Translations under genes and position numbers: made by a program | Origin: Micavibrio sp. | GTDB lineage: Bacteria; Pseudomonadota; Alphaproteobacteria; Micavibrionales; Micavibrionaceae | Direction: 5' to 3' | DNA length: 64,000 nucleotides | Assembly: GCA_021604545.1 (NCBI GenBank) | Contig: BQJE01000006.1 | Location: 1-64,000, forward strand | Shown here: piece after piece, positions 1 to 64,000 of the stretch | Position numbering within the stretch: the first letter of the stretch is position 1 | Layout of the letters: every line of letters starts with the position of its first letter | Notes under the pieces: generated by a model | Told to the model about the DNA's origin: nothing | Databases searched by the model: none | The model's input: the letters and a program-made list of their open reading frames with translations, nothing else

Positions 1-1
1 T

Positions 2-646
2 GAAAATCTGACCGGATCTGATTTTGCCGATACGTTGTTTGGCAGCAACTTCGCCAACACTTTAAGAGGCGGCGCCGGGGGCGACCTTCTCAGAGGTTAC
101 AGCGGTGTTGATATACTTCATGGTGAATCCGGGAATGACACGCTTGATGGCGGTAACCACAACGATACGCTCTATGGCGAAGATGGTAATGATGTGCTCT
201 ATGGTTACTGGGGCAATGATACGATGATCGGTGGCGCCGGCAATGACGACCTGGTCGGTCATGTAGGAAATGACACACTTGATGGCGGAGATGGCAATGA
301 TAAGTTCTATGACTATCAGGGCAATGACATCATGACCGGCGGCGCAGGCTCGGATCTGTTTCTTTTCTACGCCAGCGGCATTACCGGCTTCAACGATGCA
401 ATCACTGACTTCAGCACAGCAGAAGGCGACGTTATTGACTTATCTAATGTCCTGACGGGCTATGACCCACTTGCCGACCTCATTGCCGACTTCGTACAAA
501 TCACTGATAACGGTACAGATAGCTTCCTGGCCGTAGATGCGGATGGCGGCGCCAATAACTTCGTCCAGATCGCCACCCTTCAAAACGTCACCGGCCTCAC
601 CGATGAAGACGCCCTCGAAACGTCAGGCAATCTCGTCGGTGTCTAA
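2..646 (+). CDS. RTX (hemolysin-type Ca-binding repeat) protein, C-terminal part
   Basis: The frame is open to the left edge, so the N-terminus is missing; only about 214 residues are seen. At least seven glycine/aspartate nonapeptide repeats of the GGxGxDxLxG type run over about the first 115 residues (GGAGGD, GESGND, GEDGND, GGAGND, GGDGND, GGAGSD). In the family these bind calcium and fold into a beta-roll once outside the cell. The last 90 residues have no repeats and read like the usual type I secretion tail (phenylalanine/aspartate-rich, ending in LVGV). It lies 283 bp before two LEPR-XLL proteins and an HlyD/TolC gene set, so it may be a third cargo of that system (inference). The full-length function is unknown. 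Confidence 0.85.
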   Translation, partial: ENLTGSDFADTLFGSNFANTLRGGAGGDLLRGYSGVDILHGESGNDTLDGGNHNDTLYGEDGNDVLYGYWGNDTMIGGAGNDDLVGHVGNDTLDGGDGNDKFYDYQGNDIMTGGAGSDLFLFYASGITGFNDAITDFSTAEGDVIDLSNVLTGYDPLADLIADFVQITDNGTDSFLAVDADGGANNFVQIATLQNVTGLTDEDALETSGNLVGV

Positions 647-929
647 AAAAGGCAACAAAAGAGACTTTCGATTAAGCTATTATTAAGATAATCAGCGTAT
701 CGGCACCAACATCGCCGAGCAGACCGTCATTGTCATTTCCAGCAAAAGCCTTGATTGCCACTAGGTAATTACAGGCAGCTATTCGCAACCGAACAAAACA
801 CCTACCCCATTGATTTTCAATAACTATTGGCCGATTGTTAACCTTTATTTCAGGGCTTTCGCGTTAAAATGAATACATAAGCGTGCGCTTTTGAGACAAT
901 CAAGACGCAACTTGCGAAGGATCAGAGGG

Positions 930-3794
930 ATGAGAAAGCTGATGAGGCCGCTGGAAAAGCGGCTTATGTTAGACGCATCTATTACCGCTATTGGCGGCAA
1001 TGTCCTATGGCTTGATGGTGCCGACCAATCAACAATTTTAGATGCAGACGGCGATGATGCCAATTCTGGTGGTGCGTTTAGTGGTTCTGTTGCGACGTGG
1101 CAGGACAAATCCGGCAACAATAACGACCTTTCTCACGGTACACCAGCAAGACAACCCACTTACAATGCAGGTGCAAAAAATGGCAACGGCACAATCACAT
1201 TTGATGGTGGTGATGCTCTTTTTGCAACCGACGCCTCTATTCCGAGCCTGGATCTTTCAACAAATGGCTTCACCTTGTTTGCCATCGTAGATACAGCAAC
1301 AAGTGCCGGCAACAGAATCATCATCAATAAAGAAAGCTCTTACGAAATTGGCGTGAATGCTGGGCAGATTCAAGCAGCTATAAATACGGTTGCCGGAGGC
1401 AACTGGGCCTGGGGCGGCACGGCTAACAACGCTCTTTCAACAACATGGCATATTGTTGGATTCGAACACGCCAACACAACATGGCGCTTTCACCAAGATG
1501 GCAATGTCACCGAAGAAATTGTCCCGGCAAACAATCAAACCGGAAACATCACCCCGACCAATGATATTTTTACGGTTGGAGCCAGAGGTGCCGCCTCTCC
1601 CAATGGAAGCTGGTTCCTGGGTGATATGGCTGAAGTTATCTTATTCAATCGTGAATTAACATCCGATGAATATCACGATGTCGAAAATTACCTGGCCAAT
1701 AAATGGGGCATAGCCACTACCAATGCCACCCCGACAGAAGTTACAAGCAACACAGCGTATTTCAGCAACGCCGGAACAATAACGCTCGACACCTCTTTGC
1801 TATCCTATACCGATATAGACAACACGGATTCCCTACTGAGCTATGAAGTTACGACACTTGCGGGTCCAGGGATTTTGAAGCTCAACGGAACGGCTATGAA
1901 TGTCAACGAAACCTTTACACAACAAGACCTCATCAGCGGTAATGTAACCTACGACCACCTAACAAGTGTAACGAGCGCTGACAGTTTTCAATTCACAGTC
2001 ACAGACCGTCTGGTAACAACAGCTATTCAGACATTTAACATTGATATGGCGGCCACAGAAACGGCCAACAACCCGGTAACACTTGATGAAGGTGCCGTTA
2101 CCGATATCACCAATGCTGATTTGGCCCATACAGATAACGTCAGCCTTGGGTTTCGTGAGCAGTTGACGATCAGTTCATCATTAACCAATTCAAACCTTAC
2201 TGACTTCACCCTACTCCTGACCGAAGCTAATATATCCGCCAATTTCTGGGCAAATGTAAGGGCTGATGGCTCAGATATTTATGTGACGCTGGCTGATGGC
2301 GTGACCAAGCTCAACCGAGAGCTGGTGACCTTTAATAAAGTCGGCCAAACTATGGAGCTACATGTCAAGATTCCAACAATTTCTTCAACAGTTGATACCG
2401 ATCTTTATCTTTATTTTGGTGGCCTCACGTCAGAAAGCAATAACGCCGGAACCTGGGATGCCAACACACAAATGGTGCAGCATTTTGAAGAGACAGCAGG
2501 CACCGCAACAGATAGTACGGTAAATGGCCTTGATGGCACAGTGACAGCGGGGTCTTATGGTGCCGCCGGGCAAATAGGTGATGGTGTTTCTTTTCAAGCT
2601 GGGCGTAGCCTTACTGTTAATCAGGCCCTGGATACATCCAATACTTTCACGATAGATTTCTGGGCGGATTATACCGCGACCGGTACATGGCAGACAACGT
2701 TCTTCCAGAATGTTGGCGCTGCGTGGAACGAATTGCTGACGGTGAATGCCGCCACTGAACAATTTACAATCTGGACAAAAACAGGTGGTGCAGGTGTTGC
2801 TTTGGGTATGCAAGCTGATTATGTCGGCTGGCACAAATATACTTTTGCCTATGACGGCACCAATCTGGATATGTACAAAGATGGCGGGCTGGTGAATTCT
2901 ATTGTTTATAACTGGTCGTCTGCTCCAACGGGATTCCAAGCTGGCCAGCGCACTGATTCCAACCAGCCGACTAACGCCTTCTTTGATGAGTACACGTTCG
3001 ATACAACTGAGCGTTCTGCGGACTGGATTGCCGCTGAATATGCCATGCAAAATACACCCGCGGCATTCTACTCTCTTGGTGTTACTGAGGCTCTTCCAAC
3101 AACACTGACTTATACGCTAACTGACTTACCGGATAACGGAGATGTTACTCTAAACGGTGCCGTGCTTGGCCTCGGCGCTACATTTACACAAGGCGACATT
3201 GATGGGGGCCTGATTAAATACCAACACAATGACAGTGATACGACAATGGACAGCTTTGATTTTTTACTAAGCAGCAGCACCGGGAATGCACTACCTGCTG
3301 ACCGAACCTTTACACTGAATATTAATGCAATTAATGATGCACCGATTAACAACCCAGCTGAAGATTCCTCGGGTGATTCAAACAATAGGCCGTCACAAGC
3401 AAACGACGATGAACGCTCAGATTCAGGCCGCAACTCAGATAACGGCATTGCCTCAACGGGCGAAATTATTCGATCTATTCTTAACGGCTCCGGACAATCA
3501 TCTTTTTACGGTGATTCCTTAAGCGAAATTATGCGCAACAACAATACGCTTGAAGTCAGCCGCATTGTAGAATCCATCGACAACTCCCATGACGAACGTG
3601 ACGACAAAGTAACCAACGTTATCGAACGCGGCCTGAATGATGACAATCAAAATGACGATCCGGCCTGGTGGAAAATCCTTGACGGCATTATACCTGAAGA
3701 CAACGAAAGCGCACCTGACCTTGACGAAGAGATCGCCGCCGTCACGCAGCAATTCGATGCCAGCGTCCAGGAATTCATGGAGGCGCTGGAATGA
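930..3794 (+). CDS. LEPR-XLL-type LamG/DUF2341 surface protein 1
   Basis: Large secreted or surface protein of 954 aa. I chose the ATG at 930 because an AG-rich ribosome site precedes it and the protein then starts like its tandem paralogue (RKLMRPLEKRLMLDAS). That N-terminus fits the LEPR-XLL motif seen at the start of very large exported proteins; it is not a Sec signal. Approximate order: motif 1-16, LamG-like lectin fold 20-260, cadherin/CSPG-like repeat 263-370, DUF2341-like 403-497, second LamG 513-715, second CSPG-like repeat 725-805, polar linker, conserved C-terminal region 840-954 ending in an acidic helix. It overlaps the next gene by ATGA. The likely role is adhesion or glycan binding; the ligand is unknown. 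Confidence 0.85.
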   Translation: MRKLMRPLEKRLMLDASITAIGGNVLWLDGADQSTILDADGDDANSGGAFSGSVATWQDKSGNNNDLSHGTPARQPTYNAGAKNGNGTITFDGGDALFATDASIPSLDLSTNGFTLFAIVDTATSAGNRIIINKESSYEIGVNAGQIQAAINTVAGGNWAWGGTANNALSTTWHIVGFEHANTTWRFHQDGNVTEEIVPANNQTGNITPTNDIFTVGARGAASPNGSWFLGDMAEVILFNRELTSDEYHDVENYLANKWGIATTNATPTEVTSNTAYFSNAGTITLDTSLLSYTDIDNTDSLLSYEVTTLAGPGILKLNGTAMNVNETFTQQDLISGNVTYDHLTSVTSADSFQFTVTDRLVTTAIQTFNIDMAATETANNPVTLDEGAVTDITNADLAHTDNVSLGFREQLTISSSLTNSNLTDFTLLLTEANISANFWANVRADGSDIYVTLADGVTKLNRELVTFNKVGQTMELHVKIPTISSTVDTDLYLYFGGLTSESNNAGTWDANTQMVQHFEETAGTATDSTVNGLDGTVTAGSYGAAGQIGDGVSFQAGRSLTVNQALDTSNTFTIDFWADYTATGTWQTTFFQNVGAAWNELLTVNAATEQFTIWTKTGGAGVALGMQADYVGWHKYTFAYDGTNLDMYKDGGLVNSIVYNWSSAPTGFQAGQRTDSNQPTNAFFDEYTFDTTERSADWIAAEYAMQNTPAAFYSLGVTEALPTTLTYTLTDLPDNGDVTLNGAVLGLGATFTQGDIDGGLIKYQHNDSDTTMDSFDFLLSSSTGNALPADRTFTLNINAINDAPINNPAEDSSGDSNNRPSQANDDERSDSGRNSDNGIASTGEIIRSILNGSGQSSFYGDSLSEIMRNNNTLEVSRIVESIDNSHDERDDKVTNVIERGLNDDNQNDDPAWWKILDGIIPEDNESAPDLDEEIAAVTQQFDASVQEFMEALE

Positions 3795-6685
3795 AAAAAC
3801 TAATGCGACCTTTGGAAAAGCGTTTGATGCTTGATGCTTCACTAGTTGCCGATATTGGTGGCAGTGTTTTGTGGCTGGATGGTGATGATCAGGCCAGCAT
3901 TCTTGATGCTGACGGCGATGATGCCAGTTCCGGTGGCGCATTTAGCGGTACCGTCGCGACATGGCAAGACAAAAGCGGTAACAATAATGATATGACGCAA
4001 GGCAATGGCGCACGCGAGGCCACGTTCGTCAGCAATGTTCAAAACGGAAACAGTGTTCTTCGTTTTGATGGCGGTGATGATTTCTTATCCGGGAATGTTG
4101 GCGCTCTTGGTAATGAATACACAACCTTTGCTGTTGGATATTTTGGCCAGCTTAATCAGGGCGTCAATGACTATGATTATCTTGCATCGATCGGATCGGG
4201 CGGCGCTTATGTGATGAGTAGTATTTCGCGCACCGCAAGCAACTGGGGCCCTGGCGCAGATCGATACTATGCATATGATGGTTCAGCGCCGAGAGAAGGG
4301 CCGGTTATTGCGGGCCAAACATGGAATTTATATACGCAGGAAATTACACCGGGCGCGCCGCGTCACAGCTTAAGAATTGATGGTGCCAATCAGGTGGTTG
4401 AGGATAGCGCCGCCAACCACAATAACAATGGCCAGATTGGCATTGGTCATTTTAGCGTCAGCAACACACACCATCTGAATGGTGATGTTGGTGAAATTCT
4501 TATTTTTGATGGCGCGCTTTCAGCCGATTCCCGTCACGACATCGAAAATTATCTGGCGACTAAATGGGGATTGGCCAATACCAATATAGCCCCTGTGAAC
4601 ATAGAAAATACTGGCGCTCTGTTTAGCAATTCAGGCACGGTAACACTTGATAAAAATATGTTGCTGTCAACCGATGCGGATAACACGGATTCCAGATTAA
4701 TTTATACAGTAACAACCCTGGCAGCCAATGGAACAATGGAGCTGAATGGTGTCGCCATAAATGTGAATGACACATTCACGCAACAGGATATCATCAATGG
4801 CAATGTGACCTACGACCACAATCCCAACGTGGCCGGATCAGACAGCTTTCATTTCACAGTCAGTGATCGCTTTGATACAAGCGCCGTACAGACCTTCAAT
4901 TTTAATCCGGCTGCAAATCAAACAACAAATGCGCCGATAACCCTTGACGAAGGGGCCAGCACGGACATCACAAATACTGATCTGTCCGCCACCAACACAA
5001 ACGGTGTTGCCTGGTATGATGCAAACTGGGATTACCGCCAGAAACTCACCATTGATTCAGGAATGATTGGCTCAGATTTAACTAACTTCACCATGATGCT
5101 ATCGGACCATCATTTGTCCAGTGACTTTTGGGCACAGGTCAAAGCAGATGGATCGGATATAGTTGTCACCTCAGCCGATGGCACAACAAAACTAAGCCGC
5201 GATATGGTGAGCTTTGATAATGTCGGCGAATCTATCGAAATGCATATTAAAGTACCGCTCGTTTCTTCTACTGTTGATACCGATATCTACCTTTACTTTG
5301 GTAATGCGGCAGGCACAGAAACCAATGACACAGCAGCGTGGAGTGATTTTTCCGGCGTATGGCATTTGGATGAATTGGCCGGTAACGCGATAGATTCAAC
5401 CGTCAATGCCAATAACGGCACAATCAATGGTGGCCTTACGCAAGGTGTGACAGGGCATCTTGGGCGTGCCGCAGACTTTGACGATGCCAATGATTTAATC
5501 AGCATAGCAATGACCAAGGGGGCTATAAGTACCTTCAGTTTTTGGGCAACATGGGATGGCGCAGGCAATGACATGCCGATTTTAGCCGGACCTAACGGAG
5601 CCGGACCGGATCTTTTTCTTGCTGGCGGCAATGTTAGTTGGAACACATGGAATGGCTCCGCCAATGCGTTTGGCGCAACCCCTGCCGCGGCATCTGATGG
5701 TGCTTTCCATCACTATACGCTCGTTGTTGCTCCTGGTAATACGAACTTATACTTCGACAACACTCTTGTAGGAACTGCAACATATGCCGACCCTTCCGCC
5801 ACAACAATTTTTCAAATCGGCGGGATAGTGCCCTATACGTGGGGTGGGGCCATAGATGAGATGCGCGTTTCCAATGTGGCCCGCTCTGCCGACTGGGTTG
5901 CTGCAGAATATAACAATCAGATCGACCCGTCTTCGTTCTTCAGTAGCAACCTTGTTGAAACACAAGACGAAACGCTGACTTATACGGTCACAGATTTACC
6001 AAATAGCGGAGCGCTTAACTTGAATGGCGCTGCGCTTAACGTGAACGACATGTTTACCCAAGATGACATTGATAATAACCGTATCACTTATGTTCATGAC
6101 GACAGTGACACAACACTCGACAGTTTTGATTTCAGAGTAAGTAATATTTTGGGCAATGTTTTACCCGTTACGCAAACTTTTACGTTGAACATTAATGCGA
6201 TTAATGACGCGCCGATTAATAACCCGGTTGCAGACTCTTCCGATGATGCAGGGTCAAACAATAATTCATCACAAAGAAACGAGAATGATCGTACGAATTT
6301 AGAGATTGACTCTGATAACAGTATTTCCTCAACTGGCGAAATTATCCGCTCCATCTTAAGTGGTTCACAATCATCTTTCTACGGCAATGCACTGAATGAA
6401 ATTATGCGCACGCATAACACCTTTGAAATCAGCCGAACTCTAGAAGATATCAATGATTTCTATAACAAAAATGATGACAAGGTCATCAATGTGATCGAAC
6501 GCGGCCTGAATGATGAGGGCAATAAGGACGATCCAGCCTGGTGGGATCTTCTGGAAACCAACGAAGTGGCGTTACCCGAGGAAGAAACAGGGGCAGAAGC
6601 CTCTACGCCTGACCTTAGCGACCAAATAATGCAAGATTTAGGGACTTTTGACCAGAATCTTCAAGATTTTCTGGAAACTCTTTAA
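3791..6685 (+). CDS. LEPR-XLL-type LamG/DUF2341 surface protein 2
   Basis: 964-aa paralogue of the preceding gene, with the same domains in the same order: KLMRPLEKRLMLDAS motif at the start, LamG-like 20-260, CSPG-like 270-370, DUF2341-like 407-506, LamG 516-720, CSPG-like 727-808, linker, conserved C-terminal region 848-964. The ATG overlaps the TGA of gene 1, so the two are translationally coupled. The C-terminal region shares STGEIIRSIL, VIERGLND and DPAWW with gene 1 and is better conserved than the linker before it. This suggests a tandem duplication followed by divergence of the binding domains. No catalytic motif was seen. Function is inferred from domains only. Confidence 0.85.
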   Translation: MKKLMRPLEKRLMLDASLVADIGGSVLWLDGDDQASILDADGDDASSGGAFSGTVATWQDKSGNNNDMTQGNGAREATFVSNVQNGNSVLRFDGGDDFLSGNVGALGNEYTTFAVGYFGQLNQGVNDYDYLASIGSGGAYVMSSISRTASNWGPGADRYYAYDGSAPREGPVIAGQTWNLYTQEITPGAPRHSLRIDGANQVVEDSAANHNNNGQIGIGHFSVSNTHHLNGDVGEILIFDGALSADSRHDIENYLATKWGLANTNIAPVNIENTGALFSNSGTVTLDKNMLLSTDADNTDSRLIYTVTTLAANGTMELNGVAINVNDTFTQQDIINGNVTYDHNPNVAGSDSFHFTVSDRFDTSAVQTFNFNPAANQTTNAPITLDEGASTDITNTDLSATNTNGVAWYDANWDYRQKLTIDSGMIGSDLTNFTMMLSDHHLSSDFWAQVKADGSDIVVTSADGTTKLSRDMVSFDNVGESIEMHIKVPLVSSTVDTDIYLYFGNAAGTETNDTAAWSDFSGVWHLDELAGNAIDSTVNANNGTINGGLTQGVTGHLGRAADFDDANDLISIAMTKGAISTFSFWATWDGAGNDMPILAGPNGAGPDLFLAGGNVSWNTWNGSANAFGATPAAASDGAFHHYTLVVAPGNTNLYFDNTLVGTATYADPSATTIFQIGGIVPYTWGGAIDEMRVSNVARSADWVAAEYNNQIDPSSFFSSNLVETQDETLTYTVTDLPNSGALNLNGAALNVNDMFTQDDIDNNRITYVHDDSDTTLDSFDFRVSNILGNVLPVTQTFTLNINAINDAPINNPVADSSDDAGSNNNSSQRNENDRTNLEIDSDNSISSTGEIIRSILSGSQSSFYGNALNEIMRTHNTFEISRTLEDINDFYNKNDDKVINVIERGLNDEGNKDDPAWWDLLETNEVALPEEETGAEASTPDLSDQIMQDLGTFDQNLQDFLETL

Positions 6686-6779
6686 TCCAACAATCCCTTT
6701 AAATTTCCGAAATAGTCAGTTAAACTTATACACAAGGGAATTCTCCCTTTTGTTTCTTTAACTTACCTGTGTTTTTCTC

Positions 6780-8429
6780 TTGTTTGTTCACAGACTAAAA
6801 TCTTCCATAGCCCTGTCCGGGCTTGTTGTTTTGCTTTTTCTCTCCGGCTGTACAGGTTGGGGTGGAGGGCCTGTAACTTTTGATGAGCAGTTCAAGCTCT
6901 TACAGGGCGACCTAAAAGCGCTGTTTGGTATCGAAAACAAGCTTGAAAAACCCCTGACCCTATACGAAGCGATGGCACGCGGGATCAAGTACAATCTAGA
7001 TCACCGTCTGATCGCAATGGAAGAGGTTATCGCCGGCGGAGAAATCAATTTACAAGCCGCTGAAATTTTTCCATCTGTTACAGCCGAAGCGCGCCATGTA
7101 GGCCGGCGCAGTGACAGCGCATCATCCAGCCAGTCAGTCATAACAGGAACACAATCTCTGGAACCATCAATCTCAACCGAACGGCATCGCAAGACAGCAT
7201 CACTGGAAGCCAGCTGGAATGTCATTGATGCCGGACTGGCCGTGATCCGCACCAAACAAGTCAGTGACGAAGCACAAATTTCTATGGAACGCCGCCGCAA
7301 AGTCATACATAATATTATACAGGACGTGCGCTTCGCTTATTGGCAGGCCGCCAGTTCGCAGATGCTCTCCGGCCGGATCGATCAATTGCTCGAAGAAGGC
7401 AAGCTAGCCGCAAACCGTATTCAGCAAACAGAAGACGAAGGGCTGGCCCCGCCCGCCGAAACCCTGCAGTCACAATCACGTTTGCTCGAGGCCATGCATG
7501 AATTGATGGTCTTAAGATCGCAGTTGTCCTTCGCCAAAACTGAGCTGGCCAGCCTGGTCAACCTGCCACCATCAGCGGAATATACATTGGCCATTAACGA
7601 AGAAAGCTGGGGCAAAGACGCAAAGATCCCTGAGCTCACCGTCCCTGCCGAAGAACTTGAGCGCATCGCCCTCATCATCCGTCCGGAAATGCGCGAGGAA
7701 GTAGTGATGGCTCGCTTTGCTACAAACCATGTACGCGAGACTATTCTTGAAACTTTTCCTGGCCTTGAAATGTTGGTTGGGCGAAATTACGACAGCAATA
7801 AATTTTTAGTTGATAACAGATGGACAAATTTTTCTTTGGGCCTTACACAAAACTTGATCAAGATTTTTACACTTCCCATGCGCTTCAATCAAGCTGAGAA
7901 CCGGGTCAAACTGGCAGCACTAAAGCGCCAGGCCTTGGGAGCGGCCGTTATGGCTCAGGTCCATGTCTCGGTCATTCGCTTCAAGCTGGCAGAAGAGCGC
8001 TACCAGATCATGCAGAAATTACATGGCGTTAATACACGCATGGTCCATCTGGCCAAATCACAAGATATTGCCGAAACATTGAGCGGCGCCGAATTGCTCG
8101 AGGTTGAGATGGATGAGCTTCTGACAACAATTCGTATGCATGTAGCGCACGCTGAACTGCAAAACTCTTACGGTCGCCTAATTAATACACTCGGCATTGA
8201 TCCACTGCCTGAAACGACCGAAAATGTTAGTACGTCAGAGCTGGCCGCTATCATTGAGCAGCGCTTTGCAACGCTTGATGAAAATACACTAAAAAACTAT
8301 ATCGGAATTATACAGGAAACCGGAAAAGGCTGCTCTACCGATAGCGTTAATGAGACCCTTGGGCTAAACCCCGCTCTGGTAGCGCATTCCACATATAAAC
8401 CCAAATTTATTCTTACATTAAAAGAATAA
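6780..8429 (+). CDS. TolC-family outer-membrane efflux lipoprotein
   Basis: 549-aa outer-membrane channel of the TolC/OEP family. The N-terminus has a hydrophobic stretch ending in a lipobox (FLSGC), so the mature protein is probably lipidated at that cysteine. The body has the two long helical OEP repeats (LYEAMARGIKYNLDHRL near the start, an equivalent helix-rich half after residue 280). The start is TTG with no clear ribosome site, so it is uncertain by a few codons. The stop shares one base with the ATG of the HlyD gene that follows (TAATG). With its neighbours it should form the outer-membrane exit of a tripartite exporter. Confidence 0.85.
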   Translation: MFVHRLKSSIALSGLVVLLFLSGCTGWGGGPVTFDEQFKLLQGDLKALFGIENKLEKPLTLYEAMARGIKYNLDHRLIAMEEVIAGGEINLQAAEIFPSVTAEARHVGRRSDSASSSQSVITGTQSLEPSISTERHRKTASLEASWNVIDAGLAVIRTKQVSDEAQISMERRRKVIHNIIQDVRFAYWQAASSQMLSGRIDQLLEEGKLAANRIQQTEDEGLAPPAETLQSQSRLLEAMHELMVLRSQLSFAKTELASLVNLPPSAEYTLAINEESWGKDAKIPELTVPAEELERIALIIRPEMREEVVMARFATNHVRETILETFPGLEMLVGRNYDSNKFLVDNRWTNFSLGLTQNLIKIFTLPMRFNQAENRVKLAALKRQALGAAVMAQVHVSVIRFKLAEERYQIMQKLHGVNTRMVHLAKSQDIAETLSGAELLEVEMDELLTTIRMHVAHAELQNSYGRLINTLGIDPLPETTENVSTSELAAIIEQRFATLDENTLKNYIGIIQETGKGCSTDSVNETLGLNPALVAHSTYKPKFILTLKE

Positions 8430-9256
8430 TGGTAAACTTAATGATGCGATTTATTTTTGTTGCCCTATTCCTAGCAGGGCTTTTGCCCTTCTCCTCTCCG
8501 GCGCAGTCTGCGGATGCCGCTGAAATTCAAACTGTGCTTGTAGCTAATCAAGAAGCTACGCTTGCCAGCCCCATGAAGGGGCAGATTGTAAAGCTTGACT
8601 TTTTTAATGGTGATCAATTTTCCAAGGATGACGTTTTAGTTGCTTTTGATTGCCGCATTATCGAAGCACAATATGCGGGCGCAGCAGCAAGGTTAGAAGG
8701 CGCAAACGCCACATTGGGGACCAAGAAAAAACTCAAAGAATTAAAGTCAGCATCGAAGCTGGAATACGCATTGGCTGTTGCCGAAGCAAAACAGGCAAAT
8801 GCGGAAGCACGCGAATACAAGGTCCAGAAAGAGCTTTGCGTTATTAAAGCGCCCTATGACGGGCGCGTCACCGGCAAGGATGCCAATTTGCATGAAACAG
8901 TTGAATCCGGACAACCGCTTTTGAAAATTGCGTCTATGGACAAATTACAGGCACAGCTTCTTGTGCCGTCAGTCTGGTTAAGCTGGTTGAAAACGGGTTC
9001 AGCGCTAAGGCTAAAGATTGATGAAAACGGCAAAAGCTATGCGGCACATATTATTCGCATCGGCGGCGAGGTTGATGCCGTTAGTCAATCTATCATGGTG
9101 GTTGCCGAGCTGGATGAGCGCGAAGATGATTTGCTGCCGGGCATGAGTGGCACAGCCTATTTCAACACCCCTACCCCTAGAAAAGAAGCGCAAAAAACGA
9201 AGCTACAGCCAGCCTCACAAGCAGGCCTTCTGCAGCCAAAGCAAGATCATGAATAA
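8429..9256 (+). CDS. HlyD-family periplasmic adaptor
   Basis: 275-aa membrane-fusion (adaptor) protein. Signal peptide at the N-terminus (hydrophobic core, then SPAQSADA). A biotinyl-lipoyl-like half follows (QATLASPMKGQIVKL), a short coiled-coil helical hairpin about 85-135, the second lipoyl half (APYDGRVTGKDANLHE) and a beta-barrel domain. It is short for the family, as in RND-like periplasmic adaptors. The start overlaps the TolC-like stop by one base; a second ATG four codons in is an alternative. It overlaps the next gene by 8 bp, so all four exporter genes look translationally coupled. It probably bridges inner-membrane partners to the TolC-like channel. Confidence 0.85.
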   Translation: MVNLMMRFIFVALFLAGLLPFSSPAQSADAAEIQTVLVANQEATLASPMKGQIVKLDFFNGDQFSKDDVLVAFDCRIIEAQYAGAAARLEGANATLGTKKKLKELKSASKLEYALAVAEAKQANAEAREYKVQKELCVIKAPYDGRVTGKDANLHETVESGQPLLKIASMDKLQAQLLVPSVWLSWLKTGSALRLKIDENGKSYAAHIIRIGGEVDAVSQSIMVVAELDEREDDLLPGMSGTAYFNTPTPRKEAQKTKLQPASQAGLLQPKQDHE

Positions 9257-10622
9257 ACCATCAAAAGCTGCCAATCAGGAAAAACCGCCACAAGACAGCA
9301 AACTGGTGGCTCTGACGACGTTGTTACTGCTCGAAGAAAATGCCCGCCATCGCATGAGCAAAGCCGAGCTTGCCTTTATGATGGTCAATGAAACCCACCG
9401 CCTCCTTCCCTATCGGCAATGTGTGTTCTGGCGTGGCGACGAGAAGGTCAAAATTGAATCAGTTTCCGGCCTGTCGACGATTGATAAAGATTCTCCATCC
9501 CTGATCTGGCTGCGGCGCATCATAAAAAAACTCCCACGCTCTGAACATGTTGTACAGGGCATGACATCAAACGATGTCGACAAAGAAGACCACAAAGACT
9601 GGGGCGAATGGGTGTCAGGCCATGTCGCCGTTGTATGGCTTAAAAGCCCTGATGGGCACGCCCTTGGCGGGTTGTGGATGGACCGCGAAACGGCCTTCAC
9701 ACCCGGAGAGCTAAAACTACTCGCACAGCTTGCTGACGCTTACGGCCACGCCTGGGACAGGCTGGAGCGAGAGCATCAGCCGTGGCGAACAAAACTACTT
9801 GCCGCCTTACGCGTAAAAAAATCAAGATGGGTTGTTGCGGCACTTATATGCGCCCTCATGCTTTTCCCGGTACGGTTGTCCGTGACAGCACCGATGGAAG
9901 TTGTAGCGCGTGACCCCTTCGTTGTAAGCGCTCCGCTCGATGGCGCAATCAAAGATGTTTCTGTGCAGCCCAACACACTCGTGAAAAAAGGTGATGTTCT
10001 ATTCACCATGGATGACACAATTTTAAAAAACCAGGTTGAAGTTTCACGCAAGGCCCTAGACATTGCGCTGGCTACCTATTCGAAAGTTTCACGCGAGGCC
10101 TTTAATGATCCACGCAGTAAAACCGATCTGGCCGTTCTTAAGGCTGAGTCAGAGGCCAAAAAAGTTGATTTTGAATATGCGCAGGACTTGCTAAAACGCG
10201 CTACTGTCTTAGCTGACCGTGATGGTGTGGCAGTGTTTACCGATGCAAATTCCCTGCGCGGCATGCCCGTACAAACAGGAACGCGGGTAATGATGATTAC
10301 TGACCCCAAAGATACGGAGCTACTCATCCGCATTCCGGCCAAAGCAATGATTCTGATTGACGATCAAAAACCGGCACGCATTTTTCTTAATGTTTCACCA
10401 CTGAATAGTCTAAAGGCTTCCATACGTACCGTCAGTTACGAAACAACACCAGATCCAGATGGTTTACTGACATACAAAATTCGCGCGAGCCTTGAAGGTG
10501 AATCAGAAGCACCACGCGTTGGCCTAAAGGGAACTGCCCGCGTTTATGGCGGCCGAACTATGTTTGCTTATCAAATGTTGCGCCGGCCTCTAATCGCATT
10601 TCGTGCTATGTTAGGGGTATAA
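9249..10622 (+). CDS. GAF-like/HlyD adaptor fusion protein
   Basis: 457-aa inner-membrane protein. The chosen ATG at 9249 overlaps the end of the preceding gene by 8 bp; upstream in-frame codons would lie deep in that gene. Residues about 15-175 look like a GAF-type cytoplasmic domain (LLLLEENARHRMSKAELAF, GGLWMDRETAF). One transmembrane helix sits around 190-210 (VVAALICALMLFPVRLSV). It is followed by a periplasmic HlyD part with split lipoyl halves (VSAPLDGAIKDVSVQPN; GVAVFTDANSLRGMPVQ) around a short helical hairpin. A cytoplasmic GAF joined to an adaptor suggests export is tied to an internal signal or a partner protein, but no ligand can be read from sequence. Confidence 0.8.
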   Translation: MNKPSKAANQEKPPQDSKLVALTTLLLLEENARHRMSKAELAFMMVNETHRLLPYRQCVFWRGDEKVKIESVSGLSTIDKDSPSLIWLRRIIKKLPRSEHVVQGMTSNDVDKEDHKDWGEWVSGHVAVVWLKSPDGHALGGLWMDRETAFTPGELKLLAQLADAYGHAWDRLEREHQPWRTKLLAALRVKKSRWVVAALICALMLFPVRLSVTAPMEVVARDPFVVSAPLDGAIKDVSVQPNTLVKKGDVLFTMDDTILKNQVEVSRKALDIALATYSKVSREAFNDPRSKTDLAVLKAESEAKKVDFEYAQDLLKRATVLADRDGVAVFTDANSLRGMPVQTGTRVMMITDPKDTELLIRIPAKAMILIDDQKPARIFLNVSPLNSLKASIRTVSYETTPDPDGLLTYKIRASLEGESEAPRVGLKGTARVYGGRTMFAYQMLRRPLIAFRAMLGV

Positions 10623-10624
10623 GA

Positions 10625-12760
10625 ATGTCCGAGGCCGTCGCCGATACGCCACTGCCCAGACTTCGTAACGACATCAACCTTCATCGTGGTCCAAGCGAAA
10701 GTGACGGCTCACCAACATGGACGCTTTATGATCCGCCATCCAACAGGTTTTTTCGCGTTGGATGGCTGGAATTTGAATGCCTGGCCCGCTTTGCTCGATC
10801 ACAGACGGTTAGCGAGGTGGTACGATCCGTCAACACTGAAACACCGCTTCAGGTCTCGGATGAGGACGTGGGGGATCTGGTGCAGTTTCTGATTTCGAAT
10901 GAACTAATCGTCGTCGTCACGTCCCAGGCAACTGAACGCTTTACAAAATTGGAAGGGCTTAGACAAAAAGCGTGGTGGAATAAGTTTCTCCACGGTTACC
11001 TGTTCTTTATTATTCCACTAATACGGCCAGACAGGTTTTTGCAAAGAACCCTCCCCTATATCCGCCCACTCTTAAGCCAAAAGTTTTTTGTCTCCATGTT
11101 GTGTCTTCTTGGCTATGGATTTTATCTAACGCTCAATCGATGGGATGAATTCGCTAATACCTTCATGCATTTTTTTACATGGGAAGGATTAACATTTTAT
11201 ATCATTACGATTTCAGGCGTTAAAATCCTGCATGAAATGGGGCACGCTTTTGTGGCGACCAAAGCCGGTGTGCGTGTGTCCTCCATGGGTGTGGCGTTTA
11301 TCGTTCTCTACCCGGTTTTATTCACCGAAACCACAGGGGCGTGGAAGCTTCCCGATCGCCATAGACGGCTCCTCATAGGCGCTGGCGGGGTGATGGCAGA
11401 GATTTGTGTCGCGGCGATTGCGCTGCTGCTTTGGCATATCTTGCCTGATGGATCGGCGCGCAGTGTTGCCTTTTTTGTTGCCACCGTATCATTGGCTGGC
11501 TCATTCCTGATCAACCTTAATCCGTTTATGCGTTTTGATGGCTATTATCTGCTCTCTGACGGTTTGGGAATGGACAATCTACAAGGGCGCGCTTTTGCCC
11601 TGGCAAAATGGAACATGCGAAGGTTTTTGTTTGGCTGGTCTGATCCCGTACCGGAAGATTTTAAAAAGCCGCTGCGCCGCCTCCTCTATGTATACGCCTA
11701 CGGCACATGGCTATACCGTTTCTTCCTGTTTCTTGGGATCGCTGTTTTGGTTTATACTTTATTCTTTAAACCTCTGGGGCCGTTCTTAATGGCTTTGGAG
11801 CTCGCATGGTTTATCGGACTTCCTATATACAGGGAAGTCATTATTTGGTGGAAGGAGCGCAGAAAAATGACCTGGAACTCTGCAAGCAAGCGTACAGTCG
11901 GGACTCTTGGTTTCCTGCTGGTTCTGGCCTTTATCCCCTGGCATAGCACGGTACGCGTACCCTCTTACGTTCAGGCAAAAGATTACACACGACTACACCC
12001 ACCAGCGCCGGCGCGTATTGCAGAGGCGCTTGTAGAGCAAGGACAAAGAGTTAAATCAGGCGATATTCTTTTAAAACTTGAATCCCCTGTGCTTGACCAT
12101 CGCATTGCACAGGCAAAAAGCTCGCTTGAAACTTTAAAGGCACAAACATTACGTGAAGCGACAGATAGAAAATTGATTCATCGTGGTCAGGTGCGCAATC
12201 AACAAATTTCTGAGGCACAAGCCGCATTTGATGGCCTACAACAGCAAAAAGACAGGCTCATCATGCGCGCACCTTTTGATGGCGTTGTGGCGGAGAAGGC
12301 TTTTGATCTACACAAAGGGCGCTGGGTCGGTGAAAAGCAATCACTGATCCATTTGGTAAAATTTGACCGTGCTGTGCTGCGCGGTTATGTGCGTGAAAAT
12401 GATATTCGCCGTATTGAGAACGGCGCAACAGGGCGGTTTTACCCGGATACCGGCATATCCGGTGCGATGACAGTTCAAGTGAAGGAAATCAGCCGCACCA
12501 ATGCCTCCACGATTGAACGCCCGGATCTGGCTTCCACCTATGGCGGATCGGTGGCGATTGCACAATCCGGTGGTAACAGCAGCGCACTTGTTCCGCACGA
12601 TGCAGTTTATGCTGTTTTGATGGAGCCTGTAAGTCCAGAGACCGCTGTGCCGCCGCATCTTTTATCTGGTGAAGTTAAATTAAAGGGTGAGCGCAAAAGT
12701 TTTGCGGCGCGCGCCTTTACCCGTATAGCAGCACTTGTAGTCCGTGAGTCTGGATTCTAG
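10625..12760 (+). CDS. PqqD-like/M50 site-2 protease/HlyD fusion
   Basis: 711-aa polytopic membrane protein. Residues about 1-95 (with YDPPSNRFFRVGWLEFE and a final QFLISNELIVV) resemble PqqD-type peptide-recognition domains. A multi-span M50 metalloprotease core follows, with zinc motif HEMGH at about 203-207 and the second motif NLNPFMRFDGYYLL with Asp about 305; both sets are intact. After more helices, residues from about 447 form an HlyD adaptor (HPPAPARIAEALVEQGQRV; MRAPFDGVVAEKAFDLHKG). The family is known from peptide and bacteriocin modification/export loci. Here the neighbours are LEPR-XLL proteins, so it may read and cleave their N-terminal motif in the membrane (inference). The start is 2 bp after the previous stop. 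Confidence 0.85.
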   Translation: MSEAVADTPLPRLRNDINLHRGPSESDGSPTWTLYDPPSNRFFRVGWLEFECLARFARSQTVSEVVRSVNTETPLQVSDEDVGDLVQFLISNELIVVVTSQATERFTKLEGLRQKAWWNKFLHGYLFFIIPLIRPDRFLQRTLPYIRPLLSQKFFVSMLCLLGYGFYLTLNRWDEFANTFMHFFTWEGLTFYIITISGVKILHEMGHAFVATKAGVRVSSMGVAFIVLYPVLFTETTGAWKLPDRHRRLLIGAGGVMAEICVAAIALLLWHILPDGSARSVAFFVATVSLAGSFLINLNPFMRFDGYYLLSDGLGMDNLQGRAFALAKWNMRRFLFGWSDPVPEDFKKPLRRLLYVYAYGTWLYRFFLFLGIAVLVYTLFFKPLGPFLMALELAWFIGLPIYREVIIWWKERRKMTWNSASKRTVGTLGFLLVLAFIPWHSTVRVPSYVQAKDYTRLHPPAPARIAEALVEQGQRVKSGDILLKLESPVLDHRIAQAKSSLETLKAQTLREATDRKLIHRGQVRNQQISEAQAAFDGLQQQKDRLIMRAPFDGVVAEKAFDLHKGRWVGEKQSLIHLVKFDRAVLRGYVRENDIRRIENGATGRFYPDTGISGAMTVQVKEISRTNASTIERPDLASTYGGSVAIAQSGGNSSALVPHDAVYAVLMEPVSPETAVPPHLLSGEVKLKGERKSFAARAFTRIAALVVRESGF

Positions 12761-12771
12761 ACAGAAGAAAG

Positions 12772-12880
12772 TTTAGTTGCGGAAGTAGTAGCCAAACAAA
12801 GCCCCTACTATATTGTTTTTATTAAACCTTCTGGCTCAAGACACCCGTTTGCCCTTGTCCTGTACCCTAAAAACTTATTC
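12772..12880. repeat. Left copy of about 110-bp direct repeat (att-like scar)
   Basis: This stretch matches 23152-23260 in the same orientation. It begins with a degenerate copy of the tRNA-fMet 3' end (TTAGTTGCGGAAGTAG), continues with TTGTTTTTATT about 40 bp later, and has an identical 20-bp block CCTGTACCCTAAAAACTTAT at 12859-12878. The spacing between the three blocks is the same to 1 bp in both copies. It fills the gap between the M50-HlyD gene and the subtilase gene. I see no gene here. Confidence 0.6.
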
Positions 12881-12924
12881 TACTGAAAATGAGTGGCCTA
12901 CGTGAATACAGCCTTCAGCATTTA

Positions 12925-14475
12925 TTATCTTTCGCAATCACTCTGCGCGCTTACCAGGCCCCAGCCATAGGTTTTATCATGACCAGGAGCACCGAGATCT
13001 TTAGTATTCTGCTTCATCGATTCCACAATAAGGTCGTGAGAAATTGAACCGTTGCGCAAAAGGTTTTGCGCCGCCACCGCCACGGCATGCGGCACAGCAT
13101 AGGACGTGCCTGATTTATAGGCACCGCCACCACCATCTTGTGCAGACCATATATCAACTCCGGGTGCTGCGAAATCGACATAGGCCCCACGATTGGCTTG
13201 CTTATAAACGTGCGAAGCCGCATCGATGGCGGTCACGGCAATGACGCCTTTTAATGATGCCGGATAGACCGGTGGTGCCTGCGGCCCGTTATTACCTACT
13301 GCTGCAAAAACCAGCCCCCCCTTTGATGATGTTTTTTCAAAGACGCGGCCCAAAACACGGTTCGGTTTATCACCAGCCAGTGAAATATTAATCAGCCGCA
13401 CTTTGTTTTTCAGCATCCAGTCCAGCGCCTGCGCCACTGCTTCGGCTGTAGCGATATCGTCACCTTTTGGTGCTTTCCTTAGAACCGTTGCAGCATAAAG
13501 TTTGCTGCCCGGAAGCATACCGAAATAGCCACTTTCCGGTGAATTTCCAATCAGAATAGAGGCAATCGCGGTGCCATGGGCACGATCAGGCTGGCCCTTA
13601 TTCTCGAGAAAGTTTTTAGTGGCAATGTTCTGCCCTTTAAAAGCTGAATGGCTCTGGTCGATATCACCATCAATCAAACCAATGGAAATCTGCTTGATAT
13701 TTTTGAGACAGCCCGGTGCTGCGGGCCACTTAACCTTGGCTGGCGCATAAAGGCGTGGCGCGCTGGAGGAATGGTAATGATGGTTGCGGTCAATCTCTGC
13801 GTTTGGAAACGCCTCACGCATTTCGTCTATGATATCGACAATATTGCCATCAACAACGTCAAGAACCAACAGCACATCACCGAAGGCCGCAAGGTTGTGG
13901 CGGCGTAAAATAGGGTATCCCCTTTCCTTCGCATAGGATTCAATTTGGTTTGCAACATCACGCAAGGCCAAAATCAAAATTTCACCGGGCTCGGCATCAG
14001 CGGACGACATAACTGGCTGCGGTCTTTCTTCTTCATAAGGGCAAAGACGAACCTTAATATCCGTGCGCTCGACAACTTTATCGGTTCTGTGCGCATCAAC
14101 CAGAACGATATGGTAATGTTCGCTATCGTATATAGCTTTCTCGGTAGGGATCTGAACCATCAAGCGGTTTTCGCTTTTGTTGAGAACGCGCAGCGGCAAA
14201 ACATTGCTGTTATCTGCCAAGGCCGGCACAACACCATCCAGCGCCGAAAGAGAGCGGCCATTGATCGCCATCATATCGCCGGGACGGGCGCAGGCACTGG
14301 CAATGCCGGTAATTTCAGGCTTTGCTTCCGGTGGCTGGCGGCGTTCAGGTTCGCGCCCTTCACGATCCGGCACATCATCAGCCGCACCTGGTAGCGGCGC
14401 ATTCGGATCCACTTGTGCCAAAGACGGCGCGGCAATCGCAAAAATTAAAACAGTGAAAAGAATGAGCGTGCGCAT
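12925..14475 (-). CDS. Secreted S8 (subtilisin-like) serine protease
   Basis: 516 aa. The start at 14475 gives a clean signal peptide (MRTLILFTVLIFAIAAPSLA) and comes right after the anti-sigma stop. Residues about 40-130 resemble an Ig/IPT-like domain (ITGIASACARPGDMMAING); about 170-235 look like an I9-type propeptide. The catalytic domain follows with Asp about 269 (IGLIDGDID), His about 300 (AHGTAIASIL), the oxyanion Asn (AVGNNGP) and Ser about 458 (GTSYAVPHA), all intact. It is the last gene of a five-gene minus-strand operon with an ECF sigma and anti-sigma factor. A role in processing surface proteins or in signal transduction through the anti-sigma factor is inferred, not shown. Confidence 0.88.
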   Translation of the reverse strand: MRTLILFTVLIFAIAAPSLAQVDPNAPLPGAADDVPDREGREPERRQPPEAKPEITGIASACARPGDMMAINGRSLSALDGVVPALADNSNVLPLRVLNKSENRLMVQIPTEKAIYDSEHYHIVLVDAHRTDKVVERTDIKVRLCPYEEERPQPVMSSADAEPGEILILALRDVANQIESYAKERGYPILRRHNLAAFGDVLLVLDVVDGNIVDIIDEMREAFPNAEIDRNHHYHSSSAPRLYAPAKVKWPAAPGCLKNIKQISIGLIDGDIDQSHSAFKGQNIATKNFLENKGQPDRAHGTAIASILIGNSPESGYFGMLPGSKLYAATVLRKAPKGDDIATAEAVAQALDWMLKNKVRLINISLAGDKPNRVLGRVFEKTSSKGGLVFAAVGNNGPQAPPVYPASLKGVIAVTAIDAASHVYKQANRGAYVDFAAPGVDIWSAQDGGGGAYKSGTSYAVPHAVAVAAQNLLRNGSISHDLIVESMKQNTKDLGAPGHDKTYGWGLVSAQSDCER

Positions 14476-14476
14476 A

Positions 14477-15070
14477 TTACTTCTCCACCTGCGCGCTCTC
14501 AACAAGATCGTCGCGACTCTTGAGGGCCTGCACCGCTTGCTGAATATCATCATCTGTTGAAAGGTGGTAAACACCAAGCGCTGACGGCCCTTCCACAATG
14601 TTCAAATTAAGACCGAGCAACAAACCGCGAATATCGGATTCTGTCGCATCGGGCGCAAACGTCACGCTGATCTCTGCTTCGGACTGCCCACCGGCTGCTA
14701 CCAATGTGCCGCCCTGCATCCAGTGCGGCGCGACAATAATCGTCTGGATCATCAGCAATACACAAGCCGCGACAGCAATCATGCGCCATGTACGGTTTTG
14801 CTCTGATGTAATCCTTGAGCGCGCCCGCGCAATCGGATCGCTTTTCAGCTTTTCTTCCTCAAGAGATTTTTGTAAACGCTTAAGGCCCAGCTCACCGGGT
14901 GAGTTTTCAATCTCATAGGCCTTCACCTCGCGGCGCAAACCTTCAAGATAACGCAGATCATCTTTCAAAGACGGATCGTCAATGATCGCCTGTTCGACTT
15001 TGTCTTTTTCTTTGCCTCCCAATGTTCCGTTCACATAGAAGGGCAAAAGTTCCATGATGTCCTTACTCAT
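14477..15070 (-). CDS. Membrane anti-sigma factor with propeptide-like periplasmic domain
   Basis: 197 aa. The ATG at 15070 overlaps the sigma-factor stop (ATGA) and has a strong GGAGG site. The cytoplasmic N-terminus (ELLPFYVNGTLGGKEKDKVE) is the usual compact anti-sigma helix bundle without the HxxxCxxC zinc motif. One transmembrane helix follows at about 98-120 (MIAVAACVLLMIQTIIV). The periplasmic tail (SVTFAPDATESDIRGLL ... VEGPSALGVYHL ... AVQALKSRDDLVESAQ) resembles subtilase propeptide/I9-like folds. It probably holds the co-encoded ECF sigma factor at the membrane. The propeptide resemblance is by eye and suggests direct contact with the S8 protease next to it. Confidence 0.75.
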   Translation of the reverse strand: MSKDIMELLPFYVNGTLGGKEKDKVEQAIIDDPSLKDDLRYLEGLRREVKAYEIENSPGELGLKRLQKSLEEEKLKSDPIARARSRITSEQNRTWRMIAVAACVLLMIQTIIVAPHWMQGGTLVAAGGQSEAEISVTFAPDATESDIRGLLLGLNLNIVEGPSALGVYHLSTDDDIQQAVQALKSRDDLVESAQVEK

Positions 15071-15621
15071 GATCTTTCCTCCATACGGCCCTGAAGACAA
15101 TGCTTCATCGCCTGTTTGGCATGGAACATGCGCGTTTTTACAGTGTTCTCAGGACAGTCCACGATTTTGGCAATCTCGCCGTAAGCCATGTCTTCGAAAA
15201 AAGCGAGCTGCATCACAGAGCGGTGCGCCTCTTTCAATGTCTCCAGACAATGACGGACATGGCCCGCATCATCTTCGCTAATCAAACACGAAACAGCGTC
15301 CGGCGTTTCATCAACAATTTCCGGGAAATTGTCCTCATCGATTAACATTGGCTTTTTCTTTCGCATTCTATCCATCGTCTTGTAATAAGCTATTCCAAAT
15401 AACCAGGTTGATACTTTAGACCTTCCTTCAAATGTTCCGGCCTTTCGCCAGACTTCAAGAAACGTCTCATTAAGTATGTCGGAGGCTTCGAAGGAATCGT
15501 TCAATTTTGACAAAATAAATCTGTAGAGGCGGTTCTCGTATAGACGAAAGAACTCCGCAAAGGCTTTCTCATCGCCCTTTGCGACCTGTTTTAACAGTTC
15601 TACGGATTCTTTCTCGCTCAT
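15067..15621 (-). CDS. ECF RNA polymerase sigma factor
   Basis: 184-aa sigma-70 family ECF factor. Region 2 is clear (FEASDILNETFLEVWRKAG, STWLFGIAYYKTMDRMRKK) and region 4 has its helix-turn-helix (YGEIAKIVDCPENTVKTRMFHAKQ). No extra C-terminal domain. The start at 15621 follows an AAGG site and lies 26 bp after the preceding gene, so it is co-transcribed with that gene. It overlaps its anti-sigma gene. Four genes 3-7 kb away share an ECF-type promoter (TGAACY, 16 bp, CGWCW), and this factor is the obvious candidate to read them (inference). No copy of that promoter was seen directly before its own operon. Confidence 0.92.
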   Translation of the reverse strand: MSEKESVELLKQVAKGDEKAFAEFFRLYENRLYRFILSKLNDSFEASDILNETFLEVWRKAGTFEGRSKVSTWLFGIAYYKTMDRMRKKKPMLIDEDNFPEIVDETPDAVSCLISEDDAGHVRHCLETLKEAHRSVMQLAFFEDMAYGEIAKIVDCPENTVKTRMFHAKQAMKHCLQGRMEERS

Positions 15622-15647
15622 CTTATGGGCCTTTATTTATATCCCAA

Positions 15648-16853
15648 TTAGGGCCTATGTATCGTGCGAGGAACCGAGGCCCCAAGCACCTTGCCGCTTT
15701 TACTAAAAGCGCGTACATGCCACTGATACATCCCGCCGGGCTGTAAATGCGCCAGCGACAATGCCTGCAATGACAATGTTAAATCCTTGCCTGTGACCAG
15801 CTTACCGGTCAGCGGCACATTCGGATTGTCTTTAAAAATTTCCACCTGATAGGCATGCGCGCCTTCAATGGCCTGCCAGGAAAAGACAGTACCTTTTCCA
15901 AGCCTTGCCCCATCGGCTGGGCCAATGACATTCATATTGGCGGCGACCAGATCGGATTTGTCCTTATTATCCTGCAGTACAAAATAACGCAGGATCGGAA
16001 TTTCAAAGCCGGTGGTCGTGTCCTGCACCGAAAACGATACCAAATGCAAGCCGCTCAGCTTTGTTGGCAAAGGTGGACTGACAATGCGCGTGCGGCCTTC
16101 ACCGGAGCTTACCAGTTGTTGGCGTACGACCTGAAGCACGCGGCGTCCGCCGCCGCCCAGACTGGCCGAAGCATCAACCACGCGCCATTCGCCACGCAGA
16201 AGACCGTTATTGTTAAACGATACATCAGCCACAGCATGAAGCTGGTCGCCCTGACGTACAACATCGGTGCGCGATGCGTTCTCAAAAGAAAGCTCAATCC
16301 GGCGCACAGCCAGATCGCCAGTGCCACCCAATGTGGCGAACAGGCTAATCGTACCCGGCACTGTCGTTTGCGTATCGGTAAACAGCCTGCGGATCGTGAC
16401 CGTTCCGGGCACCGCTCTTGAAATTGTTTGGGCCTGCGCCGGTGTCAGGTTAAAGGTTTCAGTAAAGACCAATATTTCCGACTCACCAACCATGCGGAAA
16501 ATCCCTGTCTGCATAATCGCGCCGCCCAGCGTGGCAACCGTTACACCGCTAATGCGCAGCTCGGCCAGCGCCGAAGACGTGACGCGTTGCGCCGTGGCTA
16601 CTGTCTCTGTCCTGTTCACCCGCCATGTGACATTGATCGCTGCCGGGTTTTTGATTGAGACATTAACCATCGCCGGTGTCGGCGTCACTGTATTCACATC
16701 GGCGCGCGCCGCACCAGCCATGCCCACTATGGACACCCCAATCACAGCCAGCACCAGAGCCAGCCTAGCGGCTAAGCGAAAACGGCGCCCTGACCCGAAA
16801 AACGGTAAAGACCTGGTAATTTGTTTCATCCTGTATTGCATTTGCGTTTCCAT
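15648..16853 (-). CDS. Secreted protein with Fn3-like C-terminus, unknown function
   Basis: 401 aa, no family recognised. The ATG at 16853 has a GGAGG site 6 nt upstream and lies 89 bp inside the end of the preceding gene. The N-terminus is basic, then a hydrophobic stretch (ALVLAVIGVSIVGMAGAARA) that looks like a late signal peptide. The rest is beta-rich: an N-terminal domain repeating Thr/Val strands, a middle part, and an Fn3-like end (YQVEIF ... MYQWHVRAFSKSGKVLG). It sits between a beta-barrel-like protein and the ECF sigma factor. A surface or periplasmic partner of the barrel protein is the simplest guess. Confidence 0.7.
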   Translation of the reverse strand: METQMQYRMKQITRSLPFFGSGRRFRLAARLALVLAVIGVSIVGMAGAARADVNTVTPTPAMVNVSIKNPAAINVTWRVNRTETVATAQRVTSSALAELRISGVTVATLGGAIMQTGIFRMVGESEILVFTETFNLTPAQAQTISRAVPGTVTIRRLFTDTQTTVPGTISLFATLGGTGDLAVRRIELSFENASRTDVVRQGDQLHAVADVSFNNNGLLRGEWRVVDASASLGGGGRRVLQVVRQQLVSSGEGRTRIVSPPLPTKLSGLHLVSFSVQDTTTGFEIPILRYFVLQDNKDKSDLVAANMNVIGPADGARLGKGTVFSWQAIEGAHAYQVEIFKDNPNVPLTGKLVTGKDLTLSLQALSLAHLQPGGMYQWHVRAFSKSGKVLGASVPRTIHRP

Positions 16854-18831
16854 TAAAATCCTCCATCGACCCTCTCACGGCCAAAGCCAGCCCAGGGCGG
16901 TTGGTTTGCGGGGCGAATAATGTCCATTCAGCCTCACTGTTTACAACGTGTCTATCAGGTGTGTCGCCACTTCCGGCCGCAAGGTTCAAATTATAATCAA
17001 ATCGTGCGGTAACCTTGTTTGGAACGATAATACCCGAAGCGCCAAGCTGTACATTCGTATTATAAGTGGTGGTGGCGAAATCCTCGTCCCGAAAGCTGCC
17101 AACCTGCACGCCACCATTAAGCTCCAGCCTGTCATTCACCGTCCAGCCTGCATTAAAACCGCTGAGGTTATTGACTGTATCGCTTGAATTATTGGCGTGA
17201 TCTTCATATTGCGACACAGTGTGTGAACCCGACCAGTACCAATTGCTATAGCTGGTGCCAAAGCCAAAAGTCGCTGAATCCGTAAGACTATTGGTATCAC
17301 CCGGCAAATACCCCACCGGCGTGTCCATACGGTCCGAATCTGAAACATAGCCTGAAAAATTTATGTACGGTGTGCCCAGAAAGGAAAGGCTTCCCTCCTG
17401 CGGATTAAAATTATACGCCGTATTAAAGTTAATGCTGCGCAGCCTGTCCGTCGGCACATTGGCCAGATCATCAACATTATTGGTTTGATGCAAAATCTGC
17501 AGGCCAGCGGATAAAGACCCCCAGTAAATATTGGTATAAGCACTATAAGCGTGTCGGTCGGCAGCAATGCCCTGATTGGCCAGGGAATTAAAAAACGTAT
17601 CAATACTTTCATATTTCCCGCCAACCACAATATCTGCGGTTTTATCAAGGAACACCGGACTGTCGAAAGGACGCGCCTCGATGGCAATAGAATGCGCACC
17701 GCTGCTATCTTCTTCAACCGCGCCAGCGCCATCAAGATCATAATCGGACATCGCATATTCACCGCGCAGCGTTAAACGCCCGCCAAAAAATCCCTTATCA
17801 GCAATCACGGCATAACCCGTACCATCCGGCCCCGTGGTACCCGTACCACCTGCTAAACCAAAACCGCCATCATCACCTTCACCATCATAATAAAGTCCAG
17901 TAATGCGCAGACCATGCAAATCATTTGAAAACGGCTTGAACGAAGCCGTCACGCCTTCAAGCCGATCATCACCATCATTCAGGCCCGTAAAATCGCGCGC
18001 ACCCGCAACCGATGTTGGGCGAAAGGCAAAAGTCGTCGCGTGCACACGCTCATCAGAGGTTCCCACCTTTAAAGACGCGCCGCGGCGATAAAAATTTGAA
18101 AACAAAAAAGAATTTACACCTATATCGTGATGACCTAATATCGCCTTGCTGCTTATCGTATCGCCGGTATAGGCGGCGGTAATATCATATTCGCCAAGAT
18201 CAATGGCATTGCCAGTCTGTGCCAAATTGCGATCACTCTGCACCAGGTAATTGGCGCGGCCGGTGACCGATAAACGATCACTACTGGCTTCACCGTTTAA
18301 ATCACCACCACCCGAAACAATAGTATGATTGGGCTGATCCGGCGGCAGATCTTCAAATAGCCTGCTGCTGACTTCTGTCATGGTATCAGCGGAAAAAGAA
18401 CTGCTGCGCAGCCAGCTTTCGGCCGCGGCCAATTCGTTTTGCGACGAATCCACTGTTGTTACGTCGCCTGCTCCCTGTTCCCCGCCGACAATGGTAAAAC
18501 TCCACTGACCGATTTGTTCACTTCCTTCAGAGGACATCCGCACAAGTTTTACAACGTGCTCACCCGCGCTCAAAGGCTCCACCGGTCGGTAAGAAAAATC
18601 ACCGCCGTCCAGAGATAAAAGTGCGGTAATATCAATCCCGTCGAGCTCAACACCCAATGTCGTCAGCTCCATCACATCAAGGTCACCTGGCAAATCAATG
18701 TGCATCGGCGCGCTTGGCCCGGACGGCGCATCAAAATTAGCCGACCAGTCGGCCAAAGCCATGCCTGCCCCGAAAAGAACGGGCGACATGGCCAAAAAAG
18801 CGGCTGAATATATGAGTGGTCTTAATTTCAT
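16765..18831 (-). CDS. Predicted outer-membrane beta-barrel protein, first gene of the sigma operon
   Basis: 688 aa with a Sec signal peptide (hydrophobic stretch ending GAGMALA). Residues about 25-110 are a small beta domain. From about 190 on, the chain alternates aromatic and glycine-rich strands (ITAAYTGDTISSKAILG, NFNTAYNFNPQ, ARFDYNLNLAAGSG) like an outer-membrane barrel. The C-terminus lacks the common final Phe (ends FSLSR), so barrel assembly is not certain. No TonB box or plug domain was seen. It heads a five-gene operon with the Fn3-like protein, ECF sigma, anti-sigma and S8 protease, so it may be the sensor or substrate channel of that module (inference). Confidence 0.65.
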   Translation of the reverse strand: MKLRPLIYSAAFLAMSPVLFGAGMALADWSANFDAPSGPSAPMHIDLPGDLDVMELTTLGVELDGIDITALLSLDGGDFSYRPVEPLSAGEHVVKLVRMSSEGSEQIGQWSFTIVGGEQGAGDVTTVDSSQNELAAAESWLRSSSFSADTMTEVSSRLFEDLPPDQPNHTIVSGGGDLNGEASSDRLSVTGRANYLVQSDRNLAQTGNAIDLGEYDITAAYTGDTISSKAILGHHDIGVNSFLFSNFYRRGASLKVGTSDERVHATTFAFRPTSVAGARDFTGLNDGDDRLEGVTASFKPFSNDLHGLRITGLYYDGEGDDGGFGLAGGTGTTGPDGTGYAVIADKGFFGGRLTLRGEYAMSDYDLDGAGAVEEDSSGAHSIAIEARPFDSPVFLDKTADIVVGGKYESIDTFFNSLANQGIAADRHAYSAYTNIYWGSLSAGLQILHQTNNVDDLANVPTDRLRSINFNTAYNFNPQEGSLSFLGTPYINFSGYVSDSDRMDTPVGYLPGDTNSLTDSATFGFGTSYSNWYWSGSHTVSQYEDHANNSSDTVNNLSGFNAGWTVNDRLELNGGVQVGSFRDEDFATTTYNTNVQLGASGIIVPNKVTARFDYNLNLAAGSGDTPDRHVVNSEAEWTLFAPQTNRPGLALAVRGSMEDFNGNANAIQDETNYQVFTVFRVRAPFSLSR

Positions 18832-18859
18832 TGTCTTATTTCATTACCGGGTTTCCTAA

Positions 18860-18895
18860 ATAAAACCGGGCCAGTTTATATGCTGGCCCGGCCCT
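18860..18895 (-). terminator. Rho-independent terminator
   Basis: On the minus strand a 9-bp stem CCGGGCCAG / CTGGCCCGG with an 8-nt loop is followed by TTTTATTT. It ends the transcript of the secreted 372-aa protein gene and stands only about 30 nt before the barrel-protein ATG. The sigma operon must therefore start in a very short space or depend on readthrough. Confidence 0.85.
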
Positions 18896-18944
18896 TAATT
18901 TATACCATAATCACCTGTTTTGTAAGGGTAAATATGGGCATTGT

Positions 18945-20063
18945 TTACTTGGTTTTGAGCATAGGTTGCCATTTTGGCGTGGCTTTTAGACTTCCAGCAC
19001 CCCCGCGACCCGGCGTTGGTGCGGTGCTGGGCCCTTTTTCGCTAGCCTTCGCACCACCAACAGCCGCACCGCTTGTGCCACCACCGCCGTCGCCTCCAAC
19101 AAGACCGCCCGGGGAATTCGCCACACAATTAACGTTATAGTGACTCCAGGGTGAGCTCACAGTTTCGCCCTCGATATCGATGCGGATCTTGCCTGTTTTG
19201 AGGCCAGTTCCGGCCAGATCATATTTATGATTAAACATAATCGTTTTAGTTTGGTCCGTCACAACCGTTTTGATATCGCTTTGGTGGCCCGCTCCATCTT
19301 TATAGCGAAACTTGACTTGCGTGTTTGCCTCTTTGGTAACAATCACACCGGACAGGTTAAGTTTGCAGGCACCGTTTAAAGTGCTAACCCCATTTGTACT
19401 GACGCTGGCCTGATCAACATCAGGAATGTTGCGCGTGGGATTTGTTGGCTCCGGTTCCGGCTGCGGTGCAGCTTTGCAATGCAAATGAAATTTTTTATGA
19501 CTCTCAAAGCTTTGCTCAACTTCTGAAATATCATTAGAACCAGGCACACCACTCATCTCATAAGATAAGGCACCATCAATTGCAAAAGTAAGTACACGAT
19601 CCTGTGAAAAAATTTGCATGTCCGATAAACCGGCGCCGCGCATCGTATTGGCCAAAGCATTACATTGCGAAATAGCGAAAGGTGCCAGCGTTCCGTAAGG
19701 GACATTGACCGGAGCTACTGTGAGGACTGTCTTGGGTCTTGGTATGGAATAGCTCGCGGAATCATAATCATTAGTGAACTGAATCCATGGTCCATTTTCT
19801 CTTTTGACTTTGACCCAGGCTTTCCAGCTTTTTACGCGACCTGAATCACCGGCATCAAGCTGTAAACCCAATTGCGCCGATAGGCTGACGAGCGGAATGG
19901 CCGGTTTGATATAGGCGCTACCATTGCTTAAAATATCAATCGTTCCCGGATTGTAAGAATTTACTTGTATAGAAGCATTATCTGCGTGTGCCTCCATTGG
20001 CAATGCGCCCAGACCCATCATCAGTATACCTGCGCTCAGTGCTAATTTTTTCATCGGTTTCAT
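18945..20063 (-). CDS. Secreted protein of the ECF regulon, unknown function (1)
   Basis: 372 aa, no family recognised. The ATG at 20063 has an AGGAGA site 6-7 nt upstream and starts a standard signal peptide (KKLALSAGILMMGLGALP, cleavage near EAHA). The mature part is beta-rich with four cysteines; a Pro/Glu hinge (PQPEPEPTNP) divides two domains, and the end is a Gly/Ala/Pro-rich tail. It shares its leader sequence and ribosome site almost exactly with the next gene upstream (20213-21514), so the two promoter regions were duplicated. It has its own ECF-type promoter and its own terminator. It is probably a periplasmic or surface protein made when the ECF sigma factor is active. Confidence 0.75.
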   Translation of the reverse strand: MKPMKKLALSAGILMMGLGALPMEAHADNASIQVNSYNPGTIDILSNGSAYIKPAIPLVSLSAQLGLQLDAGDSGRVKSWKAWVKVKRENGPWIQFTNDYDSASYSIPRPKTVLTVAPVNVPYGTLAPFAISQCNALANTMRGAGLSDMQIFSQDRVLTFAIDGALSYEMSGVPGSNDISEVEQSFESHKKFHLHCKAAPQPEPEPTNPTRNIPDVDQASVSTNGVSTLNGACKLNLSGVIVTKEANTQVKFRYKDGAGHQSDIKTVVTDQTKTIMFNHKYDLAGTGLKTGKIRIDIEGETVSSPWSHYNVNCVANSPGGLVGGDGGGGTSGAAVGGAKASEKGPSTAPTPGRGGAGSLKATPKWQPMLKTK

Positions 20064-20135
20064 TGTATCTCTCCTCATATTTGTCATGTTTTAAACTGTT
20101 TTACCCAGCCGCGCTAGAGCCGCTGTTATAAGTTC

Positions 20136-20162
20136 AGTCGTCAGGGACCGAGATAAGGTTCA
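20136..20162 (-). promoter_or_regulatory. ECF-type promoter
   Basis: Minus strand TGAACC, 16-bp spacer, CGACT, about 65-70 nt before the ATG of the 372-aa secreted protein. Same layout as three other promoters in this region. Confidence 0.75.
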
Positions 20163-20195
20163 AAAAAAACAGGCCCGCAAAGGGGCCTGTTTTAT
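20160..20195 (-). terminator. Rho-independent terminator
   Basis: Minus strand AACAGGCCCC, short loop, GGGCCTGTT, then eight T. It ends the gene at 20213-21514. Its T-run touches the -35 element of the next ECF promoter. Confidence 0.88.
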
Positions 20196-20212
20196 GAGAA
20201 TAAAGGTTAGTT

Positions 20213-21514
20213 TTAGTTAACAGGTGCCCGCTTTGGCCTTGGGGCTGGCTCGGCAGGAGCAACTTTACCCAAAGGTCCGCGCTGAGGCTTAGCTTGAACC
20301 ATGCCCTTACCCAAAGGCTCATTGCCGCCACCATTGCCATAGCCACCGATATGGCCCTGACCACCGATATTCGGATTAAGTTGTGGCTCACAACGGTGCT
20401 TCCAGGTGGCCGTGCCATAGTCTTTCCATGGACCCCAGCTTTCGCTGTCCTTGTCTTTAACCTGCGCCCGAATTTTCAGTGGATGAGAGAAGGTTTTGTT
20501 CAGCTCATTCCAGTTAAAGTTCATCGGCAACTTCGCTTTCAGCGGATAATAAATATCCATATAGTTTGCGAACTTGATATCACCATTGTGAGGGATATCT
20601 TCTGTGCCATAGATGGGATTCCCGGCATCTTCGATCATGAAGCGGATATGACCTTCACCACCGGCTTTCCAGTTCACACGGATCTTGGGGTCATTATCCG
20701 GTAAACACTTACCGAAATAATGCGGCATGTTTGGCTGGAATGTTGCTTCACCAAGATTCAAAGGCTGCTCACCGGCATCAAGTTGGTTCGGCATATTGCC
20801 CTGACCAAGCTGTGCGTTCAGAACAGGCGTTTCATTCAGAGCCGGATCACCTTTATATTTGATCTGGATCACATGGTTTTTAGTTTCATATCCGGATGAA
20901 ACCTTGTTGGTATTGTTCTGCTTTCTGCAAGCACCGCTCACCGAAAGCGGACGTTGCAGAACAATTTCCCGGTCATGCTTATAGAACTCAAGATCGGTGC
21001 CGTTGAAGGCTTGTCGTGCTTTTTCAAGCTCTGCCAAAGGATCAACACGCAAAGCCGGGTTGCCGTTTTTGACCTTGTTCAAAGGTACGGAAAACGTGCT
21101 TGGCGGCACATACTCTGGAATATCATTATTGACATACTCAGAGACCTCAAAGCTACTACTATGAAGCGTTGCACTGCTGTTAATGCCTGCTCCACTTATA
21201 TTGACTGGACCAAAGTGAGCACTCGTACCAACAACTTCCATGTTGGTGCCGTCACATTTAATAAGGCCACCGACCTCAAAATCCATCTTGCTTTCCTGAA
21301 CGTCCAGATCCAAAGCATTAATGTGCTTGTTGGCTGCTGCATTTTCAATATTTACCACCGCAGCCATGCCCGGCAAATCTATATCAACATTCTCAACATA
21401 TTGAGAGCTTCCTTGTGCTGCATGGGCTTGATTGTTAATACCGGCAGCGCCCAGACCAATGGCCAGAACAGATGCCCCTAAGATTAAAGTCTTTAATGTT
21501 TTCGTCGTTTTCAT
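20213..21514 (-). CDS. Secreted protein of the ECF regulon, unknown function (2)
   Basis: 433 aa, no family recognised. The ATG at 21514 follows AGGAGAGATACA, identical to the site of the neighbouring 372-aa gene. Signal peptide with cleavage near NQAHA. The mature protein is beta-rich with several cysteines, has a conserved-looking block shared in style with the 372-aa protein (single GAC motif in mid-protein, long strand-rich second half) and ends in a low-complexity Gly/Pro/Lys tail. It has its own ECF-type promoter and terminator. A structural role outside the inner membrane is likely; no enzyme motif was seen. Confidence 0.75.
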   Translation of the reverse strand: MKTTKTLKTLILGASVLAIGLGAAGINNQAHAAQGSSQYVENVDIDLPGMAAVVNIENAAANKHINALDLDVQESKMDFEVGGLIKCDGTNMEVVGTSAHFGPVNISGAGINSSATLHSSSFEVSEYVNNDIPEYVPPSTFSVPLNKVKNGNPALRVDPLAELEKARQAFNGTDLEFYKHDREIVLQRPLSVSGACRKQNNTNKVSSGYETKNHVIQIKYKGDPALNETPVLNAQLGQGNMPNQLDAGEQPLNLGEATFQPNMPHYFGKCLPDNDPKIRVNWKAGGEGHIRFMIEDAGNPIYGTEDIPHNGDIKFANYMDIYYPLKAKLPMNFNWNELNKTFSHPLKIRAQVKDKDSESWGPWKDYGTATWKHRCEPQLNPNIGGQGHIGGYGNGGGNEPLGKGMVQAKPQRGPLGKVAPAEPAPRPKRAPVN

Positions 21515-21586
21515 TGTATCTCTCCTGATATTCGTCATGTTTTAAACTGTTTCATACAGCCGCGCTAGTGCCGCTGTTATAGGTTC

Positions 21587-21613
21587 AGTCGTAAGGGGCC
21601 GAGACAAGGTTCA
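21587..21613 (-). promoter_or_regulatory. ECF-type promoter
   Basis: Minus strand TGAACC, 16 bp, CGACT, about 70 nt before the ATG at 21514. The whole leader down to the ribosome site is nearly the same as that of the gene starting at 20063. Confidence 0.78.
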
Positions 21614-21648
21614 AATAAAAAAAGAGCGCCGGGGAAAGCGCTCTTTTA
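21614..21648 (-). terminator. Rho-independent terminator
   Basis: Minus strand AAGAGCGC, loop TTTCCCCG, GCGCTCTT then a T-run. It ends the 202-aa CARDB-like gene and directly precedes the next ECF promoter. Confidence 0.88.
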
Positions 21649-21669
21649 TACATTAATATGTGAAATCTA

Positions 21670-22278
21670 CTACATCGCAGGCTCTACACAATGACCTGAA
21701 AAGATATTATTCAGCTCATTGGTTTCATTCACTTCGCTTTTGGAGTCAACAATAAACATGAAACTCGCTTTGCCGTTTTTCCATGCAGAAGCAGGGATGT
21801 TAAAGAAGACTTTGGCTGGTGTAAAACCGGGGCCGCCATCTGTGTAGGAATCTTCCTGCACTTTATCAGCTGGGTCGGCATCAGGGAAGATCACTTTGTT
21901 GTGAAAGTTTCCACCAGCTGCATTACCGTTATTCTTGACGCTCGTCAGAATAACTTTTGCCACGCCACCACCTTGGTTAGAACCACAGAACCCTGAGTTC
22001 GGAGCACCCGGAAGCGGACCGACAGGATTAGGAGCCAAAGGCTCCAGATCAATCGTTTTTGCACCACTCAAACCACCAGGACCTGTTGGTGGAGGTGTAT
22101 GCCCACGCTTTTGAATTGTGCCAGTAGGGTTGGTGGGGTCAGTGGGTGTTGGGGCCACATTAACATGTGGTTTTGTACGCTCGAATTGTGCCTTAGCAGC
22201 GTCGGCTGTATCGGCAAGCAACACGCCACCCATCAATAAAGATGCAGCAGCAATCATGCTTAAAGTTCTCGTTTTCAT
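21670..22278 (-). CDS. Secreted CARDB-like protein of the ECF regulon
   Basis: 202 aa. AAGGAGAAAGACG precedes the ATG. Signal peptide to about residue 27 (LLMGGVLLADTADA), then a Pro/Thr-rich linker, then one domain of about 105 residues that ends VDSKSEVNETNELNNIFSG. That ending (VxExNExNN) is typical of CARDB/cell-adhesion-type beta-sandwich domains, which bind partners or carbohydrate outside the cell. Two cysteines (CGSN and HCVEP) could close the domain. It is one of four genes sharing an ECF-type promoter and stands back to back with the plus-strand 161-aa gene. Confidence 0.75.
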   Translation of the reverse strand: MKTRTLSMIAAASLLMGGVLLADTADAAKAQFERTKPHVNVAPTPTDPTNPTGTIQKRGHTPPPTGPGGLSGAKTIDLEPLAPNPVGPLPGAPNSGFCGSNQGGGVAKVILTSVKNNGNAAGGNFHNKVIFPDADPADKVQEDSYTDGGPGFTPAKVFFNIPASAWKNGKASFMFIVDSKSEVNETNELNNIFSGHCVEPAM

Positions 22279-22341
22279 CGTCTTTCTCCTTCGAGTTTAA
22301 GTTTAAAAAAATCCTGACATTTTTGTCATTCATAAAGGCTC

Positions 22342-22368
22342 TGTCGTAAGGGCCATAACAAAAGTTCA
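22342..22368 (-). promoter_or_regulatory. ECF-type promoter
   Basis: Minus strand TGAACT, 16 bp, CGACA, about 65 nt before the ATG at 22278. Divergent from the promoter at 22493. Confidence 0.72.
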
Positions 22369-22492
22369 AAAAAACTTTCTTTAAACGGCACACCCTATAT
22401 ATAGACCCAAATGGTTCATCACAAGGGAATCAATAAAAAACTAGACAGGAGGTCTTCATTTTTGCAGTTTATTCAATAATTTAAACTTTTTT

Positions 22493-22519
22493 TGAACCAA
22501 TCGGATCGTGCCTCCGTCT
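22493..22519 (+). promoter_or_regulatory. ECF-type promoter
   Basis: Plus strand TGAACC, 16 bp, CGTCT, about 72 nt before the ATG at 22591. The spacer is unlike the other three, so this copy is independent support for the two boxes. Confidence 0.75.
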
Positions 22520-22590
22520 AATCATTACTTTCACGAGTGACTATGAACTTTAATTTTTAACAACGAACTTTATAACCAAGGAGAAAGACT

Positions 22591-23076
22591 ATGAAACGCA
22601 CATTAACTCTCGCACTGGCCGCAATCGTCCTGATCGGAACCACTTATGTTGGAACCGCACAGGCAGAAAGCCCAACACAACTGAAAGCTCAAACGGCACC
22701 AACAACGCCGGGCTTTAAAGCAACCCCTAAACCATCATCACCGGTTAGCCCGGTTGGTCAAAGCGCTGCCGGTAACTTTAAGCCAAACCCTAAGGGCCCT
22801 GTTGATGGTTTTACCACCAACATCCCTCCGGTCATGAGCTGCATGCACGGCTACAGCAAAACTGACGAGCATGTAAACACCAATGGTGCTGTTGATCGTA
22901 TGGAGTGTACTTCACCAATTTTTGAATGCCCTCACAAGAGCAAGGTGAAAAACAACAACGGTTCACCAGCCAATGGCCAAGGAATTGACATTGTAAAAAT
23001 TCCTGTCGGACCAGTTGGTGACACCAACCGCTTTAAAATCGAATATACCTGCACCTATTACTGGGCACAGGGATAA
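22591..23076 (+). CDS. Small secreted protein of the ECF regulon, unknown function
   Basis: 161 aa. AAGGAGAAAGACT precedes the ATG, nearly the same leader end as the 202-aa gene opposite. Signal peptide to about residue 25 (ending GTAQA), a Pro/Thr/Lys-rich linker with a GFKATPKP-type motif, then a compact domain with four cysteines (MSCMHG, MECTSP, FECPHK, YTCTYY) that may form two disulfides. No family recognised. It carries its own ECF-type promoter and a strong terminator, and it is the only plus-strand member of the set. Confidence 0.75.
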   Translation: MKRTLTLALAAIVLIGTTYVGTAQAESPTQLKAQTAPTTPGFKATPKPSSPVSPVGQSAAGNFKPNPKGPVDGFTTNIPPVMSCMHGYSKTDEHVNTNGAVDRMECTSPIFECPHKSKVKNNNGSPANGQGIDIVKIPVGPVGDTNRFKIEYTCTYYWAQG

Positions 23077-23100
23077 GCGATAAACCTCAACCCAACCAAA

Positions 23101-23135
23101 GAAACCGCTCCGAAATTTTCGGGGCGGTTTTTTTC
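23101..23135 (+). terminator. Rho-independent terminator
   Basis: Plus strand AAACCGCTCCGAAA / TTTTCGGGGCGGTTT hairpin followed by a T-run, 25 bp after the stop of the 161-aa gene. Confidence 0.9.
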
Positions 23136-23149
23136 AACCTAATATTACA

Positions 23150-23260
23150 AAATTGGTTGCGGGGGTAGCAACCGAATACTTTAAATATCTATTTGTTTTT
23201 ATTGAAACTTCTGTTTTAAAGGGCCTCTCTGTACCCCCTCCTGTACCCTAAAAACTTATC
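23150..23260. repeat. Right copy of the direct repeat, with tRNA-fMet 3'-end copy
   Basis: 23150-23168 (AAATTGGTTGCGGGGGTAG) is identical to 26652-26670, which is the 3' end of the tRNA-fMet gene plus its flank. The stretch then follows 12772-12880 block by block up to the identical CCTGTACCCTAAAAACTTAT at 23240-23259. TGTACCC occurs twice 12 bp apart (23230-23250), like integrase arm sites. The whole gap 23136-23446 holds no gene that I can support. Confidence 0.65.
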
Positions 23261-23446
23261 ATCAGGAAATGGGATTTGGACCTGCTACCAACCAAGATAT
23301 TCTAAACAACAAATTGTGATTATTTGCTCTCAACTGTGCCATGTGTGTACCAGTTCTGTGTATCATATATTTAGAGGTTTCAGCAAATATGAATGTATCT
23401 AATCTAGAAGGCGTACGCTCCGTAGTAGCGGCGACGACATAAAACT

Positions 23447-24406
23447 CTAATCTGTATTCTGCGGGACAAAAGATTCACTACATTCCAAAGCGTGCCACCC
23501 CAGCCGTTTAGATAGTATTTTGCAGGCTTGCGTACCTCTGATGCTATTTCCTCTTGCATCAAGTGGCGGAGAGAATATCCCGATACCGCATTTCCCGGGA
23601 ACAACAGCCATGATCCCCCCGCTAACGCCACTTTTAGCAGGCATACCGACTTCGAAGGCCCATTCGCCCGCACCGTCGTACAACCCGCACGAGAACATGA
23701 CGCTGAGGATGTCGCGAATATATTTTTGCTGAATGACAGATTCGTTTGTGATGGGACTCACGCCTTTATTGGCGAGCATTGAGGCAAGAACGGAAAGTTC
23801 TGTCGCACTTGTGAGAATTGAGCATTGCTTAAAATATAAACGCAGAACATCATTTGCTGTTTCGTCCAGAATGCCGAAATGCGTTAGCAAATGGGCAATA
23901 GCGCGGTTACGATGCCCTGTATCATATTCTGATTGATAGACTTCCATATCAATTTTCGGGGCATGCCCGAGAATTCTCTCATACGCGTTTAAAATAATAT
24001 CCAGCTTATTGTCCGGAGATGTTCCCTTTATCATGTCGGTTATGGTGATTGCGCCGGTATTGGTCATGGGGTTTAGAGGTTTATTGTGATCATCCAGTTT
24101 GATAATGGCATCAAAGGCCTCACCGGTTGGCTCGATGCCCACTCTTTCTCTGATATCATCCCGTCCATGATCATGTAGCGCCAATCCGTAGGTAAGGACT
24201 TTTGAGATAGATTGAATGCTGAAGGGAAGATCGCTGTCCCCAATTTTATATGACCTACCCTGTAAATCTGTAATGGCTATGCCAAAACTATTCGGATCGG
24301 CCTTCGCAAGCGCAGGGATGTAGGTCGCGATTTCACCGGAATCATTGTCCTTTAGCGTGGTATAGGCCGCTTCTAATGCCAACTGTACAGCTTCAATATC
24401 TTTCAT
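23447..24406 (-). CDS. glsA: Glutaminase
   Basis: 319 aa, the normal length for glutaminase A. The ATG at 24406 follows AAAGGATCCAC; the frame is open further upstream but those residues do not belong to the family. It hydrolyses glutamine to glutamate and ammonia in the cytoplasm. The serine beta-lactamase-like fold is visible: SIQSISKV (nucleophile Ser and Lys), NPMTNTGAI, YQSEYDTGHRNRAIAHLL and the GVSGGIMAVVPGKCGIG block. It is 156 bp upstream of, and on the same strand as, the nhaD-type antiporter gene's end, so nhaD is transcribed first. The ammonia released can buffer acid, which fits a proton/sodium antiporter partner (inference). Confidence 0.93.
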   Translation of the reverse strand: MKDIEAVQLALEAAYTTLKDNDSGEIATYIPALAKADPNSFGIAITDLQGRSYKIGDSDLPFSIQSISKVLTYGLALHDHGRDDIRERVGIEPTGEAFDAIIKLDDHNKPLNPMTNTGAITITDMIKGTSPDNKLDIILNAYERILGHAPKIDMEVYQSEYDTGHRNRAIAHLLTHFGILDETANDVLRLYFKQCSILTSATELSVLASMLANKGVSPITNESVIQQKYIRDILSVMFSCGLYDGAGEWAFEVGMPAKSGVSGGIMAVVPGKCGIGIFSPPLDARGNSIRGTQACKILSKRLGWHALECSESFVPQNTD

Positions 24407-24562
24407 GTGGATCCTTTTGGTGCCACACAAGGCGGCGCACACATCCTTATAAATATGGTGAGTGAACGTAACGGAAAATACCCGGCAGTCATACACTTAT
24501 ATTAAATCGACACTCGTATTATGTTTTTCAGAGAATTTGCGACATTGAACCACATGGAAGCG

Positions 24563-25939
24563 TTACCCGTTTATCAAAAAATGCGTTCCAATGGCAGCGA
24601 CATAGCCCAATGCAATAACAGGAGTCCATTTTAGATGTGAGAAAAAGGTGTATTGACCACGTGCTGTCCCCATCAGGGCAACCCCCGCAGCAGAACCGAC
24701 AGAGAGCAGACTGCCCCCCACTCCTGTTGTTAGCGTGATAAGAAGCCACTGAAACCTGTCCAGTTCTGGTTCCATACTGAGAACTGCAAACATCACAGGT
24801 ATATTGTCTATGACCGCAGAGATAAGGCCCAGGGAAATATGAGCTACGCTCGCGCCCCAACCGTCATACATGGTGGATGATGCAAGCTCCATATATCCTA
24901 AAAAGCTTAAGCCTCCGACACTGAAAATCACGCCGAAGAAGAACAAAAGTGTATCCCATTCAGATCGGGCAACTTGCTCTATAACATCGAAATCCTTATC
25001 AGCTTTAACGCCACTATGACGAATAAACCAGGCCGTAATCATAAGCAGTGAAAGTCCGGCCATCATGCCAACAAATGGCGGTAGACCAAGGAACTGTTCA
25101 AACCCAACGGCCATTGCAATTGTGCATAATCCTAGAAAAATAATAAATTTTGCTCCATGTTTCATGGAGACGACTTCTTTTACAGTGAGCGGATTATCCT
25201 TAGGGATAAAGAAACTCATGATTGTGGTCGGTATGAGGAAGCACACAACTGACGGGACAAACAAGGCAAAGAAACCAAAGAAATCAACATGACCGGCTTG
25301 CCAAACCATGAGTGTCGTAATATCTCCAAAGGGACTGAAAGCGCCCCCTGCATTGGCTGCACACACAACATTAATACATGCAATCGCTACAAATTTCGGA
25401 TTATTCGCTCCAACAGATATAACCACAGCCCCCATAACCAAAGCTGTCGTGAGGTTATCTGCTATGGGTGACAGAAAAAAAGATAGTATGCCGGTAATCC
25501 AAAAGAGTTGTTGGAGATTAAAACCCGACTGGACAAGTTTGGATCGCAAAGTTTCAAAAACCAGCCTTTCCTGCAAGACACTGATATAGGTCATTGCTGC
25601 CAGCAAGAATAAAAGCAGGCTGGCATACTCTTCCAGTCCCGTGAAAACCGCGTCACGTAACATGCCATGGTCCACATCATAGGATGGCGCGATAATAGCG
25701 ATGGCTACCCAGATAATACTGGCGCCGAACATAACAGGCTTTGATTTAGGGAGGTGCACTTTTTCTTCTAGCAAAACGGCAATGTAGGACAGCACAAACA
25801 CGCCAATGCAAAATATGCCTACCGGATGCATTCCCACATGAATAATTGGGTGAGACTCTGCACCAGTAGAGGCCCACGCAGCGGATGGAAAGATAGTGAG
25901 TAATATAGGTATTAGAAGAAAAGATAATATGTACTGCAT
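24563..25939 (-). CDS. nhaD: NhaD-type Na+/H+ antiporter
   Basis: 458 aa, about 11-12 membrane helices. TAAGGAAC precedes the ATG. It begins with a signal-like first helix (LLIPILLTIFPSAAWAS). Family signatures are FFLSPIADNLTTALVMGAVV and, later, SAVIDNIPVMFAVL, with the buried Asp-Asn pairs of the ion transporter superfamily, and a long NPKFVAIACINVVCAANAGGAF helix. It exchanges sodium (or lithium) for protons across the inner membrane, giving salt and alkali tolerance. It stands in the stretch between the initiator tRNA gene and the tRNA 3'-end copy. Confidence 0.92.
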   Translation of the reverse strand: MQYILSFLLIPILLTIFPSAAWASTGAESHPIIHVGMHPVGIFCIGVFVLSYIAVLLEEKVHLPKSKPVMFGASIIWVAIAIIAPSYDVDHGMLRDAVFTGLEEYASLLLFLLAAMTYISVLQERLVFETLRSKLVQSGFNLQQLFWITGILSFFLSPIADNLTTALVMGAVVISVGANNPKFVAIACINVVCAANAGGAFSPFGDITTLMVWQAGHVDFFGFFALFVPSVVCFLIPTTIMSFFIPKDNPLTVKEVVSMKHGAKFIIFLGLCTIAMAVGFEQFLGLPPFVGMMAGLSLLMITAWFIRHSGVKADKDFDVIEQVARSEWDTLLFFFGVIFSVGGLSFLGYMELASSTMYDGWGASVAHISLGLISAVIDNIPVMFAVLSMEPELDRFQWLLITLTTGVGGSLLSVGSAAGVALMGTARGQYTFFSHLKWTPVIALGYVAAIGTHFLING

Positions 25940-26078
25940 GTTCCTTACCGTTCTTTCTTTAAAGTTTTAACCCTCTGTAAGTTAAAAAACCGTGGGTGTG
26001 TTACGGTTTCTATGATGATGTGCTAAAGAATGGATTCAGGCATAGCTTGCCTGAATTAAGATTCACCTCACCCTGGAA

Positions 26079-26357
26079 TCAAATTCGGGGCGGGCGTTTT
26101 TGGACATAGAAGAAAAAAGATACAGGAGCCTTTGAAATCAAAACGAGCTGCCTACTATTATCTACCGAAAAACTAGGAATATTGTAAAAAACATCAGCCT
26201 CATCACTGTCTGCTTCTTCGACAATATCCTGAGTGAATTCAATATGCAGTTCGGAATCCTGACCATCAACATACGCATGTGCCGGTAAAACAAATCCAGT
26301 TGCAAAAAGAGCAAGGGCACATATCAAAAATAATGCGTCTCTCATGACCAATAACAT
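26079..26357 (-). CDS. Small exported protein, unknown function
   Basis: 92 aa, no family recognised. AAGGG lies 9 nt before the first ATG; an ATG four codons in is an alternative. Signal peptide (FLICALALFATGFVLPAHA) followed by a short acidic stretch (EEADSDEAD) and a beta-rich end with FFFYVQKRPPRI. It lies 139 bp upstream of nhaD on the same strand and could be in the same transcript. Confidence 0.55.
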   Translation of the reverse strand: MLLVMRDALFLICALALFATGFVLPAHAYVDGQDSELHIEFTQDIVEEADSDEADVFYNIPSFSVDNSRQLVLISKAPVSFFFYVQKRPPRI

Positions 26358-26588
26358 AACATTTTACCCTTGTTCTAACAACAAAGGGTTATATTTTTAT
26401 TAAAGACAGCAGCAAGACCTTTTGCTATCTCTGTACCGCCCGCCTCACAGGAAATTTTCTGCATGGCCTGTCTGGCCTGATCATCCTCTCGGAACCAGCC
26501 AAGCGTTTCACTCACCACAAAAACAATTAATCCTCTTTAAATTTAAACGGTAAATAATGCGGTGATTTACTGCATATTGTTGTTATCT

Positions 26589-26610
26589 GGTGTCCCGTCA
26601 GTGTCCCATA
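26589..26610. other. Paired TGTCCC repeat next to tRNA-fMet 3' end
   Basis: GGTGTCCCGTCAGTGTCCCA holds two TGTCCC copies 11 bp apart, about 45 bp beyond the tRNA 3' end. A similar pair of TGTACCC sits the same side of the tRNA 3'-end copy at 23230-23250. Such pairs resemble arm-type sites of tyrosine integrases. Otherwise the gap 26358-26655 shows nothing else. Confidence 0.35.
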
Positions 26611-26655
26611 GCTGTATTTTTGGATATATAGAAACGCTGTAACTGGCTGTGAAAT

Positions 26656-26732
<77 letters not shown>

Positions 26733-26779
26733 ACACCTAGAAATCCAGCAATATGCCTTGAAGCACAAAGAGATAAGGG

Positions 26780-26808
26780 GTTATAGCGCCACTTTATTAA
26801 GAAATCAA
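26780..26808 (-). promoter_or_regulatory. Promoter of tRNA-fMet
   Basis: Minus strand TTGATT, 17 bp, TATAAC, about 48 nt before the tRNA 5' end. Confidence 0.6.
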
Positions 26809-26814
26809 CCAATG

Positions 26815-26842
26815 TTGACATATGGGCCTGTCACGCCATAAT
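26815..26842 (+). promoter_or_regulatory. Promoter of thiO, predicted leaderless
   Basis: TTGACA, 16 bp, CATAAT. The -10 box ends 6 nt before the thiO ATG at 26849, so transcription should begin at or next to that codon. No TPP riboswitch fits between. Confidence 0.7.
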
Positions 26843-26848
26843 TCGCCC

Positions 26849-27892
26849 ATGGTGAAATCTTTGAACATTGCGATAACTGGTGCAGGTATCATGGGGCTCA
26901 GCGCTGCTTATGCCCTGTCACAGACCCGCCACAAGATCACTTTATATGATCCGAAAGGCGTCCCCGCCAATAATGCCAGTTCCATGGCCGGTGGCATGCT
27001 GGCACCTTATGCCGAAATTGAACATATGCCACAAGCTTTTATCGAAGCCGGGCTGGAGGGCATAAAAATCTGGCAAAACATCATGCCGGATCAAATCAGA
27101 CAAAACGGCAGCTTGCTCATCGCCCATGACGAAGACCGCTATATCCTCGAGCGTTTTAAGCAACATTTGCCGCCCGAAAAACAGATCAGCGTAGAACCGT
27201 TAGAGCCGCAACTTCCGAAAAAATTTACCAGCATGCTGCATCTGAAAGAAGAAGCGCATTTGGATCCTGCGCCGACACTTTCGAAATTATGCGACATGTT
27301 AAAAGACAAAGGCTGCATTTTTCAATCTTCAACTTACGCGCCAGCGCATCAAAACGATTACGATTACGTGATTGATTGCCGCGGCATGGGCGCGGCGCAA
27401 GACGATCCCGATTTACGCGGCGTAAAGGGCGAAATTCTTATCGTGCAGAACAAAGAATTCTCTCTCTCCCGGCCCGTGCGTTTAATGCATCCGCGCTACC
27501 CCCTATATATAGTGCCGCGCGAAGACAATATTTTTATGATCGGCGCGACCAACATCGAAAGCGCCGGAGACGGCGTCAGCCTGCGTTCCGGGCTGGAGCT
27601 GATGAGCGCGCTTTATTCGCTGCACCCCAGTTTTGGCGAAGCACAAATCATAGATATGAAGGCTGGCATCCGCCCGGCTTACCCGGACAATTTTCCGCGT
27701 ATCACGATTGAGGATAATGTCATTCGGTGCAACGGGCTGTTCCGTCACGGATTTTTACTGGCACCGGTTATGGCGGAATGTGTTACAGATTACACTGAGA
27801 ACAGGCACAACAAATTCACGGATTTATTTTGGAGAGATAACAATGATCCTGATCATCAACGGTCAGAAAAAGACCTTCGTAACGCCGCTTGA
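26849..27892 (+). CDS. thiO: Glycine oxidase-like FAD protein ThiO
   Basis: 347 aa FAD-dependent oxidoreductase of the DAO family. ThiO makes iminoglycine for the thiazole half of thiamine. The Rossmann motif is at the N-terminus (IAITGAGIMGLSAAYAL), and GGMLAPYAEIEHM and the C-terminal RCNGLFRHGFLLAP match the family. I start at 26849: there is no ribosome site, but a promoter places the 5' end on this ATG. The in-frame ATG at 26822 lies inside that promoter. The last 50 bp overlap thiS, and thiG follows, so this is a thiO-thiS-thiG operon. Confidence 0.9.
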   Translation: MVKSLNIAITGAGIMGLSAAYALSQTRHKITLYDPKGVPANNASSMAGGMLAPYAEIEHMPQAFIEAGLEGIKIWQNIMPDQIRQNGSLLIAHDEDRYILERFKQHLPPEKQISVEPLEPQLPKKFTSMLHLKEEAHLDPAPTLSKLCDMLKDKGCIFQSSTYAPAHQNDYDYVIDCRGMGAAQDDPDLRGVKGEILIVQNKEFSLSRPVRLMHPRYPLYIVPREDNIFMIGATNIESAGDGVSLRSGLELMSALYSLHPSFGEAQIIDMKAGIRPAYPDNFPRITIEDNVIRCNGLFRHGFLLAPVMAECVTDYTENRHNKFTDLFWRDNNDPDHQRSEKDLRNAA

Positions 27893-28043
27893 TTTGCGGG
27901 GCTGCCTCGAGCAGGAAGGCTATGGCGATATGCTGGTTGCCGTTGCGCGCAACGGAACGTTTGTGGCGAAAAACAATTACGGCGCAACGAAACTGGACGA
28001 TGGCGATGAAATTGAAATCGTCGCGCCAATGCAGGGGGGTTAA
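27843..28043 (+). CDS. thiS: Sulfur carrier protein ThiS
   Basis: 66 aa ubiquitin-like protein ending in the required Gly-Gly (APMQGG). It carries the sulfur, as thiocarboxylate, for thiazole synthesis. GGAGAGATAACA precedes the ATG ([12 protein letters not shown]). It overlaps the end of thiO by 50 bp and its stop shares a base with the thiG start (TAATG). Length and the final sequence ([13 protein letters not shown]) are typical. Confidence 0.93.
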
Positions 28044-28831
28044 TGAGCAAAGCCCTTCATATTGATGGCACAATCCTCTCCTCACGGCTTTTCCTAGGAA
28101 CGGCGGGGTATCCGTCGCCCGACATTTTGCGCCGGGCGATTGAAGCCTCCCGGCCTGGCCTGATCACCGTATCTCTGCGCCGTGAATCTGCGGCCGGTAA
28201 AGGGCAAAAATTCTGGGACATTCTCAAGGGTTTTAACATCCCGATTTTGCCCAACACCGCCGGTTGTCATAGCGCCGACGAAGCCGTCACCACCGCCGAA
28301 ATGGCGCGGGAGATTTTTGAGACCAACTGGATTAAGCTCGAAGTCATCGGCGACGACTACACACTGCAACCCGACCCCTTCGGATTGCTTAACGCAACGG
28401 ATCGCCTCGTATCAAAAGGATTTACGATACTGCCCTACATGACCGATGACATTGTGCTGGCGAAGAAACTGGTTGATGCCGGATGTGACGTCCTCATGCC
28501 ATGGGGGGCGCCGATCGGATCGGGGCGCGGGCTGAACAACCCGTTCGCCCTTCAGACAATGAGGAAAAGATTCCCTGATAAAATCCTGGTGGTCGATGCC
28601 GGAATCGGCGCGCCATCTCATGCGGCGGCGGCCATGGAAATGGGCTTTGATGCCGTGCTGCTCAATACGGCTGTTGCCAAAGCGGGCGACCCGGTCGCCA
28701 TGGCCGGGGCCTTTGCCAAGGCCATTGAATCCGGGCGTGAGGCTTATCTGTCAGGTATTATCGCCCCGCAGGAAACCGCCAATGCCTCAACGCCGCTTGT
28801 CGACAAACCCTTCTGGCATCAAAATGGGTAA
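28043..28831 (+). CDS. thiG: Thiazole synthase ThiG
   Basis: 262 aa TIM-barrel enzyme that condenses deoxyxylulose phosphate, iminoglycine and ThiS thiocarboxylate to the thiazole phosphate. Seen: [13 protein letters not shown] at the start, the Schiff-base lysine region [27 protein letters not shown] and the phosphate loop [18 protein letters not shown]. Full length. It is translationally coupled to thiS. Two bp separate its end from the convergent FMN protein gene. Confidence 0.95.
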
Positions 28832-28834
28832 ACC

Positions 28835-30346
28835 TTAAGCCGCTTCTCTTTTTGCTGGCTCCGGCCTGGGGCACAGCTCATTCATCGGCACGGAGCGGCC
28901 GTTATTCTGTACAATTCGCACATGGTGCCGCCCGAGCTGGCGCGGCTCACCGACGCCGCAGGAATGCGCGATCACTTCAACCTCATGCACAATATTCTGG
29001 CAGTAATTCGCAACCTTCACAGCCTTATCTGCCGGGTTAAGCCCCTTTTGCAAGCGCTTGTCATGCGTCGTGATCCCGGTCGGGCAGGTATTTTTGTTGC
29101 ACTTCATCGCCTGAATGCAGCCCAGCGAAAACATAAAGCCGCGCGCAGAATTCACGAAATCCGCCCCGGCGCACAAAGCCCATGCCACTTCCGACGGCGT
29201 TATCAACTTGCCCGAGGCAATCAACCGCACGCGCTCATCCAATCCGTATTTGTATAAAATATCCGATACCATCGGCAGCGACTCTTTTAAAACCAGCCCG
29301 ACATTATCCATCAGCGGCATTGGCGCAGCGCCCGTACCGCCATCGCCGCTATCAACGGTGATAAAATCCGGTGCGCTTTCAATGCCGCGCGCATGAATTT
29401 CCTCGCACAATGTTTCCAGCCAGCCATAAGAGCCGATCACCGATTTGAACCCTGTCGGCTTGCCCGTCACCTCGCGCACATGCGCAATGAAATCGAGCAA
29501 ATCGGTAATACTATCGATCTCCGGATGACGGTTGGGTGAAATGGAATCCTCACCTTCAGGAATGCCGCGAATTTTGGCAATCTTTGCCGTCACCTTGGCA
29601 CCGGGCAGAATTCCTCCCTTGCCCGGCTTAGCGCCCTGGCTGAGCTTCACCTCAAACATCCGCACTTGCTCATGCGCCGCGACTTCTTTCAGCTTCCTGT
29701 CACTCAGCTTACCATTCTCATCGCGCACGCCATATTTAGCGGTGCCGATCTGAAACACAACATCACAGCCGCCCTCAAGATGATAGGGCGACAAACCGCC
29801 CTCACCAGTATTCATCCAGCACCCGGCCATCTTCGCACCGTTCGAAAGCGCGCGTACCGCCGGCGTTGATAACGCGCCATAGCTCATCGCTGAAATGTTA
29901 AAAATCGATCCGGCTTTATAAGGTGCTTTGCAATACGGGCCGATTTCCATCGGCACAGTACAAGCAATATCTTCTTCCAGCTTCGGAAAGGCGCAATTGA
30001 CAAAAATATTGGTGCCCGGCGGCACCAGACTTTTTGTGGAGCCAAAGGCAATTGTATTGTCATGACCTTTGACAGCGCGGTGAATCCATTCACGCTCGGC
30101 GCGGTTAAACGGCATTTCCTCGCGGTCCATCGCAAAGAAATATTGGCGGAAAAATTCACCCAAAATCTGAAAGAGATAGCGAAACCGCCCCACCACCGGA
30201 AAATTCCGGCGCACCGCATCTTTGGTCTGCGTGATATCAATAACAAAGAAAATGGCGGCGACCAGCGCGGCAACGCCAACCGCAAAAATAAATAATGTCG
30301 CGAGCAACTCCAGCCCCTGCGCAACCCAATCTGGTAACATGATCAT
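28835..30346 (-). CDS. FMN-binding glutamate synthase-family protein
   Basis: 503 aa. Two N-terminal membrane helices (LELLATLFIFAVGVAALVAAIFFVI) precede the barrel of the glutamate synthase large-subunit FMN domain. Family motifs: GEGGLSPYHLEGG, KPGKGGILPGAKVT, SISPNRHPEIDS, TVDSGDGGTGAAP and the iron-sulfur cysteines in SLGCIQAMKCNKNTCPTG. It has no glutaminase domain, so it is not a complete GltB. Stand-alone proteins of this kind are of unsettled function (redox or amino-acid metabolism). The start could also be the ATG two codons later. It converges on thiG with a 3-bp gap. Confidence 0.88.
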   Translation of the reverse strand: MIMLPDWVAQGLELLATLFIFAVGVAALVAAIFFVIDITQTKDAVRRNFPVVGRFRYLFQILGEFFRQYFFAMDREEMPFNRAEREWIHRAVKGHDNTIAFGSTKSLVPPGTNIFVNCAFPKLEEDIACTVPMEIGPYCKAPYKAGSIFNISAMSYGALSTPAVRALSNGAKMAGCWMNTGEGGLSPYHLEGGCDVVFQIGTAKYGVRDENGKLSDRKLKEVAAHEQVRMFEVKLSQGAKPGKGGILPGAKVTAKIAKIRGIPEGEDSISPNRHPEIDSITDLLDFIAHVREVTGKPTGFKSVIGSYGWLETLCEEIHARGIESAPDFITVDSGDGGTGAAPMPLMDNVGLVLKESLPMVSDILYKYGLDERVRLIASGKLITPSEVAWALCAGADFVNSARGFMFSLGCIQAMKCNKNTCPTGITTHDKRLQKGLNPADKAVKVANYCQNIVHEVEVIAHSCGVGEPRQLGRHHVRIVQNNGRSVPMNELCPRPEPAKREAA

Positions 30347-30368
30347 GACCTATCCCCTTTCTCTCCCC

Positions 30369-30490
30369 GTCATCCCGGCGGCATGCCGAAGGCATTCGCA
30401 CAGCCGGGACCCAGTAAAGACAGCAGCAAAGCTGCTGACATATGGATCCCCGATGTTTAAGCCATGCTGACGCATGGCCCCGGGGATGAC
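30369..30490. repeat. Intergenic inverted-repeat element
   Basis: Starts GTCATCCCGGC and ends CCCCGGGGATGAC, so the two ends are inverted copies about 120 bp apart. Inner hairpins are also seen (GCAGCAAAGCTGC; GCCATGCTGACGCATGGC). It looks like a non-coding palindromic repeat of the kind scattered between genes. It lies in the 390-bp gap after the FMN protein gene. Confidence 0.5.
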
Positions 30491-30577
30491 AAGGTAAGTT
30501 AATATGCGTCCATACCCTACTCTATTCGGATAGGGCCGCCAAAGGTTTCTTTAAGAGAAAAAATAGAAGACGGATCC

Positions 30578-30736
30578 TTAGACAACAAGCTCGTTTGTTA
30601 TCGATTCTGGCGGCTCTGAGCGTAGGCGTTTTCTAAAACCACGCAAATATTTTTTACGCTGAGCATGTTGTTCCTCAGTCAGCACGTAATTTTTTTCGGT
30701 CGAAGAAGTATCACTTTTGTAGTGCAGATCACCAAT
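30578..30736 (-). other. Open frame without a normal start, possible gene fragment
   Basis: On the minus strand about 53 codons are open and end at 30578. The peptide looks protein-like (NYVLTEEQHAQRKKYLRGF near the middle, ending ITNELVV). There is no ATG at its head; only ATT or an inner GTG is available. It directly follows the broken GIY-YIG gene in another frame. It may be the tail of a disrupted gene or a fortuitous frame. Confidence 0.25.
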
Positions 30737-31086
30737 ATTGTCATTTCGAGGAGCCCTTTAGCGACGAGAAATCGTTCCAGTCCAGGTTCAAAGATTCTAC
30801 AAGTTCATTCTTCTTTGCGCGCCGCCACTTCTTGATTTCCTTTTCACGCATAATGGCCGCCTCAATATCCAAAAAATGCTCATAATAAACGAGTTTTTTT
30901 AGATTATATCTTTTGGAAAACCCTTCGACCTGTTTTGAGCGGTGTTCGCCCAGACGACGCTCCAAATTGTTGGTAACACCAAATACATGACACCGTTTGT
31001 CCAGTTGGTGATCATATAGACGTAATAATCGGCCATTCCCTCGCCTTTACGTGGGCAGATCTCTCACATACGTTCGAGATGACAGA
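30736..31086. mobile_element. GIY-YIG cassette with terminal inverted repeats
   Basis: The left end (TTGTCATTTCGAGGAGC ... GACGAGAAATC) and the right end (AGATCTCTCACATACG, then TTCGAGATGACAG) are inverted copies of each other, about 30 bp with mismatches. Between them lies only the broken GIY-YIG gene. The structure suggests a small non-autonomous mobile cassette. No target duplication was identified. Confidence 0.4.
30741..31036 (-). pseudogene. GIY-YIG endonuclease-like gene, frameshifted
   Basis: A GIY-YIG-type small protein read from the ATG at 31036 (behind GCGAGGGA) gives ADYYVYMITNWTNGVMY, then the frame is lost. Removing one base restores FGVTNNLERRLGEHRSKQ and the rest to the stop at 30741 (KRYNLKKLVYYEHF, IMREKEIKKWRRAKKNELVE). 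The expected family order is Y-V-Y-x-x-(x)10-GVTNNL-R-R, so a single-base deletion within codons 17-19 breaks the gene, unless it is a sequencing error. These proteins are common in small intergenic cassettes; biological role unclear. Confidence 0.75.
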
Positions 31087-31094
31087 TACCTAAA

Positions 31095-32390
31095 TCAGGC
31101 TGCTTTCGCCTGACCGGCTTGCTTCACAAAATCACCAAACGCCTCGACCTGCGCTTTAACACGCGGAGCGTGCTTGGCAATAAACGCCTCGTCCAGAGTC
31201 TCACCAGCCTGATAAGCCTCCAGAGCTTTCGTCCCGTCATAATCACAACCGGATAGACGCAGCGTCAGCGTTTCAGGGTCTTCACCGAATGCCGTACCCG
31301 GCAGAGAAGCCAACCCGTAAGTTTTCATTAGGTGATTTTGAAGTTCTTTCGATGTGGTAATGCCAATTTTGGCAAGACCGTCTCTAAAGCTTTCAAAATT
31401 CGGGTAGTTATAAAAGCTTCCCTGTACCGCTGGGTTTTCGATCCCGTGACCACGCAGCCCTTCGGCAATATAAATATTCATCAATTTATGAATGTCGGTA
31501 CAAGCCTGGATATGATCTTCGATATCCTGATGACCTTTATAAGCTTCAATCACAGCTTGCTGCATCGGCGCCGGCACACAAGACCAGGTCTCACTGGCGA
31601 TATTGTTGAGCAGCGTATTCAGTCCGTCAACAGCCTTGGGAATAAAGCCAATCCCGAAACGCCAGCCGCCCAGCGACAGATGCTTGGAAAGACCGGTCGT
31701 AATCGCCGTATGGCTCGGGGCATATTTGGAAATAGTTCTGTAATTACCATCAAAAGCGACAAAGCCGTATATCTCATCAGAGATAATCAGGATGTCTTCC
31801 TCGACACATACGGCCGCAACGTCCTTGAGGTTCTCTTCTGTCATCGTCAGACCGGTCGGATTGCTTGGGTAGTTCAGAATAATCTTGCTTGGGTTTTTCC
31901 CGTCAGCGCGCGCCTCTTTAATAACGCCACGCAGCGTATCAGGATCAATGAAGAACCCTTCGTCATCCAAACGTGTCGGCACTTTGATCACTTCGGTGTG
32001 CAACATTTTTGCCTGCGGCTTGTAACTCACCCAGCTCGGCACCGGCATCAGCAGATCACCTTCAACAGCCATCTGCAGAGAATACAAAATCAGCTTACTG
32101 CCTGGCGCGACGATCACATCGAACTTGTCGGTATCAAGGCCAATTTTATCTTTGTAATATTGCGCAATCACCTCGCGCAATTCCGGCAGACCACCCGTCG
32201 GCAGATATTCCTTACGGCCTACCGCAGCGCTCAATGCCTTTTTCAAACGCTCAGGGACAGGAAACGGTGACTCACCAAAGCCCATATGCAAAACCTGCTC
32301 TCCACGCTCACGCCTCTGCTTAACCATCTCATTGGCTTGTAATGTTGGGGAAAGTTCAAATTCTGTTGCTGTCTCTACTAGCTTAACCAT
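31095..32390 (-). CDS. PLP-dependent class I/II aminotransferase
   Basis: 431 aa, fold type I. AGGAGACCTTT precedes the ATG. Seen: MGFGESPFPVP near the start, KLILYSLQMAVEGDLLMPVPSWVSY, ILNYPSNPTGLTM, the cofactor region IISDEIYGFVAFDG, the Schiff-base lysine in TTGLSKHLSLGGWRFGIGF, and the C-terminal arginine block TLRLSGCDYDG. It transfers amino groups between amino and oxo acids; the substrate (aspartate, aromatic or other) cannot be fixed. A terminator at 32470 separates it from the small gene upstream, so it has its own promoter in the 80-bp gap. Confidence 0.9.
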   Translation of the reverse strand: MVKLVETATEFELSPTLQANEMVKQRRERGEQVLHMGFGESPFPVPERLKKALSAAVGRKEYLPTGGLPELREVIAQYYKDKIGLDTDKFDVIVAPGSKLILYSLQMAVEGDLLMPVPSWVSYKPQAKMLHTEVIKVPTRLDDEGFFIDPDTLRGVIKEARADGKNPSKIILNYPSNPTGLTMTEENLKDVAAVCVEEDILIISDEIYGFVAFDGNYRTISKYAPSHTAITTGLSKHLSLGGWRFGIGFIPKAVDGLNTLLNNIASETWSCVPAPMQQAVIEAYKGHQDIEDHIQACTDIHKLMNIYIAEGLRGHGIENPAVQGSFYNYPNFESFRDGLAKIGITTSKELQNHLMKTYGLASLPGTAFGEDPETLTLRLSGCDYDGTKALEAYQAGETLDEAFIAKHAPRVKAQVEAFGDFVKQAGQAKAA

Positions 32391-32469
32391 AAAGGTCTCC
32401 TGTCAAATTCTTACGTTAATAATTTTATGTTATGGCGGCAAAATGCCAGATTTCTGCCATTTTCGCAAC

Positions 32470-32508
32470 AAAAAACCGGCCAGTTACAATATCTGGGCCG
32501 GTTTTTTG
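32470..32508 (-). terminator. Rho-independent terminator (bidirectional shape)
   Basis: AAAAACCGGCC and GGCCGGTTTTTT form a stem of about 9-10 bp with T-runs on both strands. On the minus strand it lies 40 nt after the stop of the 43-aa gene. Confidence 0.88.
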
Positions 32509-32548
32509 CGCTGCAGTGCACTCTGGAGAAGTCCTCCTGTGCAAAGCC

Positions 32549-32680
32549 CTAGGCACTTGTCTGCAGCTCATCCTCACCTTCATTGTCATTGGACAAAAGG
32601 CGGGCCATTTTGGGAACTGTTTTATCGATCTCGCGCGGTATAAACATTGCGGCGCCAGATGCTGAAGCGTATGTATTCAT
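32549..32680 (-). CDS. Small 43-aa protein, unknown function
   Basis: Short gene: ACAGGAGACATTTTT, then ATG, 43 codons, TAG, and a strong terminator 40 nt later. The peptide starts NTYASASGAAMFIPREID and ends in an acidic stretch (DNEGEDELQTSA). No membrane helix, no cysteine, no known motif. The ribosome site is nearly the same as that of the aminotransferase gene downstream (AGGAGACCTTT). The ribosome site, stop and terminator together make a real small gene likely. Confidence 0.6.
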   Translation of the reverse strand: MNTYASASGAAMFIPREIDKTVPKMARLLSNDNEGEDELQTSA

Positions 32681-32776
32681 AAAAATGTCTCCTGTTCAGC
32701 TCGTATTAATAATGAGTTGGTGAACGAAGATTACCCTATTTTCAGCAGACCTCGCAAATTTGGCTGAAATATTATT

Positions 32777-33334
32777 TTAATTCAAAGCGTTAATAGCTTC
32801 GGTGATTTGCGCGACAGAAGGCCGATTCTTATAATCTTCCTCGGCGATTCTTGCTTTAATCGTTTTATCGAGACCAACCACATAGACGACCGGATACGGC
32901 ACGCCGTAATATCTGGTCATCGGTTTCATTTCTTCATTTAAAACACCAAAGGCCTTAATCGCCTCCGATTCCGGATCGGACAGCATCGTATAGGGGAACT
33001 TATATTTGTCAGAGAAAACCTTTAAAATCTTCGGATCATCATAGCTCAGCGTCACCACAGAATAACCGAGCCCCTCAATCAACCCGCCTTTTTCACCAAG
33101 ATCAATGAGCTGCGATTTACAAAACGGGCACCAATCGGCCGAACGCACAAAAAACAGTACCGTGCCCTTTTCACCTGCCAGCGCCCCAAAGTTTTGCTCT
33201 TCCTTGTTTTGGTCAAGTAGTTGGAGACTGTGCGGAATAGCCTCACCCAAACCCACACCCGGAATATCTTCAAGTGCCCCTGCACTCACAGGCACCATCA
33301 CAAGCAATACCAACAAACATAAAAAATTTCTCAT
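32777..33334 (-). CDS. Exported peroxiredoxin-like (AhpC/TSA) protein
   Basis: 185 aa. Two ATGs are possible; I prefer 33334, which has AGGAG at 8 nt; the one at 33340 has it at only 2 nt. Signal peptide to about residue 20 (LLVLLVMVPVSAGA). Thioredoxin-fold redoxin domain with the active site DWCPFC at 69-72, then SVVTLSYDDPKIL and YPVVYVVGLDKTI. It probably reduces peroxides or thiols in the periplasm. The CxxC pair (rather than a single peroxidatic Cys) leaves a thiol-disulfide role open. It stands alone between terminator and divergent neighbour. Confidence 0.82.
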   Translation of the reverse strand: MRNFLCLLVLLVMVPVSAGALEDIPGVGLGEAIPHSLQLLDQNKEEQNFGALAGEKGTVLFFVRSADWCPFCKSQLIDLGEKGGLIEGLGYSVVTLSYDDPKILKVFSDKYKFPYTMLSDPESEAIKAFGVLNEEMKPMTRYYGVPYPVVYVVGLDKTIKARIAEEDYKNRPSVAQITEAINALN

Positions 33335-33631
33335 CTTCATATCTCCTAATCTAGGGACCTAACAAAAAAGGCTACCCCTCAACAGCACAGCCTCCTTTAA
33401 TGACAATATCTTTAAGCAAAGCACATTCGGTGCAATAAAATCAAAACCCTCGGTTGGGTTAAAAGCTCAAGAACCGGAGCGATAAAACTGTGATTAATGC
33501 GAATAATAAGACAAAACAAAATACAGCGCAAATAGTATCTATACTGGTATGTAAGCGTTCCCACGGCCTGATAAAGCTGGTAAAGTGGGAGATAGTGGTT
33601 TGAAAAAGCAAGGAATGCGGAAAACAGTATC

Positions 33632-34234
33632 ATGGCTACAGACGTCTTTGACAGAAATGTCATCCATGCTGGCAAAGTCTTTATCAAGGCCGGGGAAGAA
33701 CACGCCCGCGCCTATATGGTCCAGACCGGATTGGTGCGCTCTTTTGTTATGGATAGCGACATGAAAGTCGAAGTCGCTGAATACCAACCGGGCCGTATTA
33801 TCGGTGAAACCTGCCTGATGGTTGATGAACCCATGAGCATGAGCTACGAAGCCGTCACAGACAGCACCGTCATCACCATTACCCGCCAGGATTTTCAGAA
33901 GAAGATTGCCCGCATTGATAAGAACATCATGACCATTCTTCATCATGTGATGGACAAGCTGAATTATCAGGATCTCTATGCCATAGACAAGGCCAAAACA
34001 AGAGCCGAAATCGATCCCGATGCTTTTAAAATGGTCGAGGCACTAACATCTGGGTTGGGAGATGAAAAGAAATTTCAGTATGAAAAGGCTATTCTTCCCC
34101 ACGCCAACCAGATGATCAAAGCCATCAAGGAACTCAAAGAAAAAGATAAAGCCAAGGAGAAAGCGCCTGATGTCACGACTGACGACGCCGCCAACGTTAT
34201 TGCCGAAACGGCGGAAGAAGAGGCTACAGGTTAA
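33632..34234 (+). CDS. Cyclic nucleotide-binding domain protein without HTH
   Basis: 200 aa. Residues about 10-110 are a cNMP-binding beta-roll (VFIKAGEEHARAYMVQTGLVRSF, GRIIGETCLMVDEPMSMSYEAV). The phosphate cassette is degenerate (GETCL but no Arg-Ala pair), so cAMP binding is doubtful. The rest is helical and ends in a Lys/Glu-rich coil (IKELKEKDKAKEKAP) and an acidic tail. No DNA-binding helix-turn-helix follows, unlike Crp/Fnr regulators. No clear ribosome site or partner gene. Possibly a protein-binding sensor. Confidence 0.75.
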   Translation: MATDVFDRNVIHAGKVFIKAGEEHARAYMVQTGLVRSFVMDSDMKVEVAEYQPGRIIGETCLMVDEPMSMSYEAVTDSTVITITRQDFQKKIARIDKNIMTILHHVMDKLNYQDLYAIDKAKTRAEIDPDAFKMVEALTSGLGDEKKFQYEKAILPHANQMIKAIKELKEKDKAKEKAPDVTTDDAANVIAETAEEEATG

Positions 34235-34320
34235 ACTACGACGCTAACCGTAAGCCGGACTGTTCTGGCCGAATATGACTTGAAAGATTTGCTTTACGTC
34301 ACTTCAGAATGTAGTTTTAC

Positions 34321-34356
34321 GCGAGGCAACGCGAAACGAAGTGAAGCGTTGTTCGT
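34321..34356. repeat. REP-like bulged palindrome (copy a)
   Basis: GCGAGGCAACGC, 13-nt loop, GCGTTGTTCGT. One arm has an extra G, giving a bulged stem as in the other copies. Confidence 0.6.
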
Positions 34357-34380
34357 AACTTAAAAAATAAGGACAAAATC

Positions 34381-35112
34381 ATGACCATCAAAGATTCAGT
34401 TGTTTTGATCACCGGCGCCAATCGAGGTATTGGCAAAGCCTATGTTGAAGAGTTTTTAAAAGCCGGCGCGAAAAAGATTTATCTCGGCGTGCGCAACCCC
34501 GACAGCGTTGCCGATGTCGTTGCTGAAAATCCCAACACACTGATCCCACTCAAGCTTGATATCACGAATGCGGCTGATATTAAAAACGCCGCGAAAGAAG
34601 CCGGCGACGTAGACATTCTCATCAACAATGCCGGCATTTTGTTTTTTGATGACCTGGCAAACAAAGACGCCGTCGACAATGCACGCAAAACAATGGAGGT
34701 TAATTTCATAGGTCCGCTGGCCATGACTCAGGCCTTTGCGCCGATCCTCAAAAATAACGGCGGCGGCATTCTTATCATCGTGTCCTCAATTGTCGGCCAT
34801 GTGTCGATGCCGGCGATTACAACGTATTGCGCGTCTAAACACGCCGTGCAGTCTTTGATCCTGAATGCGCGCGCGCAGCTGGCGGCGCAGGGCACGCGTG
34901 TCATTGGCGTTTATCCGGGACCGATTGATACCGACATGGCCAAAGATCTGGAGATGGATAAATTCCCGCCGGCGCAGGTGGCAACAGAGACGATCAAGGC
35001 GATTGAAAACGGCAAAGAAGATGTCTTCACCGATGCCTTTTCGAAGGTGACCTATGCGGCGTTCCGCAAAAATCCGAAAGCGGTTGAGGCACAAATGCGC
35101 GAGGCGGCTTAA
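34381..35112 (+). CDS. Short-chain dehydrogenase/reductase (SDR)
   Basis: 243 aa classical SDR. AAGGACAAAATC precedes the ATG. NAD(P) motif TGANRGIGKAY at about 11-21, NNAGIL at about 83, catalytic Ser in IIVSSIVGHVS, Tyr-x-x-x-Lys in YCASKH, then GVYPGPIDTDMAKDL. It reduces a carbonyl or oxidises an alcohol; the substrate is unknown. The family position of the Arg after the glycine motif would suit NADP(H). Its stop codon is directly followed by a REP-like palindrome, which may protect or end the mRNA. Confidence 0.9.
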   Translation: MTIKDSVVLITGANRGIGKAYVEEFLKAGAKKIYLGVRNPDSVADVVAENPNTLIPLKLDITNAADIKNAAKEAGDVDILINNAGILFFDDLANKDAVDNARKTMEVNFIGPLAMTQAFAPILKNNGGGILIIVSSIVGHVSMPAITTYCASKHAVQSLILNARAQLAAQGTRVIGVYPGPIDTDMAKDLEMDKFPPAQVATETIKAIENGKEDVFTDAFSKVTYAAFRKNPKAVEAQMREAA

Positions 35113-35138
35113 GCGAAGCAACGCATCGCGTTGTTCGC
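35113..35138. repeat. REP-like bulged palindrome (copy b)
   Basis: GCGAAGCAACGC / GCGTTGTTCGC with one extra G in the left arm; begins at the base after the SDR stop codon. Confidence 0.65.
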
Positions 35139-35200
35139 ATCATAAAAGCCTTGACAGTCCCGGCATTTTATAGGAATATATTCAGTATACGGTGGGAGAA

Positions 35201-35365
35201 ATGCGCCCTGCACGTTTCCAGCCTCTTAATTTTGCTAAAAACAAAAAAGGGGGGAGGCCCCCTCCCCCTAAAAATCAGGAACAAACTAGCGAACGCGAAT
35301 ACGATAAATACAACAAGGGCTTACAGAACAGCTTTTCGGGCATGCCCCGCCCCAAATTTGTATAA
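35201..35365 (+). CDS. Possible small basic 54-aa protein
   Basis: GGTGGGAGAA precedes the ATG, and TTGACA with a weak -10 lies about 45 bp upstream. The peptide is polar and basic (RPARFQPLNFAKNKKGGRP ... ending FSGMPRPKFV). No domain recognised. A competing open frame in the same stretch starts at a TTG. The GC-rich GGGGGGAGGCCCCCTCCCC block inside it recurs near 63953, so part of it may be a repeat rather than gene. Confidence 0.35.
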   Translation: MRPARFQPLNFAKNKKGGRPPPPKNQEQTSEREYDKYNKGLQNSFSGMPRPKFV

Positions 35366-35416
35366 AGTGCTTTGCTTTTGCTATACTCGGCCACCCACAA
35401 AACAAAGGACATATTG

Positions 35417-35773
35417 ATGCCCACAGCAACGGAAACAACACTTACAGCCACTGAAAAATATAGAGTGCAAAAATTCAACGTGGACAGGGATGATAAAACC
35501 GCCAGTGCCATGATGAGTTTGTTTATCTTTACCAAGCATGGCTGTGATGCTGCTGCCTATGAATTGATGGAAGTTGCGCATGGACATTATCCGCGCGTTT
35601 CTGAATCAGTAATCGGCGCGCTTTTTCCCCTTGGTCTGGTCAGGCGGGACGGCACTGTATCAGAAGCGGTAAGTGACGCGGTTCAGGATGCCGTTGATGG
35701 CGGCTATCTGGTTATGCGCGGCCCTAAAGACCCAACGCCAGAACACGGTATGCCAGACCGGCACTACGAATAA
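35417..35773 (+). CDS. Hypothetical 118-aa protein
   Basis: AAAGGACATATTG precedes the ATG. The protein begins PTATETTLTATEKYRVQKF, has a helical middle (AMMSLFIFTKHGCDAAAYELME) and continues VIGALFPLGLVRRDGTVSEAV, which reads like a small winged-helix or helical fold. No signal peptide or membrane helix. No family recognised. It stands alone, with a REP-like palindrome after it. Confidence 0.6.
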   Translation: MPTATETTLTATEKYRVQKFNVDRDDKTASAMMSLFIFTKHGCDAAAYELMEVAHGHYPRVSESVIGALFPLGLVRRDGTVSEAVSDAVQDAVDGGYLVMRGPKDPTPEHGMPDRHYE

Positions 35774-35832
35774 TATATTGAAAATCATAAACAGGTCTGA
35801 AAAGATTAAATTACTCGGAAGATCTGGCAGCG

Positions 35833-35858
35833 GCGAAGTAACGCACCGCGTTGTTCAC
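35833..35858. repeat. REP-like bulged palindrome (copy c)
   Basis: GCGAAGTAACGC / GCGTTGTTCAC; same layout as copy b, two arm changes. Confidence 0.55.
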
Positions 35859-35883
35859 AAACCAAACAAGCCTTTCCCGCCCC

Positions 35884-36849
35884 TTAAGACGCTAATGCCT
35901 GCCGCGGTTTTTGCATCCAGGCATTGCGTATAGCCTCGACGTGCCTGTGATCAGTACCGCAACAACCACCAAGGACATTCAGATTTGGTAGTTTCGTGCG
36001 CAGCGCCAGATATTCCTGTCCCATTTGCTGCGGATTGCCTTCATCCAGCTCCTCAGCATTATCCAACTCCTCATGGCTCATGCATGAGGAGTTCGCGCGA
36101 ATTGCTTGAATGCGCTCAAGCCATTCCCCACCGTCCGTAAGCACATCTATAAAATGCGTCGGATGCGCGCAGTTAATCATGTAATAAATTGGTACAGAAT
36201 TTGTTTCCGCATCAACCTGTTCAATTGCTTCCTTCAAAGGCTGACCACTGGGCAGTCGTCCATCGGTTTCCACAGTAAAGCCAATCGCTACAGGCATATC
36301 TGCATTTTGCGCAGCCCGTACAATGCCAATCGCTTCATCGACATAACAAATAGTAAAGGAGGTTACAAAATCAGTCGCCGTATCTTTAAGCGTATTAATC
36401 TGCACCTGATGGTATTTTTCGGCCGTCTCCACGCTCATAAAGCTGGATGGGTTATATCCGTCATCCTGCGGCCCGATGCACCCGCTAATTGGCATGGGGG
36501 ATTTCTGCGTTTCATGCGCATCACGAAGTTCCTCCATAAAGATAATGGCCTGACGGTTGGCCTCATCAAGCTCTTCGGGGCTGTAGCCAATTTTGGCTGC
36601 CCAGTCCGGATTGGCGCGCCAAGTGGGCGGCTCCAGCACAAAACCAAGTCCGTTTTTTGTTGCAAGGGGAATATAGCGCTCCAAAACCTCGCGCATTTTC
36701 GCCCGCCCACTCTCTGTCTTAAGCAAAGGAAAAGATGCAAATTCCGGCAGATCAAAGCCTTCATGAAAAACAAGCGTGGTTTCAAACCCACCATCAGTCA
36801 AAAATAGATCGCCGGAAAGCTGGGGTAAATTATCGCGGTATTTTGCCAT
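35884..36849 (-). CDS. Homocysteine S-methyltransferase family protein
   Basis: 321 aa, single-domain zinc methyltransferase (MmuM/BHMT type). AGGAGGTTCCT precedes the ATG. N-terminal LFLTDGGFETTLVF, the first zinc ligand in YYMINCAHPTHF and the C-terminal pair in VLGGCCGTDHRH are all present. It should move a methyl group from S-methylmethionine, betaine or a like donor to homocysteine, forming methionine. It lacks the cobalamin domain of MetH. I saw no SAM riboswitch upstream. It lies just after the rRNA operon and on the same strand. Confidence 0.88.
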   Translation of the reverse strand: MAKYRDNLPQLSGDLFLTDGGFETTLVFHEGFDLPEFASFPLLKTESGRAKMREVLERYIPLATKNGLGFVLEPPTWRANPDWAAKIGYSPEELDEANRQAIIFMEELRDAHETQKSPMPISGCIGPQDDGYNPSSFMSVETAEKYHQVQINTLKDTATDFVTSFTICYVDEAIGIVRAAQNADMPVAIGFTVETDGRLPSGQPLKEAIEQVDAETNSVPIYYMINCAHPTHFIDVLTDGGEWLERIQAIRANSSCMSHEELDNAEELDEGNPQQMGQEYLALRTKLPNLNVLGGCCGTDHRHVEAIRNAWMQKPRQALAS

Positions 36850-36926
36850 AGGAACCTCCTTTTCAAATAGCAGGAGAATTATAAAACATCATAAATAAGT
36901 TTGAAAGTTTAAGTGAGTTCAAAAGA

Positions 36927-37041
36927 TCTGGCAGCGAACTACTCTCCCGCGCCTTAAGACGAAGTACCATCGTCGCTAAGAGGTTTCACGGCCGAGTTCG
37001 GGATGGGATCGGGTGTTTCACTCTCGCTATAACCACCAGAT
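36927..37041 (-). rRNA. 5S rRNA
   Basis: About 115 nt ending the operon. Recognised from CCCGATCCCATCCCGAACTC and the closing stem TCTGGTGG / GCTGCCAGA. The gene is flanked by long inverted repeats (AGTGAGTTCAAA on both sides), which extend its terminal stem in the precursor. Confidence 0.93.
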
Positions 37042-37112
37042 CATTTGAACTCACTTTATAATGATGAAAATTTCCAATGTCTTTTCTAATCTGAATCCAA
37101 ACACTTTTTGCT

Positions 37113-37138
37113 GCGAACAAACCTGCGGTTTGCTTCGC
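37113..37138. repeat. REP-like bulged palindrome (copy d)
   Basis: GCGAACAAACC / GGTTTGCTTCGC in the 5S-23S spacer, with one bulged base. Confidence 0.65.
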
Positions 37139-37186
37139 TTGCGGCGGATTTACCGCTGCGCATGGTTGCAAGGGACTTTTTAGTTT

Positions 37187-37212
37187 GCGAACAAAACGAT
37201 GTTTTGCTTCGC
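37187..37212. repeat. REP-like bulged palindrome (copy e)
   Basis: GCGAACAAAAC / GTTTTGCTTCGC, 48 bp from copy d and in the same orientation. Confidence 0.65.
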
Positions 37213-37229
37213 GTTCCTTTGCGGGTGAA

Positions 37230-39976
<2,747 letters not shown>

Positions 39977-40272
39977 TCAAGCCACGCGCAGGGATAAATC
40001 CGCTGCGTGTGTTTTGACTCAGATTAGTTAGACATTGGAGATTCATAAACATACAACCCGTATCGCAAGCGACACAAATCATATGTCCTATGATATCTTT
40101 TCATCATTATTATTGCTTTTTTAGAATGATGCAGCACTTGGGAGTGCCCCATCAGCAATAATAAATCAAACCTATTTACGATGTTTAAGAACCGAGAAAA
40201 TGAATTTCTCGTTTAAATCTTCCGAAGAAGATTTAGAAGAAAAAACCAAAAAATCAAATTCCTTGGGGAATT

Positions 40273-40348
40273 TGGTGGACCCTAACGGGATCGAACCGTT
40301 GACCTCCTGCTTGCAAAGCAGGCGCTCTCCCAGCTGAGCTAAGGGCCC
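40273..40348 (-). tRNA. tRNA-Ala (TGC), CCA encoded
   Basis: 76 nt, anticodon loop CTTGCAA, acceptor GGGCCCT / AGGGTCC with one G-U pair, CCA encoded. Usual place in the 16S-23S spacer. The 296 bp between it and 23S hold nothing else that I can name. Confidence 0.95.
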
Positions 40349-40474
40349 TTTATGTTTAAGAACGCGGCATTAGCCGCGGCGTTCAGTCGAACGCTCTTGT
40401 CACCAAGAGGCCGCGACTGCGACCCGCCAACCGTTTGGCGCTCTTTATCTAAAACCATCTTCGCATAACGCAGA

Positions 40475-40551
40475 TGGTGGGCCCGGGAAGACTTGAACTT
40501 CCGACCTCACGCTTATCAAGCGTGCGCTCTAACCAACTGAGCTACGAGCCC
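40475..40551 (-). tRNA. tRNA-Ile (GAT), CCA encoded
   Basis: 77 nt, starts GGGCTCGTAGCTCAGTTGG, anticodon loop TTGATAA, CCA encoded. Intact copy; a 5' fragment of the same gene lies between it and 16S. Confidence 0.95.
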
Positions 40552-40553
40552 GC

Positions 40554-40579
40554 GCAAAGCAAAACAACGTTTTGTTTGC
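40554..40579. repeat. REP-like bulged palindrome (copy f)
   Basis: GCAAAGCAAAAC / GTTTTGTTTGC directly upstream of the tRNA-Ile gene. Confidence 0.6.
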
Positions 40580-40591
40580 AAAAATTAAAAG

Positions 40592-40668
40592 ATTACGGGC
40601 GAGTATTTTTTAGAATACGAACAAATGCTGCGCATTTGCTTCGCGCCAACTGAGCTACGAGCCCGTAA
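40592..40668 (-). repeat. Partial tRNA-Ile copy joined to a REP-like element (copy g at 40617-40644)
   Basis: The minus strand reads TTACGGGCTCGTAGCTCAGTT, i.e. the first 19 nt of tRNA-Ile, then breaks into a palindrome GCGAAGCAAATGC / GCATTTGTTCGT, and closes with CTCGCCCGTAA, an inverted copy of the head. Only the first fifth of the tRNA is present. It cannot make a tRNA. Confidence 0.65.
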
Positions 40669-40767
40669 TAAACTAACTACGGACCGCCAGGAAAAACTCA
40701 AGATCCGGTCGATCCAAATCCAGAAAGAAGAGATAGGCGGGCAACAGTGCCTTAAAGCACCAAACAC

Positions 40768-42260
<1,493 letters not shown>

Positions 42261-42741
42261 TTAATCCCATCATATCTCAAGAAATCTTAAGTTCTTTAAA
42301 ATACAAAGTATTTTAGTTAGAACATGCTTGCGTTTTGAGACATTACGTATCTTGCGACACATAACGTCTGCGTATACTGCGTTAGCTGAAATACACATGC
42401 AAACATGTTCTTATTTGTGCGTTCAATGCACCCGATCAAAAAAAGGCAAAAGCCTCCTCAAGATCACTAAGCACTGCTGCCTGCGTATCTCTTCTTTCCG
42501 TTTCACGATGTCCAAGAACCATACTCAATCCGCAAAAAGCGAACCGAGAAAGAAGAAGTGAAAATCCTCACCTCTTATTACTCGCTTCCCAATACTTTGT
42601 AATGATGGCCGCACTATAGCCTGATTAACAAAGGGTCGTCAAATTTGTCCAAATCTTCTTTGCCCAAATCTTCTTTGCTCTGAGGCCCGAACCCCTCACA
42701 AAAAACAAGGCGCAGAAGCTGTCCGCGCCATGTGTTCGAGG
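42261..42741 (-). other. rRNA operon leader
   Basis: About 480 bp between the predicted rRNA promoter and 16S. It should hold the leader, antitermination and processing signals; a flanking stem with the 16S 3' side is likely, but I could not pick out exact boxes. No gene supported. Confidence 0.5.
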
Positions 42742-42771
42742 TGTATACACTGCTTTTTCAGGCTTTGTCAA
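42742..42771 (-). promoter_or_regulatory. Predicted rRNA operon promoter
   Basis: Minus strand TTGACA, 18 bp, TATACA, with an A-rich stretch upstream of the -35 (CTGCAAAAACTTG). Confidence 0.55.
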
Positions 42772-42810
42772 ACAAGTTTTTGCAGTTTTTTGGGGTTTTT
42801 TTAAAGTAAT

Positions 42811-43083
42811 TTACCGGGGCTCGACAGGCACAACCGCAACGCAATCACCATTCTTGTCAGCAATAACCATTTGCCCATCATTTTCAGATGCTTGGCTCAT
42901 GACTTTTTTGAACTCCTGCGTTGGTTTGCACGATGTACTTATGGGCTGGTTATTTTTGTTATCACTAAGGATGTCCTTAATTTCCGCCCTCTGCAAAGAA
43001 CCGTCTATGCTTATTACTAGTGTATTAGCTAGAATTCCAGCCAATAAAAAATTCGTCCAAGACATCTCTTCACTGAGGCTCAT
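42811..43083 (-). CDS. Small protein with one membrane helix, unknown function
   Basis: 90 aa. GGGGTGGAAAT precedes the ATG. The N-terminal part (TNFLLAGILANTLVISIDGSL) can be a membrane anchor or uncleaved signal. The rest is polar, with two cysteines, and ends QMVIADKNGDCVAVVPVEP. No family recognised. It lies between the rRNA promoter and the 407-aa gene. Confidence 0.5.
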   Translation of the reverse strand: MSLSEEMSWTNFLLAGILANTLVISIDGSLQRAEIKDILSDNKNNQPISTSCKPTQEFKKVMSQASENDGQMVIADKNGDCVAVVPVEPR

Positions 43084-43170
43084 ATTTCCACCCCTTAAAT
43101 ATTCTTCATTGAAATTAGCCTCACCCTATACCATAATAAAAATTATGTCAATAAAAAACGAGGGTCCCTT

Positions 43171-43251
43171 CCCTTGCCACCCCTCCTGCTTTCCCCCATG
43201 ATGGATAGGTCTTTGATTTACCCGCAGATTTTGAAGCTAGGCCATCACCAA
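43171..43251. repeat. Direct repeat flanking the 407-aa gene (left copy)
   Basis: About 80 bp, sharing CCCTTGCC, ATAGGTCTTTGATTT and CCATCAC in the same order with 44641-44719. Estimated identity about 70 percent by eye. Confidence 0.5.
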
Positions 43252-43356
43252 CACGGTATGCATCACTTTTTATAAAACACAATTTAATTTGACATATTAT
43301 CTTCTCTTCTGTATAAAGCCTAAAGTATATTGCTCGACAACAAGGATATAACAACC

Positions 43357-44580
43357 ATGGCTTACGCATACAGAAACGAAGACGGAACCATAACAGCAAA
43401 CACCACAGACGTTTATGGCGCGGGAAGCACGCTCGATCCGGAATATGGCGTTCCGCTGGATGACACAAGACAGGCACTTGCCGAGCGCATTGTCCAGAAA
43501 GCCTTTCCCGGCAGACCCTATATAATCACTGGCGGCCTTTGGGACTATCAAAATCCAGCAAATGAAAAAGACGGCGAAACACACCCGTTTAAAGAATTAC
43601 CAATTGGTGATTACCGCATTAAATTCACAGACGACCAGGAGCCTTCCGACATTGTGATGCGCACAACAAAACATATGAGCGAAATGGCCGTACAAATTGA
43701 ACACGCCACTCATGGTGCCTATAAAGCGCAGGGCTTAAACGTTCAATCTATCATCGCTCCCGAAGCCGCCGACAGCTTGATGCTCGAAGATAAGCTAGAT
43801 GGCAATGTCAAAATCCATTTTGTGGAATTTGTTAGAACTACCGATTCCCCGGATAAAAGCACTCCTGAACTTTACCGTGACAGCTATCTACCCGCACTGG
43901 GCGTTCTACTAGCCAGAACCGACAAGGCAAATCAGGCACTGGACGAGGATATAATAGAAGGAGCCAAAGAATCCTCTCGACAAACAACAATCACCAGCTG
44001 GGAAAACGGGCTCGAACTATCCGAACAGTTTAAAGGTGATGCAACTTTTGAACAAACATTCAATGAACTAAGACAACACGGCGCTGCTGCTCTGCAAAAC
44101 ACAGAATACAGCATGGTCATCCTTGCCGCCGTGCCCAAAAATATCCCCTCAACACCTGAAAATGAATTGATCGTGCTTTCACAAATGAACGCGCCGCGGA
44201 GCTATCTCCCTAAACTTACGGACAACATTGCCTATCACCTGGCAATGGCCGGTACACGTCATATCCTGATCAACCCCGTTGGCGTCGAAAGCCCGAAGGA
44301 ATTGGCAAAATTCATGGAAAAATTACTGGAAGGCTACAACCAGGAAATAAACACAGACATCAAGGTACCGGAATTAACAAAAGCCATACGCACACATATT
44401 GCACTGGAAACATTCACAACGCTTGATCATGGGCGATCTAACGACCCCGCCTATCTCCAAAACGTAGATGCCCATATAGAGGAAATTACCAATCGTGAAC
44501 TGGAACGATACAGAATTCTGAACGAAATCGATACGTTTTACCAAAACCCGCCACCACCTAACCCTGTCTATGAAAGATAG
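43357..44580 (+). CDS. Hypothetical 407-aa protein
   Basis: No family recognised. AAGGAT lies 9 nt before the ATG at 43357; a TTG nine codons upstream is less likely. The protein has no signal peptide or membrane helix and is acidic, mixed alpha/beta (YAYRNEDGTITANTTDVYG at the start; ENELIVLSQMNAPRSYLPK and GTRHILINPVGVESPKE in the second half), and ends NPPPPNPVYER. Flanked on both sides by imperfect 80-bp direct repeats, so it may have arrived or been duplicated as a unit. Confidence 0.7.
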   Translation: MAYAYRNEDGTITANTTDVYGAGSTLDPEYGVPLDDTRQALAERIVQKAFPGRPYIITGGLWDYQNPANEKDGETHPFKELPIGDYRIKFTDDQEPSDIVMRTTKHMSEMAVQIEHATHGAYKAQGLNVQSIIAPEAADSLMLEDKLDGNVKIHFVEFVRTTDSPDKSTPELYRDSYLPALGVLLARTDKANQALDEDIIEGAKESSRQTTITSWENGLELSEQFKGDATFEQTFNELRQHGAAALQNTEYSMVILAAVPKNIPSTPENELIVLSQMNAPRSYLPKLTDNIAYHLAMAGTRHILINPVGVESPKELAKFMEKLLEGYNQEINTDIKVPELTKAIRTHIALETFTTLDHGRSNDPAYLQNVDAHIEEITNRELERYRILNEIDTFYQNPPPPNPVYER

Positions 44581-44640
44581 CGCTATATTCTAAACTCCAT
44601 CACTAAAAGCTAACTCGCCTACAGGCTGGCATAAGCAACG

Positions 44641-44719
44641 CCCTTGCCTCCCCCCTTTCTTTGCAGCATGATAGGTAGGTCTTTGATTTATTACGGATTC
44701 TGGAGATAAACCATCACAA
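44641..44719. repeat. Direct repeat flanking the 407-aa gene (right copy)
   Basis: Right-hand partner of 43171-43251. It runs up to the start of the Na/Pi cotransporter gene and supplies its GGAG ribosome site. Confidence 0.5.
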
Positions 44720-44733
44720 TCTCAGCCATTTTA

Positions 44734-46359
44734 TTGCATTTAACTGGCGCGGTCTGCCTTTTGCTCTGGGGCACACGGATGGTCCGCACCGGTTTCAGCC
44801 GCGCCTATGGTGCCCGGTTGCAAAAAATCATCGCCAGCGGCACACGCAACCGCTTTAGCGCCTTTGCCGCCGGGGCCGGCGTCACCATCATTTTGCAAAG
44901 CGCCACGGCCACGGCGTTGATCCTCAATTCCTTTGTCAGCAAAAAGATGATTGGCACCAGCGCGGCACTGGCCGTCATGATCGGCGCGGATATCAGCACG
45001 ACCATGGTCGCACAGGTTCTAAGCCTCGATCTGTCCTGGCTGTCGCCCGCCATCTTATCCGTGGGCATTATCTTTCATATGAGCAATGAGCGCGGCGGCC
45101 GCAAGCGCCACCTCGCCCGCGTGCTCATCGGTCTTGGCCTAATGCTGCTGGCGCTGAGCCTCATCCGTGAAGCCGCAGAGCCTTTGCAAAATTCGGAAGC
45201 TCTACCGCTTATTCTTGCACCGCTGAATAACGAGCCGTTCCTTGCCATTCTTGTCGCAACGATGATCAGCCTGCTGCTCCATTCCTCGCTGGCCAGCGTT
45301 TTGCTGTTTGCTTCTTTTGCTGCTGGCGGCATTATTCCGGTGCAGCTTGGCCTGTACCTTATATTGGGCTCGAATATCGGCAGTATCTTTGTGCCCTATT
45401 TTGCATCCCATAAAGGTAATCCGGCGACGCGACGCATTCCAACAGGCAATCTGCTGATGCGCTTTGTGACCATCGCCGTCATCCTGCCGTTTATGGCGAT
45501 CATCCCCGGCCATCTTGAACAGATCAGCCCGGACCCCTTACGCATGTTAGTGAATTTTCACACTGCATTTAATATTCTGCTCGCGCTGATCTTTATACCG
45601 CTGCTCACACCTTTTGCATGGCTGTGCGAAAAACTTGTGCCGGATACAGATAAAAAAGACGACCCGTCTGCGCCGCAATATCTCGATGAAAACGCCTTGG
45701 GCACACCGGTAATCGCCCTGGCCAGTGCCGCACGCGAAACCCTGCGCATGGCAGAAATCGTTGAAAAAATGATCAGCAAAACGATCAAGGCTTTTGAGGC
45801 CAATGACGAAAAACTGGCTGCCAACATCAGAAAACAGGAAGAAACCGTCGACACCCTCTATAGTGCCATCAAGCTTTACATGACCAAATTATCACAGGAA
45901 TCTCTCGACCCGAAAGAGGCTGATCGTTACGTGCAGATTTTGACCTTCTCAACCAATCTCGAACATGTCGGCGACATCATTGATAAAAACCTGATGGACT
46001 CCGCACTAAAGAAAGCTAAGAAGCAGGAGAAGTTTTCCAAGAAAGGTTTTGAAGAAATTAAATCGGTTCACGATCAGGTGTTAAAAAACATCCGCATGGC
46101 ACAAACGATTTTCCTCTCGGAGGATCCCAAGCTTGCCCGCCAGTTAGTCAAAGAAAAGAAAAGCATGCGCGAAGCGGAGATTGAAAGCTCGGTGCTGCAT
46201 TTCGAAAGGCTGCGCCAGAAAACACCGGAAACCATGGCGACGTCTTCGCTACATCTCGACGTCATCCGCGATTACCGCCGCATCAATTCATACATTACGT
46301 CGGTGGCTTATGCGATCATCGAAAACGCTGAAAAATATAAAGATCAGCGGAGCGAATAA
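44734..46359 (+). CDS. Na/Pi cotransporter family protein (PhoU-like C-terminus)
   Basis: 541 aa. About 8-9 membrane helices with the duplicated family motif (GVTIILQSATATALILNSF; ISLLLHSSLASVLLF), each with the QS/HS turn that binds phosphate and sodium. Residues from about 330 are a helical PhoU-like domain (RETLRMAEIVEKMISK, LTFSTNLEHVGDIID). It likely takes up phosphate with sodium and senses it. I give the first usual start codon (TTG at 44734), but a GGAG site sits 7 nt before an in-frame ATC at 44713, and the seven extra residues (TISAILL) would complete the first helix. Confidence 0.85.
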   Translation: MHLTGAVCLLLWGTRMVRTGFSRAYGARLQKIIASGTRNRFSAFAAGAGVTIILQSATATALILNSFVSKKMIGTSAALAVMIGADISTTMVAQVLSLDLSWLSPAILSVGIIFHMSNERGGRKRHLARVLIGLGLMLLALSLIREAAEPLQNSEALPLILAPLNNEPFLAILVATMISLLLHSSLASVLLFASFAAGGIIPVQLGLYLILGSNIGSIFVPYFASHKGNPATRRIPTGNLLMRFVTIAVILPFMAIIPGHLEQISPDPLRMLVNFHTAFNILLALIFIPLLTPFAWLCEKLVPDTDKKDDPSAPQYLDENALGTPVIALASAARETLRMAEIVEKMISKTIKAFEANDEKLAANIRKQEETVDTLYSAIKLYMTKLSQESLDPKEADRYVQILTFSTNLEHVGDIIDKNLMDSALKKAKKQEKFSKKGFEEIKSVHDQVLKNIRMAQTIFLSEDPKLARQLVKEKKSMREAEIESSVLHFERLRQKTPETMATSSLHLDVIRDYRRINSYITSVAYAIIENAEKYKDQRSE

Positions 46360-46361
46360 AG

Positions 46362-46790
46362 TCATATCAGACCTAAATCCCGTAATTCCGCTTCCATCTC
46401 TGCCGGGGGCAAATCCTCATTGGCCTGCAATATCCCTATATCCGGCGGCACGTTCGTAGTCTCCAGATACCGCCAGCCCTGAAAGGCCTTACGTGGCACG
46501 GAAACCGTGCGGATAATCTTCGGGGCGACCATAATCAGGCAATAACGACCGTCCTGTTTATCCTCCATCACCTCCAACCCAACGATTTCCTGCCGACAGA
46601 GAATATGATTTTTGATAACACGGTAAAGCGAGCCGCCATCCATGGTCTCACCTTCCCGCCGCGGCTTGTGACGCGTACGCACCGGAATCGCCCGACCACC
46701 CTCATAATCAATGGCATATTTCTGCTGATTTTCAGCAAAATGCGTAAGATCGTGGACGCCAACAACGAGTTTAATCAAATGAACGGTCAT
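46362..46790 (-). CDS. DUF1489 family protein
   Basis: 142 aa, the usual size of this alphaproteobacterial family. The start [18 protein letters not shown] and the blocks [18 protein letters not shown] and [12 protein letters not shown] match what I know of the family. Cytoplasmic, function unknown. There is no ribosome site; a promoter with its -10 box 6 nt before this ATG makes a leaderless message likely. It converges on the Na/Pi cotransporter gene (2-bp gap). Confidence 0.82.
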
Positions 46791-46796
46791 AAACCC

Positions 46797-46824
46797 TATA
46801 TAAGACAATTCTCTGCTTTTACAA
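46797..46824 (-). promoter_or_regulatory. Promoter of the DUF1489 gene, predicted leaderless
   Basis: Minus strand TTGTAA, 16 bp, TATATA; then GGGTTT and the ATG at 46790. Confidence 0.55.
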
Positions 46825-46872
46825 AACCCAATAAAAACAGATAAAACTTGGGGTTTAATTCGGATCAACCAT

Positions 46873-46900
46873 TTCAACCCTGCATACCTGCTTATATAAT
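46873..46900 (+). promoter_or_regulatory. Predicted promoter of the polysaccharide export gene
   Basis: TTCAAC, 16 bp, TATAAT, giving a leader of about 30 nt before the start at 46936. Confidence 0.45.
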
Positions 46901-46935
46901 AAATTGCAGATTGCTAATTCAGCAAAGTGGTTTCC

Positions 46936-49476
46936 ATGGTCAGGTTCCTGACGATTTTTCTTTTGTGTTCTGTTTTGATTTCTACGCCCGCCAGCGCAGA
47001 ATCCCCTTTTCCTGTTGTCTCACCCTGGATGGATGAAGAGGAAGAAGATTTTAAAACGCCGGACCGGGAATTAGAACAAAGAAAAACAAAAGACAGAAGA
47101 AAGCCGCGCCAGCAGCGCAAAGAAAGTTTTTCTGAATCAAGACCGCCTCCACGATCTGCGCAAGCCGTTATCAAACAAAAACCTTCCGCCCTTGAAGATA
47201 TGTACTCGACCCGTATCGTCGATGAGCTTAACCAGTTCGGCTACGACCTCTTCGGCGTACCAACGCCGGAGACGCAAACTAAACTTGATAATGTTGCGTC
47301 CGTTCCCTCCGGTGCGGTGCAGGATGATTTTATTCTCAACACCAATGACGAGTTAGAAGTTGTCTTCAGCGGCCAGCGCACCGACCGCGGCACCTACAAA
47401 GTCAACGATCAGGGCTTACTGCTTATCAATGATTTTCCACCCATTCCTGCTGCCGGGCGTGCCATTGGACAAGTCCGCATTTCCATCGAAAATGCTGCAC
47501 AAAATCTACACAATACGCAGGCTTATATTTCGCTGGCATCCGTTCGTCAGATTGGCGTTCTGGTGGTTGGTCATGTCAAAAAACCAGGTCGCCAGACCCT
47601 CACCGTTTTTCACACCGTTCTCGACGCCCTGATGGAATCCGGCGGCGTTGGCAAGACCGGATCGCTGCGCCAGATCAAACTCGTGCGCAACGGGCGCGGA
47701 ACAATTGTTGATCTTTACGGCTTGCTGATGCATGGCAGTACCAATATGGATTTACGCTTGCGCGATGGCGACCGCATCATCATCCCGCCGATTGGTCCCA
47801 CCGTAGCACTCGCCGGTCATATCAAACGCCCCGGCATTTATGAGATTCTTCCCGCCATCAAAGGTATGCGACACCAGCCAAAACAATCGAGTGAAAGGCT
47901 TTCGCTGAATGAAATGCTTGATCTGGGCGGCGGCGTTTTGTCCCCTGGTCAAAACAGATTTATGCGCCTTGATGTCACCCCACATGGCCGCGAAGTTGTC
48001 GATCAAATTCATGAGCCGTTTAAATCGCAATTCGGTGACGGCTCGGTCCTAATCGTGGCCAAGGGCCAGGAAAAACGCGCCAGCACCGTTGAACTGGTTG
48101 GTCACACCCGCCGCCCGGGAATTCATGCCTTGCTTGAAGTACCCACACTTTCCGCGCTTCTTGATGACGAACAAGTCCTCGGCCCCAAGGCCTACCCCCT
48201 CATTGGCGTCATTGAACGCTGGGATGAAAAACAAATGACCACCAAGCTGGTGGACTTCCCATTGCTGCTGGTATTAAAAGGCGATTATGACCGCAAACTC
48301 GAAGACGGCGATGTCGTTCATCTTTTTTCACGGCAGCAAATCTCTTCCCTGAAAGATAACAATCCCAAACTGCGTAAAGTATCGATGGGCTCCGCTGAGG
48401 ATGCTGACGATACGATTGTAGACGATCCGGTGATCGCTTCCTTCCTGAAGGAACGCGCAAGCTTTGTGCGCGGCGCCGTGCGCAATCCCGGCGCTTACCC
48501 GGTCGCCGACGGCATCACACTCGACAGTGTTCTGGCCGTGGCTGGTGGACTGGCATTAGAAGCCAATACCGGCAATATCGAGGTGACATCAGCCTTACAG
48601 GGCGAAGGACATCAGGTTGAGGGCCGGTCAGGCACCCGGCGTATCCGCGTCAATTTCCGTGAAACCAATCCTCAGAATGTGTCGATCGGAGCTGGCGATG
48701 CTGTGCGCGTAAATCAGAAATTCAAAAAGGTCGAAGACAAAAGCGTCCTTGTCATTGGCGAAGTTTCCCATCCCGGCCGCTACGATCTTGTGCCCGGTGA
48801 TAAAATGTCCGACCTCATCCGCCGCGCCGGTGGTATGTCGCGTCAAGCCTATCCTGATGGTGCCGTCTTTAGTCGCGAAAGCGAACGCAAAGCCGAAGAG
48901 TCACGTTTCCGCGCCGCCGCCCGTGACATGGAACGCGCCATTGCTGTCGCCGTTGAAAAAGATGAAGATGGCCCCGACACCACGCAAATTGCCATGGCCC
49001 GCGATCTGGCCGCTGAACTACGCGAAGTGCAGGCTGTAGGCCGCATTACCGTTGAATCTGATCCGGCGGTTTTGTCCGTACAACCCGAGCTGGATATGCT
49101 TTTGGAATCCGGCGATCGTCTCTACATTCCCAAACGCCCTTTGACGGTCAAGGTGAATGGCGAGGTTTTATCTCCCGCCAGTTTACAATTCCGCAGTGAA
49201 AAAGATCCGGGCGATTATATTGATCAGGCTGGTGGCTTTACCTTCCATGCTGACAAAGACCGTACCTTTGTATTGTATCCCGATGGCAGCGCCCAACCTT
49301 TGCAGGTCAGCGCGTGGAATCACAAGGCGTCCTTTATTCCGCCCGGCAGCACAATCGTCGTGCCGCGCGATCCGAAGCCGTTTGACTTTATTACCACAGC
49401 AAAAGACATCAGCCAGATTTTATCCAATCTGGCGATTACCGCGATATTCCTCGATGATGTTCGGGATGATGATTAA
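46936..49476 (+). CDS. Polysaccharide export protein with multiple SLBB domains
   Basis: 846 aa, about twice the length of Wza. Signal peptide at the N-terminus (FLTIFLLCSVLISTPASA), a charged linker, a Poly_export domain about 130-220 (DELEVVFSGQRTDRGTYKV), then six SLBB-like units recognised by GxVxxPG (VVGHVKKPGRQTL, LAGHIKRPGIYEI, LVGHTRRPGIHAL, VRGAVRNPGAYPV, VIGEVSHPGRYDL, VNGEVLSPASLQF). No lipobox. It should form the periplasmic/outer-membrane passage for a surface polysaccharide. GTG at 46927 is an alternative start. First gene of the 46.9-55.7 kb glycan cluster. Confidence 0.88.
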   Translation: MVRFLTIFLLCSVLISTPASAESPFPVVSPWMDEEEEDFKTPDRELEQRKTKDRRKPRQQRKESFSESRPPPRSAQAVIKQKPSALEDMYSTRIVDELNQFGYDLFGVPTPETQTKLDNVASVPSGAVQDDFILNTNDELEVVFSGQRTDRGTYKVNDQGLLLINDFPPIPAAGRAIGQVRISIENAAQNLHNTQAYISLASVRQIGVLVVGHVKKPGRQTLTVFHTVLDALMESGGVGKTGSLRQIKLVRNGRGTIVDLYGLLMHGSTNMDLRLRDGDRIIIPPIGPTVALAGHIKRPGIYEILPAIKGMRHQPKQSSERLSLNEMLDLGGGVLSPGQNRFMRLDVTPHGREVVDQIHEPFKSQFGDGSVLIVAKGQEKRASTVELVGHTRRPGIHALLEVPTLSALLDDEQVLGPKAYPLIGVIERWDEKQMTTKLVDFPLLLVLKGDYDRKLEDGDVVHLFSRQQISSLKDNNPKLRKVSMGSAEDADDTIVDDPVIASFLKERASFVRGAVRNPGAYPVADGITLDSVLAVAGGLALEANTGNIEVTSALQGEGHQVEGRSGTRRIRVNFRETNPQNVSIGAGDAVRVNQKFKKVEDKSVLVIGEVSHPGRYDLVPGDKMSDLIRRAGGMSRQAYPDGAVFSRESERKAEESRFRAAARDMERAIAVAVEKDEDGPDTTQIAMARDLAAELREVQAVGRITVESDPAVLSVQPELDMLLESGDRLYIPKRPLTVKVNGEVLSPASLQFRSEKDPGDYIDQAGGFTFHADKDRTFVLYPDGSAQPLQVSAWNHKASFIPPGSTIVVPRDPKPFDFITTAKDISQILSNLAITAIFLDDVRDDD

Positions 49477-49478
49477 GA

Positions 49479-50579
49479 TTAAGGAGCAGCAGTAACCAGA
49501 TTGGGCGCAGAACCGCCGGGTTGAAGCTCTAGAGTAACATCCATGCCAAGCGTAGCAGCTTGTGGTTTCTGCATGTCACTCCATATTTCCTGGCCTTTTT
49601 CTGTTGTTGCCAGACCCGGCAAGCTTGAAATATCTGTGTAATAGGTATGACCATTTCCTTTTATTTCTACAAACGCCCCATTGGGCACGTCGTCATGGTT
49701 CGCCAGCTCTCCGGTATTGACCGCAGGATCTACTGCGGTAAACAATGTTACGGTTGGACTGTCACCAACATTTTTCGTGACCTCGGCACTCGTAACATAG
49801 CCCCGCTGTATCATATGCCCATCATCGGGGTCCCTTTCGAAGGCGCCCATCTCGCCATGCGTGTCCGTCGGCGTTAAATCGAACAACTCGCTTTGCGTTA
49901 GCTCTATCTCTTGATTAACACCATAAACATTAGGCCCAGCCTTAACTTCAGCAGCAACATTAACTTCAGTCTCAAGGGCCTTAAAATCGACATCAACATC
50001 GAATCCGTTGACAATCTCCACCGCATTTTTTGCAAAGACAGAGGCTTTATTGTCTAACCCCGCCTCGTCTTTAACCGCATACACCTGACCGGCTACATAC
50101 TCTTTAAATCTAGTTTCTTGCTCAGGGCCCTCAAAATTAAGGACACCATCGGCTTCCAGATCGATCAGCGCATCGCCTATGTTCATAGCAAGTCTATCAG
50201 CAATAACGTCTTGGGCAGTCATACCCTCAGGGATAACTTCACCAGGCTCCAAACCAGACTTTTCGAATGCCTCTTTAAACATCTCTTTGAAATTTGCTGT
50301 GGCAATCTTATCCATCTTCTGCTGCTGAGCGACTTCTTCCGGGGTCTTCGGTGTCTCGGGAACAGGCTTATCAAGAAAACCCAGGAACTTGTACATGAAA
50401 TCACCCAAACCTGAATTTGGATACTTCTCGTCCAGAATTTTTTTTATGTTCTGCGAATTCAGAGCAGATTTGACATCATCCTTAGTCTTAATATTCTGAA
50501 TGTCTCGTTGCTTTTCCTGCAGCAGATTCGCCACAGTATTATCCTTAGGTTTGGAATTTTGTTGTGGCTTATCAGCCAT
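49479..50579 (-). CDS. Hypothetical acidic 366-aa protein
   Basis: No family recognised. AGAGGGTAGTGAT precedes the ATG. No signal peptide or membrane helix. The N-terminal third is polar and helical (NLLQEKQRDIQNIKTKDDV), a middle part has an EF-hand-like phrase (DLEADGVLNFEG) that is too degenerate to call, and the C-terminal half is beta-rich (VTLFTAVDPAVNTGELAN). It interrupts the glycan cluster on the other strand and ends 2 bp from the export gene. The unusual composition (rich in D, E, K, few W) might suit a secreted type I substrate. Confidence 0.6.
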   Translation of the reverse strand: MADKPQQNSKPKDNTVANLLQEKQRDIQNIKTKDDVKSALNSQNIKKILDEKYPNSGLGDFMYKFLGFLDKPVPETPKTPEEVAQQQKMDKIATANFKEMFKEAFEKSGLEPGEVIPEGMTAQDVIADRLAMNIGDALIDLEADGVLNFEGPEQETRFKEYVAGQVYAVKDEAGLDNKASVFAKNAVEIVNGFDVDVDFKALETEVNVAAEVKAGPNVYGVNQEIELTQSELFDLTPTDTHGEMGAFERDPDDGHMIQRGYVTSAEVTKNVGDSPTVTLFTAVDPAVNTGELANHDDVPNGAFVEIKGNGHTYYTDISSLPGLATTEKGQEIWSDMQKPQAATLGMDVTLELQPGGSAPNLVTAAP

Positions 50580-50704
50580 ATCACTACCCTCTTACCGTAT
50601 TAGCTCTTTGTTTTTGCGGACTTTTTAATACTCTAGCCGCTTTGCTCGTAACTGATATTATGACATAATCGTTAATATTTTACCAATTTGAGCGCCTTTG
50701 GAAA

Positions 50705-51496
50705 ATGTCTAAAAAACTACTTTTCTCAATAATAACAGTCACTTGTAATAATATTGCCGGCTTAAAACGCACGGCCAAATCTATAGAAATACAGGAATTT
50801 CAGGATTATGAGTGGATTGTCATCGACGGCGCCTCAAATGACGGTAGCAGCGAGTGGCTCAAGCTATCAAAAGCGAACTGGACATCAGAAGAAGATGACG
50901 GCATTTATCACGCCATGAACAAGGGCATGAAGCGCGGCAGCGGACAATATCTTTTATTCCTCAATGCCGGTGACATTCTGGCGGGAAAGAACGTGCTTGA
51001 ACATTTAGCCCAGGAAATTGCCAACGAACCCATAGAACCTGATTTTGTGTATGGTGACTCTCTTGAAAGCAACAAGAACAACAAACCGATACGCAAACCT
51101 GCACGTTCACATGAACAAGTCGTGTCGGGTATGTTCACCCATCATCAGGCAATGCTGTACAAGCGTGAGGCACTTGCGAATTTACGCTACAGTCCACTTT
51201 ACGACATCGCTGCCGATTATGATTTCACAATGCGCTTTCTAAAGCAGGCAAAGAATATTCTGTACTGCAAATACCCCGTCTGCGTGTTTGAACCGGGCGG
51301 TGTGTCACAGAGGAAGGCGCTTCAAGGCCGGGCCGAACAATTCCAGATCCGCAAAAACCTCGGCACTAAAGATTCCGTGAATGCCGCTGTTTTTGTAGCC
51401 CAGACCATTGCCTGGAATTTTCGCAAGATTTTTCCATCACTGTATTGGAAAGCTAAGAGCGGGAAGAAATCATCCGGTAGTAAATCAAACGACTGA
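50705..51496 (+). CDS. Family 2 glycosyltransferase
   Basis: 263 aa GT-A glycosyltransferase. N-terminal FSIITVTCNNIAGLKRTAKS and IVIDGASNDGSSEWL hold the nucleotide-binding loop; SEEDDGIYHAMNKGMKRGSG and FLNAGDIL supply the metal-binding acidic motif; DYDFTMRF is the later acceptor-side motif. It is like colanic-acid or O-antigen transferases of the WcaA/WcaE kind. Sugar and acceptor unknown. The tail overlaps the convergent next gene by 44 bp. Confidence 0.88.
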   Translation: MSKKLLFSIITVTCNNIAGLKRTAKSIEIQEFQDYEWIVIDGASNDGSSEWLKLSKANWTSEEDDGIYHAMNKGMKRGSGQYLLFLNAGDILAGKNVLEHLAQEIANEPIEPDFVYGDSLESNKNNKPIRKPARSHEQVVSGMFTHHQAMLYKREALANLRYSPLYDIAADYDFTMRFLKQAKNILYCKYPVCVFEPGGVSQRKALQGRAEQFQIRKNLGTKDSVNAAVFVAQTIAWNFRKIFPSLYWKAKSGKKSSGSKSND

Positions 51497-52304
51497 GCGC
51501 AAAATCAAAACCCGCGCGACCGTCAAAAATACCGCCTTTGAAAAGATAGCTATGGAGAAAGGCTATGGTCGGCCGGAACGGGATCGCGCGGAACAATCCC
51601 TTGATCAAAGAACGAGTGGTTGATACCTCACCGGGCCATGCTCTTTTTTTGTTCATCGCCACTTCCCAATCAGCATAGCGCTCATGACGCCTAAGCCAGC
51701 TCTCCTTATCCTCATAAGCGTAATGCAATAAAGCGCTCTTAAGCTGTCCGATTGGCTCCCCCTTACAGACATCCCGTAACACTGGCTGGTAATGGCCTTC
51801 AATCTCCCCCATACCGGGCATATCCAGATCATCAATCACCGGAAAACAAACCTTGCGCCGGTCAAGCAGACAGAGCTTGTTATTACGCAGTCCATAGCGC
51901 AGCATTTTATTCTGCCAGTGATAACGACCCTGCACGAAATACCCGGCGCAGGGCGGCTCGCCTTCAAACAAAGACGCTATCTCGTCCGTCAACTCTTGCG
52001 TTACCACCTCATCGGCATCGACGAAAAACACCCAGTTATTTTTAAGAGAAAGATGATCAAGGCACCATTGCCGCTTTTTCGGATAGCGTCCGTCCCATGA
52101 AAAATTTTCAACGCGCGCGCCGCATTCTGCAGAAATTTTCTGCGTTGCATCTATGCTATTTGAATCAACAACAATGATCTCATTAAATGCGGACAAAGCC
52201 TCCAGACAGCGCCTTATGTTGCGCTGCTCGTTTTTGGTAACAACGATTGCACTGACCGGAATTGCTCTTCCGCCCTCATTCCGAGACATGATGGGTCTTG
52301 CCAT
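51453..52304 (-). CDS. Family 2 glycosyltransferase (LPS core type)
   Basis: 283 aa. VSAIVVTKNEQRNIRRCLEAL and EIIVVDSNSIDATQKI at the N-terminus, FFVDADEVV as the DxD metal site, then the motif YYxx-rich end (LHYAYEDKESWLRRHERYADWE). Like WaaE/KdtX enzymes that add a sugar to the LPS inner core. It starts inside the end of the Wzz gene; an alternative ATG is five codons on. Last gene of the minus-strand run wzy/waaL - GT4 - wzz - this gene. Confidence 0.87.
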   Translation of the reverse strand: MARPIMSRNEGGRAIPVSAIVVTKNEQRNIRRCLEALSAFNEIIVVDSNSIDATQKISAECGARVENFSWDGRYPKKRQWCLDHLSLKNNWVFFVDADEVVTQELTDEIASLFEGEPPCAGYFVQGRYHWQNKMLRYGLRNNKLCLLDRRKVCFPVIDDLDMPGMGEIEGHYQPVLRDVCKGEPIGQLKSALLHYAYEDKESWLRRHERYADWEVAMNKKRAWPGEVSTTRSLIKGLFRAIPFRPTIAFLHSYLFKGGIFDGRAGFDFALSRLIYYRMISSRS

Positions 52305-53232
52305 GGGAGGTCTTAATGGTGTTTTCGTTGCTGAGATTTTGTGGCTTAATCCAGCTTGGATGGCGTACGCTTACGGTTGCCACGCGCGGCTTGCGTTTCG
52401 CCGCCAACTCCTCGCGAATACTAAAAATAACAAACCCCATTAATGCCCCTGCTATAGCAAAAACACTAAAGAGAAAGAACGGGTCAGGCCAATACGGCTT
52501 GACACTACTTGATGCAGGCTCTACGACCGCCGCTGCATAAGGCTGTTCAATCGATACCAGCATGCGCAACCGTTCTTGCTCGAGTAGTAATGTCGTCAAA
52601 GCGCGCCGATGCTCAGGGTTCGATGTCGTAGCAACCGCATTTTTTAGATAACGAATACGGTCTTCTGTTTCCTCGCGAATGGTTTTGCGGATCAGGGCAT
52701 CACTCAGCACATGCAGCCGCTCAATAAAATAAGAAGCGAATTTACGATTGGGGTGCAAATAAACCATCCGGCGCAAAGTCGTATTGCCTACCGGCTCCAG
52801 AGCAACTTTATCAGCGACATACTCAGCAAGGGATTCCGGACTTAACTCTTCTTCCGATACTTTTGAAAAAGCAAACGCCCTATCCATACGCAAGCCTTTT
52901 TCTACATTGGGATCATCAAGCAACAACGCCGCCACTGAAGGCCCGTTATACATGCTTTCAAAGCGTAGGAAGTCTGACGAATTAGCAACACCAACGCGCT
53001 GCACCAGATAGCGAAGCGCAAAGAGACTATCATCCGCCAGTAGAGACGATACTTCTGCGCCATTCATTGGGCTGGCCGGAGAAACAATAATGCTGGCGCG
53101 ATAATAAGGCGTAGACAACGCAACCAAAGCAGCGGCAGCTACCAACCCGACAGCCACCATCAAAACAATATAAATCCGCGCCCGCCAGATATCACGGACA
53201 ACATCCACCAGTGTTTTTTCTTCGCTGCTCAT
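52276..53232 (-). CDS. Wzz/chain-length determinant-type protein
   Basis: 318 aa inner-membrane co-polymerase. Two helices: about 18-40 (IYIVLMVAVGLVAAAALVAL) and about 250-270 (FFLFSVFAIAGALMGFVIFSI), with a Pro-rich lead (KPYWPDPF) before the second, as in the family. The periplasmic part is helical with RIRYLKNAV and ALTTLLLEQERLRML. There is no kinase domain, so this is Wzz-like rather than Wzc. GGGGAGCTA precedes the ATG, whose first base belongs to the previous stop (TAATG). It sets the chain length of the polysaccharide. Confidence 0.85.
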   Translation of the reverse strand: MSSEEKTLVDVVRDIWRARIYIVLMVAVGLVAAAALVALSTPYYRASIIVSPASPMNGAEVSSLLADDSLFALRYLVQRVGVANSSDFLRFESMYNGPSVAALLLDDPNVEKGLRMDRAFAFSKVSEEELSPESLAEYVADKVALEPVGNTTLRRMVYLHPNRKFASYFIERLHVLSDALIRKTIREETEDRIRYLKNAVATTSNPEHRRALTTLLLEQERLRMLVSIEQPYAAAVVEPASSSVKPYWPDPFFLFSVFAIAGALMGFVIFSIREELAAKRKPRVATVSVRHPSWIKPQNLSNENTIKTSHGKTHHVSE

Positions 53233-54479
53233 TAGCTCCCCGTCCTTTTGAAATCTTCTTCAACCACGTTCCAGGCGCGCTCCATCCAGGCTCTAATTGA
53301 TTGCTTCGGCATAAAGACTTTCCCGGCATTGGCCGCCCCACCCTGCGCAGCAAACCAGTCTTCACCGCTTGTCCTATAGTGAACGATAGCCCTTGCCAGA
53401 TCATCTGAATTGCCTTGCGGTATAATTATACCGGCCCCAAAGTCATGAATCATTTGCGCCGCTTCGCAATCTTCCGGTCCAACAAAAATGCAAGGCCGCT
53501 TGACCGCCATCGCCGCATAAATCTTACTGGGCACGACATACCCGGCGGCGGCTTCTTTCATAGAAACCAGGTGAATATCACCACTTTCCATCAGAGCCCG
53601 CAAATTACCGGCGGGCTGATAAGGCAAAAGACGAATGTTATCAAGCCGCCGTGCCGAACGCTCCTTCGCCACCGCATCAAAGCGCGGGCCATCACCAACA
53701 AAAATAAATTCAATCTCCGGGTATTCGACATTCAGTTTTTCTGCCGCATCAAGAATAGTTTCAACCGGGTGAGCCTGCCCGATATTTCCGGCATAAAGAA
53801 CTTTAAATTTTTGTCCTTCTTTCAAAAGCTCCTGATAGGGCTTTGCACCCTCCACCATTTCCACAGCATCATGGCCGTTTACAGATTTTGTATTGTTGTT
53901 CACGGGGCGCACCAATTCAAAATCCGGCCAATTGGGAATCATGGTGATATGTGCGGGGTCAATGCCGTCATCAGTTAATCGATGAGCCATACAACGCCCA
54001 ATAACAACAACCCGATCACAGGATTTTATTGCCCGGCGCGAAAGCGATTTAAACCACCCCAAAACAAAGTCCGGCACTTTAAAGCCCAGCGCCGGCAAAA
54101 CATCCGGATATAAATCCTGGCACCAATGCATATGATGGCTCTTTTTAAACCGCGCAACTATATTACCGACAAGAACCAGCATTGGCGGGTCTGTCATTGT
54201 CACCACAAGATGACGCTTTGATAAACGCAGTGCCGTCCACAGCATCTTGAGCCAAATCCAGCTATAGCCAAAAAGACCGGAGGGTTTCTCAGGCCCCTTG
54301 ATGCGGATAATCCGAACAGAGCCATCACGTTCCCTGGCCTTCTTTGGCCCGGTTGTAATAATGGTGACATGCCAACCTTCACGTGCAAAGCGGCGCGCCA
54401 GATCCCGCAAAATACGGCCTGTCGCCCCGCGCCCAGGCGGATACACACGATTCAGAAATAATATAGATGGTCTACGCAT
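53232..54479 (-). CDS. Family 4 glycosyltransferase (WbuB-like)
   Basis: 415 aa GT-B enzyme. N-terminal VYPPGRGATGRILRDLARRF, the hinge CQDLYPDVLPALGFK, the nucleotide-sugar site VLYAGNIGQAHPVETILDAA and FVGDGPRFDAVAK, and the C-terminal SKIYAAMAVKRPCIFVGPED with the E-x7-E-like end. It transfers a sugar in O-antigen or exopolysaccharide assembly. It overlaps the O-antigen ligase gene by 8 bp and wzz by 1-2 bp, so the four are co-translated. Confidence 0.88.
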   Translation of the reverse strand: MRRPSILFLNRVYPPGRGATGRILRDLARRFAREGWHVTIITTGPKKARERDGSVRIIRIKGPEKPSGLFGYSWIWLKMLWTALRLSKRHLVVTMTDPPMLVLVGNIVARFKKSHHMHWCQDLYPDVLPALGFKVPDFVLGWFKSLSRRAIKSCDRVVVIGRCMAHRLTDDGIDPAHITMIPNWPDFELVRPVNNNTKSVNGHDAVEMVEGAKPYQELLKEGQKFKVLYAGNIGQAHPVETILDAAEKLNVEYPEIEFIFVGDGPRFDAVAKERSARRLDNIRLLPYQPAGNLRALMESGDIHLVSMKEAAAGYVVPSKIYAAMAVKRPCIFVGPEDCEAAQMIHDFGAGIIIPQGNSDDLARAIVHYRTSGEDWFAAQGGAANAGKVFMPKQSIRAWMERAWNVVEEDFKRTGS

Positions 54480-55746
54480 GTCTTTTAGGGTCCTCCCACC
54501 CTTCTAGATACAGCTTATATGTCGGAATCAAAAGCAAGATTAACCCAAAATCCAGCGATTTAAAACTTGCATAAAGAAAGATATCGATGAGAACGGGTGC
54601 TGCCAGCGCCAAAGCAAGAACAGGATGCCTGAATAGCAGCCGCCCCGAGAGATTTACCAGAGAAAAAAGATACAAACTGGCAAGAACAAGCCCCACCAGA
54701 CCGGTTTTAAGCAGCATGGATGTCAGCAGGCTATGGGTAAAATTAACCGACAAACCACCGACTGCCGGCGAATGAAAACTACCGCCCCACCCTAATCCAA
54801 ACAGCAAATATCCGGGATTTCCCGATACAGCGTCCCAAACCGCCAAGGCCTCCTGAGTTCTCATATTCAAACCAACCAGAGAGGTTTTGCGGCTCAGAAT
54901 GTCAGCTACCTCGGCCAAAGCCGGAAATACAGCCCAAAAGACGAGTGACAAAACGATCAAAAGCTTAACCGCCTTGGCAGGCTTCTTCCATACAGCTACG
55001 AGCGATAACAAGACGACGTATAAAAGAACGGCGCCCATGGTGGCGCGCTGCGACGATGCTGCCATGGCCAACAAAGGAATAAGCCCTAACACAAACAATC
55101 CTGCCGCAGCGCTCATACCCTGCGAATGCGATGCCTTCATGATTTTCTGACCGCTTAAGCCCAGCAATATAAGGGCTGCAAATAAAACAGTTGGCGCATT
55201 GGCAAAATAAAACAGCTCTTCCGAAGCCGGGAACAATCCTGCGTTCAAAAGGCTAAACGGATAAAAAGGCAACAAAGAGCGAAGCGCAAAAACAAAGCCC
55301 AGTATAATCACAGCAACAAGGAGGTAAGAGGCATGGCGCGGGCGCGCCTCAAAATGATCTATTAGAAAAACCGGCAGTAACAAAAACAGGAAAGGCAAAA
55401 CATCGCGTAAAATCTGCCCGGCATCAGATCCTTGAATTGCTGCCATCAGCAAAGGCACACTTAAACCATAAAGCAGTAAAATTTTCCCCCATGATTGCCA
55501 GAGCCGACCATGTGTAAAAAGAGAAATATTAACCGCATGCCTGGCACCAGAAACCCCAACAACCATCAATAGAAGAGAGCCTGTCAGTAATTCAGGCCAG
55601 CCGGGATTATCAGGCGTAGGCGACCCACGCAGTGCATAAACACCCAATGCCGCCAGCAGACACCCGAAACGAAACGCCTTGCCGTCCGTACGTATTAATG
55701 ACGGCATAAAACCGGCACGTCCTATAGATAAAGAGGATGATTCCAT
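54472..55746 (-). CDS. O-antigen ligase/polymerase family protein
   Basis: 424 aa with about 11-12 membrane helices (LLTGSLLLMVVGVSG, LPFLFLLLPVFLI, LLIVLSLVFWAVFPAL). The large loop with LFGLGWGGSFHSP ... HSLLTSMLLKTGLVGLV matches the Wzy_C/WaaL region with its conserved His and Gly. It joins or polymerises undecaprenyl-linked glycan at the outer face of the inner membrane. First gene of the minus-strand glycan run. The flippase is not in this window. Confidence 0.82.
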   Translation of the reverse strand: MESSSLSIGRAGFMPSLIRTDGKAFRFGCLLAALGVYALRGSPTPDNPGWPELLTGSLLLMVVGVSGARHAVNISLFTHGRLWQSWGKILLLYGLSVPLLMAAIQGSDAGQILRDVLPFLFLLLPVFLIDHFEARPRHASYLLVAVIILGFVFALRSLLPFYPFSLLNAGLFPASEELFYFANAPTVLFAALILLGLSGQKIMKASHSQGMSAAAGLFVLGLIPLLAMAASSQRATMGAVLLYVVLLSLVAVWKKPAKAVKLLIVLSLVFWAVFPALAEVADILSRKTSLVGLNMRTQEALAVWDAVSGNPGYLLFGLGWGGSFHSPAVGGLSVNFTHSLLTSMLLKTGLVGLVLASLYLFSLVNLSGRLLFRHPVLALALAAPVLIDIFLYASFKSLDFGLILLLIPTYKLYLEGWEDPKRHA

Positions 55747-55832
55747 TCCCCCTACATAGCACGCAGGGAAACAAGGCTGAAAGATATTTTATTATGATTA
55801 ATCGTTAATACGTCGCCAGCTAAGGCGTGTCA

Positions 55833-56486
55833 TCAGTCATATGCATTAAAAATGCGCTTTGGCTTTGCGCCGCTCGACCTGTTCTTCCTCACAAAAACCT
55901 GCCTTTTTTTCTTCACGATTGCTGTCTTGTTATTACCCAACGATGTTTTGCTACTACGCGATTGTTGAAAAGCCCTCGCCCTTGATGCCACCTTCCCTGT
56001 GCGCTCCTCTGCTTTACGCCGTTTTTCTTTGCGCACGGCCCTGTTACGCTCCACCTTTTGCAGGGTTAGCGCCGAGTTTTTTTGCATGGTCTCAAAGTCT
56101 CCCTGACGGCTGGCAACAACCATCATTATGAGATCTTCCTGCGTCGGTGTTTTATTACCGCGCATATCCATATTAGGCATTACAAGCTTTGTACCGGTCT
56201 TGGCTGCACCTCTATAGATACTAATCCGCGAATCGTCCCTGAAAGAATTTTTGCCGATATAAACTCCCTTTTTAGCTTTGGAAGATTTCCGTGCTGTCTT
56301 ACTGGATTTTTTTCCTGGCCTAATAAAGATAGAAGGCCGTTTATTCTCCACCGAATCCTTGTTTTTATTTGCCCCTATAAAAACACCGGACTGCGCATAG
56401 GCCAAAGGGGCCACAAAAAGAGCCAAAACCAACGAAATTGCGATTAAACGCCTTATTTTACCTATATCTTTCACTAAAAGCCCCAT
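55833..56486 (-). CDS. Basic secreted protein, unknown function
   Basis: 217 aa. The ATG at 56486 is 7 nt after a -10 box, so the message is probably leaderless. Signal peptide (LIAISLVLALFVAPLAYA), then a strongly basic chain: SGVFIGANKNKDSVENKRP and GVYIGKNSFRDDSRISIYR repeat a (V/I)(F/Y)IGxN motif, followed by a Lys/Arg-rich helical part (VERNRAVRKEKRRKAEERTG). No family recognised. It may bind polysaccharide or nucleic acid by charge (inference). Confidence 0.6.
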   Translation of the reverse strand: MGLLVKDIGKIRRLIAISLVLALFVAPLAYAQSGVFIGANKNKDSVENKRPSIFIRPGKKSSKTARKSSKAKKGVYIGKNSFRDDSRISIYRGAAKTGTKLVMPNMDMRGNKTPTQEDLIMMVVASRQGDFETMQKNSALTLQKVERNRAVRKEKRRKAEERTGKVASRARAFQQSRSSKTSLGNNKTAIVKKKRQVFVRKNRSSGAKPKRIFNAYD

Positions 56487-56493
56487 CCCCCTT

Positions 56494-56523
56494 ATTCTAG
56501 CAGAATTACAGTGCACAACTCAA
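56494..56523 (-). promoter_or_regulatory. Promoter of the basic secreted protein gene, predicted leaderless
   Basis: Minus strand TTGAGT, 18 bp, TAGAAT with a TGC extended -10; then 7 nt to the ATG. Confidence 0.55.
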
Positions 56524-56639
56524 AAACTACATCTTTCTAATCCTTAACACTTATTAACTGTTTATTAACCTTTTCGGTGCATTATTTAGAGGATTTCCGT
56601 AAAAAGATCGGACAAACGGTCAGCAACAAGGAGAGTGTG

Positions 56640-57290
56640 ATGCAAGTGAATGTGCAGAAATTTTTGGAAGATGCAGGCGTAAAAGAGCCTTTTTATCCCG
56701 GTAAGAGGATTATTCTTCCCTGTGCACAAACTGGCGAATTTAAAAGCCACTGTGTGGTTCTGGACTGGCGTATTCCGGAAAAGATACGTCTGGAAATCAA
56801 ACCCGGCCTTACTGGTAAAGACCTTGAGCCAAAGAAGCTCAAGAAATATCCAGTGAGCCTTCAGATGCCCACCTATGTTGAAATTGAAGTGATCAATGAC
56901 AACGAGGAAGCTGAAGAAGGCGAAGAGGAAAAAGGCAAGTCCAAAAGCGGCAAAAGTGGCTCAGGCGGCAAAAAACCAGCTGCAAATAAAATGGTAGCGG
57001 CATTTGGTGACGTCGTTGACGGAAAAATTCCAGCCTTGGGTAAAATCGTGGAAATGGTTGTTATGGGTTCCGAAATAGCCGCCGAAGCTTTCGGTGATGT
57101 GCTCAAAAAACTGACAAAACAAATCAGCCACGCTAAAATTTCTACAACCGAATTACTGGCCCAGGCCGGCAAAATGATTACAAAAGTCATGCCACCAAGC
57201 TTCATGGCCCCCAAAGGCGATGAAACGGTCAAATACAAATACGATCAGGAAAAAAATGCTGATATCGGCTTTAAGATGACGTTGGGGTAA
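56640..57290 (+). CDS. Hypothetical 216-aa protein with acidic/lysine linker
   Basis: AAGGAGAGTGTG precedes the ATG at 56640, which settles the start. Residues 1-85 form a small domain (VNVQKFLEDAGVKEPFYPG, CVVLDWRIPEKIRLEIKPG) that may be PilZ-like in layout, though no RxxxR motif is seen. Then come an EEAEEGEEEKG stretch and a KSKSGKSGSGGKK linker, and a helical C-terminal half (GKIVEMVVMGSEIAAEAFG). No signal peptide. Function unknown. A terminator follows. Confidence 0.6.
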   Translation: MQVNVQKFLEDAGVKEPFYPGKRIILPCAQTGEFKSHCVVLDWRIPEKIRLEIKPGLTGKDLEPKKLKKYPVSLQMPTYVEIEVINDNEEAEEGEEEKGKSKSGKSGSGGKKPAANKMVAAFGDVVDGKIPALGKIVEMVVMGSEIAAEAFGDVLKKLTKQISHAKISTTELLAQAGKMITKVMPPSFMAPKGDETVKYKYDQEKNADIGFKMTLG

Positions 57291-57315
57291 ATATTCAAAA
57301 ATAGTAGCCGGTAAG

Positions 57316-57349
57316 TCGCCAATAGCTTTAGGGCCATTGGCGATTTTTT
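57316..57349 (+). terminator. Rho-independent terminator
   Basis: TCGCCAAT, 12-nt loop, ATTGGCGA, then six T. It ends the 216-aa gene and overlaps the -35 region of the next gene. Confidence 0.85.
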
Positions 57350-57363
57350 GTTATGCTCGACAA

Positions 57364-58146
57364 ATGACTGGAAAAAACAACGGATCAGGAAACGGGCACG
57401 ATAAGGATGAGGATGACAATGTCGTCCGCATGCCAACGCTGGCCGAACGTGACCGCATTAGAAAACAAAAAGACAAGCAGGAAAAGAGTTGGCGCAAGCA
57501 ATACAAAAAAGACAATACAGGACAAGACGTACCGTTTTTTAATGCTGGTAAGATACCGCCGCTAACCCGCATCATCATTACTCTTTTGGTGATTGTTCAC
57601 CTCCCGCTATATCTCTTCGTTGATCCGATTGCGCGACACGAATTGTTTTTTACTTTTGGTTTTGTCCCTGCCGTTTTTACCGGCGCGGAGCCATGGAGCT
57701 GGCTGGCCCTCGTGACCCCCTTCACGCATCTTTTTATCCATGGCGGCTGGATGCATTTAGTTTTTAATGCGGCCATGATGCTGGTGATGGGCATGTTCAT
57801 GGAAACCACTTTTGGTGCCAAGCGCATGCTGATTTTCTTTTTTGTCAGCGGTATCTCTGGCGCCTTGTTTTACCTGCTCCTCAATCCGTTCCTGGCCGCG
57901 CCGGTTATCGGCGCCTCGGGCAGCATTAGCGGGTTGTTCGGCGTTACATTCCTGCTTTTATACGAACGCGGTATGATGGGGCCCATTGGAAAGCGCGGCC
58001 CGTTGCCATTGATATTCTTATGGATGGCGCTGATTACCGGTATGGGGATGCTCGGTGGTGATGTCGCGTGGCAAGCCCATTTAGGCGGCTTCCTTGGTGG
58101 TCTTGGGCTGTTCTACGCAATGCGCAAAGGCATCGTCAGACTTTAG
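57364..58146 (+). CDS. Rhomboid-family intramembrane serine protease
   Basis: 260 aa. A polar, charged cytoplasmic head of about 60 residues precedes six or so membrane helices. Active site: Ser about 185 in GASGSISGLFG and His about 239 in AWQAHLGGFLGG; also HGGWMHLVFNAAMM with the conserved His-Asn. It cleaves transmembrane proteins within the bilayer. No ribosome site precedes the ATG; an extended -10 (TGTTATGCT) ends 6 nt before it, suggesting a leaderless message. Its 3' end overlaps hemY by 11 bp, tail to tail. Confidence 0.92.
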   Translation: MTGKNNGSGNGHDKDEDDNVVRMPTLAERDRIRKQKDKQEKSWRKQYKKDNTGQDVPFFNAGKIPPLTRIIITLLVIVHLPLYLFVDPIARHELFFTFGFVPAVFTGAEPWSWLALVTPFTHLFIHGGWMHLVFNAAMMLVMGMFMETTFGAKRMLIFFFVSGISGALFYLLLNPFLAAPVIGASGSISGLFGVTFLLLYERGMMGPIGKRGPLPLIFLWMALITGMGMLGGDVAWQAHLGGFLGGLGLFYAMRKGIVRL

Positions 58147-59515
58147 GCGCTTCCAGCATAACGTCTTCTTCACTTCCATCCGCAGCCAAAAAAGCACTGG
58201 CACTGCCGGCATCAGGACAAGCCCATTCAACCGTATTAAAACCCTGCGCTGAAACCGGCGCCCATTCCAAATAAATACGACCTGTTTCACTGCACACCCA
58301 TTGCCGATCCAGTTGCGCATCTTCCGCTTTATCAGTCCACCCCATAATTGCTTCTTCGTTTTGGGTTGAGCGCTCTTCCAAAGACACCAGCATCGTATAA
58401 ACACGGCGCGAAGGCTCAACCTCCTCTGCCGCCTTCAAATGCGCACGTGCTTCGCCCCATAACCCGTCATCCATCGCCGCCTGCGCGACTGCTATGTGGC
58501 CTTCACCACTGGCTGGTTTTAGGGCCAATAATTTTTCAAACCATTTTAGCCGCGCCATCGGATCATCCGTTTTATTCTTCTTTTTGCTAATCTTAGGTGC
58601 CGCCAGATCCCACACCTCAGCCAGTTCCGGATGCGGCGCAGCCTTCCAGGCTTTCTCAATTGCGGACACAGCTTTCAAACGGTGGCGTTTTTGAATATGC
58701 ATTTTGGCCAAACGCGTCACCGTCGGCGCAAAGGATGGATCATAGCCATGTGCCTTTTTTAATTTTTTAAAGGCCGCCGTACGATCATCTTGTTCTAAAT
58801 CCTTATCGGCCTCAGCGAGCAACATGGCTATACGATCACTATTGGCTTTTTCAGTTTTAACGGCACCGGCCCGCTCGGCACGATATAAAGTTTTGCGCGC
58901 TGCCTCCCAATCCTGCAACCTGATTTCAAGATCATACACCACACGCAAGATCCATGGCTGCTTTGGATGCAGGCGCAATGCCTCGCGCCCCAGCTCCAGT
59001 GCTTTGGGGTAATTTTCCATGTCCAGCGCCGCTTGCAGCAGCCCCCTTACACCCAAAAATGCTGCGTTCTTGTCCTGCAGCAAAAGGGCAAAAGTTTCGC
59101 GTGCCTCCTCCTCCTTGCCACTCATACGCTCAGCCTGCGCCTGGAGTAGCAAAGGCAGGCCCGTATCCTCAGGAAGAAACCGGGTTGCTCTTTGTGCCTG
59201 GTAAACTGCGCTTTTGGAATCCCCTGCTGCTACGGCCGTTAATCCCAAAGTCAAAGCTTTGTAGCCTTTCTCACGGCACAGATATTCACGGTAGCGTTTT
59301 AGACTTTTGGGGAAGTCAGCAACACCTTTAATAACGCCGAAAACAGCGATTGCCAGCATAACCGCAAAAAGGAAGACAAGAAGGAAGACGCCCATATGGA
59401 GGGTAAATTTATATTCCATCCATTCAATGGCGACACTGCCCGGTCGGTCAGCCACCCAAACGGCAAGCCCCACAAGCAAGGCGACCTTGATCATAAAAAT
59501 GATGGCCCTGATCAT
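58136..59515 (-). CDS. hemY: HemY-like TPR membrane protein
   Basis: 459 aa. GGAGGACATC precedes the ATG. Two N-terminal membrane helices (MIKVALLVGLAVWVADRPG; MGVFLLVFLFAVMLAIAVFG) match the HemY N-terminal domain, then a chain of TPR helices (LGREALRLHPKQPWILRVV, LKKAHGYDPSFAPTVTRLA). It faces the periplasm or cytoplasm as a scaffold; it is not protoporphyrinogen oxidase. The order hemC - hemD - mitofilin - hemY is common in this class. Third gene of the minus-strand heme group. Confidence 0.88.
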   Translation of the reverse strand: MIRAIIFMIKVALLVGLAVWVADRPGSVAIEWMEYKFTLHMGVFLLVFLFAVMLAIAVFGVIKGVADFPKSLKRYREYLCREKGYKALTLGLTAVAAGDSKSAVYQAQRATRFLPEDTGLPLLLQAQAERMSGKEEEARETFALLLQDKNAAFLGVRGLLQAALDMENYPKALELGREALRLHPKQPWILRVVYDLEIRLQDWEAARKTLYRAERAGAVKTEKANSDRIAMLLAEADKDLEQDDRTAAFKKLKKAHGYDPSFAPTVTRLAKMHIQKRHRLKAVSAIEKAWKAAPHPELAEVWDLAAPKISKKKNKTDDPMARLKWFEKLLALKPASGEGHIAVAQAAMDDGLWGEARAHLKAAEEVEPSRRVYTMLVSLEERSTQNEEAIMGWTDKAEDAQLDRQWVCSETGRIYLEWAPVSAQGFNTVEWACPDAGSASAFLAADGSEEDVMLEAPKV

Positions 59516-59555
59516 GATGTCCTCCGGATCATAATGTTTATTATGGCAGAATCCG

Positions 59556-62009
59556 CTAGCGTGGTTTCAGAATATTAATGCCAGTTTCTTCATTTTGAAT
59601 AAGTCTGCCGCTTCCCGGCAAAATATCTTTTCCTGCAGCCAATGCCTTATCACCAAAGGCACGCAGGTTAATGGTCTGCGTTGCCATCTGCTTGGCGTTT
59701 TTTGCCAGCAGGCTCGCCTGCGCCTTGTTAAGAAAAGGAGCCACAACTTCAGCCGCCGGGCCTTCAAGCGTTTGTATCTGTGAGATAGCGTCTTCAATAT
59801 TGCCGGCCTCCAGCAGGTTTTGCGCACGCACGACTGTCGCTTGTGTATCCGTACCGGTAACCAGCTCACCATCTTTTTCAACCTGTAAAAGGTCATTAAA
59901 GCGGGCTTTGGCTTTTTCCTGCACAGAGATGTCCTCGCCTTTCAAAGATGACACAACAACATCGCCTGCCAATCCTCTAAATTCTGCCGACAAGCCCTCC
60001 GGGGTTAAAACACCGTCCTGCGCATGCGGCGCCAGACGCTCTAAAGAAGACTTCAGCTCTAGATTGTCTTCGCCGACAAGGTTCATCAAAAGCTGTAGAT
60101 CATCTTCAAAAGACTCATTATCACGATTGAGAGAGCCACGAAGTTTCGACAGGCCCAATAGCATGGCCGCTGCTTTTAATTCCTGCTGTGGTACGCCTTC
60201 AAATGTCTGCCCAAGAGCGGGACTTTGTTCCCGCGCCTGCTGGAGAGCGCCATCAAAATTTTCCAGATTGCCATCCAGACCACCGACCAATGCGTTCAAC
60301 TCCGACAGGCTCTGACCAAGCTGCTGCTGACCAGGAATGCTTTGCCGCCAGGCTTGCGCCCGCTGCAGCATCGCTACCATCTGCGGTGAGCCACCGGCCA
60401 GATCGGCAACATGGGTCTCCAGTCTTATCACCCTTTCTTGTAGTGATCCGGCATCTTCAGCCAGCACATCATCAGAAATCGTCTTGGCAGCATCAACAGC
60501 AAGAGAAACACTTTCCTGCGCCTCCTTAGCCTGTTCCTGCAGCGATTCCATACGCTGTTCAAAACCTTCCGGGATCATATTACGGAGGAAAGACTGTTCT
60601 TCCTTAACGGCTTCCACTTCGGTTTCAATCTGCCCCACTTTCTCGACTTTCGGCCATAAAAGCGCGGCCAGCGCCCCAATGGCCAACACAACAAGAAGGG
60701 CATTAATGAGCGTTGAACGTGTCACGGCTTTTTTCTCCGAAGCGGCAAATTCTTTCTCTATATTATTTTGCAGCGGAAATGGCGGTTTCCCGCCGCCGCC
60801 CTTACTTCCCTTAACTTCCGCAGCCTTAGTAGACTCTTCCGCCCGCGCCTCAGGCACAACCCGCGCCTGCTTGGCCGCTTCATTTTCATTGGCCGCATCC
60901 GCTCTTTCAAGCACGCCGTCCAGATTGACATTATGGTCTTTGGCCGCCTGCAACAGGGCATCAAGACGGGTTCCCGGAATGACATTGCGTTTTTTCCACC
61001 CCTGAACCGTCGTTACCGGCACAGACATCTTGGTGGCCATCGGACGGATTCCGCCGAATTTTTCAATGACGTCTTCTGCGTTGCTGATTGCGTTTTGACT
61101 TGTTTTGCTCATGATCTCGATCTCCTCACAACGTTCGGGGGCGAGTGCACATACATCCTTGATAAGGCTCAGCATTCCCTGCCTGTCAGGCTGGCTGGCT
61201 GTGTACGTACCCGCCCATGAAATAATCCGTACGCACTCTAGCACGCCGCTACTTATACACAAGGCCTTTATATGCGATAACGCCCCGGTCAGTTGGTTCT
61301 CCTTCGCCAGGACAAGAAAATTTTCAGCCGTACGTCTGGAGAAAAATGTCACGGCATCAATCTCACCATTTTGAATCTTATCGATACAAATTTTACTTAA
61401 CGCTTTAACTTTTTCGGCGCGATAAACCACCAACGTGTCAGCATTCACCCCTCCATTTTTGAGCATCTCGTCAATTGGTCGCGCGACATGTTGCCCACGA
61501 ACATGCAGAAACAGGATTTTATTGCCGTCGTCACCGGACCCGTTATCCGGACCCGCACTATCCTTATCTGGGCCCACATTACTTTGTACCTTTATCGTAT
61601 TATTCTTCTCTGTGAGCGTATTATTCTTTTCTGTAATCATGGCGCCGCCCTCTTCCGTGATAACATTACGCGCCCCCTTTAGAAGAATATCCACCAACTC
61701 CTCCCCACCCCCTTTTGCATTATGTAAATAATTATAGCCGTGTTTTTTTGCTTCTTCATAGGTGTTATGACCCACACAATAAGTTTCGATATTACGTTCC
61801 GAAGAGGCCGCGGCAAAAATTCTCACCGCGTTGGCGCTGGTAAAAATCAGCCCCTCATACCCGGATAAATCCGGCACCTCAAAATCGCGCGCCAGAACTT
61901 GAAGCATTGGTTCTGTAAAAGTTTGAAACCCCTCAGATTCCAGCTCGGCAGCATACCCATCCGCGTCTTCAACAGGCCTGGTTATGAGAATTAAATTTTG
62001 TCCGTCCAT
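59556..62009 (-). CDS. hemD: Uroporphyrinogen-III synthase / HTH / mitofilin (Mic60-like) fusion
   Basis: 817 aa in one open frame. Residues 1-290 are HemD-like (LILITRPVEDADGYAAELES, YEGLIFTSANAVRIFA, VVYRAEKVKAL, AVTFFSRRTAENFL), with an odd insertion around 115-150 (two ITEKNNT-like units, then GPDKDSAGPDNGSGDDG). About 305-365 look like a Cro/CI-type helix-turn-helix (FGGIRPMATKMSVPVTTVQGW). One membrane helix about 431-452 leads into a coiled coil (about 460-520) and a helical mitofilin-like C-terminus. Met300 has GAGGAG 9 nt upstream, so a separate 518-aa mitofilin product may also be made. HemD closes the tetrapyrrole ring; mitofilin shapes inner membranes. Confidence 0.85.
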   Translation of the reverse strand: MDGQNLILITRPVEDADGYAAELESEGFQTFTEPMLQVLARDFEVPDLSGYEGLIFTSANAVRIFAAASSERNIETYCVGHNTYEEAKKHGYNYLHNAKGGGEELVDILLKGARNVITEEGGAMITEKNNTLTEKNNTIKVQSNVGPDKDSAGPDNGSGDDGNKILFLHVRGQHVARPIDEMLKNGGVNADTLVVYRAEKVKALSKICIDKIQNGEIDAVTFFSRRTAENFLVLAKENQLTGALSHIKALCISSGVLECVRIISWAGTYTASQPDRQGMLSLIKDVCALAPERCEEIEIMSKTSQNAISNAEDVIEKFGGIRPMATKMSVPVTTVQGWKKRNVIPGTRLDALLQAAKDHNVNLDGVLERADAANENEAAKQARVVPEARAEESTKAAEVKGSKGGGGKPPFPLQNNIEKEFAASEKKAVTRSTLINALLVVLAIGALAALLWPKVEKVGQIETEVEAVKEEQSFLRNMIPEGFEQRMESLQEQAKEAQESVSLAVDAAKTISDDVLAEDAGSLQERVIRLETHVADLAGGSPQMVAMLQRAQAWRQSIPGQQQLGQSLSELNALVGGLDGNLENFDGALQQAREQSPALGQTFEGVPQQELKAAAMLLGLSKLRGSLNRDNESFEDDLQLLMNLVGEDNLELKSSLERLAPHAQDGVLTPEGLSAEFRGLAGDVVVSSLKGEDISVQEKAKARFNDLLQVEKDGELVTGTDTQATVVRAQNLLEAGNIEDAISQIQTLEGPAAEVVAPFLNKAQASLLAKNAKQMATQTINLRAFGDKALAAGKDILPGSGRLIQNEETGINILKPR

Positions 62010-62014
62010 GAGCT

Positions 62015-62941
62015 CTATATCACCCCTTCCGGCAGACGGGATTTTAACGATTCACCCAATTTTTTTCCAAGCTGAATAGCCTCTTCTGACGTCGAAGCCT
62101 CTCCGCAAATTTCATCTGACCAAAATTTATTTCCGTCTTCAGAAGCCAACATAACCTGCAAAAATACTTTATTATTTTCTAATATGGCGTGCGCCCCCAC
62201 CGGTGTGTGGCAGGAACCCCCTATCTCTTGGATAAATGATCGCTCTGCATTTACACAAATATTTGTATTTAAACAGTTTATTTGGCTAAATTTGGCTATC
62301 AATTGTTCGTTTTTGGCCTTTAATTCTAGGCCGATTGCGCCTTGTCCGGCGGCCGGAATCATGTCTTTTTTGTCCAAAATTTGTGTGATCTCACCGGCCA
62401 GTCCGAGTCGCTTCAAACCGGCCACCGCAAGCACAGTTGCATCGACATCAGCCGATTTTAGCTTTTCTAGTCTGGTCCCAACATTGCCGCGAAAGGGCAC
62501 GATCTTGAGGCTCCGTTTTCGGGCCAACAGGAAGGCTTTTCGCCGTGGGCTGGTGGTACCGACAACCGCGTCTTCTGGTAAATCATCGAGAGTCGCCCCT
62601 GTACGTGTAATGAGGGCATCTCTCGGGTCTTCGCGGGGTAACATACAGGGTATAATGAGCCCCTCCGGCAGGGTCGAATCCATGTCCTTCATCGAGTGCA
62701 CAGCGACGTCGATTTCATCGGCCAGAAGCGCCTCCTCAATCTCCTTGGCGAACAGCGCTTTGCCACCCTCATGATCCGGCAGGGCCACCTCGCCATCCGC
62801 CGGGTTCCAGTCCCCAGAGGTCTTAATAATGACCGTCTCGGTTTCAACTTCCGGCCCCAAGGCGGCCTTAACCATCTCCACCTGCTTCAGCGCCAGCGGC
62901 GAGCCCCGCGATCCTATTTTGATTTTTTTTGAATTTGTCAT
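62015..62941 (-). CDS. hemC: Porphobilinogen deaminase
   Basis: 308 aa. KIGSRGSPLALKQVEMVKA at the N-terminus, HSMKDMDSTLPEGL, and RDALITRTGA; the cofactor cysteine is in EIGGSCHTPVGAHA. It joins four porphobilinogens into hydroxymethylbilane for HemD next door. I start at 62941: no ribosome site exists for it or for the in-frame ATG eight codons upstream, but a -10 box ends 6 nt before it, so a leaderless message is likely. The gap to hemD is 5 bp. Confidence 0.94.
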   Translation of the reverse strand: MTNSKKIKIGSRGSPLALKQVEMVKAALGPEVETETVIIKTSGDWNPADGEVALPDHEGGKALFAKEIEEALLADEIDVAVHSMKDMDSTLPEGLIIPCMLPREDPRDALITRTGATLDDLPEDAVVGTTSPRRKAFLLARKRSLKIVPFRGNVGTRLEKLKSADVDATVLAVAGLKRLGLAGEITQILDKKDMIPAAGQGAIGLELKAKNEQLIAKFSQINCLNTNICVNAERSFIQEIGGSCHTPVGAHAILENNKVFLQVMLASEDGNKFWSDEICGEASTSEEAIQLGKKLGESLKSRLPEGVI

Positions 62942-62947
62942 GGTCAA

Positions 62948-62976
62948 TTTGTAAACCACATCCACTCAACTGTCAT
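62948..62976 (-). promoter_or_regulatory. Promoter of hemC, predicted leaderless
   Basis: Minus strand ATGACA, 17 bp, TACAAA, then 6 nt to the ATG at 62941. Confidence 0.5.
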
Positions 62977-63010
62977 CCCTGCCTGTTTTTACTAACATTC
63001 CATAAACTTC

Positions 63011-63039
63011 TTTACATATTTTTATAGTATTGCTATACA
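63011..63039 (+). promoter_or_regulatory. Promoter of the HD-domain gene, predicted leaderless
   Basis: TTTACA, 17 bp, TATACA, then 7 nt to the ATG at 63047. Divergent from the hemC promoter. Confidence 0.6.
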
Positions 63040-63046
63040 CTTCCCT

Positions 63047-63715
63047 ATGTTTTTTACCAAAGAAGAAATTAAAGCCCGCTGGGCGAAGAAAAGGGCGCCG
63101 ACGAGACGAAAAGCTGCGCAAAAAGCAGGCTTTGCCCTCGCTTTAGAAATTGCCAATAATGCCCTTTTTGATGTTAAAACTCGCGATGGAGAAGCTTATA
63201 TCCTTCATCCTTTGGCAGTTGCTTTTAATAATACAAATTCAATTTCCAAACACACTATTGGTGTTCTCCATGATGTCGTCGAAGATAGTGATTGGACACT
63301 AGAAGACTTACGTGAAGTCGGTTTTAGTGACCGCATAATCCAAGGTGTCGATGCTGTTACAAAGCGCTCGGGCGAGCTTTATTTTGATTTTATTGAGCGT
63401 TGTGGGCAAGCCGAGGAAGACGGCATTGATATTAAGTTGAAAGACCTTGATCATAACTCAAAAGCCAATAGAAACCCCAGCGCCATGCCTACCGCAAAAC
63501 AATCCCTAAAGCAGCGGATCTATAATGTCTCTTATTACTATCTTGTTGGTATCAAAACAGAAACTATCAACCCTGGAACACCTATGCTTGATTTTCTACT
63601 TTCTCATCAAGCTTATGCGGCAGACCCTATAAGTAGTAACGAGCTATTAGAAAAGGGCTCTTCAGATGCAAGACGTTTACCAACTCCGGAAAGTCCGCAC
63701 ATCACTACCAACTAA
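63047..63715 (+). CDS. HD-domain (SpoT/RelA-like) phosphohydrolase
   Basis: 222 aa. Basic head (KARWAKKRAPTRRKAAQK), then an HD_4-type domain: YILHPLAVA supplies the first His, HTIGVLHDVVEDSDWTLEDL the His-Asp pair, ending near IKLKDLDHNSKANRN. This is the layout of the (p)ppGpp hydrolase half of SpoT, without synthetase or TGS domains, so a small alarmone hydrolase or another phosphohydrolase is possible. The C-terminus is longer than needed (PISSNELLEKGSSDARRL). No ribosome site; predicted leaderless. Confidence 0.82.
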   Translation: MFFTKEEIKARWAKKRAPTRRKAAQKAGFALALEIANNALFDVKTRDGEAYILHPLAVAFNNTNSISKHTIGVLHDVVEDSDWTLEDLREVGFSDRIIQGVDAVTKRSGELYFDFIERCGQAEEDGIDIKLKDLDHNSKANRNPSAMPTAKQSLKQRIYNVSYYYLVGIKTETINPGTPMLDFLLSHQAYAADPISSNELLEKGSSDARRLPTPESPHITTN

Positions 63716-63768
63716 GTGTCAATCGTTACAAAATCTCTACATCCTCCCAATCTCCGCGTTTAAAACCT

Positions 63769-63797
63769 TTGACAAGTTAGGATATATTTCCTATAAT
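63769..63797 (+). promoter_or_regulatory. Consensus promoter, predicted leaderless
   Basis: TTGACA, 17 bp, TATAAT: both boxes perfect. The ATG at 63804 starts 6 nt after the -10 box. Confidence 0.8.
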
Positions 63798-63803
63798 GTC
63801 GGC

Positions 63804-64000
63804 ATGAAAAACGGATCGAGTAAGCCACAAAAACACCCCACCCTGTTCCCCCGCAGGGGGAACTCTTCAGTTTTAGATTATGTAAAATTAATAAGGAGAA
63901 TAACAACCAACGAACTGAAGAAAAATTCCTCTAACCCTTTGAAACAAAAGAAAGCAGGAGGGGCCCCCTCCCTCAAATTTACAAACAAACTGAAGGACAT
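63804..64000 (+). CDS. Partial gene at the window end, unknown function
   Basis: Open from the ATG at 63804 to the last base (65 codons); the rest lies outside. The start is set by a perfect promoter 6 nt upstream and no ribosome site. The peptide is basic and polar (KNGSSKPQKHPTLFPRRGN ... KQKKAGGAPSLKFTNKLKD), with no signal peptide or known motif. A GC-rich block inside it resembles one at 35247-35270. It could be the head of a longer basic protein. Confidence 0.45.
   Translation, partial: MKNGSSKPQKHPTLFPRRGNSSVLDYVKLIRRITTNELKKNSSNPLKQKKAGGAPSLKFTNKLKD

Follow-up and report, generated by a model that had tools for sequence, protein, structure and literature searches.

The window analysed here is the whole 64,000-nt stretch of a Micavibrio sp. 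contig, and it carries genes for a sigma factor, an anti-sigma factor and an S8 protease that form one operon on the minus strand (positions 15621-12925; Table 1). The sigma and anti-sigma genes share a 4-nt overlap, and the S8 gene starts one base past the anti-sigma stop codon. According to Pfam the sigma factor has Sigma70 regions 2 and 4 only, which places it among the ECF sigma factors; it is 69-97% identical to its counterparts in seven loci with the same operon. Directly upstream of the sigma gene lies the gene for a 401-aa exported protein, an arrangement found in all seven loci with long flanks (44-80% identity). A second exported protein of 688 aa, for which a Pfam search gave no match, is kept in the same seven loci (44-86% identity). 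These seven loci belong to Kiloniella, Curvivirga and Alphaproteobacteria assembled from metagenomes, and all five genes have the order seen in the window; the close relatives of the source genome that bear public names are likewise Alphaproteobacteria.

The operon adjoins a secretion-type cluster (positions 891-12760) with genes for two surface-type proteins followed by TolC-, HlyD-, GAF-HlyD- and M50-HlyD-like genes. Both surface-type proteins have the N-terminal sequence RPLEKRLMLDAS, and the first contains Cadherin_3 and LamG domains; the M50-HlyD-like gene, last in the cluster, resembles daptide-type metalloproteases. Elsewhere in the window there is a complete rRNA operon (16S, two tRNAs, 23S, 5S; positions 36926-42262, minus strand).

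Table 1. Features of the sigma/anti-sigma/S8 protease operon (coordinates refer to the window)
Feature	Position	Strand	Evidence
Exported protein, 688 aa	16765..18831	-	Conserved operon member
Exported protein, 401 aa, upstream of sigma	15648..16853	-	Conserved operon member; weak fn3/Ig match
ECF sigma factor, 184 aa	15067..15621	-	Sigma70_r2 9.5e-13, Sigma70_r4_2 6e-12
Single-pass membrane anti-sigma factor, 197 aa	14477..15070	-	N-terminal helices 3-77, TM 92-117
Juxtamembrane linker of the anti-sigma factor, residues 118-130, MQGGTLVAAGGQS	14681..14719	-	Predicted disordered
Periplasmic tail of the anti-sigma factor, propeptide-like, residues ~131-197	14480..14680	-	AlphaFold fold, structural matches, PF22148 in homologues
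Exported S8 protease, 516 aa	12925..14475	-	PF00082 5.7e-32, 111.6 bits; triad conserved
Prodomain of the S8 protease itself (cis), residues ~159-240	13756..14001	-	L031 homologue model; profile match to the tail

The anti-sigma factor stays below the cut-offs of the curated families, with 16.3 bits against zf-HC2 (cut-off 22.2) and 29.1 bits against the NF052375 antisigma model (cut-off 100). Its name is therefore based on gene position, the helical N-terminal domain and the transmembrane helix. An AlphaFold model built with 22 homologues consists of this helical domain, the transmembrane helix, a disordered linker and a confidently predicted domain at residues 134-195. The C-terminal tail beyond the single membrane helix is periplasmic and contains the motifs quoted in the earlier note. 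In the linker, pLDDT is below 50 at residues 119-124 and 126-128. Residues of the LVAAG/TAS type recur in this segment among the anti-sigma homologues, and it may be the site at which the protein is cleaved.

The tail is predicted to fold as b-a-b-b-a-b with pLDDT of 90-96, the arrangement of subtilase propeptides. Its top structural matches are pro-subtilisin E (Z 7.5), the inhibitor POIA1 in a structure where it is bound to subtilisin (Z 7.2) and the subtilisin BPN' prosegment (Z 7.2); the prodomains of PC1/3 and EpiP are also among them (Z range 7.5-6.9), and subtilase propeptides or POIA1 account for nine of the ten best matches. The fold is of the common ferredoxin-like type, for which a Z of 7.5 is not diagnostic by itself. 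By sequence, the Fervidolysin_NPro-like family PF22148 matches 8 of 16 homologous tails in Pfam searches (best E 1.3e-6), two of which exceed the curated cut-off of 21 bits with 29.1 and 24.3. The window tail alone reaches 13.5 bits (E 0.1), below that cut-off; given this weak score, its assignment draws on the homologues and the predicted fold. The resemblance to subtilase propeptides proposed in the earlier note is thus borne out at the level of the family, and the lack of a propeptide fold, which it had named as an outcome that would speak against it, was not what the modelling returned.

The S8 protease was described in that note as secreted and with an intact triad, and both points are confirmed. 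Residues D269, H300 and S458, together with the oxyanion residue N395, are conserved in alignments with its relatives, in keeping with its place in family S8. From the N-terminus the protein comprises a signal, an IPT/TIG-like domain, its own prodomain and the catalytic domain. The IPT/TIG-like beta domain (positions 14038-14316) contains two cysteines and is absent from other clades. The prodomain of the protease was not part of the earlier note and is added by the present analysis. All partner S8 proteases compared by alignment have one just ahead of the catalytic domain. To look for competition by the anti-sigma tail at the catalytic domain, the tail and S8 protease of the Curvivirga homologue (L031) were folded as a read-through chain. 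In this model the canonical place is occupied by the protease's own prodomain, and prodomain plus catalytic domain superpose on unautoprocessed pro-subtilisin E over 337 residues (Z 39.9).

A profile of the tails matches the profile of the partner-protease prodomains with an hhalign score of 27.9, whereas none of 200 column shuffles exceeded 14.7 and the reversed control reached 13.1. Searches of PDB sequences with the tail alone or with a 16-member tail profile (HMMER) found no propeptide, as the tail is too divergent for this method. The S8 prodomain profile likewise found no convincing relative in PDB or Pfam, hence the kinship of tail and prodomain rests on the shuffle-controlled profile comparison. 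Together, profiles and predicted structures support the tail as a subtilase-propeptide-type domain; since the protease already has its own prodomain in cis, the tail would be a second copy acting in trans.

In subtilase propeptides the sheet binds the catalytic domain and the C-terminal residues run through the active site. In an alignment to the predicted model, the last residue of the window tail, K197, corresponds to residue 72 of the 77 in the subtilisin prosegment. We infer that, to plug the active site, a tail would need about eight residues beyond Q194 of the last strand or its equivalent. Such an extension of at least 8 residues is present in 14 of 48 tails, and 34 have 5 or fewer. Most tails, including that of the window, are thus probably too short to plug, which makes docking or cleavage likelier than classical full inhibition. 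According to the title of PDB entry 3a3o, subtilisin was still crystallised in complex with a Tk-propeptide shortened by five residues at the C-terminus.

The association between tail and protease was assessed in loci gathered by searches of relatives, of the class and phylum and of a single order in another class, and by a scan of genome contigs, with duplicates removed. Weak matches without a tail or probably in a wrong frame (L025, L078) were set aside or scored negative. An S8 gene is adjacent, that is, the next gene or the next but one, in 60 of 71 tail-bearing loci, whereas none of 50 distinct loci with a tail-less anti-sigma factor from the same class has S8 beside it. These 50 come from two control sets: the zf-HC2 set includes several proteins unlike the single-pass membrane type, and a second, better matched set was added. 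One tail-bearing locus (genome G098) surfaced in both sets, and S8 is present there. Fisher's exact test gives 1.6e-23 for the difference, a value that is indicative rather than calibrated, given the kinship among the species and the repeated sampling of some genera. The earlier note had regarded a general lack of neighbouring S8 genes among homologous pairs as evidence against its proposal; the loci collected show the opposite. In the source genome (2.15-Mb assembly, completeness 99.98%), the sole S8 gene adjoins the sole tail-bearing anti-sigma gene.

The linkage is kept in three gene orders: sigma, anti-sigma and S8; S8 followed by sigma and anti-sigma (L047, L054); and a divergent S8 gene with a convergent anti-sigma gene (L018, L055). 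That it persists through these changes of order speaks for selection on the pairing rather than for simple descent of a single arrangement. The linkage of tail and S8 across Pseudomonadota is not due to chance.

The remaining 11 tail-bearing loci are of two kinds. Five have a C14 caspase-like protease instead of S8, and the use of the tail is therefore not confined to S8 enzymes. These lie outside Alphaproteobacteria (L068:8953-9807, L069:5653-7401, L070:5879-7525, L115:1532-2542, L117:1284-3146). In L069 and L070 the C14 gene is a gene or two further off, and the intervening genes encode a second small transmembrane protein that also bears the tail and a membrane protein with multiple TM helices. 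Six loci have neither protease (L074, L076, L078, L121, L122, L123), a count that includes the probably spurious L078. No sigma or protease genes were detected within several kb of the tail-bearing proteins in L076:8908-9672, L121:8864-9550 and L122:8689-9579; among the genomes with these orphans, two (G390, G836) also have an S8-linked copy.

These observations suggest a model in which the operon is a self-sensing switch: the tail docks the matured S8 protease in trans, the linker is cut and the sigma factor is freed. The anti-sigma factor would retain its ECF sigma factor at the membrane, with the propeptide-type domain displayed on a flexible periplasmic linker, and the S8 protease would be exported with its cis prodomain covering the catalytic domain. 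On maturation the protease would shed this prodomain, and the freed surface could then dock the anti-sigma tail. Because most tails appear to end short of an active-site plug, an enzyme docked in this way would stay catalytically competent and could clip the nearby membrane-proximal linker in a site-1 cleavage. Intramembrane and cytoplasmic proteolysis would follow and release the sigma factor, which would drive the operon. The comparisons above bear out the operon architecture, the predicted tail fold, its kinship with S8 prodomains, the recurrent linkage and the cis prodomain of the protease. Docking of the tail, the need for prior maturation, the cut, the freeing of sigma and the autoregulation are proposals, and the model assumes its site-1 and site-2 protease steps. 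Of the reading in the earlier note, the propeptide-type tail and its genetic tie to S8 are thus supported, and a protease held by the tail or cutting it stays at the level of a proposal. Speaking against the switch are the sub-threshold score of the window tail, the commonness of its fold, the tail-bearing loci with C14 or neither protease, and tail and S8 distances that show no excess correlation. We give the switch as a whole about an even chance of being correct.

The main rival to docking and cleavage is that the tail acts as an inhibitor and tether. A membrane-anchored domain like I9 or POIA1 would silence the mature protease at the inner membrane, and its titration would alter the hold on sigma without any cleavage, much as in the response of RsiV to lysozyme. 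POIA1, a free propeptide-like inhibitor, ranks second among the structural matches of the tail, RsiV is a precedent for an anti-sigma outer domain that binds an enzyme (PMC4183432), and the 14 tails with the longer extension could reach the active site. However, plugging of subsites S1-S4 is probably beyond the reach of most tails, the window's included, and a single membrane helix with a disordered linker would probably be a poor relay of binding in the absence of cleavage. We consider this explanation rather unlikely.

Alternatively, the tail may sense another signal and merely share ferredoxin-like or propeptide ancestry, in which case the adjacent protease, mostly S8 and elsewhere C14, would be a product of the regulon. 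The switch of protease class in five loci fits this explanation, as do the orphan tail-bearing anti-sigma factors and the co-divergence of tail and S8, which shows no excess over that of the anti-sigma N-terminal domain when the distance correlation is corrected for sigma (partial r 0.31 vs 0.27), a comparison that was in itself uninformative. Yet it would then be a coincidence that an anti-sigma factor linked to S8 has a sensor resembling an S8 prodomain in both fold and profile, and likewise that none of the tail-less controls has S8 beside it; on balance we regard it as unlikely. Subtilase propeptides are also established folding chaperones. A separate subtilase chaperone is known from Aeromonas (ASP-ORF2, PDB 3wqb), but a tail that serves as an intermolecular folding helper for exported S8 and couples folding capacity to sigma is very improbable, as every aligned S8 partner keeps its own prodomain, in the canonical cis position in the one modelled, and a second helper is unneeded.

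The proposed docking and cleavage can be compared with several known systems. The RseA/DegS/RseP system of sigma-E also has a single-pass anti-sigma factor with a periplasmic domain, which is not known to be of the propeptide type. Its site-1 protease is DegS, an enzyme of the PDZ-trypsin type. RsiV of the Bacillus subtilis sigma-V system is an ECF anti-sigma factor with an extracytoplasmic domain that serves as an enzyme receptor: once the enzyme is bound the anti-sigma factor is lost, the ligand is a foreign lysozyme and the site-1 cut is made by signal peptidase (PMC4183432). In contrast, the candidate ligand here is a subtilase encoded in the same operon and the domain is propeptide-like. 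In SREBP activation, S1P with SPRING provides a subtilase-type serine protease that is gated by an inhibitory prodomain and makes the first of two activating cuts (PMC11231238). That system is eukaryotic and has no sigma or anti-sigma factor; the prodomain there is part of the protease, whereas in the case studied here the regulator bears a copy. The ECF54 sigma genes have conserved subtilase and caspase-related (CHAT) neighbours and are described without an anti-sigma factor (PMC8999054), but the present operon has an anti-sigma gene, overlapping that for sigma, and its product carries the propeptide domain. Finally, PF22148, I9 propeptides and POIA1 are related to the tail by shared fold, by profile similarity of its homologues and as structural neighbours. 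PF22148 domains precede an S8 catalytic domain within one polypeptide. The tail instead forms the C-terminal end of a membrane anti-sigma factor, and S8 is encoded by a gene of its own; the tail would act on the protease in trans, and in most loci it appears to stop short of an active-site plug.

Regulated proteolysis of anti-sigma factors is known, and an enzyme-receptor domain of the propeptide type has not been described before in the literature searched. There we found no account of a propeptide-bearing anti-sigma factor or of a sigma/anti-sigma/S8 unit, which agrees with the statement of the earlier note that no named system has this layout; the 2021 re-classification of ECF sigma factors (NAR), outside that literature, may list the neighbourhood.

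If the proposed switch is real, it would represent a bacterial parallel to the subtilase-gated regulated proteolysis of animals (S1P/SREBP) and a case of a protease prodomain captured as a transcriptional receptor. Only for a minority of ECF/anti-sigma pairs are the signal and the site-1 step known. In this operon the sensor domain itself points to its probable ligand, the neighbouring S8 protease, and the signal is therefore directly testable in culturable species such as Kiloniella and Curvivirga. More broadly, with a confidence slightly short of even, we suggest that such operons may constitute a widespread proteobacterial signalling class, in which a captured propeptide on the anti-sigma factor would be the receptor for the protease of its own operon, loss of the cis prodomain would be read as transcription, and a C14 enzyme would have been swapped in for S8 in some lineages.

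Follow-up and report, generated by a model that had tools for sequence, protein, structure and literature searches.

The first 64,000 nt of contig BQJE01000006.1 of Micavibrio sp. (the window) quite probably carry a small ECF regulon encoded by its own cassette, in which the sigma factor would activate its own operon, a nested promoter would serve the anti-sigma and protease genes, and control would be exerted mainly over the immediate neighbourhood. This reading draws on the promoter sites and their spacing, their conservation across species, synonymous constraint within the genes that contain two of them, co-occurrence with the cassette, and the loss or relocation of sites where gene order has changed. 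The features of the island are listed in Table 1.

Table 1. Features of the ECF island, in order along the window (coordinates are window positions).
Feature	Position	Strand	Remarks
S8 (subtilisin-like) serine protease; signal peptide, catalytic domain preceded by an N-terminal region	12925..14475	-	
Putative membrane anti-sigma factor; zinc-less class-I-like domain, one TM helix, periplasmic subtilisin-propeptide-like domain	14477..15070	-	
ECF sigma factor, 184 aa	15067..15621	-	Sigma70_r2, Sigma70_r4_2; TIGR02937
Predicted in-gene ECF-type promoter, TTGAACG-N16-CGACATA, in codons for KLND...SDI	15475..15504	-	about 408 nt before the anti-sigma start
Exported FN3/Ig-like protein; its gene heads the sigma operon	15648..16853	-	
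Outer-membrane barrel, about 26 strands, N-terminal Ig-like domain; hosts in-gene promoter	16765..18831	-	structure model
Predicted in-gene ECF-type promoter, 3' end of barrel gene	16960..16989	-	109 nt before the FN3-like gene
Terminator between F7 and barrel gene, possible attenuator	18862..18895	-	folding
Exported protein F7 (target)	18945..20087	-	no Pfam match
ECF-type promoter of F7	20134..20163 (core 20136-20162)	-	duplicate of the 21585..21614 promoter region
Terminator after F5	20166..20193	-	folding; T-run reaches into the following -35 box
Exported protein F5 (target)	20213..21538	-	homologues near 8 other cassettes
ECF-type promoter of F5	21585..21614 (core 21587-21613)	-	abuts the terminator of the upstream gene
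Terminator after the CARDB-like gene	21620..21647	-	folding; abuts the next promoter
Exported CARDB-like protein (target)	21670..22278	-	E 2.4e-4, slightly below the curated threshold
ECF-type promoter of the CARDB-like gene	22340..22369 (core 22342-22368)	-	G003: boxes kept, spacer differs
ECF-type promoter of F6	22492..22521 (core 22493-22519)	+	boxes kept in G003
Exported Cys-containing protein F6 (target)	22591..23076	+	
Terminator after F6	23098..23134	+	folding

The promoter motif and its intergenic copies

The first-pass annotation had placed TGAACY-N16-CGWCW before four neighbouring genes for exported proteins. All four sites are there, each with a spacer of exactly 16 nt, and the distance from box to start, which had been put at 65-75 nt, comes to 72, 72, 64 and 72 nt when measured from the -10 box to starts preceded by ribosome sites. 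The window holds five matches to this pattern against 0.11 expected; the fifth, absent from that annotation, lies at 16962-16988 on the minus strand. A further copy, with G instead of C after TGAAC, is found in the sigma gene, and while the count of four is correct for the intergenic sites, the total for the island is six.

Comparison of about 20 related loci refined the motif to TTGAAC[C/G]-N16-CGACNNA. The consensus over all sites reads TTTGAACC-N16-CGACNNA in the intergenic copies, and both classes of in-gene site share this frame. The refined motif occurs seven times in the 2.15-Mb genome, six of these in the roughly 7 kb between 15475 and 22521, and its reversed control once. Strict matches number four here and four in the related genome G003, all of them only at the cassette, and a tally by inspection of 92 relatives without the cassette gave 74 matches versus 68 for the reversed pattern, which is background. 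Because six of the seven genomic matches fall in the island and relatives lacking the cassette are at background, the system seems to reach hardly beyond its own island in Micavibrio sp. Other pattern matches in the genome (L001-L007) lacked the T-rich flank and were rejected, the refined consensus leaving one outside the island; a looser pattern, GAAC-N16-19-CGTC, was at chance level. The spacing is equally constrained elsewhere: in 14 related cassette loci (207 kb) TGAACC-N16-CGWC occurs 26 times and other spacer lengths 0-4 times, and the peak at 16 is repeated (13 vs 0-2) in five later loci found through a different protein, FN3.

The boxes had been said to be conserved on their own. In G003, whose sigma factor is 97% identical, the intergenic boxes are indeed kept while the spacers have changed, but within the island the sites at 20136 and 21587 are not independent because they fall in a 136-nt duplication of 87% identity; those at 22342 and 22493 lie outside it and are independent. 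The promoter site also precedes F5 homologues at eight loci (L048, L049, L050, L051, L055, L064, L130 and L131). Transcripts of the F5/F7 type would start with a short hairpin, ACAGCGGC...GCGGCTGT, seen at 20100-20135 and 21551-21586 (minus strand) and in the leaders of L049, L050 and L131. It is weak, with two covarying pairs, and is possibly an mRNA-stabilising 5' stem.

Strong terminators between the genes, also part of the earlier description, are borne out by folding (z = -5.5, -3.5, -4.0 and -4.9), far better than shuffled sequence; a generic terminator scan and a generic sigma-70 scan did no better than shuffles, and an Rfam search gave no match in the island. Two terminators lead directly into the next promoter, their T-run doubling as the T-rich flank upstream of the -35 box. 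The associated statement that every gene forms a single unit does not cover the barrel gene, which starts about 31 nt past a strong terminator with no motif in between (18831-18895); this arrangement suggests transcription of the barrel gene by terminator read-through (attenuation). In L128 the barrel gene does have a motif upstream of it (7759).

The cassette and its proteins

When 84,980 species genomes were scanned with the alignment of the sigma factor, 17 loci with 43-97% identity were retrieved. Local clustering reveals a recurring cassette of barrel, FN3-like protein, sigma, anti-sigma and S8 protease, together with the exported proteins F5, F6 and F7. The carriers are Alphaproteobacteria of several orders, Gammaproteobacteria (Methylophaga, Pseudomonas aestuarii) and one deltaproteobacterial MAG; some of the records are MAG contigs, whose taxon labels may be wrong. 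Culturable carriers are Shimia abyssi DSM 100673, Pseudomonas aestuarii and Methylophaga sp. OBS4. One Rhodospirillales MAG (G103) has two copies of the cassette (L056 and L058), where the motif precedes genes for large exported, RTX-like or repeat proteins. The motif thus follows the sigma cassette across genomes, which supports the original reading of an ECF-promoter regulon; neither the two in-gene sites nor the surrounding cassette figured in it. Next to the island (10625-12760, plus strand) is a gene predicted to encode an M50-like intramembrane metalloprotease joined to a HlyD-type adaptor (daptide_HExxH and RND_mfp matches below cut-off); it was dropped as a module member since its position by the cassette is not conserved.

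The sigma protein consists of sigma2 and sigma4 domains only, joined by a short linker, as is characteristic of ECF (group IV) factors. The autoregulated promoter with AAC and CG boxes that also characterizes these factors is seen at the level of sequence only, the site being inside the barrel gene. The anti-sigma gene overlaps that of the sigma factor. Its product has a zf-HC2-like N-terminus and an NF052375 match below cut-off; the N-terminal domain is helical in the AF2 model, 10 of the 16 members match zf-HC2 weakly, and no zinc ligands are visible in the alignment. The periplasmic domain is modelled by AF2 as a babbab fold (pLDDT about 90-95). Foldseek matches of the protein include several propeptides of subtilisins (1scj_B, 1spb_P, 2z56_B with TM 0.75 of target), POIA1 and pro-subtilisins, with E-values (0.04-0.2) that are weak because the whole anti-sigma model was used as the query. 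Three anti-sigma members have a match to Pfam Fervidolysin_NPro-like, and an hhalign comparison of the anti-sigma profile with the N-terminal region of the partner protease was not significant (E 0.19). The protease itself is a clear S8 member (PF00082, E 6e-32), with D269, H300 and S458 invariant in 14 sequences.

PDB profile searches with the anti-sigma and FN3 proteins gave nothing useful, and the structure search with the barrel returned no close relative, only generic barrels, the best at TM 0.42-0.44 (6r2q_B, a chain of the Mtr complex), from which no assignment was made. No Pfam family was found for the barrel, F5, F6 or F7. F5 and F7 (here and in L049-L051, L057 and L064) end in Pro-rich tails with short basic termini, e.g. 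PKPKRAPLN, PKPLRLKSK and KTLKLN, which may act as a signal for sorting by the barrel/FN3 pair.

Sites within the barrel and sigma genes

The barrel-internal site lies within 104 bp that are 100% identical between G003 and the present genome, the gene being about 81% identical elsewhere; the FN3 reading frame is closed in this 104-bp block, which is therefore not dual-coding there. Excess synonymous-codon conservation, scored against the codon use of each species, peaks on the in-gene -35 and -10 boxes of both genes, where the top windows fall (of 662 in the barrel gene and 178 in the sigma gene). Constraint also runs past the -10 box into the transcribed part. Under a null preserving the amino acids, the barrel site is carried at 13 loci against 0.33 expected, these 13 genes having been chosen as carriers (17 loci have the barrel 3' end, by inspection), and the sigma site is kept in 18 of 22 sigma genes against 1.02 expected; shared ancestry is ignored in this null, and its tail probabilities are only indicative. 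The barrel-internal site is missing from L052 (a near miss), L057, L063 and L064, and the sigma-internal site from L055, L062, L064 and G803. Three barrel genes and one sigma gene have a Leu to Met change (TTG to ATG) that retains TGAAC. Five further genomes, found with the FN3 protein alone, have the barrel site in 5/5 and the sigma site in 4/5 cases.

Two of the exceptions are informative about the sigma-internal site. In G803 (L132) the sigma gene still specifies KLNDPFEAAD, using CTG AAT...GCT GAC, and the motif has been lost synonymously; there the anti-sigma and protease genes are about 10 kb away from the sigma gene. In the Pseudomonas locus L064 the sigma gene also lacks the site, and one is present in the gap between the sigma and anti-sigma genes, 54 nt before the anti-sigma start. 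Because it has been relocated in G803 and L064, the site follows the anti-sigma gene, as its promoter should. The motif of G803 (L132:857) lies just before an intact anti-sigma/protease pair, in what is left of a sigma gene: a degenerate stretch that is still in frame and closes with a stop codon. This remnant, in which the in-gene promoter is the core that can still be recognized, matches the sigma gene at 37/47 nt, with an alignment score of 23 against a shuffle maximum of 15.

These data bear on three other explanations. The in-gene matches might reflect no more than conserved protein sequence (YNLN..GD in the barrel, KLND..D in the sigma factor), since the amino acids there are fairly conserved and sigma-factor region 2 is conserved in general. 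We give this very little credence: the codon nulls for both sites speak against it, as do the Leu to Met changes that retain TGAAC, the retention of the protein but not the motif in G803 where the anti-sigma gene is no longer downstream, the same spacing as in the intergenic promoters, and the absence of any motif match at the aligned position in 27 more distant ECF loci. That the in-gene stretches yield regulatory small RNAs or RNA structures rather than downstream mRNAs would account for the constraint beyond the -10 box and has a known parallel in the RpoE-dependent MicL, from within cutC. Both sites, however, lead straight into genes with good ribosome sites, and in G803 and L064 the promoter stands directly before the anti-sigma gene, which makes this explanation improbable, although a small RNA could coexist with the mRNAs of the in-gene promoters.

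The remaining explanation concerns the reader of the motif, which might be another ECF sigma of the host, such as an EcfG-type general stress sigma, with the neighbouring sigma incidental. AAC and CG boxes are shared by many ECF sigma factors (reviewed in PMC8103513), and the genome has two other ECF genes. The motif nonetheless goes with the cassette: it recurs beside the cassette sigma in several classes, whereas relatives with other ECF factors and without the cassette show it at background only. Since the canonical EcfG -10 box is moreover CGTT and that of the island CGAC, recognition by another host sigma is highly improbable.

Proposed mechanism and relation to known systems

In the cassette-encoded regulon that we favour, the island sigma would recognize the refined motif and produce single-gene transcripts of exported proteins from the four intergenic sites. 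The barrel-internal site would give a transcript of the FN3-like, sigma, anti-sigma and S8 protease genes, presumably as positive feedback, and the sigma-internal site one of the anti-sigma and protease genes without sigma, presumably as negative feedback. More speculatively, the anti-sigma factor may be a membrane inhibitor with its propeptide-like periplasmic domain docked on the neighbouring S8 protease, whose state (docked or free) would set the stability of the anti-sigma factor, the protease either destroying it or being held inactive by its domain; the barrel and FN3 protein may be a surface or export device for the targets. The wider proposal of a widespread protease-coupled ECF module, with both feedback promoters within coding sequence (in the barrel gene for sigma, in the sigma region-2 codons for anti-sigma and protease) and the anti-sigma propeptide domain linking sensing to a dedicated subtilase, is put forward tentatively, as somewhat less likely than not.

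The wiring principle is already known: a sigma-dependent promoter that serves the anti-sigma gene from within the sigma gene has been shown in C. glutamicum sigH-rshA, and an in-gene promoter of an alternative sigma factor in E. coli flhC. In C. glutamicum (PMC3489674) a SigH-dependent promoter inside sigH transcribes the anti-sigma gene alone and was proposed to shut the response down, much as predicted here from sequence and evolution. Unlike the island, sigH is read from housekeeping promoters; neither a second in-gene promoter for the sigma operon nor an S8 protease, barrel or propeptide-like anti-sigma factor is described for that system (PMC3489674). In E. coli a FliA promoter inside flhC drives motAB-cheAW (PMC4183435), likewise an alternative-sigma promoter within a coding gene serving a downstream operon, but FliA is a flagellar sigma factor and flhC is not the gene that encodes it. 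The island resembles the RpoE-RseA and SigW-RsiW systems of regulated proteolysis in its ECF sigma, class-I-like membrane anti-sigma factor, envelope or exported targets and autoregulation, and differs from them in the subtilisin-propeptide-like domain of its anti-sigma factor and in the genes that accompany the latter, for a subtilase, a large barrel and an FN3-like protein. The predicted fold of that domain is like those of subtilisin propeptides and I9-type inhibitors (1scj, 1spb, POIA1), from which it differs in being membrane-anchored on an anti-sigma factor, its binding of the protease being putative. The literature searched, with the main ECF classification paper outside the search, contains no description of the cassette, of its deep conservation, of a second in-gene promoter or of an anti-sigma factor with a propeptide-like domain; an existing ECF group may already cover parts of the system.

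A whole regulon with its feedback wiring is here predicted from DNA sequence alone. The promoter kept within a sigma gene in several bacterial classes is a clear example of its kind, and its natural relocation serves as a built-in control. The island also provides a compact and possibly portable set of sigma factor, anti-sigma factor and promoters, and leads to a testable hypothesis for the gating of an anti-sigma factor by a subtilase.

Follow-up and report, generated by a model that had tools for sequence, protein, structure and literature searches.

In the window (the whole 64,000-nucleotide stretch of Micavibrio sp. DNA analyzed here), positions 59556 to 62009 of the minus strand form a single 817-codon frame without a stop. 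From the N to the C terminus, this frame encodes HemD (uroporphyrinogen-III synthase; U3S), a Cro-like helix-turn-helix (HTH), a transmembrane (TM) helix, and a Mic60/mitofilin domain, and it lies within the gene order hemC-hemD-mic60-hemY (Table 1). Earlier papers on Mic60 have reportedly remarked on this heme operon. The initial annotation had placed a heme enzyme, an HTH, and a mitofilin in one frame, and this was borne out: Pfam HEM4 (E = 2.2e-32; 112.5 bits against a curated cutoff of 27.5), NF046037 (carph-isopro; 60.7 bits against 38), and Pfam Mitofilin (E = 5.2e-10; 39.3 bits against 27.4) all score above their cutoffs. We conclude that the 817-codon HemD-HTH-Mic60 frame is real, and it occurs just once in the genome. 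Divergent from hemC, an HD-type protein rather than tsaD is encoded at window positions 63047 to 63715 (plus strand); we take it to resemble ppGpp hydrolases.

Table 1. Features of the fused frame and its neighbors (window coordinates)
Feature	Position	Strand	Details
hemC (hydroxymethylbilane synthase)	62015..62965	(-)	Upstream operon gene; TIGR00212, 1.7e-94
HemD domain	61143..62003	(-)	Codons 3-289; PF02602 (HEM4); fold match to 4es6
Linker	61113..61142	(-)	Codons 290-299; low model confidence (pLDDT <50 at 291-303)
GAGGAG, Shine-Dalgarno (SD)-like	61122..61127	(-)	9 nt before ATG300; anti-SD energy -9.3
Internal ATG, codon 300	61110..61112	(-)	Mic60 start of unfused relatives
Cro-like HTH (carph-isopro)	60921..61079	(-)	Codons 311-363; NF046037; single copy in genome
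Transmembrane segment	60657..60713	(-)	Approximately codons 433-451; mean hydropathy 2.55; long helix 414-451 in model
Mitofilin domain	59691..60191	(-)	Codons 607-773; PF09731
HemY-like TPR membrane protein	58136..59515	(-)	Downstream gene; PF07219 HemY_N, 1.5e-18

HemD and Mic60 parts of the protein

In a structure model of the whole 817-aa protein, HemD (4-287) and the HTH were confident, and confidence was low at 291-303 and very low at codons 376-426. Residues 4-287 adopt the two-domain HemD fold and match solved HemD structures (Z 20.6, rmsd 3.5, and 234 residues aligned for Pseudomonas aeruginosa HemD, 4es6), although phmmer, run on the full-length protein, gave no match at 0.01 among PDB sequences. 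The HemD part missed the cutoff of the NCBIfam equivalog NF006621 (82.8 bits against 223), matching it in two stretches around a hinge insert; the fused frames L202, L216, L227, L232, and L247 missed it as well. The insert itself (window 61524-61667; codons 115-162) is a repeat-like, low-complexity stretch at the hinge between the two HemD lobes, with pLDDT below 50. A similar stretch is present in the fused congener G003 and absent from the separate congeners G001 and G002.

In a genome-wide profile search, the window HemD domain was the only HEM4 match, and genes for URO-D and ferrochelatase were present in the same genome. The latter two are adjacent to each other on a different contig, outside the window (G000:C9:5254-7301). 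The fused HemD is the only U3S found, and the fusion protein should provide the U3S activity, because HemD has neither a stop of its own nor a second copy and the downstream heme genes are there.

A single N-terminal TM helix precedes a helical region (helices 461-602 in the model), as in Mic60. The fold-search lists contained no mitofilin structure; the helical part of the model was low in confidence, and this absence carries no weight. In Mic60, the mitofilin domain is periplasmic and the N-terminal side is cytoplasmic.

The HTH at the start of Mic60

The HTH model alone had phage Cro proteins as its closest matches (Z 5.6-6.1; Xfaso1, N15, and P22 Cro). These fold matches are modest (Z at most 6.1), and the Cro label comes from the sequence profile together with the top four fold-search rows, all of which are Cro. 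The HTH had been flagged initially as an oddity of this gene, a view that did not survive comparison with relatives: it is present in 108 of the 116 distinct loci from the window's taxonomic order, Micavibrionales (the order set), it begins Mic60 in the unfused relatives, and it is the best conserved part of Mic60 (mean identity to the window of 0.67, versus 0.60 for the mitofilin domain). On sequence grounds, the HTH belongs to Mic60; its position at the start of Mic60 in separate relatives rules out a HemD part or a stray domain.

A carph-isopro-like HTH also occurs on 18 of 90 alphaproteobacterial loci outside the window's family (L224-L313); judging from these loci, HTH-bearing Mic60 is widespread. 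In L062, an HTH-bearing Mic60 lies beside a gene that we take from its sequence to be DnaA-like, and not beside hemD (1483-2955 and 3119-4786, plus strand).

Recurrence of the fusion at one operon junction

Within the window's genus, G003 is fused alike, with the same linker length and frame, and neither it nor the window gene has a stop codon between the HemD and Mic60 parts. G001 and G002 carry separate genes, which meet in an ATGA overlap in G001; in G002, hemD ends in TAA, followed by the same GTGAGGAG motif ahead of the ATG. The initial annotation had proposed comparing relatives for a junction stop and had named separate products in all relatives as the result that would refute it. The stop is indeed kept in these two congeners, but relatives show both states. 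On the tree, separate congeners surround the window fusion, whose simplest origin is that hemD lost its stop.

In the window's family, 98 of the 104 genomes searched matched, not all of which were analyzed as loci. Across the order set, 108 loci carry both genes, and hemD-mic60 is one frame in 11 of them. The flanking junctions were never fused (hemC-hemD, 0/96; mic60-hemY, 0/103; Fisher P = 9e-4 and 8e-4, respectively, versus hemD-mic60). Among 96 separate hemD-mic60 pairs measured, 27 overlap, 18 of those as ATGA. Three of the 11 fusions are members of a sister family, f3, in which 15 of 18 genomes matched and all 15 loci, from four genera, are fused; these three recur in that count of 15 and were removed from the tree. 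Linkers in f3 are short: in 12/15, the HTH is reached after 10-15 codons. Three of the 15 f3 fusions (L214, L215, and L216) have lost the HTH and are still fused; the fusion has thus outlived the HTH.

We also sampled other alphaproteobacterial loci (the class sample). Mitofilin was found in 93 of 240 genomes; three of these, from the window's family, were counted in the order set instead, and of the 90 loci taken, 8 were excluded because no HemD lay in the stretch. Fusion was found in 24 of the remaining 82, and again not at hemC-hemD (0/79) or mic60-hemY (0/85). One place each was taken from G165 (three Mitofilin places) and G346 (two); the two further places in G165 lie near a contig start (G165:C1:148-714 and 5130-5696). 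Eight fused frames were tested with Pfam; HEM4 exceeded its cutoff in all eight and Mitofilin in six (L202 and L216 fell below). A fusion unique to the window is ruled out by the f3 and class fusions. On a tree of 202 loci (FastTree, midpoint root), 47 fused frames fall into 23 clades, a count that is approximate, with 23 changes between fused and separate states, where shuffling the labels gives 42.7 on average. The fusion is therefore repeated and specific to the hemD-mic60 junction, the flanking junctions never being fused.

Retention of the internal Mic60 start

A likely internal start had been annotated right at the end of HemD, and the features agree with it: the HemD structural match stops at 287, and ATG300 follows about a dozen codons past the domain end, with GAGGAG 9 nt before it. 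We compared the best linker ATG and its anti-SD energy with all same-length windows within the same gene. For the window gene, an energy of -9.3 before an in-frame ATG was matched by approximately 1 in 1,000 such windows (P = 0.001). Calculated with an assumed anti-SD sequence that may not be the window genome's own, the energies were -9.3 for ATG300, -9.5 for hemY, and -6.0 for hemD. With the internal SD nearly as strong in energy as the SD of hemY and stronger than that of hemD, more free Mic60 than fusion protein may be made.

Among the fused frames, the internal start reached P < 0.05 in 4 of the 8 from the window's family, in 12 of the 24 from the class sample, and in none of the 15 from f3. 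Counted over the 23 clades from per-frame P values to three decimals, 12 clades reach it with their best member and 8 with their worst. A linker ATG is wholly absent from 6 of the 24 class fused frames. Thus, many fusions retain the Mic60 start, whereas in others it is gone.

G003 keeps the same SD and ATG as the window gene at 76% amino-acid identity and 57% four-fold-site identity. In another fused pair, L232/L236, the ATG and SD are both kept at 58% identity, with only 3 of 10 Met kept overall, which suggests selection. Synonymous sites gave mixed evidence of selection on the SD: at the G000/G003 junction (G000 being the window's genome), 16 of 18 synonymous codons are identical versus 65% overall, a level reached by 5.4% of windows and suggestive for this pair only; in three other fused pairs, the junction level was not significant (reached by 11.8%, 42%, and 97% of windows).

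DISCUSSION

The initial annotation had left open whether this frame yields a fused protein or two proteins. Probably both are made: the fused protein is expected because no stop precedes Mic60, and free Mic60 would come from the internal start, but a separate HemD, part of the two-protein alternative, is not expected. The explanation that we consider probable is that the hemD stop was lost inside the hemC-hemD-mic60-hemY operon, creating a HemD-Mic60 fusion gene. Ribosomes starting at hemD would make the 817-aa protein, with HemD and the HTH predicted to be cytoplasmic and tethered by the Mic60 TM helix and with the coiled coil and mitofilin domain predicted to be periplasmic; ribosomes starting at ATG300 would make an additional, free 518-aa Mic60. 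Because nothing halts HemD translation before Mic60, every HemD should be fused. Most likely, HemD is made exclusively as a Mic60-tethered domain and Mic60 exists in both forms, and mixed Mic60 oligomers could carry HemD near membrane-bound heme proteins. The absence of an interdomain stop, the single HEM4, and the strong internal start, at P < 0.05 in 8 to 12 of 23 clades, argue for this explanation, as do the ATG and SD kept in L232/L236, the synonymous codons kept at the G000/G003 junction, and the junction specificity of the fusion.

Fusions without the start are themselves stable, as seen in f3 (15/15 without P < 0.05) and in the class frames that lack a linker ATG. ATG300 may perhaps be vestigial, a relic of recent stop loss, and we regard as possible but doubtful an obligate fusion with a single 817-aa product in which ATG300 is decaying. 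That a whole family has remained fused while lacking a strong internal start indicates that a start-less fusion works, and the synonymous constraint at the junction is borderline; against this, neither the SD nor the ATG has decayed in the window gene, and G003 has both at the divergence given above, and strong internal starts are kept in many other clades. Cleavage of the finished fusion protein, in the disordered linker or the HTH linker, into separate HemD and Mic60 is unlikely. The very low model confidence at 291-303 and 376-426 resembles that of disordered stretches, but the f3 linkers are short. A sequencing or assembly error that made two ordinary genes look like one, through a missing stop or a frameshift between them, is very improbable and was rejected as the likely cause, even though G001 and G002 are separate and the genomes near the window's are draft assemblies: G003 carries the same fusion, linker length, frame, SD, and ATG at 76% amino-acid identity, and fusion recurs in 23 clades but never at the two flanking junctions.

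Parts of this arrangement are already known. In the portion of PMC7641849 available to us, the alphaproteobacterial operon comprises four genes, HemC-HemD-mitofilin-HemY, the same four in the same order as in the window, with a tsaD gene head to head with it and with a diverged HemX, homologous to mitofilin, at the mic60 position. That portion treats the genes singly and mentions no fusion, whereas the window hemD and mic60 are one frame. A HemD-HemX fusion exists as an NCBI family, NF005411 (PRK06975, fused HemD/HemX), which by its title joins an N-terminal HemD to a membrane protein as the window protein does. The membrane part of the latter is Mic60 by Pfam, however, and it bears a Cro-like HTH and keeps an internal start; in the NCBIfam search, NF005411 did not match the window protein at E ≤ 1 and reached just 37.1 bits against 414 on the fused frame L227 (model positions 5-309 of 660). 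With Mic60/mitofilin of alphaproteobacteria and mitochondria (PF09731), the window protein shares the TM helix, the helical region, and the C-terminal mitofilin domain; it differs in adding an N-terminal HTH and HemD on the presumed cytoplasmic side. Its HTH scores above the NF046037 cutoff and its model is nearest to Cro, but here the domain sits on a membrane protein, and DNA binding is putative. In the open-licence literature that we searched, no paper described a HemD-Mic60 fusion, though one may be in print, including among work on alphaproteobacterial Mic60. What looks new is a fusion that recurs at this junction specifically and retains an internal start.

Fused proteins are often partners. 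Recurrence in 23 clades at one junction, and never at those flanking it, is a strong lead for a partnership of bacterial Mic60 with heme synthesis. Tolerance alone could also explain recurrence, as the HemD C terminus and the Mic60 N terminus are both expected to be cytoplasmic. Separate genes, two-product genes, and start-less fusions offer natural contrasts for HemD tethering. In mitochondria, MICOS is reported with a ferrochelatase complex in the accessible part of PMC9163361. More tentatively, Mic60 might be an ancient heme-synthesis scaffold to which HemD was joined some twenty times because membrane tethering helps, with two-product genes setting how Mic60 is divided between loaded and free forms; the mitochondrial association (PMC9163361) might then descend from the bacterial partnership, and, through its conserved Cro-like HTH, this Mic60 might bind DNA at the membrane and thereby link the operon or nucleoid to it. 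A Mic60-heme partnership in bacteria would bear on why mitochondrial MICOS meets ferrochelatase.
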